A DNA stretch of 64,000 nucleotides, from assembly GCF_003721245.1 (NCBI RefSeq), contig NZ_RIZG01000004.1, forward strand, positions 62,001 to 126,000, read 5' to 3'. Numbering within the stretch: the stretch's first letter is position 1; each line of letters starts with the position of its first letter. Positions 1 through 64,000 of the stretch are shown here, piece after piece. The notes beneath the pieces were generated by a model. It was given only the letters and a program-made list of their open reading frames with translations, made no database searches and was not told the origin of the DNA. The position numbers and the translations under genes were made by a program. The stretch comes from Marinomonas hwangdonensis. GTDB taxonomy: Bacteria > Pseudomonadota > Gammaproteobacteria > Pseudomonadales > Marinomonadaceae.

Positions 1-1770
1 ATGGCAGACAGTGCCCCTGTGACCGCGGCTGACGCTAAACCACTGACCACCTACCATGATAAACAAGGTAAAGCGCCTAGTCTTGTTGCTAAACAAAATG
101 GCGGTCGAGAAGCTGAAATTTTCAACCTGTTTGAGGCCATTGGTAAAAATAATTCCAACTACGTCTACGTGTACATGGGGGACGAAGGGGATGGTTACAT
201 GGAGTGGCCAGGAACCTATGAATACGCTGAGTGGCACCCCAAAAAACGTGGATGGTACCCAAGAGCCATGGAAACACCCGGTAAGGTTGCGTTACGTGAT
301 GCTTACTACTGGGAGCCCGATGATGCCGTTTTTGTGTCTGCGGTGCGCACTTTTAACAAGGGGAGTGCCATTGGTGGCGTGGTCGCCGTTGATGTTTCGA
401 TCAAGACACTGACAGAGATGGCCAATAATACCCAGCTGGGAGATTCTGGCAGCATCATGGTGGTAGAAAATTCCGGTACCATTCTGGTAGACGCGTTAAA
501 CGAAGAGAATAATTTCAAAAAAATAGGCGATCTTACTGGAGAAGCTTACGCAAAAATTGCGCAAACCTCGTCAGGGGTGATTCGTTTTGACTTAGGTGGC
601 GTCGATTACTACGCCAATATTTACACTTCGCCCAACTTAAAATGGAAGTTTGTGGGATTAATGCCGGCTTCGGAAATTTATGCTAGTACCGTTGAACTAG
701 TAAAAACCACCGCTATTGTCTGTGTATTATTGTTGATTTTATTCGGTTTTGTGGCTTTCTGGATGGCGAGAAGCATGATCACCCCGATTGAGTCAGTGTC
801 GGATCATTTGCGTGTGCTTGCTGAAGGCGAAGGTGACCTTACTTCTAAAATTGATATTAAAACGAACGATGAAACAGGTGTTTTATCTAATTGGTTTAAT
901 CAGTTTGTTGGTTCAACACGAGCGCTGATATTGGGGATCAAGCAATCCAGTACTCAGATAGATAAAATAGCCGCTGAGACATCGTTAAAAGCCAGCGATG
1001 TTGCCAGTGCAGCGAGTGATCAGTTGCAGTCTATTGAGCTGATTTCAGAGGCTGGTCAGCAAATGTTGATCGCTTCGAACGAAGCGGCCGAGAGCTGTGC
1101 CAATTCTGCCCAAGTTTCTGAGAAAGGCTTGGAAACCACAATAGCGGGTAAAAATCTGCTTAAAGACAGTGCTGAGGGAGTGAACCGTTTAGGTTCTCGT
1201 CTTAAAGAGTCAAATCAGATTATTACTGAGCTACAAAAAGAGACCGTTAATATTAATCAGATTTTGTCCACCATTCAGGGGATTGCGGAACAAACCAATC
1301 TGTTGGCTCTCAATGCCGCTATTGAGGCAGCACGAGCAGGAGAACAAGGTCGAGGCTTTGCAGTTGTAGCTGATGAAGTGCGCACCTTAGCAGGTCGAAC
1401 TCAAGAATCAACAGAACAGATTAGCAATATTTTGGGTTTGCTCGGCAATCGGACGAAACAGGCATCGGATTCCATGGTGACGAGTTTAGCGGAGTCGGAA
1501 AATGCGATTAAACTCTCAGGCCAAGCATTAGTCTCTTTTGAACAGATTGAAGAAGTGGTTAAGCAGATGCGTGATATGACGATGCAAACCGCGGCTTCGG
1601 CTGAAGAGCAGAGAGCTGTGACCGAAGGGGTGAATGCCAACATTGGCGCGATTAGCGAATCAGCCCATCGCGTTTCAGGCATCTCGGGCGACGTGGCTGA
1701 GTTGTGCCGTAAGCAAGATCAGTTAAGTAAAGAGCTGCATTCTATGGTAGCCCGTTTCCGAACTGAATAG
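1..1770 (+). CDS. Methyl-accepting chemotaxis protein, Cache-type sensor (5' end cut by the window)
   Basis: Transmembrane chemoreceptor that passes ligand binding in the periplasm to CheA/CheW. The visible 589 residues hold the membrane-proximal part of a double-Cache sensor (about 1-230), one transmembrane helix at about 237-258, a HAMP domain (about 260-310) and the cytoplasmic signalling hairpin, whose conserved tip ([19 protein letters not shown]) sits near 430-448. The first transmembrane helix and the distal Cache part expected in this family are missing. The reading frame is already open at base 1, so the methionine there is probably internal and the gene starts outside the window. 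The ligand cannot be named. A strong terminator follows the stop. Confidence 0.9.
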
Positions 1771-1794
1771 GGAAGGTGTTGCTAAGATGAAGGG

Positions 1795-1824
1795 CAAAAA
1801 AACCACCGAGAGGTGGTTTTTTTT
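1795..1824. terminator. Bidirectional intrinsic terminator between the chemoreceptor and rluA
   Basis: Stem AACCACC/GGTGGTT with a GAGA loop, flanked by A-rich sequence on the left and eight T on the right. It can serve the chemoreceptor (plus) and the convergent rluA operon (minus). Confidence 0.85.
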
Positions 1825-1870
1825 GTGCTGATGCTCAGATCAGATCTGAGTAAAACTAAACAGAACCGAA

Positions 1871-2506
1871 CTAGAAAGGACAAGGCGATACAAACGCCAC
1901 CCATGCTTGTGTGTATGGGTGGCGAAATTCAAGCCGGAAAGCATGAAGCAAGAGTCTTGGGTCGTTGTGATAATCGGCGTCGTAGAATTCGTCGCCAATT
2001 ATAGAGTGCCCAAGGCTTTGCATGTGAACACGAAGTTGGTGAGACCGACCGGTAAAGGGGACGAGTCGAACGCGGGTCGTGTTGTTTTCGTAGCCAAGGT
2101 TTTCCCAGTAGGTGACGGAATCTTTGCTCCATTCATCGGTGCAGATAATTTGTCTGGGTCGGTTAGGCCAGTCACAGCGCAATGGTTTTCGCACTTCGCC
2201 TTTTTCACCTAAAAGATGACCGCGCAACAAGGCGCGGTATTCTTTTTGCACTTCTCGTTCGCGAAAATGGGCGTACATGCGTTTCTGACAGTCATGGGTT
2301 TTGGCGACTAAAATCAAACCCGACGTGGCTTCGTCCAAACGATGAATGGCGAAGGCTTGTCCAAAGACACATTCCGCTCGATACAAGATGGAATCTTGCT
2401 TATCTGGCCCGCGACCGGGCACAGACAAGCAATTGGCAGGCTTGTTTATCACAGCAAACCATTCGTCTTCGTATAGTATTTCCAAACGGGAAGTAACCTG
2501 TTTCAC
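1871..2506 (-). CDS. rluA: RluA-family 23S rRNA/tRNA pseudouridine synthase
   Basis: Isomerises uridine to pseudouridine. RluA itself acts on 23S rRNA U746 and tRNA U32. The 211 residues match the length of RluA, which lacks the S4 domain of RluC/RluD, and contain the active-site motif HRLDEATSGL with the catalytic aspartate, plus the family RSHQLRVHM and GDEFY segments. It starts with GTG seven bases after the rapA stop. rluA sits next to rapA in Escherichia coli too, which supports RluA over other family members. It is the last gene of a yigZ-rapA-rluA operon. The family is certain; the exact target site is inferred. Confidence 0.88.
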   Translation of the reverse strand: MKQVTSRLEILYEDEWFAVINKPANCLSVPGRGPDKQDSILYRAECVFGQAFAIHRLDEATSGLILVAKTHDCQKRMYAHFREREVQKEYRALLRGHLLGEKGEVRKPLRCDWPNRPRQIICTDEWSKDSVTYWENLGYENNTTRVRLVPFTGRSHQLRVHMQSLGHSIIGDEFYDADYHNDPRLLLHAFRLEFRHPYTQAWVAFVSPCPF

Positions 2507-2512
2507 TCAGTA

Positions 2513-5341
2513 TTACTCGGGTTTGGTGGTTAATATGATACGAATGGCGTCTAAGCGGATCTGATGTTCGTCGATACGCGTTAGGCCTTCTTGCATATTG
2601 GTTTCCAAATGCTGAATGTCTGCATCGCGGATGGCGCTATTAAATGCTTGCAGTTCAGCAAGACGGTCAATTTCATTCTGACAGCGATGTTGGTAAGACG
2701 CTTTTGCTGCTTGCACGATGGGACGTGCTTGGTTTTGTGCATTAAGCTGATGCGCTTGTAACACTTCGATCAGGTTTTTACGTAGGGCTGCCACCCATTG
2801 CTCCGCGACACGGTTTGGCACGCCTTTCAGTTTTTCCGCCCATTTATCGGCGGTAAATTGTTGATGAAGGAATTTGCCATTGGAATCCGACAATTGCCAC
2901 ATGGGCGTCATGGGCAGAGATTGCGCCAATTTCAAACGTGGATGAGCCGTCGCTTCAATGACGAACATACTTTCCACCAAGACAGTGCCTTCTGGCAATG
3001 CAGCAATAGGCAGAATGGCCGAGGTAAGCTTGCCTGAGTCAAAGCCTTGTACTTCGTCCATGAGCATGGTGATCAGTGGGTGTTCCCATGTGGCGAAGGC
3101 CACGTCTTCACGCTGGCTGGCCTGACGGCGATCGAGCATGAGCATTTTGCCTTCTTCTTCAATGCCTGGAAGGGCTTCGAGCATCATGTCGGTCGAAGGA
3201 CGGATAAACCACGCCGCACGTTCTGGATCGTCGTTGATGCAGTCAGCATAAATATTGAAGGCGTGGGTTACTTGTTCAATGTAGTGATGCAAACCTTTTG
3301 TTGCTTGGTGGTTGATTTTGTCGATCAGGTCACGGGCTTGTTCCGGACGACATGAACTCATTTCTAGCAACCTGTTGCGACCTTCTTCCATCTTTTTCAA
3401 CAGGGCTTCATGGTATGCGTGGGCTTCTGTTAATAAATCTGCGTCGTCATCTTGGCCATGCAAATAAGCATGCAAGCTGTCACCAAAGGCCTCTTCGACT
3501 TTGTCGCCAGAGCCGGTGGTACGGCAAAATGCGTTGAGTGCGTGGTGGTACCAGTTAAACAAGCGTTCTTGTACGCTTTGTTTAATGTAAGGCACATGGA
3601 TTTGCACGTCATTGAGTTGGCCTAAACGGTCTAAACGACCAATGCGTTGTTCTAGTAGATCGGGGTGTTCCGGCAAGTCATACATGACTAGGTGATGGCT
3701 GAACTGGAAGTTACGACCTTCACTGCCAATTTCAGAACACACTAGAATCTGTGCGCCGTCTTCGTCAGCAAAATAGGCTGCTGCTCGGTCACGGTGAATC
3801 AGTGGCATTTGCTCGTGGAAATCGGCACTCTGGAAGCCAGCAAAGGTCAGTTGGTCGTTTAGCCATTGTGCCATGTCGGCTGTATGACAAATCACCAGAA
3901 CTTTGTCGGCTTGGCACTCTAGGAACTCTTTTAACCATATCCAACGTGGGTCTTTTTCCCAAAAACCATCAGGCACTTCGGTTTCAGGCTGCACATGTCG
4001 ATGGGCCGATTCGAAATGTTCATTATTTTCTAATGGGTAAGAATGCAGATAACGATCCGGGAAGCCACCGACGGCAGCACGGGTGTTACGGAACATTTCA
4101 CGTCCTGTACCGTGGCGGTCAATGAGCCAACTGACGGCGTCTTGGGCGGCTTCTTCTCGGGCAGAGCCCGATTGAGTGGTCAATATTTGGAACCATTCTT
4201 TTGCGCTGACTTCTTTTAAATAAGAGCCAAATGCCGCCTCCCAATCTAGGGCCGCGTGGGTGTTATTTTCCAGTGTAAAGGGCAGGAGAGCTTCGGCCAG
4301 TTCAGCGGCTTGTTTGAACGCTTGCTGTTGCGCTTGGTAGCGTTCAAAGTCGTGGTAATGATCGGCATCCAAAAGTTGCAATCGAGAGAAGTGCTCACGT
4401 TCGCCAGTCTGTTCTGGTGTCGCACTCAGTAGCAATAGGGATTCTGTTTTTGCGGCTAAACGCGCCACCACTTGATAGCCTATGCTCGGTGTTTCTGGGT
4501 GCCAAGCTAGGTGGTGAGCTTCGTCGACAATCACCATGTCCCATTCGGCGTCTAGCATGTGCTGAGTCGCTTTAGAGTGTTGGCTTGCCCAATCAATTGG
4601 CGAGATAACAAAAGGTTGTTGCTCGAATGGGTTGTCGTCGCCATCTATGAAGTCTTCGTACACGGATTCATTGATCAGTGAGAACGGCTGGTGGAAGCGG
4701 CGCAGCATTTCAATCAACCACTGATGTTGAAGGTTGGTTGGCGTCAAAATAAGCACACGTTTGCACAGGCCGTTTAGTAGGCGTTGATGCAAGATTAACC
4801 CTGCTTCTAGGGTTTTGCCCATGCCGACTTCGTCACATAAAAGCGCACGAGCTTTTGGTCGGTTGGCGATGTCATGGGCAAGATAAATTTGGTGCGGTAG
4901 CAGTTCCGCTTTTAACCCCATCAAACCGCGCACTGGCGATGCCGCGTTCGCTGCTTGGTGTTCTAGAGTGTGACGGCGAAGGTCGAACCACATGCGACGT
5001 GCAGGCGAAAGCGCCAACAAGGAGTCTAGTTCGTTTTTATCATTACGAGGAAATTGAATGATGGATTCTTCTAACCAATCATCATCGTCACTAATTCGGT
5101 ATTCGATCAAGTCATTGATTTCTTCCACTTCCAATACAGTGAAGGTTTCATCTTGGAAGTGCAGTTGATCGCCAACGGTTAAAGTGCGTCGAACGAGGCT
5201 GGTCTGGTCATTTGAGTATTGACGATCCGCTTCCGCATCAGGGAAGTGCAAGGTAAAAGACTTGTTTTGTGTGTCTACTATCATGCCTACGCCGAGATCA
5301 GGCTCGTTGCGGCTACTCCATCGTTGTCCAGTTTGGTACAT
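2513..5341 (-). CDS. rapA: RNA polymerase-associated ATP-dependent recycling factor RapA (HepA)
   Basis: Swi2/Snf2-type ATPase that binds RNA polymerase and releases it from stalled post-termination complexes. At 942 residues it is close to the 968 of E. coli RapA. It shows Tudor-like N-terminal domains (about 1-110), the first helicase lobe with the Walker A segment DEVGMGKTLEAG near 170, the DEAH box VIVDEAHH near 270, and the second lobe with the RIGRLDRLGQ motif near 590. Only two bases separate it from yigZ upstream and six from rluA downstream, so the three are almost certainly cotranscribed. Confidence 0.95.
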   Translation of the reverse strand: MYQTGQRWSSRNEPDLGVGMIVDTQNKSFTLHFPDAEADRQYSNDQTSLVRRTLTVGDQLHFQDETFTVLEVEEINDLIEYRISDDDDWLEESIIQFPRNDKNELDSLLALSPARRMWFDLRRHTLEHQAANAASPVRGLMGLKAELLPHQIYLAHDIANRPKARALLCDEVGMGKTLEAGLILHQRLLNGLCKRVLILTPTNLQHQWLIEMLRRFHQPFSLINESVYEDFIDGDDNPFEQQPFVISPIDWASQHSKATQHMLDAEWDMVIVDEAHHLAWHPETPSIGYQVVARLAAKTESLLLLSATPEQTGEREHFSRLQLLDADHYHDFERYQAQQQAFKQAAELAEALLPFTLENNTHAALDWEAAFGSYLKEVSAKEWFQILTTQSGSAREEAAQDAVSWLIDRHGTGREMFRNTRAAVGGFPDRYLHSYPLENNEHFESAHRHVQPETEVPDGFWEKDPRWIWLKEFLECQADKVLVICHTADMAQWLNDQLTFAGFQSADFHEQMPLIHRDRAAAYFADEDGAQILVCSEIGSEGRNFQFSHHLVMYDLPEHPDLLEQRIGRLDRLGQLNDVQIHVPYIKQSVQERLFNWYHHALNAFCRTTGSGDKVEEAFGDSLHAYLHGQDDDADLLTEAHAYHEALLKKMEEGRNRLLEMSSCRPEQARDLIDKINHQATKGLHHYIEQVTHAFNIYADCINDDPERAAWFIRPSTDMMLEALPGIEEEGKMLMLDRRQASQREDVAFATWEHPLITMLMDEVQGFDSGKLTSAILPIAALPEGTVLVESMFVIEATAHPRLKLAQSLPMTPMWQLSDSNGKFLHQQFTADKWAEKLKGVPNRVAEQWVAALRKNLIEVLQAHQLNAQNQARPIVQAAKASYQHRCQNEIDRLAELQAFNSAIRDADIQHLETNMQEGLTRIDEHQIRLDAIRIILTTKPE

Positions 5342-5343
5342 AG

Positions 5344-5961
5344 TTATGCGTTGTCCGGTTCAATTAAAGTTAAACTACCTTGGCATAAATCCGTCAATGT
5401 GACTTTATGCTCAGGCCAAGTACGTTCGATGACAGCAAGGTCAATCACAATGCTGTCACTGTAGGTTTTGTTGGTTATTTCTATGTCGCTCTGTTCTAAC
5501 CAATATTCAACCTTACCCAGTAAAGGGTAGGCGATTTTTAGCTGAACGGGGCTACGAGGGTACACATTTTCATATTCTGTTTGCGAAAGCGCTTCTTGTA
5601 CAGCTTGGCTGTAGGCTCTGACTAAGCCGCCAGCCCCCAGCTTTACCCCGCCAAAGAAGCGCGTAACGACGACGGAGGTTTCACCAAAATTTGAATGTTG
5701 TAACACATTCAGCATGGGTTTCCCGGCGGTGCCTTTGGGCTCGCCGTCATCGCTTTGGTCCCATAAATGGGCATTGTTTGGTGCGCCTGCAATAAATGCC
5801 CAACAATGGTGGTTGGCATCGGGATAGCGCTGGCGCATTGTGTCAATAAATGTCTTTGCTGCGTCACGGCCGTTGGTACGACAAACGGTCGTAATAAACT
5901 GACTATTTTTGATTTCTAGATCAAAGCGTTGCGTGTGTGTTGGGCTGTGGTAGTAATCCAT
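5344..5961 (-). CDS. yigZ: YigZ/IMPACT family protein
   Basis: Member of the UPF0029/IMPACT family, with an N-terminal IMPACT domain (about 15-125, including the conserved DDGEPKGTAGKP and VVVTRFFGGVKLGAGGL segments) and a C-terminal DUF1949 domain (about 138-195). Its 205 residues are the usual length. Eukaryotic IMPACT interferes with GCN1/GCN2 signalling; the bacterial role is not settled. It is the first gene of the minus-strand operon with rapA and rluA and is divergent from rmuC. Confidence 0.92.
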   Translation of the reverse strand: MDYYHSPTHTQRFDLEIKNSQFITTVCRTNGRDAAKTFIDTMRQRYPDANHHCWAFIAGAPNNAHLWDQSDDGEPKGTAGKPMLNVLQHSNFGETSVVVTRFFGGVKLGAGGLVRAYSQAVQEALSQTEYENVYPRSPVQLKIAYPLLGKVEYWLEQSDIEITNKTYSDSIVIDLAVIERTWPEHKVTLTDLCQGSLTLIEPDNA

Positions 5962-6048
5962 GTAAACTTATCAATACCTTTGCACGACGACTGTGTTCGT
6001 CAATACCTTGTTAAAAACAAATACGTTTAATAGTGAGTTTAAATTTAT

Positions 6049-7383
6049 ATGACAGATTGGCTTTCGCAATCAGTTTGGGTGTTATCGGGCTTTTGTATCG
6101 GCGCGATTCTTCTCTCTGGTATTGCTGGCGCTATTGTACAGGCTATGCGCCGTCAGTGGCAGCTCACACAGGAAAAAATGCAGCAACAAAATGAGGAATT
6201 ACAGCGTCTTTTGCAGCAATCGAAAGATCAGATTCATTATTTGGAAAAAGAGTCTTTAACCTTAGAGCAACAGTTCGCTGCAGCGCAAAGTGTTTGGCAA
6301 GAAAAGGAAGCCTTTTACCGAGAACAAAAAAAGCAAAACGAAACGGAGTTTAAGCAAATGGCCCATGACATCATGAGCCAGCAAGGGCAGCAACTGGCCA
6401 AAGAAAATGAACGTCAACTCGGGTCTTTATTGATGCCGCTTGGCTCGCAAATTCAGAAGTTTCAAGAAAGTGTCGAAAAAAGTTACCATGAAGAAGCCCG
6501 TGAACGTTTTTCCTTAGTGAAAGAGATCAAGGGTCTGCAATTATTGAATCAGAAAATCAGTGATGATGCGGTGAGTTTAACCCATGCCTTGAAAGGTCAA
6601 AACAAACTGCAAGGAGGGTGGGGAGAAGTCATTCTGGAGCGCATTTTGGAACGCTCTGGTCTGGAAAAAGGCCGTGAGTATGAAACGCAAGCGTCTTATC
6701 AAACCGCAGAAGGCCGTCGTTTGCAGCCAGACGTGGTGATACACCTTCCTGAGGGTAAACAGATCGTCGTTGATTCGAAAATGGTACTGATCAGCTATTT
6801 GGCTTACATGGAAGCGGAAACCGATGAAGACAGAAATCGTGCGCTGAAACAACATTTAGACGCCGTTCGCCGCCACATGAAAGACCTGAGTGCCAAGTCT
6901 TATCATGATTTGCCTGGCATTACTTCTTTGGATTTTGTTTTGCTCTTCATTCCAATCGAAGCGGCGTTTGGTTTGGCGTTACAGGCTGACAACGGTTTGT
7001 TCAGTGATGCGTTTGAGCACAATATCATTATTGTGGGGCCGTCGAATCTGTTGGCAACTTTGCGCACCATCCAAAATATTTGGCGTAATGAAAAACAAAG
7101 TCAAAACGCCATCGAGATTGCTCGTCAAGCGGGTGCCATGTACGACAAGTTTTCGGGTTTTGTGCAGGATATGGATGACATTGGCAGTAAGCTGGACGCG
7201 GTGAACCGCAGCCATGATGCGGCTATGAAAAAGCTAACAACAGGGCGCGGTAATCTGGTGGCCAGAGCCGAAAAGCTGAAGCTGATGGGGGCGAAGACAA
7301 CCAAAGCTCTACCGGTGGAATATCTAGAGGACACCCTCAGCGATGAACCCAACATGAACGATGATGTTCGTCTTGATGGTTAG
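6049..7383 (+). CDS. rmuC: DNA recombination protein RmuC
   Basis: RmuC limits inversions at short inverted repeats and has a nuclease-like fold. The 444-residue protein has an N-terminal membrane helix (about 9-28), a long glutamine/glutamate-rich coiled coil (about 35-150) and the RmuC domain (about 160-400), with the conserved segments GGWGEVILERILE and IVVDSKM. The ATG start places the membrane helix at the N-terminus as in homologues, although no strong ribosome binding site is seen. It is monocistronic and divergent from yigZ. A 12-bp stem follows it. Confidence 0.93.
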   Translation: MTDWLSQSVWVLSGFCIGAILLSGIAGAIVQAMRRQWQLTQEKMQQQNEELQRLLQQSKDQIHYLEKESLTLEQQFAAAQSVWQEKEAFYREQKKQNETEFKQMAHDIMSQQGQQLAKENERQLGSLLMPLGSQIQKFQESVEKSYHEEARERFSLVKEIKGLQLLNQKISDDAVSLTHALKGQNKLQGGWGEVILERILERSGLEKGREYETQASYQTAEGRRLQPDVVIHLPEGKQIVVDSKMVLISYLAYMEAETDEDRNRALKQHLDAVRRHMKDLSAKSYHDLPGITSLDFVLLFIPIEAAFGLALQADNGLFSDAFEHNIIIVGPSNLLATLRTIQNIWRNEKQSQNAIEIARQAGAMYDKFSGFVQDMDDIGSKLDAVNRSHDAAMKKLTTGRGNLVARAEKLKLMGAKTTKALPVEYLEDTLSDEPNMNDDVRLDG

Positions 7384-7407
7384 AGCGGTTATCTTATCAG
7401 CTAAATA

Positions 7408-7440
7408 AAGTCTGATCGCTGACACACTGCGATCAGACTT
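7408..7440. terminator. Bidirectional terminator between rmuC and the cation efflux gene
   Basis: Perfect 12-bp inverted repeat (AAGTCTGATCGC and its complement) with a 9-base loop between convergent genes. On the minus strand the stem runs into a T-rich tract; on the plus strand the tract is poor. Confidence 0.7.
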
Positions 7441-7454
7441 CGCATAGAGAAACG

Positions 7455-8627
7455 TTACTGATTAGATTGAAATTGCCAAAGAACGGTAGTTTTTTGAATG
7501 TAGTGGGTGGTTTCTAAACACATTAAGAGTCCAGCGGTAAGGTGTTTTAAGTTAGCACCCTCGGGTGTTTTGTCCGCTAGGGCGATCAGCTCGATTTCCA
7601 CTTTATTGTTCAAATAATGCAGCCTGGTATTAGCAATATCCACATAGGTGTTGTGCTGGCGTAGCAAAAATCCTAGATCTGCGAGTATCTGGTGACGCGC
7701 AGGCAACTTTAAATGCGGTGGTCGACCTGACTGGGCCATAAAGCTCTCGGTTTGGATTGTTTCGTCAGTGTCAATGTGAACCATGACGTCTTCGACTTGT
7801 GCGTGTGCTTGTTTAATGGTGTACGCCACCAAATCGCCCAGATAATGTCCCTCGCTGACGCTAGCGTGGCTGGGTACGTGAATGTGCATATCTAGGTAGA
7901 CTTTTCCTGCCATGGATCTGGCACGAACATCGTGGGGAGCGACTACGTGTTTTAGGCTGTTGGCGGTGTCTTTAATTTGCGCAATCAACTTTGGATCGGG
8001 CGCTGTATCCACAAGCTCTGCTAAGTTTTCCCAAACCATTACCACAGCCATTTTGCCGATCAATAGAGCAACGACAATAGAGGCCACCATATCCGCCCAG
8101 CCATAACCGAAGTAAACGCCAATTAAGCCAATTAGTACGGCAACAGAGGAAAGTGCATCACTGCGACTGTGCCAGGCATTGGCAACCAGCATTTTACTGC
8201 CAATTTTATCACCGGCTTTTTTTGTGTAATGGAAAATTGCTTCTTTGATTACAATAGTTGCAACAATGGCAGCAAGACCATACCAAGTAAATTGTGCTTG
8301 TGAGGTTGATGCTGTAATTGATTCGTAAGCAATACCAAGTGCAACAACAATAAGTACCATACCTAGGAAAACCGTCGTCAAGGTTTCGAATCGTAGATGA
8401 CCATAGGGATGATTTTCGTCTGGGCCTTGGCGTGAGTTGGTAGCAGCGACATACACAAAGACGTCAGTAACCAGATCAGACAAAGAATGTATGCCATCAG
8501 CGATGAGGGCTTGAGATTGTGAAAAGTACCCCGCTACGATTTTGGCGATGCCCAACACCGCGTCCCATACGGCTCCGACAAGGGTGACTCTTTTTGCAAT
8601 GCGTTGTTCTTGTTTCAGCTTTGACAT
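7455..8627 (-). CDS. Cation diffusion facilitator transporter with an extra C-terminal region
   Basis: Inner-membrane proton-coupled exporter of divalent metal ions. The transmembrane metal site is visible as His47/Asp51 (HSLSD, helix 2) and His153/Asp157 (HSRSD, helix 5). This HD-HD pattern is the one usual for Zn(II)/Cd(II) transporters such as ZitB. Six membrane helices span about 15-205 and the cytoplasmic ferredoxin-like domain about 210-290. The protein then runs on for roughly 100 residues (about 291-390), beyond the ~300 residues of YiiP/FieF. The metal is inferred from the site, not proven. An unusual nested inverted repeat lies upstream of its start. Confidence 0.88.
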   Translation of the reverse strand: MSKLKQEQRIAKRVTLVGAVWDAVLGIAKIVAGYFSQSQALIADGIHSLSDLVTDVFVYVAATNSRQGPDENHPYGHLRFETLTTVFLGMVLIVVALGIAYESITASTSQAQFTWYGLAAIVATIVIKEAIFHYTKKAGDKIGSKMLVANAWHSRSDALSSVAVLIGLIGVYFGYGWADMVASIVVALLIGKMAVVMVWENLAELVDTAPDPKLIAQIKDTANSLKHVVAPHDVRARSMAGKVYLDMHIHVPSHASVSEGHYLGDLVAYTIKQAHAQVEDVMVHIDTDETIQTESFMAQSGRPPHLKLPARHQILADLGFLLRQHNTYVDIANTRLHYLNNKVEIELIALADKTPEGANLKHLTAGLLMCLETTHYIQKTTVLWQFQSNQ

Positions 8628-8707
8628 GGTATAGAAGGCTCGCTTTTTAAAGTTGAAAAAGTGACTGTTTTGGCGCGAGCACCATGATGCCTCGCTTAGC
8701 GAATGTT

Positions 8708-8750
8708 CTCCCCAAGCTTATCCACGATAATTGTGGAAAAGGTCGGGGAG
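8708..8750. promoter_or_regulatory. Nested inverted repeat with two opposed DnaA-box-like sites
   Basis: CTCCCC (8708-8713) and GGGGAG (8745-8750) enclose TTATCCACG (8718-8726) and, in the opposite orientation, TTTTCCACA (complement of 8732-8740). Each inner 9-mer is within one or two bases of the DnaA box TTATCCACA. The site lies 80 bases upstream of the cation efflux start and downstream of rdgC. It could be an operator, a DnaA site or a transcript hairpin; no T tract supports a terminator. Confidence 0.35.
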
Positions 8751-8768
8751 CAAAGAAAAAACCGTGTA

Positions 8769-9665
8769 TTAATTAATTTCAAACCACAAACAATACGAGG
8801 CAAAAAACTCTCTCATAGTAAGAGACATCAGAGAAAAGTTTGCATCCATATCAGACAAGCCACCACCTTGAGAATCATTAAAAGCGGCTTCTTTCAGGGC
8901 GTCGTCGAATTTAATTTTGCGCAAAGTCAGGTCGTCGTGCAAAACGAAACTGAGCTTTTCTGACCAGCGAAGGGCCAGGTTTTTCACCGCCATGCCTTGT
9001 TGTAAATGGCGTGTGACGTCTTCAGACAAGGGCTCGAGAGACTTGAATCGAATACTGGCTTTGTCTTCTGAACCGTCTTGTATTTCACATTCATCGCCGG
9101 TTTCTAAGCTGGCGGGCACGTCATTTTTGACTAACCAGTCTGTCATCAGAGAAGAGGGCGACACTTGAGCTTGCAAGGGCGTCATCGGGAAACTGCCCAA
9201 GGTGGTTTGCAAGTGTTTGAAGAGCTGTTCTGTCATACTGGCGTTGGTGCTGTTGAGAACCAGTATTTTGGCTTGTAGATCAATGTAAGCCCAAATGTCC
9301 GTGCGTTTTGAAAAGGCTTTTGGACGCAAGGTAAAAACCAGCTCATCCTTCATATCAGATTTTTCTTTACGCCCGACTTTGCGCCCTTCGATCAGTTCGA
9401 TTTCAGCCACCTTCGCTTCGAGTTCTTCACGAACCACGGCAGATGGGAGTACCTTTTCTTCTTTGCCTGCGCGGAATAAAACGCAGCGATCGCTTACTAG
9501 GCTCCACTGTTCGCTGTTGCGAATCAGTGGCAGCCAACCAAAAGAAAACTCTTCCTGTGAACCGCATTCTTGTAATGGGAATTCCGGGATTTTATCAATC
9601 AGTGCATTGGTGTCGAGTGATTCTGTGTCTGTTAACTGAAATATTTGAGCGTTTTTGAACCACAT
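8769..9665 (-). CDS. rdgC: Recombination-associated protein RdgC
   Basis: RdgC forms a ring-shaped dimer that binds DNA without sequence preference and modulates RecA. The 298 residues are close to the 303 of E. coli and show the family start MWFKNAQIFQL, the ALPSAVVREEL-like segment at about 75-85 and the aromatic C-terminal tail. It lies two bases downstream of tdk on the same strand, so the two are probably cotranscribed. The start ATG is supported by homologues beginning in the same way. Confidence 0.94.
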   Translation of the reverse strand: MWFKNAQIFQLTDTESLDTNALIDKIPEFPLQECGSQEEFSFGWLPLIRNSEQWSLVSDRCVLFRAGKEEKVLPSAVVREELEAKVAEIELIEGRKVGRKEKSDMKDELVFTLRPKAFSKRTDIWAYIDLQAKILVLNSTNASMTEQLFKHLQTTLGSFPMTPLQAQVSPSSLMTDWLVKNDVPASLETGDECEIQDGSEDKASIRFKSLEPLSEDVTRHLQQGMAVKNLALRWSEKLSFVLHDDLTLRKIKFDDALKEAAFNDSQGGGLSDMDANFSLMSLTMREFFASYCLWFEIN

Positions 9666-9667
9666 AA

Positions 9668-10246
9668 TTAATCTCTCACGGCTTCTTTAAAGTGCTTTCG
9701 ACAAACGGACAGGTAGCGATCATTACCGCCTATTTCAACCTGAGCGCCTTCTTTAACGGGCGTACCTTGTGCATTGAGCCGGATGACCATGGTGGCCTTG
9801 CTGCCACAATGGCACACGGTTTTTAATTCGATGAGTTTATCTGACCAAGCCAATAAAGCTTGGCTTCCTGCAAACAGTTCGCCTTGGAAATCCGTGCGGA
9901 TACCAAAGGCTAAAACAGGGATATGCCATTTATCGACCACCTCTGATAGGGCGTAAACCTGATCTTTGGTCAAAAATTGCGCTTCATCGATTAAGATGCA
10001 GCTGAGCGTTTGCTGTTGATTCTCGGCTTTGACGAGTGCTGTGATGTCGGTGTTATGATCAAATAGACTGGCTTCGGCTGAGATGCCAATTCGGGAAGCA
10101 ATTTGTCCCGTTTCAAAGCGGTCGTCTATTGATGCTGTAAGCAGTAAAACTCTCATGCCTCGCTCTTGGTAATTATGAGCGGATTGCAGTAAAACGGTAG
10201 ATTTACCTGCGTTCATCGCCGAGTAATAAAAATACAGTTTGGCCAT
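9668..10246 (-). CDS. tdk: Thymidine kinase, type II
   Basis: Phosphorylates thymidine with ATP in the pyrimidine salvage pathway. The 192-residue protein has the P-loop SAMNAGKST at 9-17, the Walker B/catalytic segment LIDEAQFL near 86-93, and the zinc-binding cysteines in CHCG near 144-147 with the partner CRKH near the C-terminus, the standard layout of the cytosolic TK1-like family. It is the upstream gene of a tdk-rdgC pair. Confidence 0.95.
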
Positions 10247-10309
10247 AATACGATTGTCTATTTGGTCGCTGATAAATGGGTCGCTGAGTATAGCAAACCA
10301 AGCTGGCTA

Positions 10310-10606
10310 TTAACCGGATTTTTTGGGCTTAATGGTTTTTGCTTTAGAAAGGCTTTTGTTAATTTGAAGCGTTAACCATTCTGCCCGCTTAATACCGTTG
10401 AGTTCGCATAGTTGATCCAGTTTATCAATAGTGTCTTGTTCAACCACCAGTTCTAGTCGCTTTAGTCCCAGTGCTTTTTCTTTTTCCCGTTGCGCGCGTT
10501 TGTTTATTTTGAGCTGATCTTTCCTCGTTAAAGGTTGAGTGCGAGGTCGCCCCGGCGCTTTGCCAAATAAGTCGATGGTATTTCTATCAGAAGACGCTTT
10601 TGCCAT
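10310..10606 (-). CDS. ybfE: YbfE-like putative DNA-binding protein (LexA-regulated family in enterics)
   Basis: Small basic protein of 98 residues resembling E. coli YbfE: an N-terminal DLFGKAPGRPRTQPLTR segment with an AT-hook-like GRPR core, a lysine/arginine-rich helix, then a ribbon-helix-helix-like C-terminus (about 50-90). I use the ATG at 10606 because homologues begin with MAK; a TTG 17 codons upstream would add an unconserved extension. In enterics the gene is under LexA control, but I see no CTGT-N8-ACAG LexA box upstream here. Function unproven. Confidence 0.75.
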   Translation of the reverse strand: MAKASSDRNTIDLFGKAPGRPRTQPLTRKDQLKINKRAQREKEKALGLKRLELVVEQDTIDKLDQLCELNGIKRAEWLTLQINKSLSKAKTIKPKKSG

Positions 10607-10653
10607 GATTTTCAGGTTCGTATAGGTGTTAAGGGGTGGAGTGTATTGCAGAA

Positions 10654-10696
10654 ACAAAGAAACGGAAGGGTGATAGAGCTGCTTCCGTTTCTTTGT
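10654..10696 (-). terminator. Probable terminator downstream of prc (15-bp perfect stem)
   Basis: Perfect 15-bp inverted repeat (10654-10668 with 10682-10696) around a 13-base loop, just past the prc stop on the minus strand and followed there by a T-rich tract. It also sits directly upstream of the ybfE-like gene, so it may separate the two transcripts. Confidence 0.6.
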
Positions 10697-10705
10697 GTGA
10701 GCGGG

Positions 10706-12757
10706 TTACTTTTGCGCTGTTTGCTTTTCCGTTTGCTGTTGGGCTATTTGGTTGGTTGCAATAAAATCCAACAATATTTCTGACGCTTCTTTTGCGTAAG
10801 TGTCTTCTTTGATGGCTTCTATCTCATCAACGGAGGTGAGCAGTGGCAAATCAAGGGCTTCACGACGTGTATTTTCTCGCTGCAGGTCTTTTTGGTCGTT
10901 TTCTTCACGTTGTTGCAAACGTATGCTTTCTTTTAGTGAGATTGATTTAAAACTGTCCGCTTGCTGTTTGAATGTGTTCAGCTGATCGTTAATGGCAACG
11001 AAGTTAGGGTCTGCTGCCATTCTAGCCTGATGGCGCGGTTCTAAAATAGGTAAATAAGCCGGTATGTTCCAATACACGGGATAGCGAATCTCATGGATTT
11101 TATCCCAAGGTAAAGGGTTATCAAGCGCACTTTCGCCTATGGTCTCCTTGTCAATTAGAGAAGGGAATAAGATGTCTGGTACAACACCTTTATGTTGCGT
11201 GCTTTCACCAGAAACACGGTAAAATTTTGCTTGTGTGACTTTTAATTGACCTTTATCGAGTTCTTGTAAAACTTGCACTGTGCCTTTACCAAAGGTTTGG
11301 TCACCAAGAATTAATGCCCGGCCGTAGTCTTGAAGTGCACCTGCAACGATTTCAGAGGCTGAAGCGCTCATGCGGTTGACTAAAACCGCCATGGGGCCGC
11401 TGTAGGCAATGCTGGTGTCAGAGTCTCCTAGTGGAGTCACACGGCCGCTTTGGTCGCGGATCTGAACGGTAGGGCCAGCGGGAATAAATAAGCCAGTGAG
11501 AGAGTTGGCTTCTTGCAAAGAACCTCCCCCGTTATTTCTAAGGTCTAATATGAGCGCAGAAATGCCTTCTTCACGCAATTCGTCGATTAGTTGCTTGGTG
11601 TCTCTGGTGGAGCTTTTATAGTTTTTGTCTCCTGCCTGTATCGCTGTGAAGTCTGAGTAAAACGTGGGTAGAGATATAACGCCTACCTTGTATTGCTCGC
11701 CATCACGTTCTAATTCGACAATTTCTTTTTTAGCAGACTGATCTTCCAGTTTGACTTTTTTGCGCACAATACTGATCTGTTTGCTGGTTTGGGTGTCCCC
11801 TTTACTGGAAGTGACTTCCAATACCACCGTGGTGTCTCTCTCGCCGCGAATCATATCAACCACATCGTCGAGGCGCATTCCTACCACATCAATCATGGGT
11901 TTGCCTTCTTGACCAACGGCGATAATACGATCGTTTGGAGCTAAGTCACTTTGGGTGGCCGCTGGACCACCAGGCACCAATCTAACAACCTTGGTGTAGT
12001 CGTCATCCATTTGCAGAACCGCGCCGATGCCTTCCAGAGACAGGCTCATGTTTATGTTAAATGTCTCTGATGCTCTGGGCGCAAAATAGCTGCTATGCGG
12101 GTCTAGGGCAGAGGTCACTGAGTTGGCAAAGGTTTGAAAAACATCGATGGCGTTTGTTTGGTCAACGTGTCTAAGTTGATTTTTGTAACGACGTTGAATC
12201 GTGGAGATGATTTTTTCTTCACTTTCGCCATTCAGTTTGAGTGTCAACGCCCGATTTTTTAAGCGTTTACGCCAATAATCATTCAGCTCTTCATGGTTAT
12301 TTGCCCAAGCTTGTGTTTCTGGGTCCGTGTTGAAACTCTCTTCAACATCGTAGTCAAAGGCACGGACTAATTCTGGCACCTTTTCCTGGAGGTCTGTCAG
12401 TCTTTTTTCAAGGCGTTTTAAATAGAGGTTATAAATATCATAAACGATTTGAGGATCACCATTTTTTAGTGCATCGTCTAGTTGGTACTTGTATTGAGAA
12501 AGCTGGTCAATGTCGCTTTGTAAAAAGAAGCTTTTACTGGGATCTAAAGCATTGATGTAATAGTCAAACGCTTTGGCCGAAATGGTATCGTCAATGCGAG
12601 GTCTGTTATAATGAATTTTTTCCAGTGTCTCTACTAACTCTTTTGACACTTGCTTGTATTCAGGAGGCGGCTGGAGTTCTTGAAAGGCAAATGAAGCCGA
12701 AGAGGCCAAAGCGTAGCCAGTCGTTAAAAGGCAAAGTAAAAAGCGTTTGTAATTCAT
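10706..12757 (-). CDS. prc: Periplasmic carboxy-terminal (tail-specific) protease Prc
   Basis: Serine protease of family S41 that trims or degrades periplasmic proteins from non-polar C-termini, including cell-wall enzymes and PBP3. The 683 residues equal the family length. Visible parts are a signal peptide (1-24, ending near SFA), an N-terminal helical domain, a PDZ domain (about 240-330) and the protease domain with Ser466 (in SASASE) and Lys491 (in FGKGT), the 25-residue spacing of the known Ser-Lys dyad. A C-terminal DUF3340-like region follows. It is monocistronic and divergent from apeB. Confidence 0.95.
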   Translation of the reverse strand: MNYKRFLLCLLTTGYALASSASFAFQELQPPPEYKQVSKELVETLEKIHYNRPRIDDTISAKAFDYYINALDPSKSFFLQSDIDQLSQYKYQLDDALKNGDPQIVYDIYNLYLKRLEKRLTDLQEKVPELVRAFDYDVEESFNTDPETQAWANNHEELNDYWRKRLKNRALTLKLNGESEEKIISTIQRRYKNQLRHVDQTNAIDVFQTFANSVTSALDPHSSYFAPRASETFNINMSLSLEGIGAVLQMDDDYTKVVRLVPGGPAATQSDLAPNDRIIAVGQEGKPMIDVVGMRLDDVVDMIRGERDTTVVLEVTSSKGDTQTSKQISIVRKKVKLEDQSAKKEIVELERDGEQYKVGVISLPTFYSDFTAIQAGDKNYKSSTRDTKQLIDELREEGISALILDLRNNGGGSLQEANSLTGLFIPAGPTVQIRDQSGRVTPLGDSDTSIAYSGPMAVLVNRMSASASEIVAGALQDYGRALILGDQTFGKGTVQVLQELDKGQLKVTQAKFYRVSGESTQHKGVVPDILFPSLIDKETIGESALDNPLPWDKIHEIRYPVYWNIPAYLPILEPRHQARMAADPNFVAINDQLNTFKQQADSFKSISLKESIRLQQREENDQKDLQRENTRREALDLPLLTSVDEIEAIKEDTYAKEASEILLDFIATNQIAQQQTEKQTAQK

Positions 12758-12881
12758 CCTGTACGGGCTCTCTTAATCTATTTAATACGTCGTTATCAAA
12801 ATCATATTAGACACAGGGCTGTAAGGCTAGCCAAAGTGTTAAAAAGTCACTTTTTTTAAAGCATTGAGTAAATGGGAATAT

Positions 12882-14180
12882 ATGCAGCATACACAATTTA
12901 ATCAGGGTTTATTGTCTTTTTTGCAATCATCACCAACGCCTTTTCATGCCACCAACAGCATGCGAACTGAGTTGATCGGTGCTGGTTTTGTCGAATTGTT
13001 TGAAGAAGACAATTGGGTAATCGAAGAGGGTGGACAGTATTTTGTGACTCGTAACGAGTCTTCGATCATTGCTTTTACCACGCCGCAGCTGACATTTAAT
13101 CAGACCGGTTGGAGAATGATAGGCGCTCATACAGACAGTCCATGTTTGAAGCTGAAGCCCAATGCCCAAGTAGACAGGTTCGGTTATCACCAATTGGGTG
13201 TGGAGGTGTATGGCGGGGTGTTATTGCACACATGGTTGGACCGTGACTTGTCTATTGCGGGTCGTGTCACTGTAAAAACGAAAAAGGGTGAGATTGTTAG
13301 TCGTTTAATTGATTTTCAGGACCCGATCGCTGTCGTGCCGAATTTGGCAATTCATTTAAACAGACAGGCGAATGAGGGCTTTTCAGTCAATCCTCAAGAA
13401 GAGATTTTGCCGATTTTGTGCGGTATAGAGAATGCATTTGATTTGCACGAGGTGTTGGCGGCACAGCTAACAAAACAACATGCGGATGTGTCTATTGACG
13501 CCATTTTGGATTTCGAGCTGAGCTTGTATGACACACAGCCAGCGGCCTTAGTGGGTTTACATAAAGAATATATTTGCGCTGCGCGATTAGACAACTTGTT
13601 AAGCTGCTACGTGGGTCTACAGGCGCTGTTGCATTCTGACTTTCAACGCCCTAGTTTGTTGATTTGCACAGATCATGAGGAAATTGGCAGTTTATCGGCG
13701 TGTGGAGCAAATGGCCCTTTCTTGGACGATGTTTTACGTCGCTTGACGCCGAACCCAGAACAATTTGTTCAGTCTATTCAGCGTTCTATGATGGTATCGG
13801 CTGATAATGCTCATGCTCTGCATCCTAATTATGCGAATAAGCACGACAAGCACCATGCGCCTGCAATAAACAAGGGTGCGGTTATTAAAGTGAATGCCAA
13901 CCAGCGCTATGCAACAAACAGCGAAACCGCCAGTATTTATCGAGACATGGCGGCGGAAGAAAATTATGACGTGCAGTGTTTTGTGGTGCGAAGTGATATG
14001 GCGTGTGGCAGTACAATCGGGCCGATTACGTCGGGTGAGATTGGTGTGCCGACCATTGACATAGGTTTGCCGACGTTTGGTATGCACTCTATTCGTGAAT
14101 TGGCTGGCAGCCAGGATGCGTTCGGCTTGTATAAAGTGCTCACACGATTCACTCAACGAGAAACGCTCATGACTCGCTAG
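12882..14180 (+). CDS. apeB: M18 family aspartyl aminopeptidase
   Basis: Cytosolic zinc aminopeptidase of family M18 (DNPEP/ApeB). The 432 residues carry the family metal ligands in GAHTDSPCLKLKP (about 81-93), DHEEIGS (about 266-272) and the terminal HSIREL segment. I set the start at the ATG that gives MQHTQFNQGLLSFL, which matches the start of homologues; an in-frame TTG six codons upstream is also possible. It probably acts in peptide turnover. A bidirectional terminator follows, facing tolC. Confidence 0.9.
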   Translation: MQHTQFNQGLLSFLQSSPTPFHATNSMRTELIGAGFVELFEEDNWVIEEGGQYFVTRNESSIIAFTTPQLTFNQTGWRMIGAHTDSPCLKLKPNAQVDRFGYHQLGVEVYGGVLLHTWLDRDLSIAGRVTVKTKKGEIVSRLIDFQDPIAVVPNLAIHLNRQANEGFSVNPQEEILPILCGIENAFDLHEVLAAQLTKQHADVSIDAILDFELSLYDTQPAALVGLHKEYICAARLDNLLSCYVGLQALLHSDFQRPSLLICTDHEEIGSLSACGANGPFLDDVLRRLTPNPEQFVQSIQRSMMVSADNAHALHPNYANKHDKHHAPAINKGAVIKVNANQRYATNSETASIYRDMAAEENYDVQCFVVRSDMACGSTIGPITSGEIGVPTIDIGLPTFGMHSIRELAGSQDAFGLYKVLTRFTQRETLMTR

Positions 14181-14226
14181 AGGCTATGGGCTAATGCTTT
14201 CATCAAGGTTTAGCAGAGTTTAAACC

Positions 14227-14259
14227 AAAAAAGTCGCCGAAGAGTTCGGCGACTTTTTT
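14227..14259. terminator. Bidirectional terminator between apeB and tolC
   Basis: Perfect 15-bp stem (AAAAAAGTCGCCGAA and complement) with a 3-base loop between convergent genes, with A and T tracts on the two sides. Confidence 0.92.
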
Positions 14260-14291
14260 ATCTAAGCGTGAACGTTTGAAAGCTTATGGGG

Positions 14292-15614
14292 TTAGTTTTT
14301 TGCGATTAACCACTTATCCAACTCTTTAATGTTGTCTTCAGTCAGATTACCAGTCACTTCAAGTAAGTTGAGTTTTTTCATCACAAAGCTGTAACGATAT
14401 TGCTCGTACATGTTTTGTGCATTAAATAGATTCGACTGGGCATCCAGTAGTTCTACTAGATTTCGTGTACCTACATCATACCCCGCCCTTGTTGCTTCAA
14501 GGGCGCTTGTGCGAGAACGAATTAATTGCTGTTGGGCAGAAATCTGCGCGACAGCCGTTTGTAAATCCAAATATAAGCTTCGAATATTTAGCTCTATGGT
14601 TTGCAGTGTGCTGGCTCTTTGTTCGAAGGCGGCTTCCGCTTGTGCACTTGCCTGTCGAACACTGGCGTTGATAGCGCCGCCGCTGTAAAGCGGGATGCTG
14701 ACTCCTACCCCAACAGAAGCACTGTTTCTAACGCCGTCTTGGTTCCGATTGCTTGGGCTGGTATCGCTGTCTGAACGTGACAAGGAGCCAGTAATCGCAA
14801 CGGTAGGTGAACGCCCGTTGGCTTTCTGTATATTGATGTTATTTTCTGCTCTTTGTACGGCAAGGTCTAGGATACGCAGTTCTTTATTATTCTGATGGGC
14901 TTGGGTAATCAGAGCGTCTACCGTCATGCTAGGGTCAAGACGAATCGGGTAGTCTTGTGCCAACTGAGGAATACTTTTAATTTCTCGACCAGTGCGTTGT
15001 AACAAGGCTTTTTGCGCATAGGACACATCAGAGCGAGCACTCAGCTCTGTGACTCGAATAGAGTCATATTCTGCCTGAGCATCCTGTAAATCTGTGATGG
15101 AGGCGAGACCAACTTCGTACTGCTTTTTGGCACGATCGAGTTGGCTTTCTGTGCTCTTCACCAAGGCTTGAGTTGTCTGCAAAGTGGATTGTGCAATCAA
15201 CAGGTTAAAATATTCTGTTAAAGTCGTAAGCGCGAGGTTTTCTTCTGCATCATTAAAACTGACGCCTGCACTTTCGTAAACAAGCTCCACCGCGTCTACG
15301 GCATAATTGAGTGCAGGAGAATAGATGGGGTAATTGAGTTCTAAGGCTAAACTGTTTGACACATTATCAGAATGGCCAGATGGGGCGTCGGTATTGGTGT
15401 ATCCCAAGTTGCCTTTGAACCCTATGCTTGGGTATAAATTCCCCCTAGTCACAGTTAAGTTTTCGTTTTCGGCGCGATAAGTGGCCGCAGCGGCTCTTAA
15501 ACCAGGATCGTGTTGCTTGGCTAATTTGTAAACTTCGTAAATGCTTTCTGCTTGAACAGGTGCGCTGCTTAAGACAGCTGCCGCCATGAGTGAGGGTATA
15601 ATATGCTTTTTCAT
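14292..15614 (-). CDS. tolC: Outer membrane efflux channel TolC
   Basis: Trimeric outer-membrane exit duct for tripartite drug pumps and type I secretion. The 440 residues include a signal peptide (1-22, MKKHIIPSLMAAAVLSS...VQA) and the two tandem outer-membrane-efflux repeats (about 28-215 and 240-430) with long alpha-helical hairpins. No inner-membrane pump or adaptor gene is adjacent, so it is probably the general TolC shared by several systems. The 125-base leader contains a large inverted repeat. A DUF4139-like gene lies upstream on the same strand. Confidence 0.9.
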   Translation of the reverse strand: MKKHIIPSLMAAAVLSSAPVQAESIYEVYKLAKQHDPGLRAAAATYRAENENLTVTRGNLYPSIGFKGNLGYTNTDAPSGHSDNVSNSLALELNYPIYSPALNYAVDAVELVYESAGVSFNDAEENLALTTLTEYFNLLIAQSTLQTTQALVKSTESQLDRAKKQYEVGLASITDLQDAQAEYDSIRVTELSARSDVSYAQKALLQRTGREIKSIPQLAQDYPIRLDPSMTVDALITQAHQNNKELRILDLAVQRAENNINIQKANGRSPTVAITGSLSRSDSDTSPSNRNQDGVRNSASVGVGVSIPLYSGGAINASVRQASAQAEAAFEQRASTLQTIELNIRSLYLDLQTAVAQISAQQQLIRSRTSALEATRAGYDVGTRNLVELLDAQSNLFNAQNMYEQYRYSFVMKKLNLLEVTGNLTEDNIKELDKWLIAKN

Positions 15615-15640
15615 AGATCTCTATGGGCCCGTATTATGAA

Positions 15641-15697
15641 ATATAGTTATAATACTACCTTAAGATGACGCTTTAGGCAGTGGTATTATAGCTATAT
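15641..15697. repeat. 18-bp inverted repeat in the tolC leader
   Basis: Arms 15641-15658 and 15680-15697 pair over 18 positions (16 Watson-Crick, 2 G-T) around a 21-base loop. The arms contain TATAAT-like hexamers in both orientations (GCTATAATACC on the minus strand), so the repeat overlaps a plausible tolC promoter. It could be an operator or a leader hairpin. Confidence 0.5.
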
Positions 15698-15738
15698 CTA
15701 TTATGAATTTTGACCATATCCTAGTGATAATGGCGGTT

Positions 15739-16965
15739 CTATTTGTTTAGTATGACGGTATAGGTAATGACTTTTTGTGCTTTCCCATCGAGACGGCCGT
15801 TTAGCACTAAGCTTCTTGCATCCTGTTGTGTTGCTTCATCGCTTTCAATTTTTTCAATGACGCCATTAACGCTGTGATGTATTGAATAATCTTGCTCTTG
15901 ATTGACGTGATTTTCGATTTTTGCCTGCCAAACTTGTGTGCTCGGTAAAGTGTGTGATGTTGCGCTTAACATCGTCAGAGTGCCTCTTACGTCACGACTT
16001 TTATTGGCGGCCACCTTTACTTCTACCCCAGATCGCACGTTATCTAATTGGATGATATTGCCTGGAATCAAGAGCCCATCCCTTTGTTGAAATGTTTTGT
16101 ACTCACCGGGTAAACCGTCTTGAGGCAGAGTGAAATGTATTTGATTGTAAAAATTCAGCTCTGTGGCGCCTCTCATGTTGCCATAGTCCTGTATCCTCGC
16201 CGTGTGGATTTGTTGCGATACGCTGGTTTTACTACTTGGTAGGGGAATGAGGGTGGTCGAATAGGGCGCTAGAGTTAAGGGAGAAGCATTCAGTGCATAG
16301 GTTATTTCGTTATCTTGATAATCAATCGATTGATCTGAGCTCATAGCCATCAGGCTTCTTTCTGCTTTAAAGCTATGTGTCGGCTGACGGCTGGCATAGT
16401 GAAGCATGCTATTTTGAAGCTGAATGCGGCTTCCCGAATAATTGTGTATTAAGGCTTGTTGAGATAGGGATACCGAATCACCGTTAAAGAGGATATTAAG
16501 CTGAGGAGACCACGATAGCTGACTGGTCTGGTAACTCACTCGATAGTTTGACTCTCCTGGGGCAGAGTGCGTTTCATCGTCAAGTGGGATTAGGTAAAAG
16601 TCGTCTAAAGGGAATGCAGTTAAGCGATTATTTATGGTCAGAGAAAAAGAGCGATTGTCTTGATCTATTTTGGATAACTTTCCTGTGTAATGTAAATCGC
16701 GTTGTTTGTGCTCGACAGTGACTTTTTTGTCTATTTCACTAAGCCAGTTTGAGTAGGCACTGGTTTGTCCATGAGAAATGGGAGAAAAGTCTTCTTTGAG
16801 AGGCAGGTAGGTACCCTGATTTGGCGCGAAAGACAGTGACGATGCCGCTTCTATTATTTGGCTGCTGTTTAAGCCAATGACGGCATTAAGACCGGCCGAA
16901 AAAGCACTGTATGAACTGGTGCCTAATACAATAGCTAGACATAAGTGGGTTCTTGTTATCTTCAT
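15739..16965 (-). CDS. Secreted DUF4139-like protein of unknown function
   Basis: A 408-residue exported protein with a signal peptide (1-23, cleavage after SAFSA). The rest is beta-rich with no membrane segment. The SWSPQLNILF segment near 150, the repeated beta-strand pattern and the C-terminal ITYTV strand resemble the C-terminal half of DUF4139 proteins, but the match is by eye and partial. It lies upstream of tolC on the same strand with a 124-base gap that holds a large inverted repeat, so linkage to tolC is possible but not shown. No enzyme motif is visible. Confidence 0.6.
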   Translation of the reverse strand: MKITRTHLCLAIVLGTSSYSAFSAGLNAVIGLNSSQIIEAASSLSFAPNQGTYLPLKEDFSPISHGQTSAYSNWLSEIDKKVTVEHKQRDLHYTGKLSKIDQDNRSFSLTINNRLTAFPLDDFYLIPLDDETHSAPGESNYRVSYQTSQLSWSPQLNILFNGDSVSLSQQALIHNYSGSRIQLQNSMLHYASRQPTHSFKAERSLMAMSSDQSIDYQDNEITYALNASPLTLAPYSTTLIPLPSSKTSVSQQIHTARIQDYGNMRGATELNFYNQIHFTLPQDGLPGEYKTFQQRDGLLIPGNIIQLDNVRSGVEVKVAANKSRDVRGTLTMLSATSHTLPSTQVWQAKIENHVNQEQDYSIHHSVNGVIEKIESDEATQQDARSLVLNGRLDGKAQKVITYTVILNK

Positions 16966-17079
16966 AACAGCGTCCTTTTTGCTTTTATAGATGACGGTTG
17001 GTTCAAGCGGATGATGAAACCTGTTTCCTCATGATACTCTAATAATAATGTGCCATTTTAGTAAAAATAAGGGATTGAC

Positions 17080-17871
17080 GTGGATAAAAAGTTACTGATT
17101 GTTGACGGACTGAATTTGATTCGACGGCTTTACGCGGCTTTAGAGTCAGAGCACGACGTATCTCGACGCATAGAGCGAACCCAAAGTATCGCTGTTGAAG
17201 CGTTAGCGAAATTAACCCATCAGTTTCAACCATCTTATGCCGTGGTGGTATTTGACTCAAGTGGCAAAACTTGGCGGCACCAGGTGTATCCAGAATACAA
17301 ATTAGGTCGTGTGCCAATGGACGACAGTTTACTGCTGTCTTTACCTGAGTTTGCAAAGGTGTTTCGATTTAATCATTTGTCGTGTTTACGAATCGATGGC
17401 TGGGAAGCCGATGATCTTATTGCGACGTTGGCCGTGAAAGCGGCCAGTCATCATATTAAGTCGTACATAATTTCTACTGACAAAGGGTTTACTCAATTGC
17501 TGGGCGATGAGTCCATTTTGCAATACGATTATTTTGCTAAGTTAGGGTATGACAAAATTTGGGTGCCTGGAAAATATGGTGTTGAGCCTCATCAATTAGT
17601 GGATTACTGGGCGTTGGTCGGCGATACCACAAATCGCATTCCCGGCGTTAAAGGAATCGGTCCTAAAACGGCATTAACCATTATCAATACTTTTCCGACA
17701 ATAGAAGAGATTTACGCCAATGTGTCGTCATTTTCGGATCGAATTCAAGGCTTACTCGCGGGTGGTTATGAGCAATGTCTGCAATCTAGAAGGTTAGTCG
17801 CGCTAAAAACCGATGTGGATATTGGCGTGAGATTGTCACAACTTCGGTATCACTCACCTAAAGTTATGTGA
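17080..17871 (+). CDS. xni: Flap endonuclease Xni (ExoIX family)
   Basis: Small 5'-3' exonuclease/flap-endonuclease-like protein related to the N-terminal domain of DNA polymerase I. The 263 residues show the N-terminal IVDGLNLIRR, the metal-binding WEADDLIATLA near 108, STDKGFTQLL near 133 and the helix-hairpin-helix GVKGIGPKTA near 193. It starts at GTG with a good ribosome binding site (AAGGGA, 6 bases upstream). Its length agrees with Xni (~251), not with the 900-residue polymerase. It stands alone ahead of gltX. Confidence 0.88.
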   Translation: MDKKLLIVDGLNLIRRLYAALESEHDVSRRIERTQSIAVEALAKLTHQFQPSYAVVVFDSSGKTWRHQVYPEYKLGRVPMDDSLLLSLPEFAKVFRFNHLSCLRIDGWEADDLIATLAVKAASHHIKSYIISTDKGFTQLLGDESILQYDYFAKLGYDKIWVPGKYGVEPHQLVDYWALVGDTTNRIPGVKGIGPKTALTIINTFPTIEEIYANVSSFSDRIQGLLAGGYEQCLQSRRLVALKTDVDIGVRLSQLRYHSPKVM

Positions 17872-17973
17872 ATATCAAACATCTGCACAGAAAAGATCGT
17901 GTAGGCCTCTTACTCACGAGTGACGAGAGGCTTATAATATTGGCATTTAAGGCAACGGATAGATGAGAGTTTT

Positions 17974-19455
17974 ATGTCAGAGGTAAGAACACGTATTGCG
18001 CCGTCACCTACGGGTGACCCGCACGTTGGTACAGCGTATATCGCACTGTTTAATATGGCGTTTGCCCGTAAAATGGGTGGTAAATTTATTTTACGTATTG
18101 AAGATACGGATCAAACTCGTAGTACGCCGGAATCGGAAAAAATGATTTTGGATGCGCTGCGTTGGTTAGGCCTTGATTGGGCAGAAGGGCCGGATGTTGG
18201 TGGACAATATGGTCCTTACCGTCAGAGTGAGCGTGGCCATATTTACGGTCAGTATGCTCAAGAATTGATTGATAAAGGGCATGCCTTTTATGCGTTTGAA
18301 ACAACAGAAGAGTTGGATCAAATGCGTAATGAGCAGAAAGAGCAAGGCTTGCCGCAGAAGTATGATGGCCGTGCTCTCAAATTAACGCCAGAAGAAGTGC
18401 AAGCAAAACTGGATGCGGATGTGCCTTATGTAATTCGTATGAAAGTACCTGAAGAGGGGACGTGTGTCGTTCAGGATATGCTTCGTGGCGAAATCGAGAT
18501 CGATTGGGTTCAAGTGGACATGCAGGTACTGTTAAAAGCGGATGGCATGCCGACTTATCATTTGGCTAACGTCGTTGATGATCATTTGATGAAAATCACC
18601 CACGTTATTCGTGGAGAAGAGTGGATCAACTCAGCGCCTAAGCACATTTTGTTGTACCAATATTTTGGTTGGGATATGCCGACTCTGTGCCATATGCCTT
18701 TGTTACGTAATCCCGACAAATCTAAGTTATCTAAACGTAAAAACCCAACCAGTATCTTATATTATCAACGCATGGGATTCATGGCAGAAGCGGTGATCAA
18801 CTACCTTGGTCGTATGGGCTGGTCCATGCCTGATGAGCGTGAAAAATTCTCATTAGACGAAATGATTGAACACTTTGATATCCAACGTGTTTCTTTAGGT
18901 GGTCCGGTTTTTGATGTTGAAAAACTGAGCTGGCTAAATGGCATGTGGATTCGTGAGAATTTAACCCCAGAAACCTTTGCGCAGAAATATGTTGAATGGG
19001 CGCTTAACCCTGAATACTTGATGAAGATTCTGCCCTTGGTGATCCCACGCGTTGAAACCTTCTCTGATGTGGCTGATGTAGCGGGCTTCTTCTTAAAAGG
19101 TATGTTGCCAATTACTAAAGAGGATTTCTCTTCTATTAAGATGGAAGAAGAAACACTCCGTAAGGCTATGCAGTTCGCTTTGTGGCGTCTGGAAGCATTG
19201 AGTAAATGGCAAAAAGACGACATCTTTAACGAAATGAAAACCTTAGCTCAAGCAATGGACATTAAGCCGAAAGACTTCTTTGCGCCTTTGTTTGTGGCGA
19301 TTTCAGGTACGACAGCGTCGGTATCTGTTTTTGATTCTATGGCGATTCTAGGGTCAGATATTTCTCGAGCTCGTATGCGCACCGCCGTCAATGTTCTAGG
19401 TGGGCCTTCTAAGAAAGAAGCGAAGCGTTGGGAAAAAGAGTTTGCTGACCTATAA
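17974..19455 (+). CDS. gltX: Glutamyl-tRNA synthetase
   Basis: Class I aminoacyl-tRNA synthetase that charges tRNA-Glu. The 493-residue protein has the HIGH-type signature [12 protein letters not shown] at about 10-21 and the KMSKS-type signature KSKLSKRKN near 250, followed by the helical anticodon-binding region. A TATAAT hexamer at 17933-17938 in the upstream gap is a likely -10 element, although no convincing -35 is present. A strong hairpin terminator follows. Confidence 0.96.
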
Positions 19456-19532
19456 ATTCAAGGTGTCTGCATGTCGAATGCTAAGCCCACATTGAATTTA
19501 GGATATAAAATCGAGCCCTTTTTAAAGGGCAA

Positions 19533-19560
19533 TAAAAAAGCCGGCTAGCCGGCTTTTTTA
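19533..19560. terminator. Terminator after gltX
   Basis: Stem AAAAAGCCGG/CCGGCTTTTT with a CTAG loop. A second small hairpin (GCCCTTT/AAAGGGC, 19515-19530) precedes it. It faces the convergent chemoreceptor gene and is symmetrical enough to work both ways. Confidence 0.88.
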
Positions 19561-19623
19561 TTGCTTAGATTTGATTTTCAGGTTGGTGATCTATACGTGA
19601 TTGAAATCCAATCACGCCGCGTA

Positions 19624-21519
19624 TTAGTGTTTTGAATGTGTGGTGAACATGCTAGTTTTTTCATCCAAACTGCTCACTTGATTATGGATATCACGAGTAT
19701 TGCCACCAATGCTGTTTATATAGCTGTTATCACGCTGCAGTTGTTGGGCAATCTTATCCATTTCTTCGCTCATGTGAATCGCTGTTTTTGCGACTTCCTG
19801 AATAGAGCGAGCCATGTCAATTGAAGACGCTGAACTGGTTTGAGCATTTTGCTCTATTTCGCGTATCGCCAATTCTGCCTTTTCACTGAACCCTTCAATG
19901 GCTTGTAAGCTTTCTTGACCACTGTGCATGGTCTCGATAGCCGTTTGCGTAGAGGATTGTATCGTGCTTACTATATTAGTGATCTTCGCTGTTGCATCGA
20001 CTGTTTTTTCAGCCAAGGAACGCACTTCATCGGCCACCACGGAGAATCCACGTCCTGCTTCGCCTGCTCGGGCGGCTTCGATCGCCGCGTTTAATGCTAA
20101 CAAGTTTGTCTGATTGGCTAGATCGTTGATCATGCCGATGACATTGTCGATGTCTTTTGACAGTTGACCCAGTTCATTCAATTGCGTGCTGGTTTTATTT
20201 ACAATACTGATGGTATTAGAAAGGTTAGACAGGGCACCTTTAATGGTTTCAGCGCCAACTTTTGCAGACTCATAGGTGTTTTGAGACTGGCTGCTCAAGT
20301 CTTCCGTTGTATGAGAGATACTGGAAATAGTGGTAGAGATCTCTTCCGTTGCAGCGGCAAGGGAATTGGTTTGCTCACTCACAGACTGGTTACTTTTTGC
20401 AATATTCGTCACGGATGTGTTGAGTTCTGTGACCATGCCATTGACCCCTTTGGTGGTGCTAACGACTTCACCGATAACCGCACCCAGACCGCTGGTCATC
20501 TCGTTGACTGAGCTACACAAAGAGTCAAATTCATCATTGCGTTTATTGTTTACATAAAGGCGCGCTGTTAAGTCACCGCCTTTAACTTTACCAAGGTCCT
20601 TGATGATCTGGCTAAGGGTCTTGTTAACACTGCGACCTATGCCCATTACGATCAATGAGGCGAGGATAGCGACGATAATACTGACAGAAATTAAGGTCAC
20701 TGTGGCTTGTTGTGAACTTCTTCCTGCTTCTCGACGCGCTTCTCTCACTGCGTTTTGCATGTAATCTACTGCGACCGAACGAGTTTCATTAAAGTTGGTC
20801 TTTTGTGCTTCGAATGCGTCTTGCAAGGTGATGAGCTGTTGGTATTCTTTGTCAAAGCTTTCAATGGCCGCAGAATATTGGTCAATGACTGCACCAAAGC
20901 GATCTTGAAGACCAAAATTGGTGACTCGCTTGTAGAACTTGTCAAAACGTTCTGCAAAACTGGCTTTGTTAGCTTGATTTGGTTCGAAAATAAAGTTTTT
21001 CTCTGCTTCACGGACTGGCAGGAATTCTTGTTTTACCAAGCTTAGAAAAGAGATTTCTTCTGTTACTTGCTCACCCAAAGATGAGATAGTGCCCTTTAAA
21101 CCAGAAGACCCATTAAACCCTACGGTTTGTCGCTTTTGAACCAAGGCTTGTAGAGCCTCATTGTATTGGGTTAGTGACGTTGCGATATTATCAAGATTGT
21201 CTTTTGCGGATTGGCTTTCCACATGATTTTTGCCCTCGGCAAGGTTAACCAAGGACGCTTCATAGGAAGTGGTTAGATTTTGCAGGAAAGCTTCATACGA
21301 TTCATCGTCGATTTTAGATAAAGCTTCGTATTCTTCCATCAAGGTGATGGTTAAAAAAGATAAGTCTTTATCGACTTTCGTTAACCCTTCGAATCTTGTA
21401 GAGGAGGTCTCTTGTGCACTTAGACCTTGTAAAGCTACAGCCGTTACAATAAGAAAGCCAAGAATGACCGCAACAAGTAGCGAGAGTAACTTGGTGCGAA
21501 AACTAAGATTTGCCAGCAT
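19624..21519 (-). CDS. Methyl-accepting chemotaxis protein with helical periplasmic sensor
   Basis: Complete chemoreceptor of 631 residues: transmembrane helix 1 (about 10-30), a long helical periplasmic domain (about 31-270), transmembrane helix 2 (about 275-297), HAMP (about 298-352) and the signalling hairpin with the conserved tip [21 protein letters not shown]. The periplasmic part is all helical and contains a REAEKNFIF segment similar to the EKDFL motif of helical bimodular (HBM) sensors, known in McpS for organic acids. The ligand is not determinable. A TATAAT-like -10 lies about 20 bases upstream. Confidence 0.9.
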
Positions 21520-21767
21520 ATTTTATCCTATATTTTTATTATAGATTGGACGGATGGGCAGTCCGACAGTAAGGACAATTCGATTCATTGTCTTGCTGCT
21601 TAGCCTATCTACATCGTTACAAAAACGTACTTATAAAAGTGTGTTTCTACTAATATCTTATTTACAACAAAGCGAGCCTAATTTTTTTAGCTTCTTGTAT
21701 CATTACAATGAATGGCGGCTTCTGCAAGCCAGAATACATGAAAAAACCAAATTCCGTGAATCACTTT

Positions 21768-22082
21768 TTAAAAATCGTGCGGGCTGAGCCAAATGCTGTG
21801 TTGATTATTCCCAAGGTAAGTGATTTCTCCAGTATAACGAGCTGATCCGCTGGAGCTAAATTCAAACTTATAACGTCTGCGTATTTTTATTTCGCCATTG
21901 GCCCATAAAGGCCTCCATTCCGAGCCAGCAACGCTGCCGTCGAGAAGTTGTAAATTGAGGGAATCGCAATGTTTTTTCGCACTAATCAGCGCTTGCTCTC
22001 GAACGGAGGCATTGCGCCACCAAGCATAGAGGCAAACGCCAACGGTTAGAGCAATGATAATATCGGTCAGTTGAAGGTTCAT
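21768..22082 (-). CDS. DUF3301 family membrane-anchored protein
   Basis: Small protein of 104 residues with one N-terminal membrane helix (about 6-24) followed by a soluble domain with the DUF3301 pattern: a conserved cysteine (CDSLNLQLLDGSV, about 39-51), an arginine-rich strand and the YKFEFSSSGSARYTGEI segment. The family is common in gammaproteobacteria and its function is unknown. The gene stands alone; 248 bases to its left hold no gene. Confidence 0.8.
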   Translation of the reverse strand: MNLQLTDIIIALTVGVCLYAWWRNASVREQALISAKKHCDSLNLQLLDGSVAGSEWRPLWANGEIKIRRRYKFEFSSSGSARYTGEITYLGNNQHSIWLSPHDF

Positions 22083-22146
22083 ATTCGTTACAAATGATTA
22101 GTTTAAGTCCTTGCATCATAACGAATTCTAGCCATGAAAAGAAAGG

Positions 22147-22188
22147 CGTGGCTGCCTCAAAGCAGGAGAGAAAAAAGAGACAGCCACG
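22147..22188 (-). terminator. Inverted repeat, possible terminator of the flavodoxin transcript
   Basis: CGTGGCTG (22147-22154) pairs with CAGCCACG (22181-22188), separated by 26 purine-rich bases. On the minus strand it is followed by a T-rich stretch and lies downstream of the flavodoxin gene. The loop is long, so support is modest. Confidence 0.35.
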
Positions 22189-22321
22189 TTCCTTACGCGA
22201 GAAAGAGAGATACGCACTGTTATCGCATTAAAATAAGTTAAATTTGGGCATTCGAGGCAGCGAATGTATAGCAACCAAATCTGAGTCGTTTACTTAAATC
22301 AATGGCCAGTCCGGTGATAAC

Positions 22322-22858
22322 TTATGCGACCTCTAATGTTCTTTCTGCGTAAAGCTGAATAACCCACTGTTCAATACGCTGGTCAGTGAGTTCAAATTGT
22401 TGATCTTCATCTATTGCCAAGCCGACAAAGTGTTCTTTGTCGTGAATACAGGCCCTAGACGCTTCAAAGTCATAACCTTCTGTTGGCCATTGACCAATAA
22501 AGGTGGCATTTGTGGGCTGTAGCTTTTCGTATAACCACCCCACGGCGTCAATAAAATAGTCACCATAACCAAATTGGTCGCCTAATCCATACAAAGCGAT
22601 GACGGTATCGTTTAAGGAAAGCTCAGCCAAGCTGCCGCCAATGTCTTCCCAGTCTGATTGAATGCCGCCAAAGTCCCACGTTGGAATACCCAGAATTAAC
22701 ATTGAGTAGTCTTCAAGCTGCTGAAGCTCTATGTCTTTAATGTTAAAAATATCAACCGTTTCTCCGAGTTCCTGCCATTGCTTAGCGATTTTATGACCGA
22801 CCTCTTCGGTGTTGTTCGTGTCTGTGCCGTAAATAAGGGCGATAGATGATTGCGCCAT
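22322..22858 (-). CDS. Long-chain flavodoxin
   Basis: FMN-binding electron carrier that replaces ferredoxin, typically when iron is scarce. The 178 residues have the phosphate-binding loop YGTDTNNTEEVG near 10, the GIPTWDFGGIQSDW isoalloxazine loop near 57 and GLGDQFGYGDYF near 92 followed by the ~20-residue loop of long-chain flavodoxins. It starts 14 bases downstream of an AraC-type regulator on the same strand. Fur-like sites lie ahead of that regulator, which points to induction under iron limitation. FldA/IsiB-like; I do not assign a symbol. Confidence 0.9.
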   Translation of the reverse strand: MAQSSIALIYGTDTNNTEEVGHKIAKQWQELGETVDIFNIKDIELQQLEDYSMLILGIPTWDFGGIQSDWEDIGGSLAELSLNDTVIALYGLGDQFGYGDYFIDAVGWLYEKLQPTNATFIGQWPTEGYDFEASRACIHDKEHFVGLAIDEDQQFELTDQRIEQWVIQLYAERTLEVA

Positions 22859-22872
22859 GGTATTCCTATTCT

Positions 22873-23760
22873 CTAGTGTATTTGTGCGTAGTGGTGGCTG
22901 CTAATGCCAAATTGCTTGATAAAAGCCGCTTCGAATTGCGCTTCAGAAAATCCACTTTGGGCCACAATATAAGATTTGGCAGACGGATCTTCTCTAAGTA
23001 GAGCGGCGGCGCATTTGATTCGTCCCAAGCGATAGTAGCTGTCTATAGATTGACCGACAAAAAGTTGAAATCCTACGAGCAAGGCGGTGGTATTTAATCC
23101 TACTAGACGAGCCAGCTGGGGAATGTTTAACACATCGTAATCTGGCATCTCGAGAAAGTTTTGTGCTTTAAAAATTTTGCTTTGACAATTTTCACAACGA
23201 GATAAATGACTTTGTATTTGTAGCTGTTCAATCAGTGTAAATATGAGTGAATACAAGTGCCCAGCTAGACTGATGGACTGACCTTCATGAGAGAGAAGGG
23301 CGTCAATAATTGCCCGCGTCTTTTCTGTCACACAGAGAGAGATCACGCCATTATTATTCCCTAGCTGGTCACGCATCGCCGTAAAGTGTTGAATAATTTG
23401 ATTTTCGGTTTCCGCTAAAACAGCCGCTAAGTGATCAGCACTAATATGCGCTTGCAACAACGCATATTCTTGGCCTTTTGTGATGAAGACCTCACCCTGA
23501 ATGTTTTTTGGTTGATAGCAGATTTGTATGGTTTCAACATCGTTTGCAGAACGGATAACTTTTTCACTTAACAGTGAGAAGTAAAGCCCACGCTCCGCTT
23601 CTTCGCGAAGCGTTACGTCGGTCTTAGCGCTTAGATGTTGATTTAGCCACCGCAGGTTAGGAAGAAGGTGGCGCTGCTGCCTATGCCCAGCCAGACTTGA
23701 CGCCGCTTCTTCTTTGATCATTCCGTTAATGTCATACACATCATTCATGCCGAATTGCAT
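22873..23760 (-). CDS. AraC-family transcriptional regulator
   Basis: Protein of 295 residues with a C-terminal double helix-turn-helix of the AraC type (about 210-295; the second helix pair includes IVAQSGFSEAQFEAAFIKQFG). The N-terminal sensor region has a CENCQSKIF stretch near 190. The layout resembles iron- and siderophore-responsive regulators of the PchR kind, but the effector cannot be read from the sequence. It is upstream of, and very likely cotranscribed with, flavodoxin. Two operator-like palindromes sit in its promoter. A second ATG four codons in is also possible as start. Confidence 0.82.
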   Translation of the reverse strand: MQFGMNDVYDINGMIKEEAASSLAGHRQQRHLLPNLRWLNQHLSAKTDVTLREEAERGLYFSLLSEKVIRSANDVETIQICYQPKNIQGEVFITKGQEYALLQAHISADHLAAVLAETENQIIQHFTAMRDQLGNNNGVISLCVTEKTRAIIDALLSHEGQSISLAGHLYSLIFTLIEQLQIQSHLSRCENCQSKIFKAQNFLEMPDYDVLNIPQLARLVGLNTTALLVGFQLFVGQSIDSYYRLGRIKCAAALLREDPSAKSYIVAQSGFSEAQFEAAFIKQFGISSHHYAQIH

Positions 23761-23780
23761 CGTGTGTCACCATTTAAAGT

Positions 23781-23798
23781 TGATAATGGTTATCATTA
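23781..23798. promoter_or_regulatory. Fur-box-like palindrome upstream of the AraC regulator
   Basis: TGATAATGGTTATCA is a 7-1-7 inverted repeat with one mismatch from the Fur consensus TGATAATNATTATCA. It lies 21 bases upstream of the regulator start codon on the minus strand, where bound Fur would block transcription. Confidence 0.7.
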
Positions 23799-23823
23799 AA
23801 AGGTTTTTAGTCATAAGATGCAA

Positions 23824-23857
23824 GTGATTCTCATTAAATAATTGTTATGAGAATCAC
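23824..23857. promoter_or_regulatory. 10-bp perfect inverted repeat upstream of the Fur-like box
   Basis: GTGATTCTCA (23824-23833) and TGAGAATCAC (23848-23857) are exact complements 14 bases apart. Each half contains the TGAGAATCA/TGATTCTCA core seen in Fur half-sites, so this may be a second Fur site. It may instead be the binding site of the AraC regulator. Confidence 0.55.
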
Positions 23858-23933
23858 GGTTTTGATATGTTAATTTGATAAGCTGTTTAGATCGTCAGTA
23901 TGTGATGCTGAGTTGTTACATCGGCTTGATGGC

Positions 23934-25307
23934 TCAGTCCAAATAATCGGTTCTATTTAACCCGTATTTTTGCATTTTTTGGTTTAACGTACGGCGCGGT
24001 AGCTGAAGTTGTTCCAGTACCAGCTGGATATTGCCCTTTTGTTGGCGAATGCTGGCTTCTATTAAGCTGCGTTCAAATTCTTGTACTTTCACGCTAAGAG
24101 GGAGGGGCGTGATGGTGTCTATGTCGTCTTGTGCTTGATACCCCGCCAGTATCTTCGCCACGCTGGTGTTGGGTTCCAGAGCGTAACGAAGGGCGACATT
24201 TTTCAGTTCGCGTACGTTCCCAGGCCAGCCATATACGGTGAGCGTTTCAAGGTCAATTGGGCTTAGCGGTTTAATTTCTTTACCGCGCTCTTTAACTGCC
24301 ATACGGCAAAAATGCTCAAAGAGAAGCGGCACGTCAGACCCTCTATTGCGCAGATCAGGTAGATGGATCTGCGAAACATTCAGTCGGAAAAATAAGTCTT
24401 GGCGAAAGTCTTCTAGGCTTTGGAGATCATTTTTGGCTGCAGCCACCACTCTTAAATCTATTTGTATGGTTTTGTTACTACCGACGCGCTCTAGTTGATT
24501 TTCTTGCAGTACGCGTAGCAATTTTATTTGCATGGCCAGTGGCATGCTTTCTATTTCATCGAGAAATAGGGTGCCGCCACTGGCGTGTTCGAGCTTGCCA
24601 ATACGCTGTTTGTTAGCGCTGGTAAAGGCACCGGCTTCGTGGCCAAACAATTCACTTTCAAACAGATCTGCGGGTATGGCGGCACAGTTTATGGCGACAA
24701 AAGGCTTGGTGTGTCGCGGGCTGCAGTCATGAAGTGCTTTTGCGACTAACTCTTTACCACAGCCTGTTTTGCCATAGACAATGACATGAGTGTCCATGGT
24801 GGCAAAGGTATGGATTTGATGGCGAACTCGAACCATTTGCTCATTTTGACCAATAATGGTTTCTTCAAGTCCGTGTAGATCCTCTAGATATTGAGACTGA
24901 TTGGCATGTTGAAGTTGTATGTTTCTTTTTTGTAGGGCTTTTTCAACGGTTTTAAGCAATCTGTTTGGGTCAAAGGGCTTCTCAAGAAAGTCAAAAGCAC
25001 CATCACGTAAGGCGTTTACAGCGGTGTCTACATCGCCATGACCCGTGATGAGAATAAAGGGTAAGTTTGCTTCTTTACTGAGGCAATCGCTCATTAAGGT
25101 AAGGCCATCAATGGGCGTCATACGGATATCACTGACGATGATGCAGGGTGAGCCGATTTGGAATTTATCTAGGACCGCTTGAGCGTCTTGAAATTCGTGT
25201 ACAACATAATTGGACAAACGTAACCATTGTGCTGTGGTTGATCTGACTATGTCGTCGTCATCCAGTAACCATATTTCTGCTGAACTATGGGTTGAACTGC
25301 TTTTCAT
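23934..25307 (-). CDS. dctD: Sigma54-dependent response regulator, DctD-like
   Basis: Response regulator that activates sigma54 promoters. The 457 residues hold a receiver domain with phospho-acceptor Asp60, an AAA+ domain (about 145-380) with Walker A GKTGCGKE (179-186) and Walker B GGTLFLDEIE (244-253), and a Fis-type helix-turn-helix at the C-terminus (about 415-455). The sigma54-contact loop reads GAFTSA (226-231) instead of the usual GAFTGA. It starts one base after the partner kinase. DctD-like by architecture; the actual signal may differ from C4-dicarboxylates. Confidence 0.85.
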   Translation of the reverse strand: MKSSSTHSSAEIWLLDDDDIVRSTTAQWLRLSNYVVHEFQDAQAVLDKFQIGSPCIIVSDIRMTPIDGLTLMSDCLSKEANLPFILITGHGDVDTAVNALRDGAFDFLEKPFDPNRLLKTVEKALQKRNIQLQHANQSQYLEDLHGLEETIIGQNEQMVRVRHQIHTFATMDTHVIVYGKTGCGKELVAKALHDCSPRHTKPFVAINCAAIPADLFESELFGHEAGAFTSANKQRIGKLEHASGGTLFLDEIESMPLAMQIKLLRVLQENQLERVGSNKTIQIDLRVVAAAKNDLQSLEDFRQDLFFRLNVSQIHLPDLRNRGSDVPLLFEHFCRMAVKERGKEIKPLSPIDLETLTVYGWPGNVRELKNVALRYALEPNTSVAKILAGYQAQDDIDTITPLPLSVKVQEFERSLIEASIRQQKGNIQLVLEQLQLPRRTLNQKMQKYGLNRTDYLD

Positions 25308-25308
25308 C

Positions 25309-27387
25309 TTAAGCCCTTAATAAAGTTAAATGGAATAGAAGTTGTTCATCGTTGTCATGATGGGCGACGAGTGATCCATTCATATCTTTTGCTAAGTTGG
25401 CACTGATGGCAAGCCCAAGACCAAGGCCTTTGCCAATCGGTTTTGTGGTGAAGAAGGGATCAAAAATATGACTCAGTTTTGCTTTTTCGATACCTGGGCC
25501 GTTATCTTTATAATGAATGGTGATTTTGTCGTTTTGTGCAGACAAGGACACTTGAATGTTGGGTAATATGTTGTCGTCAGAACACGCTTGAATGGAGTTG
25601 CTGATCAGGTTAGAAAAAATTCTTTCTAGACGGGTTGGCTCGGCCATTACCGAATCTAATTGGTTGAGTGTGATTTCAAGCGAAATGTCTTGAGCTTCGT
25701 CACCTAAGCTAATAATGGCGCGCTTTAAGCAATCATGGATTGACGTTGGCGTCAGCTGTTCAGGACGTCGGTAGGCCAGTACTTTTAATTCGCTGGTCAG
25801 TTTCTGCATCCGTACGACGAGGGTTTCAAGGTCGATCAGTGTTTTTATCGCCTGCTCTGTTTCTTGACGTTTTAGTAAGAGTTCGGCTGTGTAGGTTAAG
25901 GTTTTGATACCGGTGAGCGGCTGATTGAGTTCGTGAGCAATGGCCGTTGACATTTGTCCGATAGCCGCGAGTTTTTCTGTTCGTAGGAGTTCTTTTTGTG
26001 CCGCTTCTAATGCCTTTGTTCTTTCTAAAACGCGTTCTTCTAACCTTGAGTTCGCATCCAATAAGTTTAACTCGGCTCTTTTTCGCTTACTGATATCCAG
26101 TAGTGTGACTAGATAGCCTTGTGAATCACTCCATTCTAAAGAAGATACGGACAATAAGGCTGGAAAGGTTTGGCCATTCTCTTTTTTTAACACAACCTCC
26201 TGCTCCAACAAGTTACTAGCGTGGTTGTTGCCGTGTGTTTGCCCTTGCAAAGACTTCATAAACGACAGCGCTGTGTGATTTTCGGAGCAATTGGGTAAAA
26301 ATTCGTGCAAAAAATGCTGATCCAATTTTGCGTTATGGCCAAAGTAGCGCAACCCCATGGGGTTAACAAAAGATATTTCACCACGCTTTGTCAGCTGGAG
26401 TAGACCCACGTGGGTGTTTTCAATCAAGACTCGCTGTTGTTTGGCATTATTCGCAACGAGCATTTGATTTTCGAGTTTAGAGGCGATTTTTAGTGCGCGT
26501 TCTCGGCGATAGAGCCAGAATAAAAACAGCAGTCCACAGACCCCTAGGCTCACAAACGCGATATTTTGCGCCTTTATTTTGATGCCCTCTAAATCCGATA
26601 AGTAGTGTATTTGCCACCTAAGATCGTCCAAAGTAACGTTCTGCAGGAGGTAGTTCTTATTATCAAGCGTGTAGACTTTTGCCCGTGTTCGGTTTAAAAA
26701 CTCAGTTTCGGTATGATCGTCGAGCCAGTTATCCACCAATAAACCTTTGAGTTTATTGGCTAAGAAATCCAAATTATTTTGATCTGTCATCACCACAATA
26801 TCGTCGAAGAAATTCCATCGCTCAATTAAACTGCTGACATTAATTCGAACACCTACTGCGCCTGCAAGCCCATTCACCGTATAGACGGGAGCAAGTACAA
26901 TGTGTGCGGATTTGGATTGGCGAGGGTTGTAGCCTGAAAAAAGTATGTATTCTCCTTGCTGATTTCTCAACACGCCTTCTAATTCTGACTGTTTAAAATA
27001 ATCGTCAAAGAGAAAGTTAGGTGACTGTTCACTGGATACTAAAAGATCGCCAGTGGCCGAGATAATAAACCAGTCTTGTGTTCTAGATACGTGAGTTAAA
27101 TCTTCTAGTTGGCGTTGTAGGTTGCGTGCAAGCGTTTGATCATCAGGGTCATTCATAAACGCCAATAGGATCGGATTATCGGCTAAGGCATAAGGTAGGA
27201 TATGGTTGTTTTTTAGCTCGTTGCGCAGCTCAATGACATAATCAAGCAGTTGATCTTGGCCTTGGGTGTGCTTTTCTATGATAAGGGCTTGGTAGGCAAG
27301 GGTATTAACACCAAAAAAAAGCAGAATAAGAAAAGTGCAGCCGAAAAACAGGAAAGAAAGCCGATGTTTATGAAGTCGTACAATCAA
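25309..27387 (-). CDS. dctB: DctB-like sensor histidine kinase
   Basis: Membrane sensor kinase paired with the adjacent sigma54 activator. The 692 residues comprise transmembrane helix 1 (about 10-33), a periplasmic double-Cache-like sensor (about 35-272), transmembrane helix 2 (about 276-293), a PAS domain (about 315-435), a coiled coil and the HisKA domain with His485 in AHELNQPLTGIKTL, then the HATPase domain with the DNGPGIE and GKGLGLGLAIS boxes. C4-dicarboxylate sensing is the known job of DctB relatives. An AEC transporter lies just upstream, suggesting an organic-acid signal. Confidence 0.85.
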   Translation of the reverse strand: MIVRLHKHRLSFLFFGCTFLILLFFGVNTLAYQALIIEKHTQGQDQLLDYVIELRNELKNNHILPYALADNPILLAFMNDPDDQTLARNLQRQLEDLTHVSRTQDWFIISATGDLLVSSEQSPNFLFDDYFKQSELEGVLRNQQGEYILFSGYNPRQSKSAHIVLAPVYTVNGLAGAVGVRINVSSLIERWNFFDDIVVMTDQNNLDFLANKLKGLLVDNWLDDHTETEFLNRTRAKVYTLDNKNYLLQNVTLDDLRWQIHYLSDLEGIKIKAQNIAFVSLGVCGLLFLFWLYRRERALKIASKLENQMLVANNAKQQRVLIENTHVGLLQLTKRGEISFVNPMGLRYFGHNAKLDQHFLHEFLPNCSENHTALSFMKSLQGQTHGNNHASNLLEQEVVLKKENGQTFPALLSVSSLEWSDSQGYLVTLLDISKRKRAELNLLDANSRLEERVLERTKALEAAQKELLRTEKLAAIGQMSTAIAHELNQPLTGIKTLTYTAELLLKRQETEQAIKTLIDLETLVVRMQKLTSELKVLAYRRPEQLTPTSIHDCLKRAIISLGDEAQDISLEITLNQLDSVMAEPTRLERIFSNLISNSIQACSDDNILPNIQVSLSAQNDKITIHYKDNGPGIEKAKLSHIFDPFFTTKPIGKGLGLGLAISANLAKDMNGSLVAHHDNDEQLLFHLTLLRA

Positions 27388-27451
27388 AGCTATTCTCGTT
27401 TATTTATGAGTATTTAAGTGGCATGCATCTTATTTAGATCGTTTTGCACGG

Positions 27452-28408
27452 CTACATTAAGTTTAGGCCGCGCAAAACGGTAACGCCAATACTGGTTGTG
27501 ATCAAGGAGATTAGAGTGGTCACAGCGATAATATTTGCCGCCAGTGCGGCATTGCCATTCATAGCGCGAACCATGATATAGCTGGCTGATGCGGTTGGGG
27601 CGGATGACATCAAAAAGAGCACCCCTAGTTCCATGCCGCGATACCCCAGCAAATAACCACCAAAAGTCAGTGTCAGCGGGATGAAAATCAGCTTTCCGGC
27701 GCTCGCCAGTACTGTGCCGAGCATGTCACTTTTCATGGAGCCAAAATGCAACGAGGCGCCGGCGCAAAGTAAAGCAAGCGGCAAGGTCATTTGAGCGAAA
27801 TAATCCCCAGCCTTATAAAGCGTAGGTGGTAATGTGATGCCAGTCCCTGAGGCGATAAATGCAGCCACAATGGCAATAATGAGCGGGTTTTTGATAATAC
27901 CTCTCGCAATCGCTATGGCGTTTGTGTCCTTCCCTAGCGCTCGACTTAGACCAATAACCGATAATATATTGAACAAAACCGTGATGCCGCCTAAATAAAT
28001 AGAGGCAACAGTAAAAACATCATTGCCGTAAGCATTAACACAGTAAGCAAGGCCAATAATGCCCATGTTTGAGCGAAAAGCACCTTGTACCACTACCGCG
28101 CGATCTGCTTTGTTTTTCATCATGAAAGAGAAAATATATTCCAGTACTAGGTAAGTGATAGTCACGGCCGCCATGGCGTAGATCGCCAAAGAGAAATCGG
28201 TATCACTGCTTACACGAGTTTTTGAAATACTGATAAACAGTAAGGCGGGAAGTGTGACGTTGAAAACAAGTTTTGAAGCGGTATCAATGAAATTATCATT
28301 AATCAGGCGTATTCGATATAAGACAGCACCTAACGCCAATATCAAAAATATTGGCATGGTGATTGAAAAAGAAAACGCCAGTACATCTAAAAAATTATCC
28401 AACGCCAT
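27452..28408 (-). CDS. AEC-family (auxin efflux carrier/malate permease) transporter
   Basis: Ten-helix membrane transporter of the AEC family, which includes malate and malonate permeases. The protein of 318 residues is hydrophobic throughout, with two homologous five-helix halves (about 8-150 and 165-318). I prefer the ATG giving MALDNFLDV, next to GAAGGA; a TTG four codons upstream is the alternative. It lies 64 bases ahead of the dctB-like kinase on the same strand, so it may be the system's target or co-sensor. Substrate unknown. Confidence 0.82.
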   Translation of the reverse strand: MALDNFLDVLAFSFSITMPIFLILALGAVLYRIRLINDNFIDTASKLVFNVTLPALLFISISKTRVSSDTDFSLAIYAMAAVTITYLVLEYIFSFMMKNKADRAVVVQGAFRSNMGIIGLAYCVNAYGNDVFTVASIYLGGITVLFNILSVIGLSRALGKDTNAIAIARGIIKNPLIIAIVAAFIASGTGITLPPTLYKAGDYFAQMTLPLALLCAGASLHFGSMKSDMLGTVLASAGKLIFIPLTLTFGGYLLGYRGMELGVLFLMSSAPTASASYIMVRAMNGNAALAANIIAVTTLISLITTSIGVTVLRGLNLM

Positions 28409-28444
28409 TCCTTCGATCAAAGTGTTATTAGAGGATTAACAAAC

Positions 28445-28472
28445 TAAAAAAGCGGGTATTTGCCTCTCGCTT
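28445..28472 (-). terminator. Probable terminator of the baeS-baeR operon
   Basis: On the minus strand AAGCG pairs with CGCTT, with an inner GG/CC pair, and is followed by six T just past the response-regulator stop. The stem is short. Confidence 0.5.
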
Positions 28473-28479
28473 GCGACGC

Positions 28480-29157
28480 TCAGTCGTTATTTTCGAAACG
28501 ATAGCCTGCACCATAAACAGAATGAATGACATTAAGTTCAGGGGCAACAGCCGATATTTTTTTACGCAGTTTTTTGATGTGACTGTCAATCGTGCGATCA
28601 CTGACCACTCGGCTATCGGCATAGATACTTTTCATGATCAGATCACGACCGTAAACGCGTCCTGGTTCTTTAATCAGTAGTTGTAATAATTGGAATTCAA
28701 CAGTAGTCAAATCGATTAGTTCGCCTTTGTATGTTGCTCGCAAACGATCCACATCTAAATCAAAACCATCAGTTTTTGGAGATTGTGTTTGATCTAATTC
28801 CACTCTGCGTAGGTTCGCTTTCACTCGAGCCACAATTTCTCTTGGACTAAAGGGTTTGCATACATAATCATCAGCGCCCATTTCTAGCCCAATAAGACGA
28901 TCAATTTCTTCCGCCTTCGCGGTAACCATAATGATAGGAACACCACTGAATTGACGGACTTGTTTGCATACTTCTACGCCATCGAGGCCAGGCAACATAA
29001 GGTCTAATAGGATGATATCAACTTGGTTGTTTTTTACATAACTCACCGCCGTGTCGCCACGATCAAGGTGATGATGTTCATAGCCTGCTTGACCAAGGTA
29101 AGCGGCCATTAATTCAGCCAATTTAGGTTCATCTTCAATTATTAGAACTTTACTCAT
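28480..29157 (-). CDS. baeR: OmpR-family response regulator, BaeR-like
   Basis: Two-component transcription factor of 225 residues with a receiver domain (phospho-acceptor Asp52 in LLDLMLPGLDG) and an OmpR/PhoB winged helix (about 128-222). The receiver sequence, including FSGVPIIMVTAKAEEIDRLIGLE, is close to BaeR, which responds to envelope stress and controls efflux pumps in enterics. The partner kinase ends 16 bases upstream. No mdt-type pump is adjacent, so the BaeR assignment rests on sequence likeness only. Confidence 0.8.
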   Translation of the reverse strand: MSKVLIIEDEPKLAELMAAYLGQAGYEHHHLDRGDTAVSYVKNNQVDIILLDLMLPGLDGVEVCKQVRQFSGVPIIMVTAKAEEIDRLIGLEMGADDYVCKPFSPREIVARVKANLRRVELDQTQSPKTDGFDLDVDRLRATYKGELIDLTTVEFQLLQLLIKEPGRVYGRDLIMKSIYADSRVVSDRTIDSHIKKLRKKISAVAPELNVIHSVYGAGYRFENND

Positions 29158-29173
29158 AGTTATGCATTCCGTA

Positions 29174-30610
29174 TCAGTTAAAAGGAAATTCGATTTTTAT
29201 ACCAAGACCGCCATCTGGTGAATGGTAAGCGCTTATACTACCTTGATGCCCGTCAACAATGTTTGAGCAAATGGCTAGCCCAAGGCCTCTACCGCCGGTT
29301 GCTCTGTTTCTTGAATTTTCGACACGAAAAAACTGCTCGAAGATTCTGTTTATATCATTATCACCTACGCCTGGGGCGCTGTCTTCAAAAAGCAAAGTGA
29401 CTTTTTTGCCTTTTCGAAACAATTTAACCGTGAGTTTTCCTGGTGCGTTTGTGTATTTTAATGAATTGCTCATCAAGTTAGAAAAAAGCTGATGCAGTCT
29501 ATCGGCATCGCCATTCATCATAATAGGAGAGTTGCTTGGTCCTTCGTAAACCAACTCTAATCCAGCCTCACTGAAGGGAAGTGTCATCGATTGAACGGTT
29601 TGTTCAATAATGTCGTCAACCGAAATGTCTTCCATTTCGTAATTCAAACTGCCCATATCATGCATTGAAAGCTGGTTAAGGTCATCAATTAAACGTGCGA
29701 TATGTAAGGTTTCTTGATGTAAAGACGCTAAACTCTCAGGAGTTACTTGAATGATTCCGTCTTGCATGGCCTCGATTTCGCCTCTCAAAATGGCCACCGG
29801 CGTTCTTAATTCATGAGCCGTATCGGCTACCCAGCGCTTGCGTGCTTCTCTCATATGTTCAAGGGTGCAAGCCAAGTTATTAAAATCACAACTCAGTTTA
29901 GCTAGCTCATCGGACCCATTTACGGCGATTCTTGTGTCAAATTTTCCTGCAGCTAACTTTTTTGTGGCTTGTTGCATGGAAGATATGGGACGGCTAAGCC
30001 ACTGTGCAAGAGGCCACGTTAGCAAAGCAGCAATGGCAAGCATGAACGCTGAAATCAGCAAAAAAGCTTCCCCCTGCTGACGAACAAATCTCAGGGTTTG
30101 ATCTTGCACTAGCTCTCTAATCGATCTTAGCCCGACATACCCCACTGTTTGATCATTGACCATGACGGGGTGAGTTTCAGCATCGCTGAATCGAGATTTT
30201 CCAATAAGGACTTTTTTATCCGTATCAAATAATAAAAATCGTTGGCGGTAATACTGCGAAGGATAGATTAAATCCAAATTTGGAGTGTTTGGCGGTGGTA
30301 TTAAGTCTCGTATATTTTCAAGCTTGGTTTGATGCCAAGAGCTTTCCATGCGACTTTCTTGAACTAAAAAATACCAATCATCATAATACACGTAAAGGTT
30401 AGCGGTTCTATTGGCCATTTGCTCTAAAAAGTCTCTGTCTCGTTCGGTGGCGTAGGACACAAAACCACGGTCAAAGCTCCACTGGAAAACTTGCCACATA
30501 GAAACGATGAGCAAAATATTACTTAAAATAAACACAGCAAATAGTTTGTGGCGAATTTGCAACCCTTTAGGTGGTGTCATAGCGGGCTTAAAAATCCTGT
30601 TGAATGGCAC
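29174..30610 (-). CDS. baeS: Sensor histidine kinase, BaeS-like
   Basis: Membrane kinase of 478 residues: transmembrane helix 1 (about 22-44), a periplasmic domain (about 45-180) with the YVYYDDWYFL segment, transmembrane helix 2 (about 182-203), HAMP (about 204-256), HisKA with His266 in DTAHELRTPVAIL and an HATPase domain ending in GGRGLGLAI. It appears to start with GTG; an ATG ten codons later is possible. Operon partner of the BaeR-like regulator. It is divergent from the acyltransferase gene. Confidence 0.8.
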   Translation of the reverse strand: MPFNRIFKPAMTPPKGLQIRHKLFAVFILSNILLIVSMWQVFQWSFDRGFVSYATERDRDFLEQMANRTANLYVYYDDWYFLVQESRMESSWHQTKLENIRDLIPPPNTPNLDLIYPSQYYRQRFLLFDTDKKVLIGKSRFSDAETHPVMVNDQTVGYVGLRSIRELVQDQTLRFVRQQGEAFLLISAFMLAIAALLTWPLAQWLSRPISSMQQATKKLAAGKFDTRIAVNGSDELAKLSCDFNNLACTLEHMREARKRWVADTAHELRTPVAILRGEIEAMQDGIIQVTPESLASLHQETLHIARLIDDLNQLSMHDMGSLNYEMEDISVDDIIEQTVQSMTLPFSEAGLELVYEGPSNSPIMMNGDADRLHQLFSNLMSNSLKYTNAPGKLTVKLFRKGKKVTLLFEDSAPGVGDNDINRIFEQFFRVENSRNRATGGRGLGLAICSNIVDGHQGSISAYHSPDGGLGIKIEFPFN

Positions 30611-30813
30611 TGAAATTCAATGCTCGTTATAAGTCGTTTTGTTGTGATAACTGTGTGCCATTTAGAAGTGAGTAAAAAATAGAACAGCACAGATTCCATT
30701 CTCACTATAGCGCTTTTATACAAATCTTTGCTACTTGAGGGGCGTGTAAATAATGAGGAATTCCCAAGGGCGTCATCATTGCGTAAAATAGCGTATTTTT
30801 GAATGTGAGTTAT

Positions 30814-31719
30814 ATGGCTATGTTGTCAATTTTCAAGGGTTGTTTATCGCTGTCACTTATTGTGATGAACACGCTACTTTGCTTTATGCCTGTTATGGTT
30901 TTAGCCGTGTTCAAGTGTCTTATTCCGGTCAGCTCTGTTCGCGCCGCATTAAATGTAGCCTTGGATCGTATAGCTACGTTTTGGATTGGTATTAACAATA
31001 TCAATCAAAGATATCTTGGGGGTACTCATCTTGATGTGTCGGGTGACTGCCGTTTTTCCATCAACCAATGGTATATGGTGGTGGCGAACCATCAATCTTG
31101 GGTAGATATTCTGATTCTGCAGCGCATTTTTAATCGTCGTATTCCCTTTATAAAATTTTTTCTAAAACGAGAGCTTATTTGGGTGCCCTTTATTGGCTTG
31201 GCTTGGTGGGCATTAGAGTTTCCTTTCATGAAGCGCTACAGTCCTGCGCTGCTTAAAAAGCGACCGGATTTGAAGGGGAAGGACATTGAAGTAACAAAAA
31301 AGGCGTGTGAAAAATTTCAGCATTTCCCCGTGTCCATCATGAACTTTCTCGAAGGAACGCGCTTTACAATCGAAAAACATGACCAACAATCTAGTCCATA
31401 TAGGCATCTTCTTATGCCCAAAGCAGGTGGTTTGTCTTTTGCATTAAACGCGATGAATGGGAAGTTGCGTCAATTAGTGGATGTCACGATTGTTTATCCT
31501 GGGGGTACACCAAGCTTTTTTGATTACCTTCGTGGTGATGTCTCGCAAGTGAAGGTCCATATTAGAGTTATGCCAATTGAAAGCGGATTGCTTGGTGATT
31601 ATCAAAATGATGCGGAATACAGAGCGAGCTTTCAGCAGTGGGTTAATCAACTGTGGCAAGAAAAAGATCAACGATTTGAGCGCATCTTGCAGCAAGTTAA
31701 CCTTGATGAGGAAAAGTAG
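30814..31719 (+). CDS. YihG-like 1-acyl-glycerol-3-phosphate acyltransferase family protein
   Basis: Membrane acyltransferase of the PlsC superfamily, 301 residues. It has an N-terminal membrane helix, the acyltransferase motif I as NHQSWVD (usual NHxxxxD) near 92-98, and motif III as NFLEGTRF near 178-185. Length and layout fit E. coli YihG, which influences phospholipid acyl composition. I start at the ATG giving MAMLSIFKG; an in-frame TTG five codons upstream is less likely. It is monocistronic. Confidence 0.82.
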   Translation: MAMLSIFKGCLSLSLIVMNTLLCFMPVMVLAVFKCLIPVSSVRAALNVALDRIATFWIGINNINQRYLGGTHLDVSGDCRFSINQWYMVVANHQSWVDILILQRIFNRRIPFIKFFLKRELIWVPFIGLAWWALEFPFMKRYSPALLKKRPDLKGKDIEVTKKACEKFQHFPVSIMNFLEGTRFTIEKHDQQSSPYRHLLMPKAGGLSFALNAMNGKLRQLVDVTIVYPGGTPSFFDYLRGDVSQVKVHIRVMPIESGLLGDYQNDAEYRASFQQWVNQLWQEKDQRFERILQQVNLDEEK

Positions 31720-31837
31720 TAGGCGGGATAGCGATAAAGCGAGCATTTATTGTATTTATGTTACCCCAGCAGTTCCCTCTTTATAGGGGACAGGCTAGAA
31801 TCGATTTTTTTATGACAGTATAAAATAGGAATATGTA

Positions 31838-32554
31838 ATGGGCAGAGCCTTCCAAAACCGCAAAGAGTCCATGGCAAAAACGTCTGACCAGAAAGCCAAG
31901 GTGTACAGTAAATACGGCCGTGAAATTTATGTGTGTGCAAAGTCCGGCGGTATTGACCCTAATGGTAACTTGTCCTTGCGCTCCTTGATTGAGCGAGCGA
32001 AAAAAGACCAAGTACCCACTCACGTTATCGACAAAGCGATTGATAAAGCAAAAGGCGGTGGCGGTGAAGACTTTGATACAGCTCGTTACGAGGGGTTTGG
32101 ACCGGGTAATACCATGGTTATCGTGGATTGTTTGTCGGATAACCCAAACCGTACTTTTGGTGACGTGCGTACCTGTTTTAACAAGGTAAAATGCAAAATC
32201 GGTAGCCAAGGTAGTGTGAGTCATATGTTTGACCACAGCGCTATCTTTGTTTTTGCTGGCACTGATGAAGAAACGGTATTAGAAGCCTTGATGTTGGCAG
32301 ACGTAGATGTCACTGATATTGAGCTAGAAGATGGTAAAGTAACGGTGTTTGCGCCTCACACGGATTACAGTAAAGCGAAAACGGCACTGACCGAGGCATT
32401 TGGTGATATTGAATTTGAAGTAGATGAAATCCAATTTGTTGCCCAGAATACGACAGAAATTCCAGGTGAAGAAGTGGAGCAATTTGATCGCTTCTTAGAT
32501 TTATTGAATGATTTAGACGATGTACAGCGCGTTTATCATAACGCTGAATACTAG
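31838..32554 (+). CDS. YebC/PmpR family regulator, YeeN type
   Basis: Protein of 238 residues in the YebC/TACO1 family, whose members act as transcriptional regulators or help translate proline-rich stretches. It begins [20 protein letters not shown], the form seen in the YeeN branch rather than the MAGHSKW start of YebC next to ruvC. The three-domain family pattern is complete, with [18 protein letters not shown] near 72-89. No ruvC or aspS is nearby, again pointing to the YeeN paralogue. Confidence 0.88.
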
Positions 32555-32561
32555 TCTTATT

Positions 32562-32592
32562 GGGCTTGGCGGGGCAGTGCTCCGCTAAGCCC
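32562..32592 (+). terminator. 11-bp hairpin after the YeeN-like gene
   Basis: GGGCTTGGCGG and CCGCTAAGCCC pair over 11 positions (one G-T) with a 9-base loop, immediately after the stop. The T tract is weak, so it may attenuate rather than end transcription. Confidence 0.5.
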
Positions 32593-32629
32593 CTATATTT
32601 AAACTGATTCTGTATGAAAGAGGTTTTTT

Positions 32630-32800
32630 ATGTCTCCACGGCCAATTCCGCCAGAAGAGTGGGAGTGTTGTGAAAGTGAGTGCTCTCCTTGTGTGTGGGA
32701 TACTTATCGTGAAGAACTTCAGCAATGGAGCGCTGAGCAGAAAGCGTTAAAAGAAGCGTCAGTGTCGTCACTGCAGATCAAAGAAGATAATGAAAAATGA
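32630..32800 (+). CDS. Oxidoreductase-like domain (OXLD) small protein
   Basis: A 56-residue protein with PPEEWECCESECSPCVWD near 7-24, the signature of the Oxidored-like N-terminal family (also found at the N-terminus of eukaryotic OXLD1). Four clustered cysteines (Cys13, 14, 18 and 21) suggest metal binding or redox chemistry, but the function is unknown. The stop codon overlaps the start of the next gene (ATGA), so the two are translationally coupled. AAAGAGG lies 7 bases upstream of the start. Confidence 0.82.
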   Translation: MSPRPIPPEEWECCESECSPCVWDTYREELQQWSAEQKALKEASVSSLQIKEDNEK

Positions 32801-32991
32801 CCAAGCCTAAACCTCAGCTTAAATCCCCTTGCGTGAATGTGTGTCTTTTGAATGATGAAGACATCTGTGTTGGTTGTTATCGAACTGGCAAGGAAATCAG
32901 CCAGTGGGGAAGCATGAACAAAGCCTCCCAGCAGGCGGTGATGAAAAAAGTGCGCGAGCGGGAAGCGAAGAGTCAGTTTGTCTCTGATTAG
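32797..32991 (+). CDS. DUF1289 family small cysteine protein
   Basis: A 64-residue DUF1289 protein with the family pattern SPCVNVCLLNDEDICVGCYRT (key residues Cys12, Cys16, Cys24, Cys27) and the downstream tryptophan of the EISQW segment. The four cysteines are thought to bind a metal. The cellular role is unknown. It overlaps the OXLD gene by four bases, an arrangement that suggests a joint function. Confidence 0.85.
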   Translation: MTKPKPQLKSPCVNVCLLNDEDICVGCYRTGKEISQWGSMNKASQQAVMKKVREREAKSQFVSD

Positions 32992-33003
32992 CGCTTTTCG
33001 GCG

Positions 33004-34248
33004 TTAGTTTTCTCTTTCTACTTTTTCGTTCTTGTTTTTAAGTTCTATCCATTGCGACATGTATTGTGTGCTTTTAAGGCTATGGTGTCGCAGCATTAAT
33101 CCCAAGAAGTGTTTCTTTCTCAAGCTTTCCTTTAGCCGAAATTGCAGTTTTAATCGATTGATTAGTTTTGGTTCCCAATCTTCTGCTTGATAGCGAGCTT
33201 GAAGGATTCTATTGCCATTGTGTTGCATTAATAGCCAGCTTTCTTTGTCTTGATAGAGTGAGACGGCGGCATCGACAAAGGTCTCCATGTTATCGGTGAT
33301 GACACCATTCCAAGGCAATCCGCCGTGCATCGACTCGGCGCCAATCGTTGTGGTAATGCTTGGTGTGCCCATTTGCATGGCTTCGACTAATTTCCCCTTA
33401 ATCCCAGCACCAAAACGTAAGGGGGCTAAGCACAGCTTGGCTTGCTTCATGACGGCCTGGGCATCTTCGGCCCAACCCTTCACCAAAAAACCTTCTTTTG
33501 CATTATGCAATTGAGTCGCTTTGGGTGGTGGGTAAGCGCCGTAAATATGCATTTCTGCTTTTGGTAGGCGTTTGCGAATCTTTGGCCAAATTTCCGTTTT
33601 TAACTGCAAAACGGCATCCCAATTGGGGGCGTGGCGAAAGTTGCCAATGCTAATAAAGTGTTGGCGCTCTTCGAAGCAGGGTAAAGCGTCTATATCTTGT
33701 GGTTTCGGCAGCATAAATGGCAGATGAAATACGTGAGTGTCTGGTACGTGAAATTCATCGATTAATAATGTTGTTTCGACTTCGGAAATCATCAAGGTCA
33801 AGTCGCAACGGTGGATAGCGGCGATTTCACGGATACCATGGTCGTTGAAAAGGTCTTCAGGCGCAAATGGCCTATTTTGTTTAATCGCATCATGCCTAGC
33901 TTGCCGTAACGAGTGAAGGTCTTCCGTGTTTAGCACGCGTAATGAATCTGGGCTAAATTTTTCTACTCGCCAGCCAAATTGCTCCTCCATCATAAAGCGG
34001 TCAAATATTACAATGTCGGGATTTTTGTCTGCAATGTAGGTATTAAACGAGGCATCGTTCAGTGTTATGTGTTCGGCTTCTATGCCTAATTCAGAGAGAT
34101 CTGTCATGTGCTCCGTTTTTTGGGCGGGACTTGCAAAGGCGATTTGCCATTGTTGTCTATGGAAGCAACTTAACAACTGCATCATTCTGCTGCCAGCGGC
34201 AGAGGAGTTGGGTTCTGGCCAAACATAACCAATGACAAGTAAATGCAT
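33004..34248 (-). CDS. Glycosyltransferase, GT4-like fold
   Basis: Predicted cytosolic glycosyltransferase of 414 residues with two Rossmann-like halves. The start MHLLVIGYVWPEPNSSAAGSR is typical of GT-B enzymes binding an acceptor, and the C-terminal half has the donor-binding region (about 215-345) with LCLAPLRFGAGIKGKLVEAM, in which the KxxEAM glutamate contacts the nucleotide sugar. No other polysaccharide genes are adjacent, so the acceptor is unknown. It is convergent with the DUF1289 gene. Confidence 0.8.
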   Translation of the reverse strand: MHLLVIGYVWPEPNSSAAGSRMMQLLSCFHRQQWQIAFASPAQKTEHMTDLSELGIEAEHITLNDASFNTYIADKNPDIVIFDRFMMEEQFGWRVEKFSPDSLRVLNTEDLHSLRQARHDAIKQNRPFAPEDLFNDHGIREIAAIHRCDLTLMISEVETTLLIDEFHVPDTHVFHLPFMLPKPQDIDALPCFEERQHFISIGNFRHAPNWDAVLQLKTEIWPKIRKRLPKAEMHIYGAYPPPKATQLHNAKEGFLVKGWAEDAQAVMKQAKLCLAPLRFGAGIKGKLVEAMQMGTPSITTTIGAESMHGGLPWNGVITDNMETFVDAAVSLYQDKESWLLMQHNGNRILQARYQAEDWEPKLINRLKLQFRLKESLRKKHFLGLMLRHHSLKSTQYMSQWIELKNKNEKVEREN

Positions 34249-34409
34249 GCTGTTGTCTCAAGATAAGTGATTTTTAGGCCCTGCGTATTAATGAGAATCA
34301 GGACATATTGTTCTGTCTATTGTATCATGTCGGGCAAATTTGTGTTGTCTGCTTCATTTATAGCGTTGTCAGACAGGGCGTAAGCAAAACATGACGTTGA
34401 GAAGATATT

Positions 34410-35612
34410 ATGATCATAAAACCAAAGATTCGCGGATTTATTTGTACAACAACACACCCAGTAGGTTGTGAGCAAAATGTAAGAGATCAAATTGCTTTTA
34501 CTAAAAGCAAAGGGGCGATTGAAAATGGCCCTAAAAAAGTACTCGTAATCGGTGCGTCAAGTGGTTATGGCTTGTCTTCTCGTATCGCGGCGGCATTTGG
34601 TTCTGGTGCGGCAACCATAGGTGTTTTCTTTGAAAAGCCAGGCACAGACAAAAAGCCGGGGACAGCGGGTTGGTACAACTCAGCGGCCTTCGATAAAGTG
34701 GCGAAAGAAGAGGGTTTGTACGCGAAAAGCATTAATGGCGATGCTTTCTCAAATGAGGCGCGTGATACCGTGATTGACTTGATTAAACAAGATCTTGGTC
34801 AAGTGGATATGGTGGTTTACTCTTTGGCTTCTCCAGTGCGCAAAATGCCAGATACGGGCGAAGTGGTGCGTTCTGTTCTTAAGCCTATTGGCGAGACCTA
34901 CCGCTCTACGGCCATTGATACCAATAAAGACGTGATTATCGAAGCGGAAATTGAGCCAGCCACTGAAGAAGAGGTTGGTGCAACAACGACGGTAATGGGT
35001 GGCCAAGATTGGGAGCTTTGGATGTCTGCTCTACAAGAAGCGGGTGTGTTGGCGCAAGGGGCTCGTACTGTCGCTTACTCTTATATTGGTTCTGATATCA
35101 CTTGGCCGATTTACTGGCACGGAGCCCTTGGCAAAGCAAAAGAAGATTTGGATCGCGCTTCTGCGGCTATCGATGCTGAGTTGGCTAAGATTGGTGGTGG
35201 TGCGAATGTGGCGGTACTGAAGTCCGTGGTGACGCAAGCCTCTTCCGCTATTCCTGTTATGCCTTTGTACTTGGCGATGGTGTTCAAGGTAATGCGTGAA
35301 AAAGGCCTTCATGAAGGCTGTATGGATCAGATCTATCGCATGTTCTCAGAGCGTTTGTACAATAACCATAATCCAGCAGAATTGACCGATGATAAAAACC
35401 GTCTTCGTCTGGATGATTGGGAATTGCGTGAGGATGTTCAGCAAGCGTGTCGTGATCTTTGGCCGCAGGTAAATGACGCTAATCTGTTTGCCGAAACCGA
35501 TTACCAGCTTTACAAAGACGAGTTTTTGAAGTTGTTTGGTTTTGGCTTGGATGGCGTTGATTATGATGCCGATGTCAACCCAGAAGCAGATTTCGATGTT
35601 ATTACGCTTTAA
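34410..35612 (+). CDS. fabV: trans-2-enoyl-ACP/CoA reductase FabV
   Basis: NADH-dependent enoyl-acyl carrier protein reductase that completes each cycle of fatty acid elongation. The 400 residues match the family length. The long-chain dehydrogenase fold shows the cofactor loop [13 protein letters not shown] (47-59) and the catalytic pair Tyr235 and Lys244 in the Y-x8-K spacing that separates FabV from FabI (Y-x6-K). FabV is the triclosan-tolerant isozyme. Monocistronic with its own terminator. Confidence 0.95.
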
Positions 35613-35632
35613 TTTAATCGTTAATTAAGAGT

Positions 35633-35657
35633 AAAAGGAGCCTTTGGCTCCTTTTTT
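35633..35657 (+). terminator. Terminator after fabV
   Basis: Stem AAAGGAGCC/GGCTCCTTT with a TTT loop followed by seven T. Confidence 0.92.
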
Positions 35658-35706
35658 TATGGTTTTTTATCTCTTATAGTGAAGCGACATAAGTGTTGAG
35701 GTGATT

Positions 35707-36261
35707 ATGAGATATTTATTGGGTTGGCTAGTCATCGTGCCTTTATTTGCTAATGGTCAAACTATAGAGTTGCGACCGGTTGATATTATTTATGGTAACC
35801 AAATAATTCGTTCTCAGCATCAGGTTGTGGTCAGTTCAAAGGGGGAGGTTAATGTCATTCCAGTTGAGAAGGTGGCGGTATTGACCAAGCCCAACGTGGT
35901 GATTTCCTCTACTGGAAGTCAGCTTTCTTATCTTGAGGAAGGTGCCGCGGCCAAGCGCGAGCAAGCGATTTATGATGAGGTGAATAGGCGCACCGAAGAG
36001 GCGCCCTTTACTGTGTTGTTTACTGGAAATATACCTGCAGAAATTGAAGAAAGGCGGCTGCGCTTGATGCCAGAGATGGGGATTTTTGGTAACCAAAATC
36101 AGCCTGAGACGGTTCAGCAAAACGCTGAAACTTCTGAAAGAGCGTCTGTTGGGGATTTTGCACCAGTAGGCAACGTGGCAGTGCCTATATCAAATGAGGA
36201 GCAAAACGAAAACGCTCCGCTTTCTGATGAGGAAAGGTTGGAGCGTTTGATTGGTGGTTAA
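35707..36261 (+). CDS. Exported protein of unknown function
   Basis: I do not recognise this 184-residue protein. It has a signal peptide (1-18, cleavage near ANG-Q), a beta-rich region to about 115 that contains SYLEEGAAAKREQAIYDEVN, and a low-complexity acidic, glutamine- and asparagine-rich tail. No lipobox cysteine is present, so it is probably periplasmic. The ATG at 35707 is preferred to the GTG two codons earlier because TTGAGGTG forms a ribosome binding site at the right distance. It lies between fabV and the convergent yciK. Confidence 0.7.
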   Translation: MRYLLGWLVIVPLFANGQTIELRPVDIIYGNQIIRSQHQVVVSSKGEVNVIPVEKVAVLTKPNVVISSTGSQLSYLEEGAAAKREQAIYDEVNRRTEEAPFTVLFTGNIPAEIEERRLRLMPEMGIFGNQNQPETVQQNAETSERASVGDFAPVGNVAVPISNEEQNENAPLSDEERLERLIGG

Positions 36262-36317
36262 TAATTTAGTCATTAATCGCTTGATTGTTACAGGATAGCT
36301 CAAGAGTGCTAGCCTTC

Positions 36318-37061
36318 TTATTGAGCATCCAGTGATTGACCATTGACCGATGCACTGTCATCACCCATCAAGTATAGGTATAAAGGCATAATATCTTCGG
36401 GTGTTGCTAGGGTTTCAGGGGCTTCACTGGGAAATGCGTTTGCCCTCATGTTTGTTCTTGTGGCACCTGGGTTAATGGCATTGACTCTAATGCTTGGTGA
36501 GGTTGTGCTGAGCTCACTGGCGAATAGCTGGGTCATGGCCTCTGTCGCAAACTTTGATATGGCGTAGGCGCCCCAGTTTGCTTTTGCTGTTCTGCCGACA
36601 CCGGAGGATGTGAAAGCAATCGATGCCGTTTTGGCTTTTTGCATCAAAGGCAGTAGGGCTTGGGTCAATATTAACTGACTGGTTACGTTAACTCTCATGA
36701 CCTTTTCGAATAAAGCCTGATCGTAACTGGCTAGGTCACAGCGCTCGCCCAAAATGCTGGCGTTATGAAGTATTCCATCAATATGGCCAAATTCACTTTC
36801 AATGGTGTTGGCCAGCTCCTGAAAATCGTGTTCAACAGCGCCGTCAAGATTTAATGGAACGATGGCGGCTTGTGGATACTGTTGTTTTTCAATGTAGTCA
36901 TATACCGCTTCGAGCTTTTTGATTGTACGGCCCAGCAGTATTACCGTTGCTCCATGCTTGGCGTAGGTGATCGCAGCAGTTTTGCCTATGCCGTCTCCAG
37001 CACCCGTTACTAAAATGATCTTGCCATCTAGTAACTGGCTCGGGGCTTGATAGTCAAACAT
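36318..37061 (-). CDS. yciK: YciK-like short-chain dehydrogenase/reductase
   Basis: NAD(P)-dependent oxidoreductase of 247 residues. It has the nucleotide-binding motif TGAGDGIG (19-26), the NAS motif in LHNAS and the catalytic Ser with Tyr-x3-Lys in YAISK. Overall similarity is to E. coli YciK, whose substrate is unknown. It follows ubiG by 20 bases on the same strand, forming a ubiG-yciK unit also seen in other gammaproteobacteria. Confidence 0.85.
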   Translation of the reverse strand: MFDYQAPSQLLDGKIILVTGAGDGIGKTAAITYAKHGATVILLGRTIKKLEAVYDYIEKQQYPQAAIVPLNLDGAVEHDFQELANTIESEFGHIDGILHNASILGERCDLASYDQALFEKVMRVNVTSQLILTQALLPLMQKAKTASIAFTSSGVGRTAKANWGAYAISKFATEAMTQLFASELSTTSPSIRVNAINPGATRTNMRANAFPSEAPETLATPEDIMPLYLYLMGDDSASVNGQSLDAQ

Positions 37062-37081
37062 ATTGGCTCCTTACGACATGT

Positions 37082-37807
37082 TTAGGGTGTAGTCGATTTT
37101 TGAGTGTGCATTAAATAGTTTACCGAAACGTCTTTAGGGTTAAGTTTGTAGACTTTTGTTAATGGGTTGTAGGTCATACCGGTCAAGTGGATGACTTCTA
37201 AGCCTGCCTGTCTTGCAAAGTTATTCAGCTCAGAAGGTTGAATGAATTTTGCATAATCATGGGTTCCTTTTGGCAGCATTTTGAGGACGTATTCCGCACC
37301 AATAATGGCGAACAGGTAGGATTTTGGGTTTCTGTTAATAGTTGAGAAAAACACGTTGCCGCCGGGTTTAACTAGTTTCATGCAAGCGTTGATAACAGAC
37401 GAAGGGTCTGGTACGTGCTCTAACATTTCAAGACAGGTTACAACATCGTATTGTCCTGCTTCTCTTTCAGAGATTTCTTCAGCGGTAATTTTTTCGTAAT
37501 CAATATCTAGCTTAGATTCTTCAAGATGCAGCTTTGCTACCGCTAAAGGGGCTTCACCCATGTCGATGCCTTTGACTTGCGCGCCCAGCTTTGCCATGGC
37601 TTCAGACAAAATTCCGCCACCACAACCAATATCGATCACTTTTTTGTTTTGCAGTCCTTCAGAGCGCTCGTTGATATATTGTGTTCTAAGTGGATTGATG
37701 TCGTGTAAGGGCTTGAACTCACTTTCTGTATCCCACCAACGACTCGCGAGCGCTTCGAATTTTGCTACTTCATCTAAGTCTACGTTACGTTTCTCTGTGT
37801 TTGTCAT
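37082..37807 (-). CDS. ubiG: Ubiquinone biosynthesis O-methyltransferase UbiG
   Basis: SAM-dependent methyltransferase that performs both O-methylations of ubiquinone synthesis. The 241 residues contain motif [16 protein letters not shown] near 58-72, the [13 protein letters not shown] segment near 122-134 and the family C-terminus. Homologues share the N-terminal [14 protein letters not shown]. It is divergent from gyrA across a 426-base gap and upstream of yciK. Confidence 0.94.
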
Positions 37808-38233
37808 GAGGTTGATTCCGTTATAAAAGGTGACTTTTCGTTGTGTTCTGTAAGGTTCGATGTATTGAACGTGTTATTTGATAATACGTAAGTGAATGGT
37901 TTGTGGATGTGTTTTGTATCCAGCAATCTGCCCGTAACCTGACAAGTTTTTTTGCCAGCACGGCACGCTCAATTTCACTTTAATCCTCACAGTATAACGT
38001 CAACCTAGAGGCGTACCAATAATAAACTTGCTGTGGGGGCTTTGCGGTAGCGATTATACGTTGATGAGACGTGTCACTTGCGCGGCAAAGTCACTATGTT
38101 GGTAACGCAATAAGGCGGAACAAAAGGTCCACCACTAGAGGTGTTATTTATTTCCTTATGGTATAATTCGGCGCTTATAAAAAGATATTAGGAAGTACTT
38201 CTGACTTCCGAGGCATAAGGATCGATTGTATCT
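37808..38233. other. Intergenic region between ubiG and gyrA
   Basis: This 426-base gap holds no open frame with a plausible ribosome binding site. It contains the gyrA promoter (see the -10 at 38162-38167) and a 6-bp hairpin in the gyrA leader (GGAAGT 38191-38196 with ACTTCC 38204-38209, 7-base loop). The rest shows no repeat or RNA gene that I can support; the minus-strand ubiG promoter must lie here but I cannot place it. Confidence 0.6.
38159..38167 (+). promoter_or_regulatory. Extended -10 promoter element for gyrA
   Basis: TGGTATAAT is a perfect TATAAT with an extended TGn motif, 67 bases ahead of the gyrA ATG. No good -35 hexamer lies at the right distance, as is usual for extended -10 promoters. 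Confidence 0.6.
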
Positions 38234-40960
38234 ATGGGTGAATTAGCCAAAGAAATTATTCCCGTCAGTATCGAAAATGAACTCAAGGGATCGTACCTAG
38301 ATTATGCAATGAGCGTAATTGTAGGTCGCGCGTTACCTGATGTACGAGATGGGTTAAAACCTGTTCATCGACGTGTTCTGTTTGCGATGAATGAACTTAA
38401 AAATGATTGGAATAAACCGTACAAAAAATCGGCGCGTATCGTCGGTGATGTAATCGGTAAATATCACCCACATGGTGATTCCGCTGTTTACGATACGATT
38501 GTTCGTATGGCACAGCCTTTTTCAATGCGTTACACCTTGGTTGATGGTCAGGGTAACTTTGGTTCTGTCGATGGAGACAGTGCCGCAGCGATGCGTTATA
38601 CCGAAATCCGTATGGCGAAGATTGCACATCATCTTCTCATGGATTTAGAAAAAGAAACCGTTGATTTTGTGCCTAACTATGATGGTACAGAATTTATGCC
38701 CTCGGTTATGCCGTCTCGCATACCTGGCCTTTTGGTCAATGGTTCTGCTGGTATTGCTGTTGGTATGGCGACTAACATTCCACCTCATAATCTGGGTGAA
38801 ATTATCGATGGATGTCTTGCTGTCATCGACAATGCAGACATTACGATTGATGAACTCATTGATCATATCCCAGGGCCTGATTTCCCTACAGGGGCTTTTA
38901 TAAATGGCCGTGCGGGCATTATTGAAGCCTACAAAACAGGTCGTGGTCGCATATATATGCGTGCCCGTCATCACTTTGAAGACATGGAGAAAGGCAATCG
39001 CCAATCCATTGTATTCACAGAAATTCCATACCAGTTGAATAAAGCGAAAGTGATCGAAAAAATCGCTGAGCTAGTTAAAGAGAAAAAACTAGAGGGTATT
39101 AGCGAGCTTCGTGATGAATCTGACAAAGATGGTATGCGCATCGTTATAGAATTACGTCGTGGTGAAAATCCTGATGTGGTCGTAAATAATATCTTTACGC
39201 AAACTCAATTACAGTCTGTGTTTGGTATCAACATGGTTGCTTTAGTTGATGGTCGTCCTCAATTACTTAATATCAAACAGATTCTAGAATGCTTCGTAAA
39301 GCACCGCCGAGAAGTCGTAACTCGTCGTACTATCTTTGAACTACGTAAAGCTCGTGAGCGTGGTCATATTCTTGAAGGTTTGGCGGTGTCTCTAGCCAAT
39401 ATTGACCGTGTTATTGAGTTGATTCGTACTTCACCTACCTCGGCTGAAGCGAAAGAAAAACTGGTAAGCGAATCTTGGCAGCCAGGCAATGTTATGGCCA
39501 TGTTAGAGCGTGCTGGTGCAGATGCTTGTCGTCCAGATGATTTAGATGCTGCTTATGGCTTTGTTGATGGTGCTTATCACTTATCACTAGATCAAGCACA
39601 AGCGATTTTGGATTTGCGTTTACATCGTTTGACTGGTCTAGAACACGATAAGTTGCTTGGTGAGTATAAAGCGCTTATTGAGACCATTGGTGAATTGCTG
39701 AATATTCTTTCTAATCCTGATCGTTTGATGGAAGTCATTCGCGAAGAGCTAGAAGAAGTTCGTGATACGTTTGGTGACGCTCGCCGTACTGAAATACTGA
39801 CATCTCGTCAGGACCTGACGATTGCTGATTTGATTGATGAAGCCCCTATGGTGGTGACTATTTCGAATACGGGTTATGCCAAGTCTCAGCCATTGGAAGA
39901 GTATCAAGCGCAGCGTCGTGGTGGTCGTGGCAAATCTTCAGCGAGTATGAAGGATGAAGATCACATAGAACACCTGTTGGTCACCAGTAGTCATGACACC
40001 ATTATGTTGTTTAGCAATTTTGGTAAGGTGTATTGGCTGAGAGTTTATGAAATTCCCGTGGCCAGCCGCAGTGCTAAAGGACGCCCAATTATTAATTTGT
40101 TGCCGCTCAAAGAGGGAGAATTTATTTCCGCTTTGTTGCCTTTGCCTGTTGTTGAAGCAGAAGTTGAAGCAGCGGAATCGCTTGTAGAATCTGATGATGC
40201 AAGCGAAGACATGGTTGAAGCCAGTAGCTATATCTTCATGGCAACCGCGAACGGTACCGTTAAGAAAACAGCAATGCAACATTTTGCTCGACCGCGTTCA
40301 ACGGGTCTGATTGCACTGAGTCTTGATGAAACAGATGAGCTGGTTGGCGTATCGGTAACAAATGGTGAAAACGACATCATGCTGGTGTCTTCTTCTGGTA
40401 AGACAATTCGTTTCAAAGAGTCGGATGTGCGCGCCATGGGGCGTACAGCGGCCGGTGTACGTGGTATTCGTTTAGCGGAAGGATCTAAAGTGGTGTCCTT
40501 GATTGTTCCTCGTGAGGATGCAGCTGTTTTGATGGCGTGCGAAAATGGCTATGGTAAACGTACCCTATTAGACGATTTCCCTGTCTACGGTCGCGGTGGT
40601 CAAGGTGTTATTGGTATTCAGGTTTCAGAGCGTAATGGCCCTGTTGTTGGTGCTGCTCAAGTAGATGAAACGGATGAAATTATTCTGATAACCGATCAGG
40701 GTACCTTGGTGCGTACTCGGGTTACGGAAGTGTCTTGTCAAGGGCGTAATACACAAGGCGTGACCTTGATTCGTTTAACCAATGATGAACATCTAGTCGG
40801 TATTGAACGAGTTGTTGAAAATGATGAAGATGCGGTTGACGATGATCTAGAAGCATACGGCGATGACGTAAATCAAGCTGTTATGGATCATCCTAGGACA
40901 GATGGCATTGACCCAAATCTTGATGAGTCAACAGGCGTTAATGAAACAGATACTGAGTAA
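38234..40960 (+). CDS. gyrA: DNA gyrase subunit A
   Basis: Type II topoisomerase subunit that cleaves and rejoins DNA during negative supercoiling. The 908 residues include catalytic Tyr122 (in RYTEIRM) and the GyrA box QRRGGRG near 563-569 in the C-terminal wrapping domain. The quinolone-resistance region keeps Ser83 and Asp87 (GDSAVYD), the wild-type E. coli pattern. An acidic, alanine/glutamate-rich insertion lies in the C-terminal domain at about 637-658, and the tail is also acidic. The start codon has only a distant AAGGA (13 bases). It is followed by a terminator-like hairpin before serC. Confidence 0.97.
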
Positions 40961-40982
40961 AGTGGTTGTAGAGTAATAAAAG

Positions 40983-41010
40983 AATCGGCGCACTTAGGTG
41001 CGTCGATTTT
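40983..41010 (+). terminator. Hairpin terminator between gyrA and serC
   Basis: AATCGGCGCAC pairs with GTGCGTCGATT (one G-T) around a TTAG loop and ends in TTTT. It lies 40 bases ahead of the serC start, so it may be partial and let transcription into the supraoperon through. Confidence 0.7.
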
Positions 41011-41051
41011 ATTGTGAATGGGTCCTGAAAATACTAGAGGTAACGAGCAGG

Positions 41052-42131
41052 ATGAGCCGAGTATATAATTTTTGTTCTGGACCAGCAGCGCTTCCTGAAG
41101 CGGTGTTGAAAAAAGCCCAAGCTGAAATGCTTGATTGGCACGGTGCTGGTGTTTCTGTGATGGAAATGAGCCATCGTAGTGAGGAGTTTATGTCGATTTT
41201 GGCCTCCGCCAAGGCTCGATTGACCCGTTTGCTCAACATTAATGATGATTATGAGATTTTATTTGTTCAAGGTGGGGCGTCTACCTTGTTTTCTCAGATT
41301 CCTGCCAACCTGGTAAACGGTTTTGATTCAGCTTGCTTCTTGAATACGGGGGCTTGGTCCTCAAAAGCCATCAAAGAAGCAAAAAGATACACTAATGTTA
41401 AGGTAGTTGGCTCTTCAAAAGAACAAAATTACACGACGGTGCCAGATTTTTCTAGTCTTGATCTAGATGAGAGCGCTGCGTATCTGCACCTTTGTCCAAA
41501 TGAAACCATCGGTGGTCTTGAGTTCGCGGATCTGCCTGAAACAGGTTTGCCAATTGTGGCGGATTTGTCGTCGACGATATTGTCTCGCAAAATTGATGTG
41601 AGCAAATACGGTCTGATTTATGCGGGCGCCCAGAAAAATGTCGGCCCTGCAGGTGTAGTCATTTGTATTATCCGCAAAGATTTGTTGGCGCGTAGCCATG
41701 ATTCATTGCCGTCTATCTGGAACTTTGCCAATTTGGCAGCAAACGATTCCATGATTAATACGCCACCGACGTTTGCGATCTATCTGGCGGATTTGGTGTT
41801 TGAGTGGTTGGAGGAGCAAGGTGGCGTTGAGGCAATAGAAGCTATCAACGCTCTTAAGGCAAAGACTCTGTACGATTTTATTGACGCCAGTGCCTTTTAT
41901 TCTAACCCCATTGACCCTGCCTTTAGATCGCGGATGAACGTGCCTTTTACCTTAGCGGACGAGTCTCTTGAGGCACTTTTCTTACAAGAATCTGAGGCTG
42001 CAGGTTTGCGTACTTTGGCAGGGCACCGCTCTGTTGGTGGGATGCGAGCCAGTATTTATAATGCGATGCCAATTGAAGGGATTGTTGCTTTGATTGAGTT
42101 TATGCGCGATTTTGAAAAGCGTCACGCTTAA
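41052..42131 (+). CDS. serC: Phosphoserine aminotransferase
   Basis: PLP enzyme of serine and pyridoxal phosphate synthesis that converts 3-phosphohydroxypyruvate and glutamate to phosphoserine. The 359 residues have the PLP lysine in YAGAQKNVGPAG near 196 and the HRSVGGMRASIYNAM C-terminal segment. I set the start at MSRVYNFCSGPAALP, which matches homologues; the open frame extends 18 codons further upstream through the terminator hairpin and that part is unlikely to be translated. It is the first gene of the serC-pheA-tyrA/aroA-cmk-rpsA supraoperon. Confidence 0.96.
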   Translation: MSRVYNFCSGPAALPEAVLKKAQAEMLDWHGAGVSVMEMSHRSEEFMSILASAKARLTRLLNINDDYEILFVQGGASTLFSQIPANLVNGFDSACFLNTGAWSSKAIKEAKRYTNVKVVGSSKEQNYTTVPDFSSLDLDESAAYLHLCPNETIGGLEFADLPETGLPIVADLSSTILSRKIDVSKYGLIYAGAQKNVGPAGVVICIIRKDLLARSHDSLPSIWNFANLAANDSMINTPPTFAIYLADLVFEWLEEQGGVEAIEAINALKAKTLYDFIDASAFYSNPIDPAFRSRMNVPFTLADESLEALFLQESEAAGLRTLAGHRSVGGMRASIYNAMPIEGIVALIEFMRDFEKRHA

Positions 42132-42193
42132 CTGGGCTGTTAAGTACCAAGCAAGGTTCCAAATTACCGATACAATTTACGAGTACGATAAGC

Positions 42194-43315
42194 ATGTCGA
42201 ATACCAAGCCAGCAGTGCCTGAAACACTGCCTCTGTTGCGTGATCGGATTGATTCGATTGATTCGCAAATACAAATTTTGATTAATGAGCGAGCGCGTTG
42301 CGCGCAAAAAGTAGCTGAAGTAAAGCTCGCTGAGCAGGGCGATGTTGCTGTGGTGTTTTATCGTCCTGAGCGTGAAGCCCAAGTTTTGCGTAGGGTGATG
42401 GAGCGAAATGAAGGGCCATTGGGTAACGAGGAGATGGCGAAGATTTTTCGTCAAGTCATGTCATCCTGTCTGGCACTTGAGAAGCCGTTACGTATTGCCT
42501 TTTTGGGACCTGAAGGAACGTTTACCCAGCAGGCCGCTTTAAAGCATTTTGGTAAATCGATTATCAGTGCTCCTATGGCAGCCATTGATGAAGTGTTTCG
42601 TGAGGTGGAGTCAGGTGCCGCGAATTACGGTGTCGTGCCAGTCGAAAATTCCACGGAAGGCGTGGTCAATCACACGCTTGATAGCTTTCGGGATTCTCGT
42701 TTAAAAATTTGTGGTGAGGTAGAGGAGCGTATTCATCACCACTTGTTGGTGAGTCCGAATATTAATGTGGATGACGTTACGCATATTTATTCTCACCAGC
42801 AGTCTTTAGCCCAATGCCGTGCTTGGTTAGATAGATATTGGCCTCACGTTGAGCGTGTTGCGGTCAGTTCTAATGCAGAGGCTGCGCGACTTGTTGCCGA
42901 CGCTGGTCGAAATGGTCGAGCGGTTGCCGCGATTGCCGGTGAAGTGGCTTGTGAATTGTATGGTCTTTTAAAAGTATCAGCCAATATTGAAGATAGGCCT
43001 GATAACACGACGCGATTTTTAATCATTGGCAATGAAGATGTTCCGCCAAGTGGTAAGGATAAAACCTCTCTACTTATTAGTGCCAAGAATGAGCCTGGTG
43101 CTTTGTATCGTTTGCTTGAAGCGTTTGAACGCCATGGCGTAGACATGACGCGTTTAGAGACTCGCCCCTCGTTAGTGAGTCGTTGGGGCTATATTTTTTA
43201 TATTGACTTTGTTGGGCATTTTTCAGACAGCGAATGTCAGGCGGTAATCGAAGAGCTACGAGCGCGCGCGTCAGAGGTAAGAGTATTAGGTTCTTACCCT
43301 GTTGCTGTGTTGTAA
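42194..43315 (+). CDS. pheA: Bifunctional chorismate mutase/prephenate dehydratase (P-protein)
   Basis: Makes phenylpyruvate from chorismate. The 373 residues hold an AroQ chorismate mutase domain (about 8-95), a prephenate dehydratase domain (about 98-275, with the catalytic motif NTTRFLIIG) and an ACT regulatory domain (about 287-365) with PGALYRLL and LETRPS, the phenylalanine-binding GALV/ESRP motifs in slightly altered form. Feedback inhibition by phenylalanine is the family norm. It is 62 bases after serC and 44 bases before tyrA-aroA; the hisC found here in pseudomonads is absent. Confidence 0.96.
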   Translation: MSNTKPAVPETLPLLRDRIDSIDSQIQILINERARCAQKVAEVKLAEQGDVAVVFYRPEREAQVLRRVMERNEGPLGNEEMAKIFRQVMSSCLALEKPLRIAFLGPEGTFTQQAALKHFGKSIISAPMAAIDEVFREVESGAANYGVVPVENSTEGVVNHTLDSFRDSRLKICGEVEERIHHHLLVSPNINVDDVTHIYSHQQSLAQCRAWLDRYWPHVERVAVSSNAEAARLVADAGRNGRAVAAIAGEVACELYGLLKVSANIEDRPDNTTRFLIIGNEDVPPSGKDKTSLLISAKNEPGALYRLLEAFERHGVDMTRLETRPSLVSRWGYIFYIDFVGHFSDSECQAVIEELRARASEVRVLGSYPVAVL

Positions 43316-43359
43316 ATACTGACGTGATAGTGTCTTGATAAGTGAGAGATGGTTTTTAG

Positions 43360-45582
43360 ATGTCTGATGATTTGACACCTCCAGGAAAGAAGAAGTTTGG
43401 CAATGTCATGATTATTGGTCTTGGCATGATTGGTGGCTCCTTTGCCAAGGCGTTAAAAGAGCGCGGTCTGGCGACCTTGTATGGCGTCGATAGAAGAGAG
43501 AGTGAATTAACGCTAGGGGTGTCTACCGGTGTTATTGATTTTCATGGTGAATTGACGTTTGACTGTGTGTCAAAGATGGACGTGATCGTGTTGGCGACGC
43601 CGGTGAGAGCGATGGAATCGGTTTTGCATGATCTTAAACCTTTGCTTTCAAGTCACACACTCATTACGGATGTGGGCTCGACAAAAGGTAGTGTGGTTAC
43701 TGCCGCACAGCGTGTTTTTGGTTATATGCCGACCCATTTTATACCAGGGCATCCAATCGCTGGTGCAGAGAAAAGTGGTGTTTTAGCGTCTAATTCAAAA
43801 TTGTTTGAAAAGCACATGGCGATTGTGACGCCACTGCCTGACAGCAGTCCTGTCTTGCTTGATCGATTGCATCGTTTATGGCATGCAGTGGGTGCCGATG
43901 TGGTGAGTATGGATGTTGAACATCACGATCATGTGCTTGCTTCCTCCAGTCATTTGCCGCATTTGCTTGCGTATACGCTTGTTGACGCACTGGCGAATGG
44001 CGACCGAAGCCAAGATATTTTCCGATTTGCCGCCGGTGGCTTTCGTGACTTTACACGGATTGCATCGAGTGATCCGGTCATGTGGCGAGACGTATTTCTT
44101 GCCAATAAAGAAGCGACTTTATCGACACTGGATCATTTTACCGAGCGTTTAGCCGACATGCGCACAGCGATAGAGCAAGGCGATGGGGCGAGTATGTTTG
44201 GTGTCTTTACGAGGGCGAAATCTGCTCGGGATCACTTTTTACGTCTGTTAGAACAGCGCACAAAGGGGGGGCAGAAAGAGGTTCGACCAGTGTCTGTTTC
44301 TGTATTGCCCGCTTCTGTTATAAAAGGTGAAGTTTCTTTGTTAGGTGACAAGTCTTTGTCACATAAAGCGATTACTATTGCGGCGCTGTCAGACGGTGTT
44401 AGTGAGATAAGGAACATTGATTTGACGGGGGACGTGCGCATTACGACACAAGCTTTTCGTGATATGGGTGTTGTTATTGAAGAGGTTGCTGCTGATCAGT
44501 TGCGCGTTCATGGTGTTGGTCGTCGTGGTTTAAAAGCACCTATTGCGCCCATCAACGTGCATCAGTCAAGAGAGAGTTTGTACTTGTTATTACCGGTGTT
44601 AGCGGGGCAAACTTTTTCTGTGTCGATAACAGCCGATGACGTTTTGCAACAAAGGCCCATGAGCGATCTGTTTTCTTTGGTCCGCAAAATGGGGGGGGAG
44701 ATTGTGTCCGAGGTTGAAGATTGTTTGCCCGCGACTTTACGCCCTAAGTCACCGACAAATTTGAGTTTTGAAATGCGGTCCGGCTCTGAGCGATTGCGTA
44801 TGGCGGCGTTCTTGGCGGCTTTGTATTCTCCTCAGGTTAGTAAGATTAAGCTTGACGGTCAAACCTTGTCTCACTGTGAAGTGCTGCTGCGACACTTTCG
44901 CTTAGATGTGAAGGGCGACAGTGAAGGTTTTGAGTTACCCTCATCCCCATTAGTTGGCTCAGATATTATTTTATCTGGGGATGAGCATGAAACAATCTGG
45001 TTGGTGCTGCTGGCAACCTTGTTGCCGGGTTCTGAGTTAGTGATTTGCAACGCCGGTTTGGATTCAGATGCCTATGCTCTGCTGTCATTTCTGCAGTCTA
45101 TTGGCGCGGAGGTTGCCCTTCCAAGTAAAAGTGAACGTGGTCTATACGAGGGGAATGTACAGGCTTGCTTTGCTGAGTTAAAGGCGTTTTCGCTGACAAA
45201 CGAGCAAAGCTATCAGTTCCGTGATGAGCTGCCTCTGTTGTGCGTTGCTGCGGCTTACGCAAAAGGTGAAAGTCGTTTACAAGGTATCAACACTTTGCCC
45301 TATCAATATGAGGACAGAGTGCTGGCTCTAGCGGATGCTCTAAAGCAGATGGGGGTTGCCTGTCGAATGGAGAATGGTGAACTGGTTATTGCTGGCAGTG
45401 TTCCTGTTGGCGGTGAGTTGGATTGTGCTGGCGATGATAAGCTTGCACTCGCGTTATTGGCGATTGGTGCTCGAAGTCAGCAGGTGGTTAAGGTTAATGA
45501 TTGTCAGAAATTATTAGAAGAATTTAATGAGTTAGAAAGTGTGACTAGGCAATTAGGTTTTCATTGCCAGGTAACAAAATAG
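43360..45582 (+). CDS. TyrA-AroA fusion: prephenate dehydrogenase with a degenerate EPSP-synthase-like domain
   Basis: One 740-residue frame. Residues 15-300 are an intact prephenate dehydrogenase with the NAD loop GLGMIGGS (20-27), HPIAGAEKSG (131-140) and SSHLPH (196-201). Residues 310-740 have the EPSP synthase fold pattern (SLLGDKSLSHKA at 326-337, QRPM at 431-434), but key residues differ. Using E. coli AroA numbering: Arg27 is Lys336, Asn94 is Gln402, Gly96 is Arg404, Thr97 is Glu405, Arg100 is Tyr408, Ser170 is Glu477, Gln171 is Arg478, Lys340 is Gln649, Glu341 is Tyr650, His385 is Asp693 and Arg386 is Lys694. Lys22, Ser23, Arg124, Asp313 and Arg344 are kept. The fusion is normal for pseudomonads; loss of the active site is not. 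EPSP synthase activity is doubtful. Confidence 0.9.
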   Translation: MSDDLTPPGKKKFGNVMIIGLGMIGGSFAKALKERGLATLYGVDRRESELTLGVSTGVIDFHGELTFDCVSKMDVIVLATPVRAMESVLHDLKPLLSSHTLITDVGSTKGSVVTAAQRVFGYMPTHFIPGHPIAGAEKSGVLASNSKLFEKHMAIVTPLPDSSPVLLDRLHRLWHAVGADVVSMDVEHHDHVLASSSHLPHLLAYTLVDALANGDRSQDIFRFAAGGFRDFTRIASSDPVMWRDVFLANKEATLSTLDHFTERLADMRTAIEQGDGASMFGVFTRAKSARDHFLRLLEQRTKGGQKEVRPVSVSVLPASVIKGEVSLLGDKSLSHKAITIAALSDGVSEIRNIDLTGDVRITTQAFRDMGVVIEEVAADQLRVHGVGRRGLKAPIAPINVHQSRESLYLLLPVLAGQTFSVSITADDVLQQRPMSDLFSLVRKMGGEIVSEVEDCLPATLRPKSPTNLSFEMRSGSERLRMAAFLAALYSPQVSKIKLDGQTLSHCEVLLRHFRLDVKGDSEGFELPSSPLVGSDIILSGDEHETIWLVLLATLLPGSELVICNAGLDSDAYALLSFLQSIGAEVALPSKSERGLYEGNVQACFAELKAFSLTNEQSYQFRDELPLLCVAAAYAKGESRLQGINTLPYQYEDRVLALADALKQMGVACRMENGELVIAGSVPVGGELDCAGDDKLALALLAIGARSQQVVKVNDCQKLLEEFNELESVTRQLGFHCQVTK

Positions 45583-45600
45583 TTTTTAAGAGGAATAGTT

Positions 45601-46284
45601 ATGATAAACCAAGGCCCTGTTATTGCGATTGATGGTCCGAGTGGCGCTGGAAAAGGTACGGTCAGTCAATTGGTGGCAGAAAAATTGGGGTGGCACATAC
45701 TGGATAGTGGGGCCTTGTATCGACTTCTTGCTCTTGCTGTATCGCACCATGGTATGTCGACGGACGATGTTGAAACGTTAAAAGTGTTAGCAGAGCATCT
45801 GGATATTCAGTTTAAGCAGTCTGTTGATGGACACGTTGAAATTATTTTAGAGGGTGAGGTTGTAACGCAAGCTATCCGAACAGAAGAAATAGGCAATAAC
45901 GCCTCTAAGTTGGCGGCTATTCCTGAGGTTCGCGATGGGTTGTTATCTCGCCAGCGCGCATTTTCACAAGCGCCGGGACTGGTGGCTGACGGACGAGATA
46001 TGGGGACGGTAGTTTTCCCTTCTGCCCCTATTAAAGTGTTTTTGACGGCTTCTGCGGAAGAGCGCGCCCAGCGACGTTTAATGCAATTGCAGGAAAAAGG
46101 CGAAACTGTTAATCTTGATGAACTTGTAGAGACAATTAAAGAGCGAGATGAGCGAGATGCTAATAGAGAAATTGCTCCTCTTGTGCCTGCAGCGGGCGCT
46201 TTAGTGATTGACAGTACAGATTTAACCATTGAGCAGGTTGTCGAGATGATTTTTGCTGAAACAGTGAAAGCAGGTCTTGTATAA
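45601..46284 (+). CDS. cmk: Cytidylate kinase
   Basis: Phosphorylates CMP and dCMP with ATP. The 227 residues contain the P-loop GPSGAGKGT (13-21), the DSGALYR segment (36-42), the [11 protein letters not shown] segment near 130 and the arginine-rich lid RDERDANRE near 179. It follows tyrA-aroA by 18 bases and has AGAGGAA ahead of the ATG. cmk-rpsA adjacency is conserved across proteobacteria. Confidence 0.96.
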
Positions 46285-46309
46285 TCTGTTCTTTACTGTG
46301 TTGTAAATG

Positions 46310-46318
46310 TGCTACAAT
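46310..46318 (+). promoter_or_regulatory. Possible extended -10 promoter for rpsA
   Basis: TGCTACAAT (extended TGn plus TACAAT) lies 130 bases ahead of the rpsA start, in the cmk-rpsA gap. The -35 region is poor. rpsA commonly has its own promoters in addition to cmk readthrough. Confidence 0.45.
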
Positions 46319-46448
46319 AGATCAAATGTTATTCAAGTCGGTAAGGGTGCCAGCAAGCCTTTATCGCATCATCCAAAAAAATTGACCCACATTGGCTGGC
46401 GATGTGGATAAAGGTTTGGTTCTCCAAACCGATTATATAGGAAATACA

Positions 46449-48131
46449 ATGACTCAAAGCTTCGCAGAACTGTTTGAAGAAAGCCTGTTAACCGTCGAAA
46501 TGGCGCCAGGCTCAATTGTTACTGGTATTGTTGTTGATATCGACAGCGAATGGGTAACTGTTCATGCAGGTCTTAAATCTGAAGGCGTAATTCCTCGTTC
46601 TCAGTTCCTAACGGATAGTGGTGAGTTCAACGTTAAAATCGGTGACGAAGTTAAAGTTGCTCTTGATGCTGTTGAAGATGGTTTCGGTGAGACTAAATTG
46701 TCTCGTGAAAAAGCGAAACGTGCAGAAACTTGGTCTGTTCTTGAAAAAGCATACGAAGAAAATGCCATCGTTCACGGTGTTATCAATGGTAAAGTCAAAG
46801 GTGGCTTCACAGTTGATATCGCGAATATCCGTGCCTTCTTGCCTGGTTCTTTGGTAGATGTTCGCCCAATCCGCGACACATCTCATTTGGAAGGTGTTGA
46901 TCTAGAGTTCAAACTTATCAAGCTTGATCAAAAACGTAACAACGTTGTTGTATCTCGTCGTGCCGTTATGGAAGCGACTAACAGCGCTGAACGCGAAACA
47001 TTGCTTGCTTCTCTTGAAGAAGGTCAAGAAGTTAAAGGTATCGTTAAGAACCTTACTGACTACGGTGCTTTCGTTGATCTTGGTGGTGTTGATGGTCTTC
47101 TACACATCACTGACATGGCTTGGAAACGCATCAAGCACCCAAGTGAAATCATTGCTGTTGGCGATGAAATCGATGTTAAAGTACTTAAGTTTGACCGCGA
47201 GCGTAACCGCGTGTCTCTAGGTCTTAAGCAGTTGGGTGAAGATCCATGGGTAGCAATCAAAGCCCGTTACCCAGAAAATACAAAAGTAACGGCTAAAGTG
47301 ACTAACTTGACTGATTACGGCTGCTTCGCTGAACTTGAAGAAGGCGTTGAAGGTCTAGTGCACGTTTCTGAAATGGATTGGACTAACAAAAACATTCACC
47401 CATCTAAAGTTGTTCAGATTGGTGATGAAGTTGAAGTTATGGTTCTTGACATTGATGAAGAGCGTCGTCGTATTTCTTTGGGTATCAAGCAGTGCACAAT
47501 GAACCCATGGGAAGAATTCGCAACTTCTTTCAATAAAGGCGACAAAATCTCTGGCGCAATCAAGTCTATCACTGACTTTGGTGTGTTCATTGGTCTTGAC
47601 GGCGGTATTGACGGTCTTGTTCACCTTTCTGACCTATCTTGGGATGAAGCTGGTGAAGAAGCGGTTCGTCAGTACAAGAAAGGCGACATGCTAGAAACCG
47701 TTGTTTTGTCTATTGATGCTGAGCGTGAGCGTATTTCTTTGGGCGTTAAACAGCTTGAAGAAGACCCATTCCTTGCTTATGTTGCTGAAAATGACAAAGG
47801 TGCAGTTGTAAACGGTACTGTATCTTCTGTTGATGCAAAAGGTGCGATTGTGATTCTTTCTGAAGGCGTTGAAGCAACGTTGAAAGTATCTGAAATCAGC
47901 CGTGAGCGCGTTGAAGATGCCACTACTGCATTGAAAGAAGGTGATAAAGTAGAAGCAGCGATCATTAATGTTGATCGTAAAGCTCGTACTATTGCTATCT
48001 CTATCAAGCAGAAAGACGCAACTGAAGAAAAAGCAGCTATCAAATCTCATTCTGAGAAGCAGCAAGCTGAAGCGACAGGTCCTACCACTATCGGTGATTT
48101 GATCAAAGCTCAGCTAGAAAACCAAAACTAA
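46449..48131 (+). CDS. rpsA: Ribosomal protein S1
   Basis: Largest small-subunit protein, which binds mRNA at the ribosome. The 560 residues contain six S1 repeats (about 21-87, 105-171, 192-260, 277-347, 364-434, 451-520), several with the typical DYGAF/DFGVF and DGLLH/DGLVH signatures. The start is [12 protein letters not shown] as in homologues, behind AGGAA; upstream extension to a TTG is not credible. Codon use is strongly biased to the set favoured in highly expressed genes. The 164-base leader may mediate S1 autoregulation, as in E. coli. Confidence 0.97.
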
Positions 48132-48168
48132 GTTTTTAGTTTAACTTTTGGTTTTTTGAGAATGAATT

Positions 48169-48196
48169 AAAAGCGGACCTAGGTCCGCTTTTTTTT
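48169..48196 (+). terminator. Terminator after rpsA
   Basis: Fully symmetrical 24-base palindrome AAAAGCGGACCT/AGGTCCGCTTTT followed by more T. It can also end transcription of the convergent small gene on the minus strand. Confidence 0.92.
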
Positions 48197-48299
48197 GCTA
48201 ATTTTTGCGTATTCATTGACAAAAAAACTATACACAAAACATGTGGATAACCATGGGTATATAGATTTTTCAACTTTCTTGCAGATGTTTTTTTGGATG

Positions 48300-48548
48300 C
48301 TAGCGTAGGTTTTTGAGTAGCTCTTGGGTGTCTTCATCACTCCAATCTTCTTTCTCAAGCAGTGCTTTTAAAGAGGGGTTCTGTTGAGTAAATTGTAGAT
48401 TTTTTTTGAATTTCGCATAATGAAGGTCTTTTATCAGTCGTTCATCGTACTCAGACCGATAAAGAGGTTTTGTTTCGGACGTATTTCTTGGTTTTTCGTT
48501 TAACGAGTCTATTTTTTTATACGTTTTTAGAAACTGATTTTTATTCAT
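48300..48548 (-). CDS. Small protein of unknown function, coupled to trmO
   Basis: I do not recognise this 82-residue protein. It is highly charged and predicted helical, has no signal peptide, membrane segment or cysteine, and ends with an acidic helix (EDWSDEDTQELLKN). Its start overlaps the trmO stop by four bases, so it is translated with trmO. It might be a partner of TrmO, but there is no motif to support this. Confidence 0.7.
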   Translation of the reverse strand: MNKNQFLKTYKKIDSLNEKPRNTSETKPLYRSEYDERLIKDLHYAKFKKNLQFTQQNPSLKALLEKEDWSDEDTQELLKNLR

Positions 48549-49273
48549 GTTGATTTGTCCCGCAAAGACTCAATATCTAAAATCTCAAGGTGATCAATTC
48601 TTGCGCACCATTTGATGTTTAGGTTCCAAAGTGTGATTCCATGCACTTTGCCGGTTTGATGAGTGAGATAAGAAGGGCGAGGGTCCTGCTCGACAATTTG
48701 TTTAATTAAAGTGCCTATCTCCCGATTGTGCAAGTTTTCATAGTGCTGGCATTTTGATAGGGCGAGTTCAGAGAAGTGAACTTGTTTTGTTTGAGCCGCT
48801 TCTGGGGCAAAGCCTCCAGTGGCATTTTCAACGCAATCCGAATACGGGAGATACGGTTTGATATCGAGTACGGGGGTGCCATCTAGTAAGTCGGCGCCAT
48901 GTAAGTCGATAAAGACCTTTTTGTCTTCCTCGTAAATTCGTCCTATTTTGACGACAGACAAGCCAATCGGATTGGGTCTGTGCGTGCTTCTGGTGGCAAA
49001 TACCCCCATTTTCACCTTTCCTCCTAAACGTGGCGGTCGTACTTTGGCTTTCCAGTTTTCACTAAGACAAGCATGAAAAATAAATTGGATCCAAATATGT
49101 GAAAAACCCTCTAACCCATCTAGTGTATCCAGCCTATTGTAGGGTGAAGTCAGTTCTAGTCGAGCGACCGCTTCTGTTACGAGTCCAGGTTGCCTCGGAA
49201 TACCAAATTTTTCTGTGTAGCATGAATGAATAATGCCTATGGTTTGCAATGTAAAAGTAGAGTCAGAAGACAC
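48545..49273 (-). CDS. trmO: tRNA (N6-threonylcarbamoyladenosine37-N6)-methyltransferase TrmO
   Basis: SAM-dependent enzyme that adds a methyl group to t6A37 of some tRNAs (m6t6A). The 242 residues show the TsaA/TrmO beta-barrel motifs: TIGIIHSCYTEKFGIPRQPG (12-31), the SAM-contact GVFATRSTHRPNPIGLS near 91-107 and DIKPYLPYSD near 137-146. It is divergent from proA and upstream of the small unknown gene. Confidence 0.9.
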   Translation of the reverse strand: MSSDSTFTLQTIGIIHSCYTEKFGIPRQPGLVTEAVARLELTSPYNRLDTLDGLEGFSHIWIQFIFHACLSENWKAKVRPPRLGGKVKMGVFATRSTHRPNPIGLSVVKIGRIYEEDKKVFIDLHGADLLDGTPVLDIKPYLPYSDCVENATGGFAPEAAQTKQVHFSELALSKCQHYENLHNREIGTLIKQIVEQDPRPSYLTHQTGKVHGITLWNLNIKWCARIDHLEILDIESLRDKST

Positions 49274-49354
49274 AATAAAACCTTATAAAACGGCACAAAA
49301 AGAAAATAAATAGTATGTTAGTATACTCTTTTACGTCGGTGCATAGCAGGCATG

Positions 49355-49360
49355 TATAAT
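49355..49360 (+). promoter_or_regulatory. Likely -10 element of the proA operon
   Basis: A perfect TATAAT lies 41 bases ahead of the proA ATG. A weak TTTACG about 19 bases upstream is the best -35. It would drive proA-nadD and perhaps the whole elongasome cluster. Confidence 0.5.
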
Positions 49361-49400
49361 GCCTAGCTGAGCTATTTCACTTTTAAAGTAGAGATTAAAC

Positions 49401-50660
49401 ATGTCTTTAGAATCTTATATGAATCAAATCGGTCAGCAAGCTCGCGATGCTTCGCGCATACTTGCTAAGGCATCCACCAAGCAAAAAAACACAGCACTTT
49501 TTGCAATGGCAGACGCTTTGGAAAACGCTCGACCTCGATTGATAGAAGAAAATGCTAAAGATATGGAAAACGGTCGCATCAAGGGTTTAGACTCTGCGCT
49601 TCTGGATAGGTTGCTTTTAGATGATAAGCGTATTGATGGCATGATTGAAGGCTTAAAACAGGTCGCCTCTTTACCTGATCCAATTGGTGAGATCTCCAAC
49701 ATGGTATGTCTACCGTCTGGCATCCAGCGTGGGCAAATGCGCGTCCCACTTGGTGTGATTGGTATTATTTATGAGTCTCGTCCAAATGTAACGATAGATG
49801 CGGCGAGTCTATGTCTAAAGTCTGGCAACGCGACTATTTTACGAGGTGGCTCAGAGGCGTTTTATTCTAATCAAGCCATATCTACCGCAGTGCGAGAAGG
49901 GTTGGCTGCGTCAGGCTTACCAGAAAATGCCGTTCAAGTGCTAAATACGACAGACAGAGGCGCTGTAGGGCTTTTGATTTCTATGCCTGAATTTGTTGAT
50001 GTGATTGTGCCTCGTGGTGGCAAGGGGTTGATTGAGCGTATTAGTAAAGACGCTCGTGTTCCAGTGATCAAGCATCTTGATGGCAATTGCCATGTATATG
50101 TAGATGATGAAGCGGATCTGAATAAAGCCTTTTCCATTGCATTGAATGCAAAAACTCGTCGTTATGGTGTGTGTAATGCTATGGAGTCGTTATTGGTCCA
50201 TCATGCTGTTGCCGTCGATTTTCTGCCGAAGTTAGTCACAGCGTTTGTTGATAAAGGTGTTGAGTTGGTGGGGTGTGAATCGTCTCAAGCTATTTCATCA
50301 TCCATTGGTATTGCCACAGAAGAAGATTGGTATACCGAATACCTAGCGCCCAAGTTGTCGGTGAAGATAGTCGATGATATGGATCAGGCCATTGCTCACA
50401 TAAATCAATATGGCTCTCACCATACGGATGCGATAGTTTCACAAAACTATTCAAAAACGCGGGCTTTTATGACGGAGGTAGATTCATCTTCTGTGATGGT
50501 AAATGCGTCGACATCGTTTGCGGATGGTTTCGAGTATGGGTTTGGGGCGGAGATTGGTATTTCTACTGATAAAATTCATGCCCGTGGTCCTGTTGGTTTA
50601 TTAGGTTTGACAAGTCAGAAGTACATTGTACTTGGAGATGGTCATACTCGTGACAACTAA
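49401..50660 (+). CDS. proA: Glutamate-5-semialdehyde dehydrogenase (gamma-glutamyl phosphate reductase)
   Basis: Second enzyme of proline synthesis; reduces gamma-glutamyl phosphate with NADPH. The 419 residues are the family length. The catalytic cysteine is in [13 protein letters not shown] near 256, and the [14 protein letters not shown] and [11 protein letters not shown] segments are typical. The last bases overlap the start region of nadD, so they are cotranscribed. proB is not nearby. Confidence 0.96.
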
Positions 50661-51315
50661 TATCAACAACGATGCTCAGGTATCAGGAACGGCCATCATG
50701 GGAGGGACGTTTGACCCTGTTCATAATGGCCATTTAAGAACCGCAGTCGAGATATTGGATCGTTTTCATTATTCGTCTCTCAAGCTGGTGCCTTGTTTTC
50801 AGCCGGTTCACAAAGGTCGCCCTAGTGTGACGCCTGAGCAACGACTTGAAATGACGCGTTTGGCGATCTCTAGTGATGTTAGGTTGGGTGTTGATACCCG
50901 GGAAATACAACGCGAGGGGCCAAGCTACAGTATTGATACCTTACGAGATATTCGTTCCGAGATTGGTGTCAGTGAGCCACTCATTATGGTACTTGGAATG
51001 GACAGTTTTTTGTCTTTACCTACTTGGCATGATTGGCAGGCATTAATTCAGTATGCACATTTATTGGTTGTGTCCCGCCCTGGCTGGGAGCCGGACTTGA
51101 TTTCTGAATTAAGCGCTTTTTGCGAAAACTATCGTGCCGGATCGCCGCATGAGTTACAATGCGCGCCCTCAGGGCGGGTCTGGTTTGAGACTCTCACCCC
51201 TTTGGGGATATCCTCTAGCATGATTAGAGCGCTGGCGCGTAAAAACGAAGCCATTGCTTATCTGCTACCAGAGCCGGTCCAACACTACATAGAACAACAT
51301 CAATTATATCGATAG
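50638..51315 (+). CDS. nadD: Nicotinate-nucleotide adenylyltransferase
   Basis: Adenylates nicotinate mononucleotide in NAD synthesis. It contains [13 protein letters not shown] with the nucleotidyltransferase HxGH motif and [10 protein letters not shown] near the end, equivalent to the ISSTxIR motif. The start is uncertain: ATG at 50638 and GTG at 50650 are both inside the end of proA and neither has an ideal ribosome binding site; translation is probably coupled to proA termination. It is followed by rsfS after 14 bases. Confidence 0.93.
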
Positions 51316-51329
51316 GGTAACGTAATTAT

Positions 51330-51683
51330 ATGAGTCAGCTTAACCTCACAGCAGATCAAATTTTAGCTTTTGCTGTTGAAGCATTGGAAGATGTGAAAGG
51401 CGATAAAATAACCGTACTAAATGTCACGAACCACACTGACATGATGGATTACATGGTAATTTGTACAGGAACTTCCAAGCGTCATGTAAATGCGCTAGGA
51501 CAAAATGTCTTTGAACATTTGAAAACACAAGGTCTTCAGCCGCTTGGCTCAGAAGGTCGTGGTATGGGCAGTGACTGGGTGCTGGTCGATTTGCATGATG
51601 TTGTTGTTCATGTGATGACAGATGAAGCGCGCGCCTTCTATGATCTCGAGAAATTGTGGGATATTAAGCCAGAAACGATCTAA
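51330..51683 (+). CDS. rsfS: Ribosomal silencing factor RsfS
   Basis: Binds ribosomal protein L14 (uL14) and blocks subunit joining when nutrients are scarce. The 117-residue protein shows the family pattern [23 protein letters not shown] and [17 protein letters not shown] in the middle. Conserved gene order nadD-rsfS-rlmH. It ends 10 bases before rlmH. Confidence 0.95.
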
Positions 51684-51693
51684 GGATATCTTG

Positions 51694-52161
51694 ATGCGTA
51701 TTCGTTTAATTGCGGTTGGTCATAAAATGCCCAAGTGGGTGGTCGAAGGTTACGATGAGTACGCGAAACGTTTGCCTAAAGACTTTGCATTGGAACTTCT
51801 TGAAATTCCAATGTCACCTCGTGGGAAAAATACTGACATTGCAAAGGCGATACGAAAAGAAGGCGACTTAATGCTTGAGGCAATCCCTTCTTCTGACAAG
51901 GTCATCGCTATGGAAGTGCTGGGTAAGGAATGGTCCACCGATCAACTGGCGGACCAAACAGAGCAATGGCGCATGGATGGTTACAACGTTAGCTTACTGG
52001 TGGGTGGTCCTGATGGTCTTGATCCTAGGTGCACGGCTCGTGCTGATCAAGTTTGGTCTTTGTCTCGTCTTACGCTGCCTCATCCCATGGTAAGAATATT
52101 ATTGGCTGAGCAAATCTACCGAGCTTGGACTTTAATGAATAATCACCCATACCATCGATAA
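51694..52161 (+). CDS. rlmH: 23S rRNA (pseudouridine1915-N3)-methyltransferase RlmH
   Basis: SPOUT-class methyltransferase that methylates pseudouridine 1915 on assembled ribosomes. The 155 residues equal the length of E. coli RlmH and carry the SAM-binding [11 protein letters not shown] and the C-terminal [12 protein letters not shown] knot region. The start is [16 protein letters not shown] with AAGGA upstream; the frame opens earlier inside rsfS but that part is not conserved. It precedes mrdA by 10 bases. Confidence 0.95.
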
Positions 52162-52171
52162 GGTGAAGTAG

Positions 52172-54055
52172 GTGAGTCGTCGGCATCAGAATTTTCGCAA
52201 TTACCGCCAAGAGCAACGGCTAACGCAAAATCGCGTTATTGCGTCTGCTATTTTTGTGTTGATTATGATGGCCGTACTTCTAGCAAGATTGTTTTATTTG
52301 CAAGTTGTACAGCATGAGATTTATCAAACCAAGGCCGATGATAATCGAGTCATGCTGATCACAGAGCCGCCGCCAAGAGGGCTTATATACGACCGTAATG
52401 GACTAGTATTAGCGGATAATAGGCCCATTCACAGCTTAACCGTGATCCCAGAACGCGTTGAAGACATCAAAACACTAAGAGAAACCCTCTCCGCCACCAT
52501 TGATATTACTGACAGCGAATGGGATGACTTTAATAACCGGTTATCCGAATATCGGCGTCCTTATCAGTCTATCACCCTTAAGTCACAACTGACTGATGAG
52601 GAGTGGGCTAAAATCTCTGTTGACCTTTATCGATTACATGGTGTGCAGGTCGAAGCGCAACTGACGCGCTATTATCCTTTTGGCGAGGCGTTTGCCCATG
52701 CTGTTGGCTACGTTGGCCGCATCACAGCAAACGATTTACAGAAAGTGGACCGGCTGGTTTATCAGGGAGCCTTGTTTATCGGTAAAACAGGTATTGAGGA
52801 CTTTTATGAAGACACTCTTTTTGGTCAGCCGGGCCTCAGTAAAGTAGAAGTTAACGCTCGCGGTCGTATTATGTCCGAATTAGAGCGACAGAATCCAACG
52901 CCAGGTAAAGATCTGCACTTACATCTTGATGCTAGGTTGCAACAATATGCTCACGATCTTTTGGGGGATTATAAAGGGGCTGTGGTTGCCATCGATCCGA
53001 AAACTGGTGGTGTGTTGGCGCTTGTCTCTAAGCCAAGTTTTGATCCCAACATGTTCGTACAAGGCATTTCTTATGGTAATTATTCTGTATTACGTGAATC
53101 AAATTCGCTTCCTTTGTTTAACCGGGCAGTAAGAGGTGGTTACCCACCAGCTTCAACTATAAAACCTTTTATGGCGTTAGCGGGTCTCGAATATGGTTTC
53201 TCTTCGTGGACAGAGCGTTATTTTGCTAGTGGTTTTTATCAAATTAACCCAGGTGGCCGTCGTTATCGTGATTGGAAGAGAACTGGTCATGGTTGGGTTG
53301 ACTTGGAGCGCTCTGTTATTGAATCTGTTGATACTTATTATTATCAGCTAGCTCATAAAATGGGGATTACTCCGATACATAACTTTTTATCTCGCTTCGG
53401 TTTTGGAGAATCAAGATTGCTTGATATGTATGGCAGTAGCAGTGGCTTATTGCCATCCAGTGAATGGAAAAGAGCCAAATACAATGAATCTTGGTATCCA
53501 GGAGACTCTGTGAACGTTGGTATTGGTCAAGGCTTTATGGTGGCTACGCCGATACAGATGGCTTCTGCTACCGCAATAATAGCCAATCGAGGTGAGTATC
53601 ATTATCCTAGGTTGGTGGACAAGGTAGGTGATGAGCCTATCGAATTTGATGATAAAGTGGGTCAATTACACAAAATTACGCTTAAAAACCAAGGTCATTG
53701 GGAAAGGATGGTGGTTGCCATGCGTAAAGTTATTACCGACGATAAAGGGACTGCACGCCGTTTGCAGGGAACCGAATACAGTATTGCGGGTAAGACAGGT
53801 ACGGGGCAGGTTTTCAGTTTGAGAGAAGACGAGGAGTATGACGCTGAAGCCCTGGAAAAACGCTTACATGACCATGCTTTGTTTATGGGCTTTGCTCCCG
53901 CTGAGGCACCAAAAATTGCGGTGTTTTCGATTTTTGAAAACGGCGGCAGCAGTGGTAAACCTGCTGATTTAGCCAAACTCCTCTTTGATGCCTACTTATA
54001 TGATGATTTTCCGACGCGCTATGACTATCTGAAAGGAAGTAATCATGAAAGATAG
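52172..54055 (+). CDS. mrdA: Penicillin-binding protein 2 (elongasome transpeptidase)
   Basis: Peptidoglycan transpeptidase of rod-shape elongation, working with RodA. The 627 residues have a short cytoplasmic N-terminus, one membrane helix (about 22-45), a pedestal domain (about 60-230) and the transpeptidase domain with SxxK (STIKP, Ser near 328) and KTGTGQ near 540. It starts at GTG with AAGGTG six bases upstream. It overlaps rodA by 11 bases. Confidence 0.96.
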   Translation: MSRRHQNFRNYRQEQRLTQNRVIASAIFVLIMMAVLLARLFYLQVVQHEIYQTKADDNRVMLITEPPPRGLIYDRNGLVLADNRPIHSLTVIPERVEDIKTLRETLSATIDITDSEWDDFNNRLSEYRRPYQSITLKSQLTDEEWAKISVDLYRLHGVQVEAQLTRYYPFGEAFAHAVGYVGRITANDLQKVDRLVYQGALFIGKTGIEDFYEDTLFGQPGLSKVEVNARGRIMSELERQNPTPGKDLHLHLDARLQQYAHDLLGDYKGAVVAIDPKTGGVLALVSKPSFDPNMFVQGISYGNYSVLRESNSLPLFNRAVRGGYPPASTIKPFMALAGLEYGFSSWTERYFASGFYQINPGGRRYRDWKRTGHGWVDLERSVIESVDTYYYQLAHKMGITPIHNFLSRFGFGESRLLDMYGSSSGLLPSSEWKRAKYNESWYPGDSVNVGIGQGFMVATPIQMASATAIIANRGEYHYPRLVDKVGDEPIEFDDKVGQLHKITLKNQGHWERMVVAMRKVITDDKGTARRLQGTEYSIAGKTGTGQVFSLREDEEYDAEALEKRLHDHALFMGFAPAEAPKIAVFSIFENGGSSGKPADLAKLLFDAYLYDDFPTRYDYLKGSNHER

Positions 54056-55166
54056 TCTTTATAAAAGAGTCATTGCCTTTACAAATGCTCGTTTGTGGCA
54101 GCTTGTGCACGTTGACGTATTGCTTGTAAGTGCTTTGATGATTTTGGTCACGGGTGGCCTTTTTATTCTGTATTCCGCGTCAGGGCAAAATATTGACATG
54201 GTAGAGCGGCAAATATTCCGACTGACGCTTGGTTTGGGGGTGTGTTTAGCTCTAGCGCAGTTACAACCGAAATATTTAAGACGCGCTTCACCGCTCTTGT
54301 TTGTCTTTCTAGCCTTGTTATTAATTGGCGTATTGCTATTCGGAGTGGGGGCAAAAGGTGCTCAGCGGTGGTTAGCTTTGCCAGGAGGTTTGCGTTTTCA
54401 GCCTTCTGAGTTTATGAAAATAGTCATGCCAATGATGATTGCTTGGTACTTTTCTGATCGACAGCTGCCCCCAAGTTTTAAGCAGATCCTTGTCGTAATT
54501 GCTTTAATTTTTATTCCTGTGTTGATGATTGCAAAGCAGCCAGATTTGGGCACTTCTTTAATTGTCGCAGTGTCAGGTTTGTTTGTTCTATTTCTTGCTG
54601 GATTAGGCTGGCGTTACATCATAGGTGCGGCTGCTCTGGCACCAATTGGTGGTTATGTTTTATGGCAATTCATGCATGGTTACCAGCGCCAAAGAGTGCT
54701 GACGTTCTTAAATCCTGAAAGCGATCCTCTTGGTTCCGGCTGGAATATTATTCAGTCTAAGACCGCGATTGGGTCAGGGGGTATCGATGGAAAAGGCTGG
54801 CTAGAAGGTACTCAAGCTCAGTTGGATTTCTTACCAGAAAGTCACACAGACTTTATTATTGCTGTTTTAGCGGAAGAATTTGGCTTATTGGGTTGCGCAG
54901 CATTATTACTGGCGTATTTTTTGGTTATCGCTCGTGGTTTATTCATCGCTGCCAATGCAGAAGACAATTATGCTCGGCTTTTGGCCGGCAGTTTAACCCT
55001 TACATTTTTTGTGTACATGTTTGTAAATATTGGCATGGTTTCAGGTATTTTGCCTGTTGTTGGGGTACCCTTGCCTTTGGTGAGTTATGGTGGAACATCG
55101 ATAATTACCATAATGGCTACATTTGGGATTTTGATGTCAATACAAACACATAAGAGAGCAAGGTGA
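54045..55166 (+). CDS. rodA: Peptidoglycan glycosyltransferase RodA (SEDS family)
   Basis: Polytopic SEDS glycosyltransferase that polymerises lipid II during elongation together with PBP2. The 373-residue protein is hydrophobic with about ten membrane helices and shows the SEDS segments RWLALPGGLRFQPSEFMK, the catalytic-loop ESHTDFIIAVLAEEFGL and the terminal PLPLVSYGGTSI. It overlaps mrdA at its start and shares one base with mltB at its stop. Confidence 0.96.
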   Translation: MKDSLYKRVIAFTNARLWQLVHVDVLLVSALMILVTGGLFILYSASGQNIDMVERQIFRLTLGLGVCLALAQLQPKYLRRASPLLFVFLALLLIGVLLFGVGAKGAQRWLALPGGLRFQPSEFMKIVMPMMIAWYFSDRQLPPSFKQILVVIALIFIPVLMIAKQPDLGTSLIVAVSGLFVLFLAGLGWRYIIGAAALAPIGGYVLWQFMHGYQRQRVLTFLNPESDPLGSGWNIIQSKTAIGSGGIDGKGWLEGTQAQLDFLPESHTDFIIAVLAEEFGLLGCAALLLAYFLVIARGLFIAANAEDNYARLLAGSLTLTFFVYMFVNIGMVSGILPVVGVPLPLVSYGGTSIITIMATFGILMSIQTHKRAR

Positions 55167-56221
55167 TGATTAAACAGACTGCATGTTTATTATTAGCCCT
55201 TAGTCTAGCGGCCTGTAGCGGTGTAGATCAGTCTGCACAAGCCTTGGGGACAGGTGTTAGTCCTTTACTTCTTGAAGATAAGCCAGAGCAATGGGCGGAT
55301 TCTTATGCTGGAAACCCAGAAGTACAGCTTTTTATTGATCGGTTGGTGAAAGGGTATGGCTTTGATAGAGAGCGTTTAGAGATAGCATTTTCTAACATTA
55401 AGCAGCGACCTAACGTTATTGAAAAATCTGACAATCAACCAGAGGTTTTGATACCGTATTTTGAATACAAAACGCGTTTTGTAAATGAAGATAGAACGAA
55501 AATGGGTCAAGAATTTGCAGTACGTAATCAATATTGGTTGCGTAAAGCTGAACAGGATTTTGGTGTTGAGCCTAATATTATTGTCGCGCTTATTGGTGTA
55601 GAAACCTATTACGGCAGAATAACAGGTTCAAGAGATGTGTTTACGTCTTTGACAACGTTGGCTTTTGATTATCCGCGTCGCAAAACGTATTTTCAAAGTG
55701 AATTGGAAGCGTATTTGTTACTTTCTCGTGAAAATGATTGGAACATTGGTGGCACAAAAGGGTCATACAGTGGTGCGATGGGGATGGTGCAGTTTATGCC
55801 CAGTAATTATCGCGCACTGGCAATAGATTATGACAAAAATGGTCTCATAGATTTATGGAAATCAGATGCGGACGCAATTGGGAGCGTGGCAAATTACCTT
55901 AGGCATCATGGCTGGCAACCAGGGCAACCTTGGTTTGTCACAGCGCAGGTTGCCAACCCAAGCGACGTCGAAGAGTTTGTAAACCGTGGTAGAAAGCCAA
56001 ACAAAGATTTTGCCACTTGGTCATCGCTGAACGTTTTGCCAACGCAGTCTTTTATCCCACAAAAAACCGGTCTAATCGGTTTAAGAACAGGGCCAGACGA
56101 CATGTCGTACTGGCTGGCTTATGAAAACTTTTTTACCATCATGGATTATAACCCTAGTAGGCGATATGCCATGTCGGTATTAGAACTTGCTGAGAGTATA
56201 GGACGCTATGAAAGCCATTAA
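55166..56221 (+). CDS. mltB: Membrane-bound lytic murein transglycosylase B
   Basis: Outer-membrane lipoprotein that cleaves peptidoglycan between MurNAc and GlcNAc. It has a lipoprotein signal with lipobox LAAC (lipidated Cys near residue 17), the catalytic glutamate in ALIGVETYYGRITG and the SYSGAMGMVQFMPSNY substrate-binding segment. I use the ATG overlapping the rodA stop; a GTG one codon earlier is possible. About 351 residues, close to E. coli MltB (361). It overlaps rlpA by 14 bases. Confidence 0.94.
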   Translation: MIKQTACLLLALSLAACSGVDQSAQALGTGVSPLLLEDKPEQWADSYAGNPEVQLFIDRLVKGYGFDRERLEIAFSNIKQRPNVIEKSDNQPEVLIPYFEYKTRFVNEDRTKMGQEFAVRNQYWLRKAEQDFGVEPNIIVALIGVETYYGRITGSRDVFTSLTTLAFDYPRRKTYFQSELEAYLLLSRENDWNIGGTKGSYSGAMGMVQFMPSNYRALAIDYDKNGLIDLWKSDADAIGSVANYLRHHGWQPGQPWFVTAQVANPSDVEEFVNRGRKPNKDFATWSSLNVLPTQSFIPQKTGLIGLRTGPDDMSYWLAYENFFTIMDYNPSRRYAMSVLELAESIGRYESH

Positions 56222-57128
56222 CATGCTGTTTTTATCCAGCGTCAGTTTGCTGGTTTTGAACGGATGTATGAGTACAGAACACGTGTTAGGTGAACGCAAA
56301 ATTGACTATGACAAGGCGTCAGGTGGTGGGCGTTATTCGATATTGCAAGATCATGCCCCAACGGGAGATATAAACGTTGATCACCTCCCAGACATCGTTC
56401 CTCAATGGGAACCGAAAAGTCGTGGTGGCAATAAAAGTCCTTACGAAGTTTGGGGGGAAAAGTATTGGGTAATGGATTCCGCTGAAGGGTATGTTGCTGA
56501 AGGTACGGCGTCTTGGTATGGCAATAAGTTTCATGGTCATAAGACGTCAAATGGGGAAATATATGATATGTATGCGTTTTCCGCTGCTCATAAATCCTTA
56601 CCCTTGCCGAGTTTTGTTAAAGTAACGAATTTAGATAATCAACGTTCTATTGTAGTTCGGGTAAATGATCGCGGGCCATTTCATGGCGATCGCTTAATTG
56701 ATCTGTCCTATGCGGCGGCGGCTCGATTGGGGTATCACAAGAAAGGATTGGCGCGTGTAAAAGTCGAAGCGATCACACCAGTTAAAGGGGGAAGTTCTCC
56801 TTCTGTAACGGATGTTAAGGTAGCGAGTTCGTCGAATAAATCGGTCTCAACCACCAGTAATACAGCAACGCCATCTACAAAGGCTACATTGATTTTTTCT
56901 CACCTTCAAGTGGGAGCTTTCAGTACAGATGTGCCAGCGAATGACTTGAAGCGTCGTTTATTTGAAGCGTTTGATACACGTGTAAACGTGTCAGTTAACA
57001 AACAAAGTGATGGCTTGTATAGGGTCTTACTTGGACCTTTCGATGGTGATGCTAGCCTATCTCAATGGCAACAAGAGTTACAGCAAGCTGGTTTTGGTAG
57101 CCCTGTGAGAGTGGCATTGATACCTTGA
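56208..57128 (+). CDS. rlpA: Septal ring lytic transglycosylase RlpA, lipoprotein with SPOR domain
   Basis: Rare lipoprotein A. It has a signal peptide with lipobox LNGC (Cys20), a double-psi beta-barrel domain (about 97-190) with GTASWYGNKFHGHKTSNGE and VVRVNDRGPFHGDRLIDLS, a serine/threonine-rich linker (about 198-225) and a C-terminal SPOR domain (about 228-304) that binds denuded septal glycan. In Pseudomonas aeruginosa RlpA cleaves naked glycan strands; the same is likely here. Cotranscribed with mltB. Confidence 0.94.
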   Translation: MKAINMLFLSSVSLLVLNGCMSTEHVLGERKIDYDKASGGGRYSILQDHAPTGDINVDHLPDIVPQWEPKSRGGNKSPYEVWGEKYWVMDSAEGYVAEGTASWYGNKFHGHKTSNGEIYDMYAFSAAHKSLPLPSFVKVTNLDNQRSIVVRVNDRGPFHGDRLIDLSYAAAARLGYHKKGLARVKVEAITPVKGGSSPSVTDVKVASSSNKSVSTTSNTATPSTKATLIFSHLQVGAFSTDVPANDLKRRLFEAFDTRVNVSVNKQSDGLYRVLLGPFDGDASLSQWQQELQQAGFGSPVRVALIP

Positions 57129-57201
57129 TATTTTTCCAAGCTAGAATGTCACTGACTCTCTAGTATTATTTTTAATAACCTAAGAAGATGAAATTTTTAC
57201 T

Positions 57202-58350
57202 ATGAAGACACTTCTGAAAACGCTCACCTTTATGCTGAGTTTGTCTATCAGCTCCGTTTTTGCATCGCCAAATCTTATTCCGGCGCCGCCGCAGTTATCA
57301 GCTAGCAGCTATATCTTGATGGACGCTTACACCGGTGATGTTCTGGTTGAACACAATTCAAATATGATCGTGGAACCCGCGAGCTTAACAAAGCTCATGA
57401 CGGCTTATATTGTTGAATACGAGCTGGCGAGAGGTAATTTGGCTTTTGAGGACATGGTCACGGTAAGTGAAAAAGCTTGGCGCATGGGAGGTTCACGAAT
57501 GTTTATTCGTGAAGGGACGCAAGTATCCATAGAAAATCTACTGCGAGGAATCATCATTCAGTCTGGTAATGATGCGAGTGTTGCTGCTGCAGAATATATT
57601 GCTGGTAGTGAATCAGCGTTTGCCGATCTGATGAATCAGCATGCTAAGTTATTAGGGATGAATAACACGAATTTCGTAAACGCTTCTGGATTTCCCGCAG
57701 AAAATCATTATTCCACCGCTTATGACATGGCACTAATTTCTCGTGCAACTATTTTACAGTTTCCTGAAAACTACAAAATGTACGCAGAAAAAGAATTTAC
57801 CTATAACGACATTCGTCAGCCCAATCGAAATCGTTTGCTATGGCGTGATAAAACAGTAGATGGCTTGAAAACAGGTCATACTGAAGCAGCTGGCTATTGC
57901 TTAGCAGTTTCAGCTGTAAGAAACGGTACGCGAATGATTGCCGTTGTTATGGGCACAAAATCAGACGAAGCGAGAACCGCTGAAGCGCAGAAGCTTATGG
58001 ATTTCGGTTTTCGATATTATGAGACTCGCAAGCTCTATAGTCGTGGTCAAGTAGTTAATAACGCTCGTGTATGGGGTGGAAAGCAATCTAGTGTTAAAGT
58101 AGGCTTTGATGAAGACGTTCTGGTCACTATGCCGCGTCAACAAGGCCAAACATTGCCAGCGACTTTAGAAATGCAAAAAGAGCTCGTTGCACCTATTGCT
58201 GTGGGTGATGTACTGGGATCTATTGTTGTTGGCTCTGAGGGTAACATTGTTCTGGAACGTTCTGTGGTGGCTTTAGAGGCGGTAGAGGCAGGTGGTTTTT
58301 TCAAGCGCATGTTTGATAGAATCAAGCTTTTCTTTATGAACTTATTTTAG
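57202..58350 (+). CDS. dacA: D-alanyl-D-alanine carboxypeptidase (PBP5/6 family)
   Basis: Removes the terminal D-Ala of pentapeptides and so limits cross-linking. The 382 residues have a signal peptide (1-22), the SxxK motif SLTK (61-64), the SGN motif in IQSGND near 126, KTG in LKTGHTEAAGYC near 222, the PBP5 C-terminal beta-domain and an amphipathic C-terminal helix (FFKRMFDRIKLFFMNLF) that anchors it to the inner membrane. It follows rlpA by 73 bases. Confidence 0.96.
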   Translation: MKTLLKTLTFMLSLSISSVFASPNLIPAPPQLSASSYILMDAYTGDVLVEHNSNMIVEPASLTKLMTAYIVEYELARGNLAFEDMVTVSEKAWRMGGSRMFIREGTQVSIENLLRGIIIQSGNDASVAAAEYIAGSESAFADLMNQHAKLLGMNNTNFVNASGFPAENHYSTAYDMALISRATILQFPENYKMYAEKEFTYNDIRQPNRNRLLWRDKTVDGLKTGHTEAAGYCLAVSAVRNGTRMIAVVMGTKSDEARTAEAQKLMDFGFRYYETRKLYSRGQVVNNARVWGGKQSSVKVGFDEDVLVTMPRQQGQTLPATLEMQKELVAPIAVGDVLGSIVVGSEGNIVLERSVVALEAVEAGGFFKRMFDRIKLFFMNLF

Positions 58351-58375
58351 ATTCTTGTGAGTGAGCGATAGTTTA

Positions 58376-58681
58376 ATGGCACTAATTACAAAAGACGGTG
58401 ATCAAACTGAAAACGCAGTGGGAGCACCTAAAATAGAGTTTCCATGTGATAACTATGTTATCAAAGTGGTGTCACTGGATGTTGACGGGATCCATTCTAC
58501 TATTACTGATTGTATGAAGGTTCACGCCCCTGAGATGGATGTGAACGCTGAAGGTACGAACCGCTCCAGTAAGGGGCGCTTCGTGAGTTTTAGCTTTCGC
58601 ATTCTGGCTCACAGCGAAGATCAGTTATCCGCATTACATGCGGATTTAATGGCGATTAAAGCGGTTAAGATGGTTTTATAA
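58376..58681 (+). CDS. ybeD: YbeD/DUF493 family protein
   Basis: Small alpha-beta protein of 101 residues related to E. coli YbeD (87 residues), an ACT-like fold of unknown role that is nearly always found between dacA and lipB. Conserved segments are IEFPCDNYVIKVV and GRFVSFSFRILAHS. I use the ATG giving MALITKDG; a GTG five codons upstream is possible. The stop codon abuts the lipB ATG. Confidence 0.9.
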   Translation: MALITKDGDQTENAVGAPKIEFPCDNYVIKVVSLDVDGIHSTITDCMKVHAPEMDVNAEGTNRSSKGRFVSFSFRILAHSEDQLSALHADLMAIKAVKMVL

Positions 58682-59326
58682 ATGACGTTAGAGCTAATTT
58701 GCCGTGATTTGGGAGTGATTGACTACTCTGATACATGGGAAAAAATGAAGAGTTTTACTCAAATACGCGGCAAAGACGATCCGGATGAAATCTGGTTACT
58801 TGAGCACCCGTCACTGTTTACTCAAGGTCAAGCAGGTAAACAAGAACATCTTTTGGCACCAGGTGACATCCCAGTGATTCAGGTTGATCGCGGCGGGCAG
58901 GTTACTTATCATGGACCTGGTCAATTAGTGGCTTATGTGATGGTTGATTTAAAGCGACTCAAGATAGGTGTTCGTGACCTAGTTACTGCGTTAGAAAATT
59001 CCGTAGTAGCGACATTAGAGCTAAATTCTATTGAGGCCTATGCTAAGCCCGATGCCCCTGGGGTGTACGTTGATGAGCAGAAAATTGCTTCCCTGGGTCT
59101 TCGTGTACGAAGAGGCTGTTCATTTCATGGCCTCGCGTTGAATGTGGATATGGATTTGTCTCCTTTTGATCGCATCAATCCTTGTGGCTATCAGGGACTT
59201 AAAATGGTGGACATGAAGCGTCTTAACCATTCGGTAGAAATGTTTTTGGTTAAAGAGCAGCTCGCTAATAAGCTGGCGGGCTATCTTGGATATTCTGCCC
59301 CAAGGATTCAGAAAGATTGGTGGTAA
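58682..59326 (+). CDS. lipB: Lipoyl(octanoyl) transferase
   Basis: Transfers octanoate from ACP to lipoyl domains. The 214 residues contain the [16 protein letters not shown] motif near 70-85, the catalytic lysine in [13 protein letters not shown] and the catalytic cysteine in [12 protein letters not shown] near 166-177. It is directly adjacent to ybeD. The usual next gene, lipA, is not present downstream; a terminator and speA follow instead. Confidence 0.95.
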
Positions 59327-59375
59327 GAAAAAGAGTGATACTCGGTTTCACGTAATCGGTAACACAAATAATACT

Positions 59376-59414
59376 AAAGCGGAGCTAAGATGTCTTTTTA
59401 GCACCGTTTTTTTT
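59376..59414 (+). terminator. Terminator after lipB
   Basis: GCGG-A-GCTAA (59379-59388) pairs with TTAGC-A-CCGT (59398-59407), with one A-A mismatch and a 9-base loop, and runs into eight T. The TTTTTAGCA arm could also pair with TGCTAAAAA just downstream, an alternative fold. Confidence 0.75.
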
Positions 59415-59512
59415 GCTAAAAAATGCACGTGATGCAGTATTTGTATCATAGAGTGGTGCTTTTATTTCGATAACAGTACCCCTCTTTTTAGACACAAAAC
59501 TTTGGAGACACT

Positions 59513-61417
59513 ATGAAGCCTTGGTCAATTAAAGATTCCATGGAACTTTACAACGTAAGTCACTGGAGCAGCGGCTTTTTTTCTATTAACGACAAGGGCC
59601 GTGTTATTGCTTTGCCTGACCGAGAGAATAGCATCGATTTAACAGAGTTGTCGGCGGCTCTAAAACAACAGGGTATTCCTTATCCTTGCTTGGTTCGATT
59701 CCCAAACATTTTGCATTCGCGTATTGAAAAAATTACGAATTCTTTTCAGCAAGCAATAGAACACTATGAATATCAAGCGGAATACGCGATTGTTTATCCG
59801 ATTAAAGTTAACCAGCAGCGTCGTGTTGTGGAAGAAATTGCTGCCTGTGAGCTAGATAACCCGTCAAAAGTGGGTTTAGAGGCCGGCAGTAAGCCAGAGT
59901 TAATGGCTGTTCTTGCCATGCATAAAAATGCGGATGGCATCATTGTCTGTAACGGCTACAAAGATCGCGAGTTTATCCATCTAGCCTTAATGGCGGAAAA
60001 GATGGGTCATCAGGTATTCATTGTTGTCGAAAAAATGCACGAATTGGACTGGATTCTCGAAGAAGCAGATAAGATTGGCGTGCAACCACGAATTGGTATT
60101 CGTATTCGTTTAGCGTCAACATGTACCACGCACTGGGGTAACAGTGGGGGCGAAAAATCTAAGTTTGGTCTAACGACGTCTCAATTATTAAGAGCAATTG
60201 AGCGTCTGAAGGAATTGGATTTATTGCATTGCCTTGAATTGATTCATTTTCATTTAGGTTCGCAAATCACGCGTATTCGTGACATTCAAAAAAGTTTGAA
60301 AGAGTGCGCACGTTATTACGCTGAGTTGCATCAAATGGGCGTTAAGGTCAAATGGGTCGATGTAGGTGGTGGTCTGGGAGTGGATTACGAAGGTACCCGT
60401 TGCCAAAATGACTTTTCCGCAAACTACAGCATTGGCGAGTACGCTAACAACGTCGTTTTCGCGTTTCATAACGTCTGTGAGCAATACGAGTTACCGCATC
60501 CAAATCTGATTTCGGAATCTGGACGCGCCGTGACGGCGCACCATGCCATGATGATTGCTGACGTTTTTTCTCACGGTGCTGAACTGCTTCCCATTGAAGA
60601 GCCCAGTGAGAATAGCGAACTGGAATTGCAAAGGTTGTGGGCCTCTTATCAAAGTTTGAAAGGGGAAAACGATGAAGACAGCCGCTCATTGGTTGAGATA
60701 TATCATGACTTATTGGATGATTTTAACGACAGCCTAACATTGTATAATCATGGCCAATTGAACCTTTCTCAACGTGCTCAAGCGGAAAACTTGTTCTTAG
60801 GCGCATGTCGAAACCTTTTACCAAGATTGGACAATCGTAACCGTGGCCACCGCCCTGTTATTGATGAACTGAACGAAAGATTGGCCGAAAAATTGTTTGT
60901 CAATTTGTCCGTGTTTCAATCTATGCCTGATGCGTGGGGGATCGATCAGTTGTTCCCCGTTTTGCCGCTTCAAGGTTTGGAGCAAGCACCTTCTTTTCGA
61001 GGTAAGATTCAAGACGTTACCTGTGACTCTGATGGTTGTCTCTACAGTTACGTAGATGGACAAGGTATTGAGTCTTCTTTGCCTTTGCCACCGCCACCAC
61101 CGAAAGGCGAAGATTACTTGATGGGCTTCTTCTTAGTGGGTGCGTACCAAGAGACCTTGGGAGACTTGCATAATTTGTTTGGTGATACCTGCTCTGTTGA
61201 TGTCTATTTGACCGACGATGGTTTTAGAATCGATCATGTGTTGAAAGGCGACAGTGTGCAGGATGTGCTTAAGTACGTCAGTTACAACGAGCACGAATTG
61301 ATGAAACGTTATGAGAATAAAATTGCTGTAAGCCCATTGTCTCAACCTGAGCAAGAAGCCCTGTTGGCTACCTATAAAAAGGTCTTGGATGGAACAACGT
61401 ATCTGACGCAAGTTTAA
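59513..61417 (+). CDS. speA: Biosynthetic arginine decarboxylase
   Basis: PLP enzyme that makes agmatine from arginine, the first step of the arginine route to putrescine. The 634 residues are near the 658 of E. coli SpeA. The PLP lysine is Lys98 in YPIKVNQQ; the glycine-rich KWVDVGGGLGVDY lies near 281-293 and the active-site CDSDG segment near 503. A run of prolines (LPPPPPK) lies near 525. TGGAGA precedes the ATG. aguB follows after 60 bases. Confidence 0.96.
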   Translation: MKPWSIKDSMELYNVSHWSSGFFSINDKGRVIALPDRENSIDLTELSAALKQQGIPYPCLVRFPNILHSRIEKITNSFQQAIEHYEYQAEYAIVYPIKVNQQRRVVEEIAACELDNPSKVGLEAGSKPELMAVLAMHKNADGIIVCNGYKDREFIHLALMAEKMGHQVFIVVEKMHELDWILEEADKIGVQPRIGIRIRLASTCTTHWGNSGGEKSKFGLTTSQLLRAIERLKELDLLHCLELIHFHLGSQITRIRDIQKSLKECARYYAELHQMGVKVKWVDVGGGLGVDYEGTRCQNDFSANYSIGEYANNVVFAFHNVCEQYELPHPNLISESGRAVTAHHAMMIADVFSHGAELLPIEEPSENSELELQRLWASYQSLKGENDEDSRSLVEIYHDLLDDFNDSLTLYNHGQLNLSQRAQAENLFLGACRNLLPRLDNRNRGHRPVIDELNERLAEKLFVNLSVFQSMPDAWGIDQLFPVLPLQGLEQAPSFRGKIQDVTCDSDGCLYSYVDGQGIESSLPLPPPPPKGEDYLMGFFLVGAYQETLGDLHNLFGDTCSVDVYLTDDGFRIDHVLKGDSVQDVLKYVSYNEHELMKRYENKIAVSPLSQPEQEALLATYKKVLDGTTYLTQV

Positions 61418-61477
61418 TGCTGTTTTTTATCAAATGTTAATCGAGTGTTCAGTCGTTTTATTACTTTGGAGTGATAT

Positions 61478-62356
61478 ATGAGTACAGTAAAAGTCGCCTG
61501 TGTGCAGATGTCAGTTGGAACCGATTTCCAAGCAAACTTAGACAATGCCGTGGCTCAAGTGCGTGAGGCGGCTGCCCAGCAAGCCAATATTATCTTGTTG
61601 CAAGAATTGTTTATGGGGCCGTATTTTTGTATTGATCAGAAGCCAGCCTATTTTGATTGGGCGCAACCTGTCAATGATTGCTTAGCCATTCGTACCATGA
61701 GCGAGTTGGCGAAGGAGTTAGGTGTGGTTCTTCCTATCAGCTTCTTCGAACGTGATGGTAATGTGTTTTATAATTCGCTGGTGATGATTGATGCTGACGG
61801 CAGCGTTTTAGATTTATACCGTAAAACGCACATTCCAGACGGTCCAGGCTACCAAGAAAAATATTACTTTACCCCTGGCAACACTGGGTTAAAGGTATGG
61901 GATACCGCTTTTGGGCGTATTGGTTGTGGTATTTGCTGGGATCAGTGGTTTCCAGAGTTGGCGCGTGAGCTGGCTTTGAAAGGGGCAGAATTGATTTTCT
62001 ATCCTACGGCTATAGGTTCCGAGCCTGCTTACCCAGAATGGGATTCCAAAGATCACTGGCAGAGAACCATGCAAGGGCATTCTGCTGCGAATATGGTGCC
62101 AGTGATTGCAGCAAACCGTGTTGGTCGTGAAGAAGGCGAAAACAGCTTTATTCAGTTTTACGGTTCCTCATTTATGACGGATGAAATGGGCGCCATGAAA
62201 TGTGTGGCGGATCGCGACGAAAACACTATTTTATACTCAGAGTATGATTTAGAGGCTATTCGCAAGGCGCGTCGTTCTTTTGGTTTGTTCCGAGATCGCC
62301 GTCCTGATCAGTATCACGCTATTACTTCTGGTGCGGGCAGCACATGGGAAAAGTGA
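61478..62356 (+). CDS. aguB: N-carbamoylputrescine amidase
   Basis: Nitrilase-superfamily hydrolase that turns N-carbamoylputrescine into putrescine, CO2 and ammonia. The 292 residues have the catalytic triad Glu43 (LLQELFMGPYFC), Lys116 (RKTHIPDGPG) and Cys153 (GCGICWDQWFPE). It is downstream of speA. The intermediate enzyme, agmatine deiminase (aguA), is not in the window but must exist for the route to work. Confidence 0.95.
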   Translation: MSTVKVACVQMSVGTDFQANLDNAVAQVREAAAQQANIILLQELFMGPYFCIDQKPAYFDWAQPVNDCLAIRTMSELAKELGVVLPISFFERDGNVFYNSLVMIDADGSVLDLYRKTHIPDGPGYQEKYYFTPGNTGLKVWDTAFGRIGCGICWDQWFPELARELALKGAELIFYPTAIGSEPAYPEWDSKDHWQRTMQGHSAANMVPVIAANRVGREEGENSFIQFYGSSFMTDEMGAMKCVADRDENTILYSEYDLEAIRKARRSFGLFRDRRPDQYHAITSGAGSTWEK

Positions 62357-62393
62357 TGATGGCTTTTTCATTGGCTTAGTCCATGTTTAAAAG

Positions 62394-62425
62394 AAAAAAA
62401 TGCCCGCTTAATGCGGGCATAATTT
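62394..62425. terminator. Bidirectional terminator between aguB and a small minus-strand gene
   Basis: Stem ATGCCCGC/GCGGGCAT around a short TTAAT loop, with seven A on the left (a T tract for the minus strand) and a weaker T-rich stretch on the right for aguB. Its better T tract serves the minus strand, just past the stop of the 29-codon gene. Confidence 0.85.
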
Positions 62426-62515
62426 TTATTCCACTGTGATTGGTAGAAGGGGAGAATACCAATCAACTAGAACAACTTTGCTTAATTTTTCCAGCTTAAC
62501 GTTTTCCCTTTTCAC
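62426..62515 (-). CDS. Putative 29-residue small protein with its own terminator
   Basis: Not a family I recognise. A GTG-initiated frame of 29 codons encodes a peptide with a basic/acidic amphipathic N-terminal half (KRENVKLEKLSK) and a hydrophobic aromatic C-terminal half (VVLVDWYSPLLPITVE). An ideal ribosome binding site, AAGGAGG, lies six bases upstream, and the intrinsic terminator at 62394-62425 starts directly after the stop with its seven-T tract in the right direction. It cannot be a leader peptide for a downstream gene on that strand, because only the antisense of aguB follows. It might be a small protein or a processed peptide. No radical SAM or transporter gene is adjacent. Confidence 0.55.
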   Translation of the reverse strand: MKRENVKLEKLSKVVLVDWYSPLLPITVE

Positions 62516-62601
62516 GTTGATCCTCCTTAATTGTAGTCACAGACCAACGAATCTGCCGAGATTATCAAATACAGAGGTTGCTGACGTGCTATCGAGAGCC
62601 T

Positions 62602-63498
62602 ATGACACTATTTAGTCCAGATCCTGACACACCGTGCTTTGCTGTTATTCTGACCAGCCAACGTCAAATCAATGACATCCACTATCGCCTTGTCTCAGAG
62701 AAAATGCTGGAGCTTGCGTCAGATCAGCCTGGCTATCTTGGCTCCCAATACAGTCTTGGAGAGGTTGATCATTTAGTGACTTACTGGCGAACGCTGGCTG
62801 AAGCGGAAGCTTGGCGCACATTAGACACAATGTGTCATCTTTTATCTATTGGTGAGAAGCTCTGGTACGAACAGTACACTCTATCGTCGTTTGAGCTACT
62901 AAAGTGTGAGGTTTTTTCACCGCTACCCAATGGGGCTGACACAGTTTATTCGTCACGTTTTCCTCGGCTACAGTCAAAAAGAGGGGTACTTAAAATTCTT
63001 GATATGAACCAAGCTGGGCTTTTATACGATTACGTGAATCAGGAAAAAGCGTTTCTTGCACCTTGGGAACCAAAAAGAAGCGATGCGTATTTTTCCTTAG
63101 AAACGTGTCGTTTGCGTATCAAGGCCATGCAGAGAGAGTTTTTAGAAGATACGGGCATTACCTTATGTTTCTTATCTGAGAATGAGGACAAGATGCTTGC
63201 TTACAGTCATTATTCTAATCTGCAGCGTGGTGTTTTTCAGTCCTGTAATCTCGGTTACAGTCTACGAGAAAGCGAACAAGGTAAGGGGATAATGAATGAA
63301 ACCCTAAAATTGGGTATCCAATATCTTCATGAAACCATGCAGATTGATCGAATTCAGGCGGCATACATGCCTAGAAATGCAAAAAGTGCTGAGGTGTTAA
63401 GAAAATTGGGGTTTAAAAAAGAAGGGCTAGCGAAACGATATTTGAATATTAATGGCACCTGGGAAGACCATGTGCTGACCGCCTTGGTTTTACGCTAA
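62602..63498 (+). CDS. Fusion of an antibiotic-biosynthesis-monooxygenase-like domain and a GNAT acetyltransferase
   Basis: A protein of 298 residues with two domains. Residues about 10-105 match the dimeric alpha-beta barrel ABM pattern (AVILTSQRQI, MLELASDQPGYLGSQY, YWRTLAEAEAWR, WYEQYTL). Residues about 125-298 form a RimJ/RimL-like GNAT acetyltransferase with the acetyl-CoA loop SEQGKGIMNE and the terminal NAKSAEVLRKLGFKKEG. The start ATG follows GAGAG; an in-frame TTG eight codons upstream is less likely. Substrates are unknown. It is divergent from the 29-codon gene. Confidence 0.8.
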   Translation: MTLFSPDPDTPCFAVILTSQRQINDIHYRLVSEKMLELASDQPGYLGSQYSLGEVDHLVTYWRTLAEAEAWRTLDTMCHLLSIGEKLWYEQYTLSSFELLKCEVFSPLPNGADTVYSSRFPRLQSKRGVLKILDMNQAGLLYDYVNQEKAFLAPWEPKRSDAYFSLETCRLRIKAMQREFLEDTGITLCFLSENEDKMLAYSHYSNLQRGVFQSCNLGYSLRESEQGKGIMNETLKLGIQYLHETMQIDRIQAAYMPRNAKSAEVLRKLGFKKEGLAKRYLNINGTWEDHVLTALVLR

Positions 63499-63558
63499 AA
63501 ACTCGTTTCAATGATTAGTATTCGATCAATTCTTCATTGTGAGCAGCAAAGCGGGTTA

Positions 63559-64000
63559 TTAATGAGACGCTCTTTTCAATAGAAGAACGCGTCCGTTGTT
63601 CGGTTTGGATGTGATAATAGAAAAAAGGACAATGCTTTCATTGGTGGGATTGATCATGGCTCTAGGTTCTTTTTGTGGGATAACTTTGCCAGAGGTCGGA
63701 CAAACTTCGGCCGTTTTTTTATCTTTTGTAATCAGGGCGTGGCCTTTTAATGGCAATATGTACTGAGTAGACGATTTTTCATAGTAAAGCGTTTCCTTGT
63801 AGTGCGGTGGATATAGCTCCAATGAAATTTGTCCTGTTTTACCTTGCCACAAAGGCCATACTTGAATGCGGTTTCTTCCAACCAAAGACGCCACGTTACC
63901 AGAAGACACTTTTTTGAAGTCATCGCTTGAGTCGATGGCATGGTTTGGATTTAAACGCACAATACAAAGCTCAACGGCTGGGCTTAATAAGGTGACTTTG
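63559..64000 (-). CDS. Protein of unknown function, possibly cupin-like (5' end cut by the window)
   Basis: The frame is open to the right edge (upstream residues read KVTLLSPAVELCIVRLNPNH), so the GTG at 63960 is unlikely to be the true start and the gene continues outside. The visible ~146 residues are beta-rich; ISLELYPPHYKETLYYEK and QYILPLKGHALI are suggestive of a small cupin barrel, but no metal-binding histidine motif is clear. It is convergent with the ABM-GNAT gene. I cannot assign a function. Confidence 0.6.
   Translation of the reverse strand, partial: KVTLLSPAVELCIVRLNPNHAIDSSDDFKKVSSGNVASLVGRNRIQVWPLWQGKTGQISLELYPPHYKETLYYEKSSTQYILPLKGHALITKDKKTAEVCPTSGKVIPQKEPRAMINPTNESIVLFSIITSKPNNGRVLLLKRASH

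Follow-up and report, generated by a model that had tools for sequence, protein, structure and literature searches.

An EPSP synthase half with a broken active site is retained in the TyrA-AroA fusion throughout the sampled Marinomonas genus

Among described systems, the TyrA-AroF fusion of Pseudomonas syringae comes from the same fusion family as the gene studied here. According to Song et al. 2005 (PMC1173090), about 200 residues are missing from its AroF half, and a stand-alone copy of the gene entered the genome, probably by transfer; they suggest that the AroF remnant could turn into a new regulatory domain. Marinomonas likewise has a broken fused EPSP-synthase half together with a stand-alone gene. 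However, the P. syringae case, as described there, is a deletion in one species, whereas the Marinomonas half is full length, has a predicted fold, is point-substituted, occurs genus-wide and is under purifying selection, and the second AroA of Marinomonas is of the E. coli type. For Candida albicans Aro1, PMC9074039 describes an inactive DHQase domain through which the homodimer forms, and a separate protein, Dqd1, that is able to make up for the lost activity. Both Aro1 and the Marinomonas protein contain a dead domain in a shikimate-pathway fusion, with active-site substitutions and a separate enzyme that compensates. Aro1, as described there, is a fungal five-domain AROM protein whose dead domain is a DHQase, not an EPSP synthase, and its inactivity was demonstrated biochemically, whereas the Marinomonas case is argued from sequence. 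Active TyrA-AroA fusions of Acinetobacter and Pseudomonas (PRK14806) share the architecture of the Marinomonas protein, and 5bs5 and 5buf, taken to be the second half of such a fusion, are among its nearest folds; the active fusions differ in having intact AroA halves. A non-catalytic EPSP-synthase-like domain also exists in a regulator, the fungal QutA activator, which is derived from the DHQ-synthase and EPSP-synthase domains of AROM; QutA differs in being a transcription factor with no TyrA fusion. Among the literature matches listed, which are open-licence papers, we found no description of a dead AroA half in Marinomonas, which does not prove its absence from the literature. The Marinomonas case differs from these precedents in that its EPSP-synthase domain is full length, genus-wide and selected.

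We analysed a stretch of 64,000 nucleotides from Marinomonas hwangdonensis (the window), in which serC, pheA, a TyrA-AroA fusion gene, cmk and rpsA follow one another in one direction:

40998..42131, + strand: serC, upstream
42194..43315, + strand: pheA (prephenate dehydratase), upstream; also covered, at a score under the cut-off, by a chorismate mutase/prephenate dehydratase model
43360..45582, + strand: TyrA-AroA fusion ORF, full length, 740 aa, in frame (NCBIfam PRK14806.1, 914 bits against a cut-off of 902)
43393..44259, + strand: TyrA half (prephenate dehydrogenase), residues 12-300, intact and under strong constraint (Pfam PDH_N and PDH_C; median dN/dS 0.029)
44263..44280, + strand: linker between the domains, residues 302-307, predicted flexible (pLDDT < 50)
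44293..45579, + strand: AroA-derived putative pseudo-EPSP-synthase half, residues 312-740, catalytically dead as judged by sequence
44293..44619, + strand: N-terminal segment of this half, residues 312-420 (dN/dS 0.032, about TyrA-level constraint)
44563..44583, + strand: residues 402-408, where Q, R, E and Y replace E. coli N94, G96, T97 and R100 in the alignment
44620..45159, + strand: middle segment, residues 421-600, the fastest evolving (dN/dS 0.124)
44788..44793, + strand: residues 477-478, aligned with E. coli 170-171, here E-R
45160..45579, + strand: C-terminal segment, residues 601-740 (dN/dS 0.098)
45304..45309, + strand: residues 649-650, aligned with E. coli K340-E341, here Q-Y
45436..45441, + strand: residues 693-694, aligned with E. 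coli H385-R386, here D-K
45601..46284, + strand: cmk, downstream
46392..48131, + strand: rpsA, downstream (ORF limits; the family match starts at residue 20)

The PRK14806 match covers residues 12-738 of the 740, which places the protein in the TyrA-AroA fusion family, and residues 319-718 match the EPSP synthase fold (PF00275, 160 bits). Both halves are thus read through in one frame, the AroA half at full length, as the earlier note on this DNA had described. That note had also called the TyrA half intact, and this is borne out by its PDH_N and PDH_C scores (119 and 96 bits) and by the HPIAGAEKSG stretch and residues G226, G227, F228 and D230-R233, which are invariant across 75 fusions.

In an alignment of the AroA half to AroA of E. 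coli K-12 (b0908) and to 46 rows of intact fused relatives, we scored 18 ligand or catalytic positions, which we take to be those of EPSP-synthase crystallography, accepting two residues at 96, 170 and 336. The window half keeps six of the 18 (K22, S23, R124, S169, D313 and R344); the other 12 are replaced, R27K and R386K conservatively. All eight substitutions singled out by the earlier note are real in this alignment (G96R, T97E, R100Y, Glu at 170, Q171R, K340Q, E341Y and H385D), and the substituted positions do coincide with the ligand positions. The loss stands, while the note's figure of 11 in 16 gives way to 12 in 18, two of them conservative. Its Glu at 170 is likewise present, but the residue lost was not Ser, since the intact fused relatives have Ala there in 46/46 rows (and Glu at 336 in as many), so that the change is A170E. 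E. coli Lys411 would be an unfair test, because the intact fused rows that reach it have Thr at this position. The intact relatives themselves keep 18/18 positions in 46/46 rows (45 distinct, L105 and L196 being identical), a clean score that in part reflects choice, since the rows were picked for reading intact in earlier alignments; excluded were L101 and L104, which are intact with a stand-alone AroA of their own, and L211, which is cut by a contig end. With 46 rows of the same alignment at 18/18, chance or misalignment can be ruled out.

The same holds across the 48 sampled genomes of Marinomonas and Maribrevibacterium, the sole GTDB genus sampled of the family, where the fused halves keep 3-9 of the 18 positions. 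R100, K340, E341 and H385 are kept in 0/48. K22 remains in 46/48 and R344 in 47/48, so some ligand binding is possible. Against the aroA equivalog model TIGR01356, the window half scores 172.5 bits (residues 323-716) and misses the cut-off of 287.25 bits, which 0/48 of the fused halves reach (range 129-203). Maribrevibacterium harenarium (L186, genome G016), which falls inside the GTDB genus Marinomonas, has the lowest-scoring dead half, at 129 bits.

The fold itself is predicted to persist, so that a conserved fold goes with lost catalytic residues, as in pseudoenzymes. An AlphaFold model of the half, built with 39 genus sequences, has a pLDDT of 92.8 and a pTM of 0.90. Its nearest Foldseek matches are EPSP synthases, 3slh (E 5.9e-45) and 5buf (TM 0.92, rmsd 2.4), and the top VIA-align matches are 3rmt (Z 45.4) tied with 5bs5 (Z 45.2, rmsd 2.2 over 426 residues). 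The latter is the A. baumannii EPSP synthase; we take 5bs5 and 5buf as the second half of the Acinetobacter fusion because the chains are numbered 312-756. As to the open or closed state, unliganded CP4 and Klebsiella forms fit better in Foldseek than liganded ones and Coxiella shows the opposite, giving no clear lean. The model of the whole fusion has a pTM of 0.66 and a disordered linker (302-307), so no packing of the TyrA half against the AroA half is predicted.

The earlier note predicted a functional aroA elsewhere, and a search for a second copy found one. The window genome, 3.46 Mb in 25 contigs with a listed completeness of 100%, encodes three proteins that match PF00275: MurA, the fusion and, on a different contig (C23), an AroA of 430 aa. 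This AroA agrees with E. coli at 27/27 compared positions and scores 469.6 bits on TIGR01356, and thus appears intact. A stand-alone AroA is present in 47/48 genus genomes, the exception (G041) being 77% complete. One of the 47 copies (L097, G026, C45:83500-86000) is split over two frames by a frameshift; this may be an assembly error, because the fused half of G026 is also broken and the cell would otherwise have no EPSP synthase. The stand-alone AroAs have a mean protein identity of 86% across the genus and a median dN/dS of 0.035.

We then compared relatives outside the genus. From 194 genomes of the order sampled, PF00275 was scored in 143 (31 + 44 + 45 + 23), picked among the matches listed: non-genus genomes for which a fusion was listed or a long frame occurred, and some that had just TyrA. 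A genome was counted as having no E. coli-type AroA if no other PF00275 match reached at least 455 bits, a leftover match of 354-432 bits being read as MurA. Such genomes contain, counted by hand, 101 halves that are full length and either fused or in line but split by a stop (44 + 42 + 12 + 3); they score 372.8-415.1 bits, as against 162 bits for the window half, and their catalytic positions were checked in the aligned rows only. Three more halves without an E. coli-type AroA are cut short (245, 271 and 346 bits).

A fusion and an E. coli-type AroA occur together in eight non-Marinomonas genomes. In four of them (G225, G094, G083 and G155) the fused halves score 289-306 bits and keep 14-17 of the 18 positions, G225 lacking K22 only. 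In the other four (G147, G054, G218 and G103) they score 380-393 bits and keep 18/18 beside the stand-alone enzyme, so the presence of a second AroA is not enough by itself to cause decay. The intact fused half of G218 (L101) has Ala at E. coli position 96, a change that lowers glyphosate sensitivity, while the stand-alone AroA of that genome has Gly96. Among named genomes, 12/12 eroded fusions have a stand-alone AroA and 6/6 intact controls have none; every eroded fusion among the 42 non-genus loci is included in the 12, and the six controls are a selection from the remainder. The eroded fusions belong to Marinobacterium, Nitrincola and one Oceanospirillaceae MAG and keep 7-14 of the 18 positions. 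Of these 12, seven score 294-319 bits and clear the aroA cut-off, and five miss it (233-279), so erosion outside the genus is milder than in Marinomonas, and the NCBIfam aroA cut-off is no marker of it there. Eroded fused halves outside the genus, in Nitrincolaceae and another family, were seen only alongside a stand-alone AroA.

In L263-L267, from five more genomes that have a stand-alone AroA, a tyrA frame of 305-354 aa is followed by cmk-like and rpsA-like frames with no AroA half between, by a gene order read by eye, with tyrA and cmk profile-checked in L263 only. These relatives keep tyrA beside cmk and rpsA, so TyrA does not need an AroA half in general. In family f24 (G109, G167, G191, G070, G213, G233 and G140), tyrA and aroA lie in line as separate open frames, the AroA part scoring 380-402 bits; either the fusion was reversed or these relatives never fused the genes. 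Separate in-line frames also occur in several of the 23 further genomes scored. In family f47, an AroA with E. coli-type scores (482 and 478 bits) adjoins an unfused tyrA (G113:C1:353527-355808 and G215:C2:56296-58529), so an E. coli-type AroA can also occupy the old place in the operon. Two genomes have a third protein of the EPSP synthase fold beside the fusion and a MurA-like match, at G231:C15:167363-168562 (194 bits, 434 aa) and G074:C1:655407-656624 (168 bits, 456 aa); that of HdN1 (the record of L196, taken as G074) barely matches TIGR01356.

In a TyrA-half tree built from 82 rows by a quick method, with 23 of its 78 forks open, broken halves occur at three positions, namely Marinomonas, a Nitrincolaceae group and one other family, and the genomes without an AroA half sit in the latter two. 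A family without stand-alone AroA stands beside Nitrincolaceae with a support of 84, on an open fork. In the AroA tree, Marinomonas adjoins Nitrincolaceae (support 95). Since the stand-alone AroAs form one group (support 81) in a limited tree, with outgroups sampled as one genome per family, one old gain with later losses and several transfers are both possible. We infer that the gain came before the decay, an order that fits the four genomes in which both enzymes are intact. A stand-alone AroA of the E. coli type would have been gained and have taken over the EPSP reaction, relieving the fused half of its catalytic duty; the cleft would then have been lost in the Marinomonas ancestor, in keeping with the absence of R100, K340, E341 and H385 from every sampled member, and the half would have been retained as a non-catalytic partner of TyrA. 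The active-site loss most likely predates the radiation of the genus.

The dead-looking half is nonetheless retained in 48/48 genus genomes, open over 423-444 aa in each, with no deletion. Length counts here as evidence of openness because frames were chosen stop to stop, and stops make up 4.6% of single changes in this half, so that neutral change at 0.25 per site would produce about 15. A pseudogene, with stops, frameshifts or deletions, is therefore not what we see, and full-length halves in 48 genomes rule out sequencing error as well. The dN/dS comparison proposed by the earlier note (Nei-Gojobori, pairwise, 46 genomes with both genes readable) gave medians of 0.099 for the dead half and 0.029 for the TyrA half, over 12 pairs at dS 0.03-1.0 that share some genomes and are not independent; the half is under purifying selection. 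The segment medians from these 12 pairs are 0.032 (N-terminal), 0.124 (middle) and 0.098 (C-terminal). Mean protein identities in the genus are 83% for TyrA and 72%, 40% and 56% for the three segments. In intact fusions, the AroA and TyrA halves gave 0.097 and 0.126 (38 pairs, including some of distant genera with doubtful dS, and base composition is suspected of distorting these values too). Absolute dN/dS is not comparable between the two sets, so only the ratio of medians to TyrA was used, which is 3.4 in Marinomonas and about 0.8 in intact fusions. Among 13 rows of Nitrincolaceae, none of the pairs qualified for dN/dS.

A broken cleft, a second AroA, genus-wide retention, purifying selection and a predicted fold were thus all obtained by computation. 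We consider it probable, at roughly 0.72, that the AroA half is a pseudoenzyme domain, with a predicted EPSP synthase fold but without the residues that bind S3P and PEP and catalyse the reaction, kept as a non-catalytic partner of TyrA. The earlier note's reading of the half as a pseudoenzyme gains support from the loss of cleft residues throughout the genus and from purifying selection across the whole half. Most likely the half would serve as a structural or oligomerization module for TyrA, and possibly it tunes TyrA. A structural or oligomer role fits best because the segment adjoining TyrA, the N-terminal one, matches TyrA itself in constraint, whereas the cleft drifts freely; a TyrA-related role would rest mainly on this N-terminal segment (312-420). 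Counting against the explanation are the wide drift of the middle segment, the relatives whose tyrA stays in place with no AroA half, the four relatives with both enzymes intact, the retention of K22 and R344, and a fusion model that predicts no packing of the two halves.

The main rival, which we regard as unlikely, is that the half is a dead and functionless relic, kept only because TyrA or the operon would suffer from truncation or misfolding within the fusion, so that selection acts against misfolding. Such a relic would agree with the recurrence, among relatives that have a stand-alone AroA, of halves that are eroded or missing, with the C-terminal and middle segments evolving at 3.4 and 4.3 times the TyrA median dN/dS, and with a cleft conserved no more than the rest of the half. 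Yet the half is full length in 48/48 genomes, although half-less genomes occupy two places in the TyrA-half tree of the relatives; the N-terminal segment is constrained like TyrA; and new residues have become fixed. Specifically, the genus is at least 95% fixed for a residue unlike the intact majority at 27 positions, at 10 of which the intact rows are likewise at least 95% fixed. The N-terminal segment is not unusually conserved for an AroA, with an entropy of 0.82 in the genus vs 0.77 in the order-wide set of intact rows; the corresponding values are 1.91 vs 0.84 for the middle and 1.33 vs 0.95 for the C-terminal segment.

Readings that give the cleft a new ligand are less probable still. 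As an allosteric sensor, which would be a long shot, a cleft with Tyr, His, Asp and Arg and the kept Lys22 and Arg344 might bind tyrosine, prephenate or PEP, and the opening and closing of the two domains might tune prephenate dehydrogenase; if so, a catalytic domain gone out of use would have supplied feedback control to a tyrosine-branch enzyme that has no ACT domain. Stated more broadly, the remodelled cleft might bind some other small anion or an aromatic end product and control TyrA, or support another catalysis, which we consider highly improbable. In favour of such readings, K22 and R344 persist in nearly every member, K27 and R96 are fixed within the 24-species subclade of the window and Y100 and D385 occur in 23 of its members, and no ACT domain is found among the Pfam matches of the fusion. 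Cleft residues nevertheless vary between subclades, and conservation at the 18 cleft positions does not exceed that of the rest of the half, either genus-wide (entropy 1.68 vs 1.44, a difference that is not significant, P = 0.16) or within the 24-species subclade (0.74 vs 0.77, P = 0.46). In the intact rows these values are 0.00 for the cleft vs 0.88 for the rest, and the former special conservation of the cleft is gone in the dead half. The enzyme with a new substrate that the earlier note offered as an option fares worse on this comparison, which gave no sign of cleft constraint, and becomes the less likely of its two proposals. As for an EPSP synthase that is still active with unusual residues, the window protein does have K22, R124, D313 and R344 and NCBIfam names the whole protein bifunctional, but four key residues are absent in 48/48 and the second AroA is intact and highly conserved, which makes activity extremely improbable.

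The automatic 'bifunctional' label on the window protein is probably wrong, because PRK14806 accepts a fusion (914 vs 902 bits) with a second half that very probably is no EPSP synthase. The margin of acceptance is only 12 bits, and 20/20 genus members scanned match the model at E <= 1e-20, so that the label may be routine in the genus. A mislabelled bifunctional fusion matters for predictions of glyphosate targets and of essential genes. Together with its relatives, the putative pseudoenzyme half of Marinomonas forms part of a replicated natural experiment on the fate of a fused half once a second copy of its activity is present: intact, eroded, absent, or dead but selected.
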